14,521 nucleotides of DNA. Source: Pseudomonadota bacterium. GTDB taxonomy: Bacteria > Pseudomonadota > Gammaproteobacteria > Burkholderiales > SG8-39. Positions 1 to 14,521 of this stretch are shown piece after piece; position 1 is the first letter of the stretch, and every line of letters starts with the position of its first letter. A program made the translations under genes and the position numbers. The notes below the pieces were generated by a model. The model did not search any database. It was not told the DNA's origin and saw only the letters and a program-made list of their open reading frames with translations. The stretch is taken from the NCBI GenBank assembly GCA_003242425.1, contig QGUL01000007.1:1-14521 (forward strand). Direction: 5' to 3'.

Positions 1-1
1 G

Positions 2-895
2 ACCGACATGCAGCGGCATGTCAAGGAGTTGAGCTTGGACTGGCTGGTGGAGGAAGCCTACGTGCCGCTCATGCGGTTGCACGCCGGTGTGAGGCGTGCG
101 CTTCCCTTTGCGCTACGGCGGTGGCGCAAAAGTCGTTCGTTGACGACATTCTGTAGAGAGTTTTTGGAGTTGCGCAGGACGCTGCGCGGCGGGTGCTATG
201 ACGCCGTAATCGATTCGCAGGGTTTGTTGAAAAGTGTGATTCCCGCGATGCTTGCGAGGGGGCCGGTGTACGGCTTCGGCCCCGGAACCGTGCGTGAGCC
301 TTTCGTGGCGCGCTTCTACGACCACACGTTCGAATTTCCGCCGGACGTGCACCGCATCTGGCATTACCGGGGGCTGGCCGCGCGGGCTTTCGGTTACGCA
401 CCGGACGAAGCGATCGACTACGGCCTGCGCAAACCGGCGCGTCCGGGATGGATCGAGGCACCGCGCTATGTGGTGTTGCTGCATTCCACGGCGCGCAGCG
501 AAAAGCTGTGGTCGGAGGCGAATTGGATCGAGGCGGGGCGCTGGCTGGCCTCACGCGGGATCGTCTGTGTGCTGCCCTGGGGCAACGACGAGGAGCGTGC
601 CCGGGCCGAGCGGCTGGCGAAGTTCATCCCGGATGCCCAGGTGGCGCCGCAACTGCGGGTGGACGAGGCGGGGGCGCTGCTCGCGCACGCCACGGCCGTG
701 GTCGGGGTCGATACTGGTCTCATGCATCTCGCGGTCGCCTTCGAGGTCCCGGTGGTCGGTATCTACGTCGCCACGCGGCCGCTGCATCACGGTCCCCTGG
801 GGCGCGGGCCGACGGCTTTCCGCGGCGGGATGGGGGAAGCGCCCACCGCCGCCGAAGTGCTGGATGCGCTCGGCGAAGTGGCTGAGCTCGGTTGA
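2..895 (+). CDS. waaC: Lipopolysaccharide heptosyltransferase I, 5'-truncated by window edge
   Basis: Transfers the first L-glycero-D-manno-heptose from ADP-heptose to Kdo2-lipid A on the cytoplasmic face of the inner membrane (GT9 family). The frame is open to the left edge, so the ATG at 8 is internal. About 25-30 N-terminal residues, including the family's SSLGD-type motif, are off the window; 297 codons plus stop remain against a usual 320-330. The text resembles WaaC closely: WLVEEAY near the start, HAGVRRALPFALRRWRKS next, then the ADP-heptose site with LLHSTARSEKLW and, near the C-terminus, GVDTGLMHLAVAFEVPVVG (the conserved D-T-G-L-x-H-L block). The stop TGA (893-895) overlaps the waaA ATG by one base, so the two genes are probably translationally coupled. 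Identification is firm; only the 5' end is unknown. Confidence 0.93.
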   Translation, partial: TDMQRHVKELSLDWLVEEAYVPLMRLHAGVRRALPFALRRWRKSRSLTTFCREFLELRRTLRGGCYDAVIDSQGLLKSVIPAMLARGPVYGFGPGTVREPFVARFYDHTFEFPPDVHRIWHYRGLAARAFGYAPDEAIDYGLRKPARPGWIEAPRYVVLLHSTARSEKLWSEANWIEAGRWLASRGIVCVLPWGNDEERARAERLAKFIPDAQVAPQLRVDEAGALLAHATAVVGVDTGLMHLAVAFEVPVVGIYVATRPLHHGPLGRGPTAFRGGMGEAPTAAEVLDALGEVAELG

Positions 896-2145
896 TGCTG
901 CGCGCGCTCTATAACCTGCTCCTTCATCTGGTCTTGCCGTTCCTGCCGCTGCGGCTGTGGTGGCGCGGGCGGCGCGAGCCCGGCTACCGCGCCGACTGGG
1001 CGCAGCGCTTCGGTCTGCGCTATGCGCCCCGGCCGGAAGGGCCGCTGATCTGGGTGCACGCCGTCTCGCTCGGCGAAACGCGTGCGGCGGCGAGCCTCGT
1101 CCGCGCCTTGCGCGAGCGCTTCCCCGGCCATCGTCTGCTGGTCACTCAGATGACCGCCACCGGCCGCGCTGCGGCGCAGGAGCTGTACGGCGGTTTCGCC
1201 GAAATCGCCTGGCTGCCGTACGACTATCCGTGGGCGATGCGCCGTTTCCTCGCCCATTACCGGCCCGCGCTCGCGGTGCTCATGGAAACCGAGTTGTGGC
1301 CCAATCTGGTCGCGCAATGCCGCCGGCAGGGCGTGCCCGTCGCGCTGGTGAACGCCCGTCTCTCGGCGCGTTCGGCGCGGGGCTATGCGCGCCTGGGGCG
1401 CTTCGCGCGGCGGATGTTCGCCGAAGTGACGCGGATCGCCGCGCAGTCGGACGATGACGCGGCGCGTTTTCGCGGCCTGGGCGCGTGCGACGTGCACGTC
1501 ACCGGCAATGTGAAGTTCGACATGACGCCGCCGCCGGATACGCCCGCGCGGGCCGCGGCGCTGCGCGCCTTGTACGGTGAGCGGCCGGTGCTGCTCTTCG
1601 CGAGCACGCGCGAGGGCGAGGAGACGCTCATCCTCGACGCGCTCGATCGTGCGCCGCCGGGAGAGGAGGTGCTCGTCGTCATCGTGCCGCGCCATCCGCA
1701 GCGCTTCGACGAGGTGGCGGCCTTGCTGGCGAAGCGCGGCGCCTACGTGCGCCGCAGCGAATCGCGGCCCGTGCCGGCTGCGTGTCGCTATGTGCTCGGC
1801 GACAGCATGGGCGAGATGGCAGCCTACTATGCCGCATGCGAGGTGGCGTTCATCGGCGGCAGCCTGCTGCCTTACGGCGCGCAGAATCTGATCGAGGCCT
1901 GCGCCGCCGGCGCGCCGGTGCTGATCGGGCCTTCGACTTTCAATTTCGCGCAGGCTGCCGCCGGCGCGATCGAAGCGGGCGCCGCCGTTCAGGTGCGAGA
2001 CGCCGACGAGGCGGTCGGCCAGGCTGCGGCTCTGTTGCGCGACGCCTCGAAGCGGGCGGCGATGCGCGAGGCGGGGCTGCGTTTCACCGCCGCGCACCGC
2101 GGCGCGACCGAGCGCACCCTGGCGCTGCTCGAATCCCTGATCTAG
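895..2145 (+). CDS. waaA: 3-deoxy-D-manno-octulosonic acid (Kdo) transferase
   Basis: Adds Kdo from CMP-Kdo to lipid IVA, the step before WaaC, at the inner membrane (GT30). I chose the ATG at 895 (416 aa) because it forms TGATG with the waaC stop; a TTG at 892 is in frame but less likely. A hydrophobic N-terminal anchor covers roughly residues 4-22. GPLIWVHAVSLGE follows, with the glutamate at residue 61 in the place of the family's catalytic acid. Also visible are LMETELWPN (residues ~130-136), NARLSARS, FASTREGEE, VPRHPQRF and the C-terminal FIGGSLLPYGAQNLIEA, typical of the Kdo-transferase C-domain. Length matches the family (about 420). The stop TAG overlaps the tolC stop on the other strand in the four bases CTAG, leaving no room for a terminator between them. 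Confidence 0.96.
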   Translation: MLRALYNLLLHLVLPFLPLRLWWRGRREPGYRADWAQRFGLRYAPRPEGPLIWVHAVSLGETRAAASLVRALRERFPGHRLLVTQMTATGRAAAQELYGGFAEIAWLPYDYPWAMRRFLAHYRPALAVLMETELWPNLVAQCRRQGVPVALVNARLSARSARGYARLGRFARRMFAEVTRIAAQSDDDAARFRGLGACDVHVTGNVKFDMTPPPDTPARAAALRALYGERPVLLFASTREGEETLILDALDRAPPGEEVLVVIVPRHPQRFDEVAALLAKRGAYVRRSESRPVPAACRYVLGDSMGEMAAYYAACEVAFIGGSLLPYGAQNLIEACAAGAPVLIGPSTFNFAQAAAGAIEAGAAVQVRDADEAVGQAAALLRDASKRAAMREAGLRFTAAHRGATERTLALLESLI

Positions 2146-3554
2146 CGCTGTGGCGCCGCATCCGGCAGGCGCACCGGCCCCGGCTGCGGAGCGGGCGCTT
2201 CCGGTCGGGCGGTGAGAAGCAGCTGGTTCACCGCCCGCACCTGTTCTTCCGACAGCGCCCCCGCGGCCGCGCCCAGCCGCAGGCCGTTGAGGATGGTGTC
2301 GTAGCGGGCGCGGGCGAGATCGCGCTTGGTCTGGAAGACCTGCTGCTGCGCGTTCAGCACGTCGATGTTGATCCGCACGCCGACTTCGTAGCCGACGCGG
2401 TTGGACTCCAGGGCGGTTTCGCTCGAGACCAGCGCCTGCTCAAGCGCCTGCACCTGGGCACGCCCGTTGGTGACGTTCAGGAAGGCCTGACGGGCGCTGA
2501 ATTCCGCGGCGCGCCGCGCCGCTTCGAGATTGTTGCGCGCCGCCTCGCGCAACGCGACTGCCTCGCGTGTGCGCGAGGACACCGAACCGCCCTCGAACAG
2601 GGGCACGTTGAGCTGCAGGCCGATGACGGCCGCGTTGGTGTTCTGGCGCTGCGCCGTGGGGCTGGCCAGTCCGCCGCCGAGCGAGGTGCTGTCCTGATAG
2701 CTCGCGACGGCGTCCAGGGTCGGATAATGCCCGGCACGCTGCACCTCGACCTGGCGCGCGGCGATTTCATAGGCGGCCTGGTTCGCCAGCACGCCGAAGT
2801 TGCCGGCAAGTGCGGCCTCCACCCAGGCGTTCATGTCGGCGGGCTCGGGCGGCGCGAGTTGCAGATCGGGGCGCAACGGCGCGAGGCGGTCCGGCACCAC
2901 GCCGATGATCCGTTCCAGGTTGCGGCGCGTGACTTCCACTTCGTTGACGGCGGCCAGTTCCTGGGCGGTGGCGAGGTCGTAGCGTGCCTGCGCCTCGTTG
3001 GTGTCGGTGATGGTCGCGGTGCCGACCTCGAAATTGCGCTTGGCCTGGGCGAGCTGTTCGGCGATGGCGGCCTTGTTGGCACGCACGAACTCGAGGTTGT
3101 CCTGCGCCGCCAGGGCGTTGAAATACGCTTCCGCGACGCGCACGATGAGGTCCTGCGCGGCCTGGCCGAAGCGCGCCTCGGCCTGCTGAACCTGATATTC
3201 CGCCTGGCGGTACTGCATGATGTTCTGCCAGCGGAACAACGGCTGGGTGAGGGTGATGCTCCAGCCGTGGCTGTTGTAGCGCCGGTCGAAGCCCTGCGTG
3301 CGGTTGTCGACGTCATTGATGTTGGTGTTGGCCGAACCCGTGATGATCGGCAGCAGCAGCGCGCGACCCTGCGCCAGCGCCTCGCGTCCGGCCTCCAGCT
3401 GCGCGCGGGCGGCGGCGAATTCCGGGTCGTTCTGAAGGGCCAGCCGGTACGCCTCCAACAGATCGATCGCCTGCGCCGGCAGGGCCGCGACGAGCAGCCC
3501 GATCACCGCGCCCCGCCGCAGGGCATTGCTGATCCACGTCGACATCCGCTTCAT
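2142..3554 (-). CDS. tolC: TolC-family outer membrane efflux protein
   Basis: Trimeric outer-membrane channel of type I secretion and RND/MFS tripartite efflux systems. The 470-aa product starts with a Sec signal peptide of about 29 residues (basic MKRMSTWISNALRR, hydrophobic AVIGLLVAALP, cleavage after AQA). Two OEP repeats follow, roughly 35-225 and 245-435. The first opens with LLEAYRLALQNDPEFAAARAQ and the second contains VGLQLNVPLFEGG-like text (IGLQLNVPLFEGGSVSSRTR), both hallmarks of TolC/PrtF-type proteins. A proline/alanine-rich tail ends the protein. The start at 3554 has a good ribosome site, AAAGGGAG, about 6 nt upstream. It is last in a minus-strand cluster behind the methyltransferase and the small rhodanese, 54 nt after the latter. 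It converges on waaA with overlapping stops. No dedicated inner-membrane pump is in view, so the partner is unknown. Confidence 0.94.
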   Translation of the reverse strand: MKRMSTWISNALRRGAVIGLLVAALPAQAIDLLEAYRLALQNDPEFAAARAQLEAGREALAQGRALLLPIITGSANTNINDVDNRTQGFDRRYNSHGWSITLTQPLFRWQNIMQYRQAEYQVQQAEARFGQAAQDLIVRVAEAYFNALAAQDNLEFVRANKAAIAEQLAQAKRNFEVGTATITDTNEAQARYDLATAQELAAVNEVEVTRRNLERIIGVVPDRLAPLRPDLQLAPPEPADMNAWVEAALAGNFGVLANQAAYEIAARQVEVQRAGHYPTLDAVASYQDSTSLGGGLASPTAQRQNTNAAVIGLQLNVPLFEGGSVSSRTREAVALREAARNNLEAARRAAEFSARQAFLNVTNGRAQVQALEQALVSSETALESNRVGYEVGVRINIDVLNAQQQVFQTKRDLARARYDTILNGLRLGAAAGALSEEQVRAVNQLLLTARPEAPAPQPGPVRLPDAAPQR

Positions 3555-3608
3555 GGCACTCCCTTTGGTCGTTGTTTGCGCGGGCCGACGCCCGTCCCTT
3601 TGGCGGAT

Positions 3609-3932
3609 TCAGTAGGTCGCCATGGTAGGGTCTACTTCGCGTGCCCAGGCATCCACGCCGCCGCTGAGGTTGTAAACATTGGTGAAGCCGTTCTGCACCA
3701 GGAAGGAAGCGACCTGCATGCTGCGCCCGCCGTGATGGCAGACCACGACGATATCGCGCTCAGGATCGAGTTCCTGATGGCGGCCGGGAATGCTGTTCAT
3801 GGGGATGCGCACGCTGTCGGGCAGGCTGCAGATCTCCAGTTCCCAGTCTTCGCGCACATCCAGCACGACGGGTGATTCGCGGTTCGGGTCCGAGAGCCAG
3901 TCGTGCAGCTGTTTGGGAGTGATCTGGCGCAT
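3609..3932 (-). CDS. Single-domain rhodanese-like sulfurtransferase (GlpE/PspE size)
   Basis: A 107-aa protein consisting of one rhodanese domain: ITPKQLHDWL, then VVLDVREDWELEICSLPDSVRIPM (the conserved D-V-R-E and the I-P-M strand), then the active-site loop VVVCHHGGRSMQVASFL with the sulfur-carrying cysteine at residue 65, and FTNVYNLSGGVDAWAREVDP. The loop CHHGGRS is of the six-residue thiosulfate or persulfide-sulfurtransferase type. No signal peptide, so cytoplasmic. Its ATG overlaps the stop of the methyltransferase gene by one base (TGATG on the minus strand), and tolC follows 54 nt downstream, so the three are probably one transcript. The methyltransferase-rhodanese-tolC order is, from memory, common in betaproteobacteria. 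The physiological sulfur donor and acceptor cannot be read from sequence. Confidence 0.93.
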   Translation of the reverse strand: MRQITPKQLHDWLSDPNRESPVVLDVREDWELEICSLPDSVRIPMNSIPGRHQELDPERDIVVVCHHGGRSMQVASFLVQNGFTNVYNLSGGVDAWAREVDPTMATY

Positions 3933-4585
3933 CAGAACTCGAACCGCGCCGGTTGCGGAGCGTTCTTAAGAGGCGCCACGCAGGTTTCGAACAACCCGAT
4001 CGTGTTGTAGCTGCCGGGACCGGTGCAGGTGATGAGCTGGGCTTGCATCACCGGCTCCTCGCCGACGATGGCGAACAGTCGCCCGCCCACCTTCAGTTGC
4101 GCCAGCAGCTCGTCGGCGAGCACCGGCGTCGAGCCGCCCAGAACGATGACGTCGTAGGGGGCGTGCTTGCTCCAGCCGCGCGCCCCGTCGCCCTGTTCGA
4201 GGGTGACGTTGTCGACGCCGGCCCGGCGCAGGTTCGCCTCGCCGAACGCCAGCAGCGTGGGGGAGATCTCCACGCTGTAGACGTGCTGGGCGCGATGCGC
4301 TAGCAGCGCGGTGAGATAGCCGCTACCCGTTCCCACTTCGAGTACGCGGTCGGTCCGCTTCGGCGCCACTTCCTGCAGGATGCGCGCCTCGACCTTGGGC
4401 TGCAGCATCCGCTCGCCCTCGCCGATCGGGATCTCGAGATCGGAGAACGCCAGCGATTTGTAGGCTTCCGGCACGAACTCCTCGCGCCGGACCACGTACA
4501 GCAGATCGAGCACCGACTGATCCAGCACTTCCCAGGGCCGGATCTGCTGCTCGACCATGTTGAAACGGGCTTGCTCGATGTTCAT
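3932..4585 (-). CDS. PCMT-family SAM-dependent methyltransferase (protein-L-isoaspartate O-methyltransferase-like)
   Basis: A 217-aa cytosolic Rossmann methyltransferase. MNIEQARFNMVEQQIRPWEV at the N-terminus and VRREEFVPEAYKSLAFSDLEIPIGEG match the PCMT fold. Motif I, VLEVGTGSGY (residues 81-90), binds S-adenosylmethionine; VYSVEISPTLL and YDVIVLGGSTP are motifs further along. Canonical isoaspartate repair enzymes carry a serine in an I-S-Q-P segment just before motif I. Here the equivalent reads RMLQPKVEARIL, without that serine, so the name 'isoaspartate methyltransferase' should be treated as a family label and the substrate as unknown. First gene of the minus-strand cluster; a TAAAAT -10-like box lies at 4619-4624. 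No strong Shine-Dalgarno precedes the ATG. Confidence 0.9.
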   Translation of the reverse strand: MNIEQARFNMVEQQIRPWEVLDQSVLDLLYVVRREEFVPEAYKSLAFSDLEIPIGEGERMLQPKVEARILQEVAPKRTDRVLEVGTGSGYLTALLAHRAQHVYSVEISPTLLAFGEANLRRAGVDNVTLEQGDGARGWSKHAPYDVIVLGGSTPVLADELLAQLKVGGRLFAIVGEEPVMQAQLITCTGPGSYNTIGLFETCVAPLKNAPQPARFEF

Positions 4586-4618
4586 TTTGCTTTTCGTTAG
4601 CAGGGCAAAATGCGGGCG

Positions 4619-4624
4619 ATTTTA
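4619..4624 (-). promoter_or_regulatory. Candidate -10 box for the methyltransferase-rhodanese-tolC cluster
   Basis: On the minus strand the sequence reads GCTAAAAT, giving TAAAAT (5 of 6 to TATAAT) 34 nt before the ATG at 4585. I see no good -35 at 16-18 nt upstream, so this is only a candidate. Confidence 0.35.
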
Positions 4625-4698
4625 GCATCCGGGCGAGACGCGGGGACGTACCGGCGATCCGCGAAGCGGATCCGGGCGGAAACCCTAGCGGCCCGTCA

Positions 4699-4727
4699 TT
4701 GATGCGCCGGGCGTTTTGGGGTACCGT
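4699..4727 (+). promoter_or_regulatory. Candidate sigma-70 promoter for thiC
   Basis: TTGATG (4699-4704), 17-nt spacer, TACCGT (4722-4727). The -35 is fair and the -10 poor. The predicted start point, about 4734, falls just before the riboswitch P1 stem, which is what makes it credible. Confidence 0.35.
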
Positions 4728-4735
4728 CCGGCTTA

Positions 4736-6795
<2,060 letters not shown>

Positions 6796-6812
6796 GCGCC
6801 GCGACCGGACCG

Positions 6813-6848
6813 AAGCCATGCCGGCTCATGCCGGCATGGCTTTTTTTT
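6813..6848 (+). terminator. Intrinsic terminator after thiC
   Basis: Perfect 12-bp stem AAGCCATGCCGG (6813-6824) with CCGGCATGGCTT (6831-6842), 6-nt loop CTCATG, followed directly by a run of eight T (6841-6848). It begins 17 nt after the thiC stop and is a textbook rho-independent terminator. Confidence 0.95.
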
Positions 6849-6907
6849 CGTCGCGCGATGCCGCCGCCCGGTTCGGTGCCGCTTCCGCCATTGCGGCGCC
6901 ATCGCGC

Positions 6908-6925
6908 TGACACAATCGGGTGTCA
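6908..6925. repeat. 18-bp inverted repeat upstream of uppP region
   Basis: TGACAC (6908-6913), AATCGG spacer, GTGTCA (6920-6925): a perfect 6-bp dyad with a 6-bp gap. It lies 20 bp upstream of the promoter candidate at 6946-6974, so it could be an operator half-site pair. No T-run follows, so it is not a terminator. Confidence 0.4.
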
Positions 6926-6945
6926 GCATTCCGTCGTCACAAAGG

Positions 6946-6974
6946 TTCACAGCACGCGGGCACGTCTTTATCTA
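6946..6974 (+). promoter_or_regulatory. Candidate sigma-70 promoter upstream of uppP
   Basis: TTCACA (6946-6951; 5 of 6 to consensus), exact 17-nt spacer, TATCTA (6969-6974; 3 of 6). A start point near 6981 would transcribe the small ORF and could read on into uppP. The stretch between the thiC terminator and uppP (6849-7253) otherwise holds only the dyad at 6908 and this ORF. Confidence 0.35.
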
Positions 6975-7011
6975 GATTCAGGGCGTGCGAGCGATTGCGA
7001 CCGGTCCGGCC

Positions 7012-7188
7012 ATGGCTTTACTCGACGACGATGCCTGCCCCTTCGACTGGGCGGAATACAACCTTCCTGCGGAACTGCTCACGCAGTCGGGCATGGTGCT
7101 CGGCGCGTTCGCGGCCTCGGAGCTCGCCTCCAATTCCCCGCCGCCCGTCTTGCCGCCGCAGCACGACGGTACCGCCGGCGCAATCTGA
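7012..7188 (+). CDS. Possible small hypothetical protein (58 aa)
   Basis: I do not recognise this product. From the ATG at 7012 it reads MALLDDDACPFDW, then an acidic/neutral stretch with AELLTQSGMVLGAFAASELA and a proline-rich end PPPVLPP. A GTG at 6985 in the same frame would give 67 aa. In favour: the third codon positions are G/C-rich, as in the neighbouring genes, and a promoter candidate lies just upstream. Against: there is no Shine-Dalgarno, no recognisable domain, and in this GC-rich genome short open frames are common. It ends 65 nt before uppP on the same strand. If real, it would probably be a cytosolic small protein. It may equally be an untranslated leader. Confidence 0.3.
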   Translation: MALLDDDACPFDWAEYNLPAELLTQSGMVLGAFAASELASNSPPPVLPPQHDGTAGAI

Positions 7189-7240
7189 AACCGGCTTCCC
7201 TGCTCCCTCTTTGAATACCGGCGCAGCCGGGCGCGGCCTG

Positions 7241-7246
7241 TAGAAT
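7241..7246 (+). promoter_or_regulatory. TAGAAT -10-like box abutting the uppP start
   Basis: TAGAAT (5 of 6 to TATAAT) ends 7 nt before the uppP ATG at 7254, so initiation at the usual distance would begin at or next to the start codon. There is no convincing -35 at 17 nt and no Shine-Dalgarno between box and ATG. Confidence 0.4.
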
Positions 7247-7253
7247 CGCGCCC

Positions 7254-8084
7254 ATGGATGTCCTGCTGTTCCTGAAAGCCGTCGTGCTCGGCGTGGTGGA
7301 AGGCCTGACCGAGTTCCTGCCCGTTTCCAGCACCGGCCATCTCATCGTCGTCGGCGACCTGATCGATTTCCTCGGCCAGCCGCTGCGCAGCGTCTTCCAG
7401 GTCGCGATACAGCTCGGGGCGATCCTGGCCGTCTGCTGGCTCTATCGCGTGCGGTTGTGGCGGGTGGCGGTGGGACTGCCGCACGATCCCGTTGCGCAGC
7501 GCTTCACCTTCAACCTGCTCATTGCCTTCCTGCCGGCGATGGTGCTCGGCCTGCTGTTCTACAAGCTCATCAAAGGCGTGCTGTTCGCCCCGGTACCGGT
7601 GGCGATCGCACTGGTAGCGGGCGGCCTAGTCATCCTGTGGGCGGAGAAACGCCGCCACACCGTGCGCGTGCAGGAGGTGGATCAGATGACGGCGCGCGAT
7701 GCGCTGCTCGTGGGGCTTTGCCAATGTTTCGCCCTAGTGCCCGGTACCTCGCGTTCGGGCGCGACCATCATCGGCGGCCTGTTCGTCGGGCTGTCCCGCA
7801 AGGCGGCGACGGAATTCTCCTTCTTCCTCGCCATCCCGACCATGCTGGCGGCGACGGTCTACGACGTCTACAAGAACCGCGCGCTGTTTGAATTCGAGTA
7901 TTTCGCGCTGCTTGCCGCGGGTTTCGTCGCGGCCTTCATCGCCGCTTTCTTCACCGTGCGGGCGCTGGTGGCGTTCGTCTCGCGCCACAGCTTCACGCCC
8001 TTCGCGTGGTACCGGATCGCGTTCGGACTGCTCGTGCTGTGGACGGCCTACACCGGCTGGGTGGACTGGTCGGCCGCCCTGTGA
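7254..8084 (+). CDS. uppP: Undecaprenyl-diphosphate phosphatase (BacA/UppP family)
   Basis: Integral membrane enzyme that dephosphorylates undecaprenyl diphosphate, recycling the lipid carrier for peptidoglycan and LPS O-chain; overproduction is linked to bacitracin resistance. The 276-aa product is hydrophobic throughout, with about seven or eight membrane segments. Both catalytic signatures are intact. [14 protein letters not shown] occupies residues 16-29, with Glu16, Glu20, Ser26 and His29. [13 protein letters not shown] starts at residue 163, with Arg167 in the place of the essential arginine. Length fits the family (265-280). The ATG at 7254 is preceded by TAGAAT rather than a ribosome site, suggesting a very short or absent leader. 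It converges on cynS with only 19 bp between stop codons. Confidence 0.97.
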
Positions 8085-8096
8085 GCGGCCGACCGG
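8066..8096. terminator. Hairpin between convergent uppP and cynS
   Basis: GGTCGGCCGC (8068-8077) pairs perfectly with GCGGCCGACC (8085-8094), 7-nt loop; a further U-G and C-G pair extend it to 8066/8096. The uppP stop codon sits in the loop. No T-run on either side, so it is a candidate bidirectional barrier rather than a classical terminator. Confidence 0.5.
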
Positions 8097-8103
8097 CGCG
8101 GTC

Positions 8104-8592
8104 TCAGTAGACCTTGTAGGGCAGGTACTTCCCGCTCATCACGATCTTCACGCGGTCGCCCTTCGGGTCGGGTTCGCGGGAAAGCTCCATCTTGAAGTCG
8201 ATGGCGCTCATGATGCCGTCGCCGAACTCTTCGTGGATCAGCTCCTTGAAGGTCGTGCCGTACACGTTCACCAGTTCGTAGAAGCGGTAGATCAGCGGAT
8301 CGGTCGGCACGGCCGTGGGCAGCGAACCCTTGTAGGGCACGACCTGCAGCAGGTCGACGGCCTCCTGCGGCAGATCGAGCAGCTTGCCTACGGCTTCGGC
8401 CTGCTCGGCCGTCATCTGCATCTGCCCGAGGCAGGCGGCCGTCGTCCATTCCTTGCTCTGACCCACGGCCTCGGCGATCTGTGCCCAGGTCAGTTTGCGC
8501 TTGATCTTGGCGGCGACGATCATCTCCGTGACGTCTTCGCGCTTCAGCGGCCGCACGTAGGTGGCGGCGAACAGATGGTCTTCGCGTTGCAT
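8104..8592 (-). CDS. cynS: Cyanate hydratase (cyanase)
   Basis: Catalyses bicarbonate-dependent breakdown of cyanate to carbamate, which decays to ammonia and CO2; cytosolic homodecamer in the known family. The product is 162 aa (E. coli 156). The N-terminal helical part (about 15-85) contains IKRKLTWAQIAEAVGQSKEW, and the C-terminal catalytic part DPLIYRFYELVNVYGTTFKELIHE and FGDGIMSAIDF, ending in GKYLPYK. The three catalytic residues are present at Arg103, Glu106 and Ser129, exactly +7 from the E. coli Arg96/Glu99/Ser122 set. AAGGAGAT lies 6 nt before the ATG and overlaps the stop codon of the ATPase gene, 12 nt upstream, so it is the last gene of the transporter operon. No cynT-type carbonic anhydrase or CynR regulator is in the window. 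Confidence 0.97.
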   Translation of the reverse strand: MQREDHLFAATYVRPLKREDVTEMIVAAKIKRKLTWAQIAEAVGQSKEWTTAACLGQMQMTAEQAEAVGKLLDLPQEAVDLLQVVPYKGSLPTAVPTDPLIYRFYELVNVYGTTFKELIHEEFGDGIMSAIDFKMELSREPDPKGDRVKIVMSGKYLPYKVY

Positions 8593-8604
8593 GACGATCT
8601 CCTT

Positions 8605-9501
8605 TCAGTGTCGAAGTTGAACGACCTGCGCGGGCGGGCGTTCGGTCGTGTCGTCGAGGCCCGGCCGGACGACCCGCGGACGTTTGGGGTCGTGCTGCGC
8701 GCGCAGCGGTCCGTCCTGGTAGAGCCGTGAACGGTTGACGAGAAAATCCAGCAGGTGGTTGCGGATGCGGTAGTACTGCGGATCGTGGTGCATGGTGTGG
8801 CGCGTGCGGTTGCGCGGCATGGTGTTCTCCACGATCTCGGCGATGACCGCGCGCGGTCCGTTCGACATCAGCACGATGCGGTCGGCGAGCAGCAGCGCCT
8901 CGTCCACGTCGTGGGTGATCATGAACACCGTCTGCTGCGTCTGCTGCACGATGGCGAGCAGCTCGTCCTGGATGGTGCCGCGCGTGAGCGCGTCCAGGGC
9001 GCCGAAGGGTTCGTCGAGCAGCAGCATCTTCGGCCGGATCGAGAAGGCGCGCGCGATGCCGACGCGCTGCTTCATGCCGCCGGAGAGTTCCGCGGGCTTC
9101 TTGTGCTCGGCGCCGCGCAAACCCACGAGCTCGATGAACCTGCGCGCGTGTTCCTGCACCTGGTCCTCGTCCCAGTCGGGCCAGCGCGAGCGCACGGCGA
9201 AGGCGACGTTGCCCAGCACCGTCAGCCAAGGCATCAGCGCGTGGCTCTGGAACACTACGCCGCGATCGAGGCTCGGACCGGCTACCTCGCGGCCGTCCAT
9301 GATCACCACGCCCTCGGTCGCGCGTTCCAGCCCGGCCATCACGTTGAGGATGGTGGTCTTGCCGCAGCCGGAATGGCCGATGATGCAGACGAACTCGCCG
9401 CGCTCGATCTGCAGGTGCACGTCCTCGAACACCACGGTATCCGGCTTGCCGCCGCTACCCGGGTAGATCTTGGTCAGCCCTTCGATTTGCAGGAAGGCCA
9501 T
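8605..9501 (-). CDS. Nitrate/cyanate-type ABC transporter, ATP-binding protein (CynD/NrtD-like)
   Basis: Cytosolic ATPase of an importer in the nitrate/sulfonate/taurine family. All nucleotide-binding motifs are intact in 298 aa: Walker A GHSGCGKTT (residues 42-50), Q-loop glutamine in VVFQSHALMPW (about 85), signature LSGGMKQR (139-146), Walker B LLLDEPFGALD (160-170), and switch histidine in MITHDVDEAL (His197). The C-terminal tail after about residue 225 has the RNRTRHTMHHDPQYYRIRNHLLDFL text seen in NrtD-like proteins. It follows the permease after a 4-nt gap and precedes cynS by 12 nt. The operon order (binding protein, permease, ATPase, cyanase) is that of cyanobacterial cynABDS, which suggests cyanate as substrate; nitrate or nitrite cannot be excluded from sequence. 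Confidence 0.93.
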   Translation of the reverse strand: MAFLQIEGLTKIYPGSGGKPDTVVFEDVHLQIERGEFVCIIGHSGCGKTTILNVMAGLERATEGVVIMDGREVAGPSLDRGVVFQSHALMPWLTVLGNVAFAVRSRWPDWDEDQVQEHARRFIELVGLRGAEHKKPAELSGGMKQRVGIARAFSIRPKMLLLDEPFGALDALTRGTIQDELLAIVQQTQQTVFMITHDVDEALLLADRIVLMSNGPRAVIAEIVENTMPRNRTRHTMHHDPQYYRIRNHLLDFLVNRSRLYQDGPLRAQHDPKRPRVVRPGLDDTTERPPAQVVQLRH

Positions 9502-9505
9502 GGCT

Positions 9506-10342
9506 TCAATCCGCGTAGGTCACCAGCCGTTGCAGCTTCGCGAACACGAAGTCGAGCGCCATGCCGACCACGCCGATGCAGAGGATCGCGAAGATCACGT
9601 TGGTGAGATTGAGGTTGTTCCACTCGTTCCAGACGAAGTAGCCGATGCCCGTGCCGCCGACGAGCATCTCGGCCGCGACGATCACCAGCCAGGCGATGCC
9701 GATGGAAATGCGCATGCCGGTGAGGATGGTGGGCGCCGCGGCCGGCAGCACGACGAGCAGCGCCTTGCGCAGAGGCTTCACTTCGAGCGTGCGCGCGACG
9801 TTGAGCCAGTCCTTGCGCACCGCGCCGACGCCGTAGGCGGTGTTGATCAGCACCGGCCAGATCGAACAGATGAAGATCACGAAAATCCCGGACACGCTCG
9901 AATCCTTGATGGTGTAGAGCGCGAGCGGCATCCAGGCGAGCGGCGAGATCGGCTTCAGCACCTGGATGTAGGGATCGAGCGCGCGGTAGATGAGCGGCGA
10001 CATGCCGATCAGGAAGCCCAGCGGCACGGCGACCAGCAGCGCGAGCGCGTAGCCCGCGGCCACGCGCGCGAGCGAATAGCCGAGCTGGATGCCGATGCCC
10101 TTGTCGTTCGGGCCGTGGTCGTAGAAGGGATCGGCGAGGTGCCGCAGGATCGTCTCGCCCATCTGCGCGGGCGTCGGGAACCCGCCCGTCTTCTGCGCGC
10201 CGGCACCCATGAGCTTCGCGTACTCGTCGTCGACCGCCGCCGCCGATTCGGCCGGCAGGGTGACCACGTGCCACACGCCGATCAGCACCAGCAGCAGTGC
10301 CAGCGAGAGGACGGCGGCCTGAATGCCGAGCCTCGACTTCAT
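9506..10342 (-). CDS. Nitrate/cyanate-type ABC transporter, permease (CynB/NrtB-like)
   Basis: Inner-membrane subunit of the importer, 278 aa. A first membrane segment (about residues 8-28, VLSLALLLVLIGVWHVV) is followed by a periplasmic stretch of about 60 residues with FPTPAQMGETILRHLADPFYD, typical of NtrB-type permeases. The binding-protein-dependent transport domain then follows, with segments around YALALLVAVPLGFLIG, GIFVIFICSIWPVL, ISIGIAWLVIVAAEML and the last near VIFAILCIGVVGMAL. The EAA-like coupling loop reads VARTLEVKPLRKALLVVLPAAAPTILTGMR without the usual strict E-A-A. Its ATG overlaps the stop of the binding-protein gene by four bases (ATGA, 10339-10342), and AAGGTGG lies just upstream. 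Confidence 0.93.
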   Translation of the reverse strand: MKSRLGIQAAVLSLALLLVLIGVWHVVTLPAESAAAVDDEYAKLMGAGAQKTGGFPTPAQMGETILRHLADPFYDHGPNDKGIGIQLGYSLARVAAGYALALLVAVPLGFLIGMSPLIYRALDPYIQVLKPISPLAWMPLALYTIKDSSVSGIFVIFICSIWPVLINTAYGVGAVRKDWLNVARTLEVKPLRKALLVVLPAAAPTILTGMRISIGIAWLVIVAAEMLVGGTGIGYFVWNEWNNLNLTNVIFAILCIGVVGMALDFVFAKLQRLVTYAD

Positions 10343-11718
10343 GCCGCCACCTTTTTGATCGGGAAGCTCGCCAGGTACTTCTCAGGTGCGCTGGGGTCGA
10401 ACTCCTTGCCCATGATGACGGCCTTGGCGTAGCTCGTCTTGGGCGCCTCCATGCCGAGTTCGGCCATGTGCTTGCGCGCATCGGTGGCGAGGAACACCTG
10501 CTCGGCGATCTGCTTGTAGTTGACGTCGCCCTTGAGGTAGCCCCAGCGCTTCATCTGCGTGAGCATCCACACCGCCATCGAATGCCAGGGGAAGGGATCG
10601 AAGTCGGCGCGGTCGGGCACGTTCTGCACCTTGCCAAGACCGTCGGCGAAGCGGCCGGTCAGCACCTGCTCGATCACCGTGACCGGCTGGTTGAGGTAGT
10701 TGGCCGGCGCGATGCTCTCGGCGATGAGCGAACGGTTCTTGGGATCGCGCGCCATCTGCGCGGCGTTCAGCACCGCGCGGTAGAGCGCGGCGAAGGTATT
10801 CGGGTTCTCGCGGATGAAGGCCTCGGAGGTGCCGAAGGCGCAGCACGGATGGCCGTCCCAGATGTCCTTGGAGAGGATGTGGATGAAGCCCACCTCGTCA
10901 TAGACCGCGCGCTGGTTGAAGGGATCGGGGCCGAGGAAGCCGTCGATGTTGCCGGCGCGCAGGTTCGCCACCATTTCCGGCGGCGGCGTGACGCGGATCT
11001 GGATGTCGGTGTCGGGGTCGAGGCCGTGCTCTGCGACGTAGTAGCGCAGCAGGAAGTTGTGCATCGAATACTCGAAGGGCACGGCGAACTTGAAGCCCTT
11101 CCACTGTCTGGGATTGCGCTTGTCCTTGTGCTTGAGGTGCAGCGTGATCGCCTGGCCGTTGATGTTCTGGATCGTCGCCACGCGCATCGGCGCGGCGACC
11201 GAGCCGAGCCCCAGCGAAGTGGCAAGGGGCATCGGCGACAAGAAGTGCGTCGCGTCGTACTCCTTGTTCAGCATCTTGTCGCGGATGAGCGCCCAGCCGG
11301 CGGTCTTGTGCAGGCGCACGCTGAGCCCTTCCTTGCGGTAGAAGCCGAGCGGATCGGCCATGATGAGCGGGCTCGCGCAGGTGATGGCGATGAAGCCGAT
11401 GTCGAGTTCTTTCTTCTCGAGCGTGCCTTTCTCCTGCGCCATCGCCTCCAGCGCGCCGAAGGGAATGAACTGCGAGATCGCGGCGGCCGCGGTCGATGCG
11501 CCGACCGCGCGCAGGAAGCGGCGCCGGGTTTCGTCGTGCGGGAACAGCGCCCGCATCACCGCGGACTGGATGACGCGGCGGTTGAGCGATTCGATGCTGT
11601 TGTCGAGCGAGTCGGACTGCTGCGCGGCGGCGTGCTCGGCTTCGTCACGATGCCGGCCGCAGCTGCATCCGGCGCCGAGGCGGACGTCCGGGTCGAAAGG
11701 GTTCTTGAAGGCGGACAT
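10339..11718 (-). CDS. Nitrate/cyanate-type ABC transporter, Tat-exported substrate-binding protein (CynA/NrtA-like)
   Basis: Periplasmic receptor of the importer, 459 aa, first gene of the operon. A strong ribosome site GGGAGG (11725-11730) fixes the ATG at 11718, so an unusual N-terminal extension of about 60 residues is real. It holds a CSCGRHRDEAEH cluster (Cys18, Cys20, His23, His29) before the twin-arginine signal TRRRFLRAVGAS (64-75) and a hydrophobic run to AMA (92-94). The mature part begins ELDIGFIAITCASPLIMADPLGFYRKEGL and contains DATHFLSPMPLATSLG, GFKFAVPFEYSMHNFLLRYYV, NLRAGNIDGFLGPDPFNQRAV and DIWDGHPCCAFG. This is the NrtA/CmpA/CynA text that encloses a small planar anion. Because it carries a Tat signal rather than a lipobox, it is probably soluble in the periplasm and exported folded. 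Substrate cyanate is inferred from cynS. Confidence 0.93.
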   Translation of the reverse strand: MSAFKNPFDPDVRLGAGCSCGRHRDEAEHAAAQQSDSLDNSIESLNRRVIQSAVMRALFPHDETRRRFLRAVGASTAAAAISQFIPFGALEAMAQEKGTLEKKELDIGFIAITCASPLIMADPLGFYRKEGLSVRLHKTAGWALIRDKMLNKEYDATHFLSPMPLATSLGLGSVAAPMRVATIQNINGQAITLHLKHKDKRNPRQWKGFKFAVPFEYSMHNFLLRYYVAEHGLDPDTDIQIRVTPPPEMVANLRAGNIDGFLGPDPFNQRAVYDEVGFIHILSKDIWDGHPCCAFGTSEAFIRENPNTFAALYRAVLNAAQMARDPKNRSLIAESIAPANYLNQPVTVIEQVLTGRFADGLGKVQNVPDRADFDPFPWHSMAVWMLTQMKRWGYLKGDVNYKQIAEQVFLATDARKHMAELGMEAPKTSYAKAVIMGKEFDPSAPEKYLASFPIKKVAA

Positions 11719-11751
11719 GCGTAACCTCCCGAAAAGCGATGTCCGCCGTTC

Positions 11752-11767
11752 TGCATCAGCTATGCCA
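11752..11767 (-). promoter_or_regulatory. Sigma-54 (-24/-12) promoter of the transporter-cyanase operon
   Basis: On the minus strand: TGGCATA-N4-ATGCA, with GG and GC exactly in the -24/-12 spacing (consensus TGGCACG-N4-TTGCA). Predicted start is 11741, giving a 22-nt leader that contains the GGGAGG ribosome site at 11725-11730. It indicates RpoN-dependent expression with an enhancer-binding activator such as NtrC. Confidence 0.8.
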
Positions 11768-11777
11768 CTGTCGCAGG

Positions 11778-11797
11778 TTCAGGTTAAGTCATTGAAA
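11778..11797 (-). promoter_or_regulatory. 20-nt element shared with the glnA promoter (copy 1)
   Basis: Minus strand TTTCAATGACTTAACCTGAA, 17 of 20 identical to the element at 12513-12532 before glnA. It ends 10 nt before the -24 box of this promoter (17 nt if only the TTTCAATnnCTTA core is counted). The core matches the IHF consensus WATCAANNNNTTR except at one position. Confidence 0.6.
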
Positions 11798-11853
11798 GAA
11801 AATTAGGAAAACGGTCGGGCGGGCTGACGGAAGGCGCGCGGCGGCGGGGGCGC

Positions 11854-11893
11854 GCCGCCTCGTGCCGGTGCGCTGCCGCCTCAGGCTGGTGCG
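11854..11893. repeat. Tandem 19-bp direct repeat, candidate upstream activating sites
   Basis: GCCGCCTC-N5-GGTGCG occurs at 11854-11872 and again at 11875-11893. All 14 fixed positions are identical and the period is 21 bp. Each right half resembles the NtrC half-site GGTGCA; the left half is poor. The centres lie about 122 and 143 bp upstream of the predicted sigma-54 start, right after the rhodanese stop codon. A GC-rich hairpin (GGCGCG 11833-11838 with CGCGCC 11851-11856), a weak terminator candidate for the rhodanese gene, lies beside it. Confidence 0.5.
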
Positions 11894-11894
11894 T

Positions 11895-12350
11895 CTAGCT
11901 TTGCTTCCACGGCAGGCCGTGATAGCGCCAGCCGCCCACGGTGTTGCGCTGTCCGGCGTCGTTTTTGTCGCCCTCGAAGCCTTCCAGCACGTTGTAGACG
12001 TTGGTGTAGCCGAGTTCGGCCGCCAGCGCGGCCGCGGCATGGGAGCGGGCGCCGCTGCGGCAGATGAACAGCAGCGGCGTGGACTTGTCCGGCACCTCGC
12101 GTTGCAAGGTCTCGGCGAAGGCCGGATTGCGCGTGCCCGCCGGCCAGGTGTTCCACTCGATCTGCAGGGACCCCGGGATATAACCCACCCAGTTCCACTC
12201 CGCCTGGGTGCGCACGTCCACCAGCCGTGCGTTCGGCACATGCTGCAGCACGGTATAAGCCTGGGGCGGGGTCACCGCACCGGTATAGGGCAGGTTCTTG
12301 GCGGTAGCGGCTGCACGCGCCTCGGCCAGGATTTTCTCAATGTCGTTCAT
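11895..12350 (-). CDS. Rhodanese-like domain protein between glnA and the cyanase operon
   Basis: A 151-aa protein with one rhodanese domain. After an N-terminal helix MNDIEKILAEARAAAT come TPPQAYTVLQ, ARLVDVRTQAEWNWVGYIPG (the conserved D-V-R and a G-Y-I-P-G turn), and the active-site loop FICRSGARSHAAA with Cys97. GYTNVYNVLEGFEGD and a C-terminal WRYHGLPWKQ follow. The loop CRSGARS is full length and catalytic-looking. No signal peptide. The start at 12350 has CGGAG about 7 nt upstream. It reads away from glnA and toward the cyanase operon, but a sigma-54 promoter and 176 bp separate it from the latter, so it is probably its own unit. Its role is not known; a link to cyanide/thiocyanate/cyanate chemistry is possible but only suggested by position. 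Confidence 0.92.
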   Translation of the reverse strand: MNDIEKILAEARAAATAKNLPYTGAVTPPQAYTVLQHVPNARLVDVRTQAEWNWVGYIPGSLQIEWNTWPAGTRNPAFAETLQREVPDKSTPLLFICRSGARSHAAAALAAELGYTNVYNVLEGFEGDKNDAGQRNTVGGWRYHGLPWKQS

Positions 12351-12431
12351 GGTTTAGCTCCGCAGTAGGGTTCTTGAGGGGGCGCTCCGGCCGGCCGCCG
12401 TAGCGCCATTCGTCTCAGGCCCGGGCCTTGC

Positions 12432-12448
12432 TGCACTATCTTGGTGCA
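12432..12448. promoter_or_regulatory. NtrC-type binding site 1 upstream of glnA
   Basis: TGCACT-ATCTT-GGTGCA matches the NtrC dyad TGCACC-N5-GGTGCA at 11 of 12 positions. Its centre is about 127 bp upstream of the predicted glnA start point. The same site could serve the divergent rhodanese gene. Confidence 0.8.
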
Positions 12449-12461
12449 TTTTTTTATTGGA

Positions 12462-12478
12462 TGCTTCATCATGGTGCA
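12462..12478. promoter_or_regulatory. NtrC-type binding site 2 upstream of glnA
   Basis: TGCTTC-ATCAT-GGTGCA: perfect right half, left half 4 of 6. The centre is 30 bp (about three helical turns) from site 1, allowing cooperative binding on one face, and about 97 bp upstream of the predicted start. Confidence 0.7.
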
Positions 12479-12512
12479 TCCGGCCGTTGAGGCTTGATAA
12501 AAAGAGGCATGA

Positions 12513-12532
12513 TTTCAATCGCTTATCCTGAA
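12513..12532 (+). promoter_or_regulatory. 20-nt element shared with the cyanase operon promoter (copy 2); IHF-like core
   Basis: TTTCAATCGCTTATCCTGAA, 17 of 20 identical to copy 1. It lies between the NtrC sites and the -24 box, the usual place for IHF bending. TTTCAATCGCTTA fits WATCAANNNNTTR at all but one defined position. Confidence 0.6.
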
Positions 12533-12540
12533 TATCAAAG

Positions 12541-12556
12541 TGGCATGCTTCTCGCA
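12541..12556 (+). promoter_or_regulatory. Sigma-54 (-24/-12) promoter of glnA
   Basis: TGGCATG-N4-TCGCA has GG and GC in correct -24/-12 spacing. Predicted start is 12567, giving a 56-nt leader before the glnA ATG. With the two NtrC sites upstream it forms a standard nitrogen-limitation promoter. Confidence 0.82.
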
Positions 12557-12622
12557 CATCGGCCCGGGCACTCAAACCAGGGAACGTCGCCTGACGATCC
12601 AAGCCAGCGATAGGAGAACCAG

Positions 12623-14038
12623 ATGGCACTTACCAGCGCCGATGTACTGAAGCTGATCAAAGAAAAAGAAGTCAAGTTCGTGGACATGCGCTTTACCGAC
12701 ACCCGCGGTAAGGAGCAGCACGTTCAGATCCCCGCCAAGCACTTCAACGAAGACAAGTTCGAAAACGGCCAGCCCTTCGATGGTTCGTCCATCGCCGGCT
12801 GGAAGGGGATCGAGGCTTCCGACATGATCCTGATGCCCGATCCGGACACCGCACGGCTCGACCCGTTCACGGACGAGACCACGCTCAACATCACCTGCGA
12901 CGTCATCGAGCCTTCCACCGGCAAGGGCTACGACCGCGATCCGCGTTCGCTTGCCAAGCGTGCCGAAGCCTACCTGAAGTCTTCGGGTATCGGCGATGCC
13001 GCGTACTTCGGCCCGGAACCCGAATTCTTCGTGTTCGACAGCGTCACCTGGAAGATCGACGCCTCCGGCAGCTTCGTCAAAATCAAGTCCGAAGAAGCGC
13101 CCTGGTCCAGCGGGGAAGAGTTCGAGGGCGGCAACATGGGCCATCGCCCCACCACCAAAGGCGGCTACTTCCCGGTGCCGCCGGTCGATTCCCTGCAGGA
13201 CCTGCGTCAGTCCATCGCGCTGGCGCTGGAGGCGCAGGGCGTGGACGTCGAAGTCCTGCACCATGAGGTGGCGGGCGCCGGCCAGTGCGAACTGGGCACC
13301 CGTTTCAACACCCTGGTGAAGCGCGCCGACTGGACGCAGATCCTCAAGTACACCGTGCACATGGTCGCACAGGCCTACGGCAAGACCGCGACCTTCATGC
13401 CGAAGCCCGTCGTGGGCGACAACGGCTCGGGCATGCACGTGCACATGTCGGTGTGGAAGGACGGCCAGAACCTGTTCGCCGGCAACGGCTACGCGGGCCT
13501 GTCCGATTTCGCGCTGTACTTCATCGGCGGCATCATCAAGCACGCGCGTGCGCTGAACGCCATCACCAACCCCGGCACGAACTCCTACAAGCGTCTGGTG
13601 CCGGGCTTCGAGGCGCCGATCAACCTCGCCTACTCGGCGCGCAACCGTTCGGCTTCCTGCCGCATCCCGTACTCGAGCAACCCCAAAGGGCGCCGCATCG
13701 AGGTGCGCTTCCCCGATCCGACGGCGAATTCCTACCTGGCGTTCGCCGCGCTGCTGATGGCGGGCCTGGACGGCGTGCAGAACAAGATCCATCCCGGCGA
13801 TCCGATCGACAAGAACCTCTACGATCTGCCGCCGGAAGAGGCCGCCAAGGTGCCGACCGTGGCGCACTCGCTCGACATGGCGCTGGAAGCCCTCGACAAG
13901 GACCGCGAGTTCCTGACCCGCGGCGGGGTGTTCACCAACGACATGATCGACGCGTACATCGAACTGAAGATGGAGGAGGTCACGCGCTTCCGCATGACCA
14001 CCCATCCGGTCGAGTTCGAGATGTACTACAGCCTGTAA
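12623..14038 (+). CDS. glnA: Glutamine synthetase type I (GSI-beta)
   Basis: ATP-dependent synthesis of glutamine from glutamate and ammonia; cytosolic dodecamer. The 471 aa match the enterobacterial enzyme's length. The N-terminal beta-grasp domain includes [19 protein letters not shown]. The catalytic domain shows [61 protein letters not shown] and [19 protein letters not shown]. The adenylylation tyrosine lies in [10 protein letters not shown] (about Tyr400), so activity is probably controlled by GlnE; the insertion typical of the beta class is present. TAGGAGA (12611-12617) precedes the ATG. Transcription is from the sigma-54 promoter above, under NtrC. A large GC-rich hairpin follows 9 nt after the stop, then a DUF4124-like gene; in relatives glnL/glnG often come next. 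Confidence 0.98.
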
Positions 14039-14047
14039 CCGTTCAGT

Positions 14048-14077
14048 GGCCGGGGCGGGGCTTCCCCCGTCCCGGCC
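14048..14077 (+). terminator. GC-rich hairpin after glnA
   Basis: GGCCGGGGCGGGG (14048-14060) pairs with CCCCGTCCCGGCC (14065-14077): 13 pairs including one G-U, loop of four (CTTC). It is very stable but lacks an immediate T-run, so it may protect the 3' end or give partial termination rather than a full stop. Confidence 0.6.
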
Positions 14078-14275
14078 CCGGGAGACGCGACATCTCTTCT
14101 TTCACAGGCGGGGCATCCGTGCGCGCGTACATGCACATGTGCGACGAGCCGGCGGCTGCGGTATCGTTTTCTTCACGAAGCGTGATTTTTCGCTGCGGCT
14201 TGCGGGCGAATGTGGTATCGGCATTCCATTCCTTTGGCATAGACTCGGGGTCATCTCCTCGTTACAGGCGTGGAC

Positions 14276-14410
14276 ATGACCGCGATCAAGCTACTGTGGA
14301 TGGCCGCCGCGCTGACGGCGGCAAGTGCCGCGCACGCGCAGAGTACGGTCTGGAAGTGCATCGGGCCGGACGGCCGGCCGCAGTACACCAATGTGCAGCG
14401 GGAAACCGTC
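14276..14410 (+). CDS. DUF4124-like secreted protein, 3' end lost to artefact
   Basis: Begins MTAIKLLWMAAALTAASAAHAQ, a Sec signal peptide with cleavage after AHA, and continues STVWKCIGPDGRPQYTNVQRET. The W-K-C-x-G-x-D-G-R-P-Q-Y-T-N pattern is that of DUF4124 proteins, small periplasmic proteins of unknown function that often sit between glnA and the NtrB/NtrC genes in betaproteobacteria. About 45 codons are genuine. After 14410 the read dissolves into poly-C and adapter sequence, so the remaining part is missing, not mutated. The start is chosen for the signal peptide; the ribosome site is weak (AGGCG). The interval from the glnA hairpin to here holds no other supported gene. Confidence 0.7.
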
Positions 14411-14521
14411 CCCCCCCCCCCCCCCCGCCCCTTATCCCCATCTGACGCTGCCGACGAAGACGCCACCGCCCACCCCGCTCGCCCCCCCCCCCCTCACCAC
14501 CCCACCCCCCCCCCCCCCCCC
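14410..14521. other. Low-quality contig end: poly-C runs, not genomic
   Basis: Runs of 17 C (14410-14426), 12 C (14482-14493) and 17 C (14505-14521), with a C-rich spacer between, unlike anything else in the window. They surround adapter sequence and should be trimmed. Any reading frame here (proline runs) is meaningless. Confidence 0.92.
14425..14457 (+). other. Degraded Nextera (Tn5 transposase) adapter
   Basis: CATCTGACGCTGCCGACGA (14439-14457) is an exact 19-nt match to the Nextera read-through adapter. Aligning the preceding 14 nt to the mosaic end gives matches at 9 positions including CTTAT and the lone G, with the 5 mismatches all changed to C. Confidence 0.93.

Follow-up and report, generated by a model that had tools for sequence, protein, structure and literature searches.

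The window (i.e. the whole 14,521-nt stretch of DNA that was analysed) contains glnA, which encodes a type I glutamine synthetase, and, on the opposite strand, a rhodanese-domain gene followed by cynABDS (11718 down to 8104), a set of genes for a cyanate/nitrate-type ABC transporter and a cyanase (Table 1). The name cynA was given to the gene for the substrate-binding protein because of its position ahead of CynB, CynD and CynS. Cyn genes, a rhodanese gene and a divergent glnA were found together in seven relatives (G005, G020, G023, G030, G036, G058 and G085). Extra genes separated the rhodanese gene from cynA in G005 and G020, and cynS alone was seen beside the rhodanese gene within the stretch read for G030. 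A literature search on titles found no paper title naming this arrangement. In G005 (L094, 3357-5311), genes for a PAS histidine kinase and a LuxR-type response regulator were located between the rhodanese gene and cynA; no sigma-54 box was detected for this cynA at the score threshold given below, and the regulator of these cyn genes has possibly changed.

Table 1. Genes and sequence features of the glnA-cyn region, with positions in the window.
Feature	Position	Strand	Basis or remark
cynS, cyanase	8104..8592	-	TIGR00673 above cut-off
cynD, ATPase	8605..9501	-	TIGR01184 above cut-off
cynB, permease	9506..10342	-	TIGR01183 above cut-off
cynA, substrate-binding protein, cyanate/nitrate-type ABC transporter	10339..11718	-	PF13379
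Putative sigma-54 -24/-12 box of cynA, TGGCATAGCTGATGCA	11752..11767	-	conserved before cynA in relatives
Shared 20-mer, cyn copy, TTTCAATGACTTAACCTGAA	11778..11797	-	IHF-like core 11797-11785, 17 nt before TGGCAT
A/T-rich stretch 5' of cyn core, GTTTTCCTAATTTTC	11798..11812	-	sequence
Two weak NtrC-like stretches upstream of cyn box, 21 bp apart	11856..11893	-	4 mismatches each
Rhodanese-domain gene, between glnA and cyn promoters	11895..12350	-	PF00581
Putative NtrC site 1, TGCACTATCTTGGTGCA	12432..12448	+	0 mismatches to consensus TGCACYNNNNNRGTGCA
Putative NtrC site 2, TGCTTCATCATGGTGCA, 30 bp from site 1	12462..12478	+	2 mismatches to consensus TGCACYNNNNNRGTGCA
A5 run, 9 nt 5' of glnA core	12499..12503	+	sequence
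Shared 20-mer, glnA copy, TTTCAATCGCTTATCCTGAA	12513..12532	+	IHF-like core 12513-12525, 15 nt before TGGCAT
Putative sigma-54 -24/-12 box of glnA, TGGCATGCTTCTCGCA	12541..12556	+	conserved before glnA in relatives
glnA, type I glutamine synthetase	12623..14038	+	TIGR00653, 670.6 bits vs cut-off 429

Both putative sigma-54 boxes fit TGGCAYR-N5-YGCW, with GG and GC spaced by 10 bp, and obtained scores of 14.1 and 13.6 on the scale used throughout. The boxes are ~780 bp apart and would fire in opposite directions, away from each other. A box was called if it scored at least 12.5, was no more than 200 or 120 nt away from the start and had at least 60 nt of DNA upstream. A glnA gene was found in 146 of 149 genomes, and upstream DNA was used from 90 of these, including this genome. 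A cynS gene was found in 45 of the 149, and examination of 38 loci plus the window yielded 29 upstream regions of cynA, representing 28 genomes. At the score threshold, and with this genome included, a box was present in 71/90 glnA and 23/29 cyn upstream regions; the other 19 and 6 regions were left out of the counts for want of a box. As a genome-wide search tool the sigma-54 pattern is a weak finder, because the reversed pattern matched this genome more often than the pattern itself (39 vs 14 matches), and the 12 further sigma-54-like sites of the genome probably include some that are not promoters.

Genes for NtrC and RpoN are present in the genome. Matches to the NtrC consensus with up to two mismatches preceded glnA in 63/71 promoters as compared to 1.8 expected, and two such sites are located in the window. 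Upstream of the cyn genes of this genome no clear NtrC site was observed, the best candidate having four mismatches to TGCACYNNNNNRGTGCA; sites with up to two mismatches were detected in 9/23 cyn promoters, all in relatives, vs 0.7 expected. The two weak NtrC-like stretches upstream of the cyn box were rejected as a cyn NtrC site, since many places in the window have four mismatches and the match is therefore not above chance. These similar 17-bp stretches (CGCACC..GAGGCG) are situated right after the stop codon of the rhodanese gene and could serve as activator sites or belong to a G+C-rich terminator.

The original prediction described a 20-nt element shared by the promoters of glnA and the cyn operon, and both copies were found at the claimed places and on the claimed strands. 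The two 20-mers are identical at 17/20 positions, with differences confined to positions 8, 9 and 14. The distance from the end of the 20-mer to TGGCAT, which had been described, correctly, as nearly the same in both promoters, is 8 nt for glnA and 10 nt for cyn. The reported fit of the first 13 bases to the IHF consensus WATCARNNNNTTR was likewise confirmed, the single mismatch in each copy being the same A-to-T change at position 2; the window has five places within one mismatch of this core, two of which are these copies. A pair with at least 17/20 identity is not in itself rare, because the window contains 68 such direct pairs (and an inverted count of 92, in which every pair is counted twice). 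The notable point is that both copies are positioned within sigma-54 spacers. Across 20,000 pairs of shuffled spacers, identities of at least 17/20 occurred at a rate of 5e-5 with mononucleotide shuffling and 0 with a first-order Markov model. With nine IHF core bases fixed in both spacers this rate was 0.0042, so that the IHF core by itself leaves the CCTGAA tail unexplained. Eight of the 11 positions outside these nine bases also agree, including CCTGAA. Comparisons of glnA with cyn spacers between genomes gave a best value of 15 and a mean of 11.8 (210 pairs), and the same comparison within each of 14 further genomes, for which both promoters had been scored, gave 11-14, with a best value of 14. 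The likeness of the two spacers is unusual, and the IHF core explains much of this likeness, not all.

In known IHF sites an A/T tract is present 5' of the core, which is where the A5 run of glnA lies. The raw A+T content of the 20 nt 5' of the core is 65% (glnA) and 60% (cyn). Spacers were scanned for IHF-like cores with up to two mismatches to the consensus in 6-nt bins, which were chosen after a first look; the relatives are not independent of one another. In forward orientation, 9/71 glnA promoters (this genome included) had a core 13-18 nt ahead of the -24 box as compared to 1.6 expected from shuffles, seven of the nine cores having two mismatches or coming from this genome. Each of the other eight forward glnA bins held 1 to 4 cores vs about 2 expected, i.e. 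at most twice the expectation. For cyn, again with this genome included, 3/23 promoters had a forward core in the 13-18 bin vs 0.4 expected, and the 25-30 bin was as rich (forward, 3 vs 0.3; reverse, 3 vs 0.7). Reverse cores before glnA were in excess in the bins at 7-12 (8 vs 2.4), 13-18 (9 vs 1.8), 37-42 (6 vs 2.2) and 49-54 (6 vs 2.6), and many of the reverse matches at 7-18 are the CACAAT motif described below. The recurring feature is an IHF-like core that precedes the -24 box by 13-18 nt, with a weaker signal for cyn than for glnA. This is a hint of a positional constraint on such cores, with respect to the -24 box, in the glnA promoters of this order. In another genus, TATCAGAGAGTTA (no mismatch) and GATCAGGGAGTTA (one mismatch) were found at a gap of 16, the window cores being at 15 and 17. 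Across the whole spacer (-80 to -2) and with up to one mismatch, enrichment was weak (glnA, 8/71 vs 4.6; cyn, 4/23 vs 1.0), so that most relatives are without a clear IHF site. The genome contains a gene for IHF-alpha; IHF-beta was not found, a PF00216 search of the 90.7%-complete draft having matched IHF-alpha alone.

The CACAAT motif, TTRTGGCACAAT, often followed by gc..tgct, ended 20-23 nt before the -24 box in 22/71 glnA promoters (e.g. L145 in G036, L134 in G052 and L005 in G023). This motif is preceded by TT in 95-100% of cases, which is outside the search pattern, and may represent either a second promoter, as its extended -10, or an IHF site in reverse orientation.

Conservation of the 20-mer was assessed in relatives outside the genus of this genome, in which sigma-54 boxes persist while the spacers drift. 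The element was absent from the glnA and cyn spacers scored in these other genera, with best identities of 13/20 among 70 glnA spacers and 11/20 among 22 cyn spacers. Absence before orthologous glnA or cyn genes had been named in the original prediction as grounds for its refutation, and within the relatives covered this is what was observed. Mean best identities were indistinct from shuffled values, both for the glnA copy against glnA spacers (9.76 vs 9.73) and for the cyn copy against cyn spacers (9.18 vs 9.12). The 2.42 Mb draft genome itself has no third copy with up to two mismatches and one further place at three mismatches. Nor did the element recur upstream of the other sigma-54-like sites of this genome, the spacers of all 12 differing from it by 7 to 10 mismatches.

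Matches to the element with up to two mismatches were present in 58/299 genomes including this one, i.e. at 83 places in 57/298 relatives. One place runs into masked bases; among the 82 that were scored, a single box-like sequence was observed behind the match (L303, TGGCAGCCGACTGGCA, 3 nt behind, score 12.7) as compared to 0.2 expected, random places in these loci reaching a score of 12.5 at a rate of 0.0024. None of these loci contained GlnA, rhodanese, CynA, CynB or CynS, and one holds an ABC ATPase with 34% identity to CynD. A scan of a genome collection, from which records close to this genome are possibly missing, returned 71 exact matches spread across many, mainly non-proteobacterial, groups. 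None of these had a box with a score of at least 12.5, and two reached at least 11 (L240 and L262) vs 1.4 expected; with less strict patterns, six of the 71 were picked out, two by TGGCA alone, two by GG-N10-GC and two by other sequences. A fixed 20-nt sigma-54 module was thus rejected on the basis of the genome itself, the relatives covered and the genome collection. Of the fixed IHF/sigma-54 module proposed originally, the association of IHF with sigma-54 is supported, in the form of an ordinary IHF site in a favoured position, and the fixed 20-nt unit is not.

The best explanation, to which we assign a probability of roughly 0.7, is that the two 20-mers each form the 3' half of a bending site of the IHF type, 15 nt (glnA) or 17 nt (cyn) before the -24 box, and that these are ordinary sites aiding sigma-54 activation, with a tail that has no function. 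Binding of IHF, its helping effect and the same kind of control for cyn are all predictions from sequence. IHF would bend the spacer between the upstream activator sites and the sigma-54 box, and this bend would let an enhancer-binding protein (i.e. NtrC at glnA) touch the sigma-54 RNA polymerase; activation would occur under nitrogen shortage. Such a bending role for IHF at sigma-54 promoters is stated in a review (PMC7057263). The IHF part of the likeness is plausible. The bases common to both copies outside the core (T7, C10 and CCTGAA) are most likely due to chance in A/T-rich spacers or to a short local conversion, with no function of their own, and the CCTGAA tail is probably a product of chance or local history. 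As a regulatory element the site is ordinary and its type is known; naming the 20-nt stretch as a unit of its own is unsupported.

Chance likeness in A/T-rich spacers, with neither copy a working IHF site, is an unlikely alternative to this reading. The abundance of direct pairs at this level of identity in the window (68), the non-conservation of the element and the near-shuffle number of IHF consensus matches with up to one mismatch in full glnA spacers (8/71 vs 4.6) are as chance would have them; however, shuffles of both spacers produced 17/20 at 5e-5 or less, spacer pairs elsewhere peaked at 15 (210 between-genome pairs) and 14 (14 other within-genome pairs), and both IHF cores sit where forward glnA cores are enriched. 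We consider it improbable that a short gene conversion or a duplication made one spacer a copy of the other. The proximity of the promoters (boxes ~780 bp apart and firing away from each other) and the restriction of 17/20 identity to this genome would suit such an event, but the likeness ends at the edges of the 20-mer, with flanks that appear unrelated when compared by eye, there is a 2-nt difference between the gaps to TGGCAT and a clear NtrC site did not accompany the 20-mer, such sites being found at glnA only. Moreover, within-genome similarity in the 14 other genomes (11-14) was like that between genomes (mean 11.8, maximum 15). The earlier suggestion that one promoter derives from the other consequently has little support.

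If glnA and cyn had a further regulator, specific to the lineage, with a site overlapping or replacing that of IHF, this would account for the agreement at 8/11 non-core positions, CCTGAA among them (rate 0.0042 with the cores fixed). These common bases beyond the core are all that favours the additional factor raised in the original prediction, and its existence is very doubtful: no third genomic site was found within two mismatches, none occurred at the 12 other sigma-54-like sites or at glnA or cyn of the relatives scored, and the element is not palindromic by eye. Equally slim are the chances of an extended site (i.e. IHF core plus CCTGAA) that is particular to this genus and read by a second protein or a variant IHF. 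If this extended-site reading were true, glnA and cynABDS would be switched jointly and separately from other sigma-54 promoters. Finally, TTTCAAT might belong to an overlapping sigma-70 promoter as a -10-like element, as the glnA copy of this sequence ends 21 nt before the -24 box and TTRTGGCACAAT ends at 20-23 nt in 22/71 glnA promoters. This we regard as extremely improbable, since TTCAAT is a weak -10, no properly spaced -35 was apparent by eye and the cyn profile of relatives has no conserved motif at that place.

The reading of the 20-mers as halves of ordinary IHF-type sites adds a predicted IHF-assisted sigma-54 promoter pair to present knowledge of cyanate as a nitrogen source, and the recurrence of a cyn-rhodanese-glnA neighbourhood is a further addition. 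The glnA promoter resembles that of Xylella fastidiosa, for which a sigma-54 start was mapped and putative NtrC and IHF sites were reported (PMC3224663). Both have a single sigma-54 promoter, two NtrC sites and one IHF site (AATCAA-N4-TTG in Xylella), these sites all being putative; the IHF match was called perfect and the start was mapped in Xylella, whereas the site described here has one mismatch and is predicted from sequence. Neighbouring divergent sigma-54 promoters with an IHF site each are also found at orp1/orp2 of Desulfovibrio vulgaris (PMC3897727). The orp IHF sites are near -42/-43 or -79, between the activator site and the sigma-54 box, and for two of the three, mutation and gel shift demonstrated a need for IHF. 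Both orp promoters are served by one activator, DVU2106, and the IHF sites quoted for them are alike in consensus only, unlike the 20-mers of the window. The cyn operon corresponds to cynFABDS of Pseudomonas pseudoalcaligenes CECT5344, which comprises the same transporter-cyanase genes with a predicted sigma-54 box before cynA, is repressed by ammonium and needs a dedicated activator, CynF (PMC6627978). In CECT5344 the Fis-type sigma-54 activator gene cynF is divergent beside cynA, whereas a rhodanese gene and glnA are present here and no cynF-like activator gene was seen within the window. One relative (G020) has a GAF-AAA-Fis sigma-54 activator gene between the rhodanese gene and cynA (L100, 3108-4715), a placement that resembles that of Pseudomonas cynF, adjacent to cynA.
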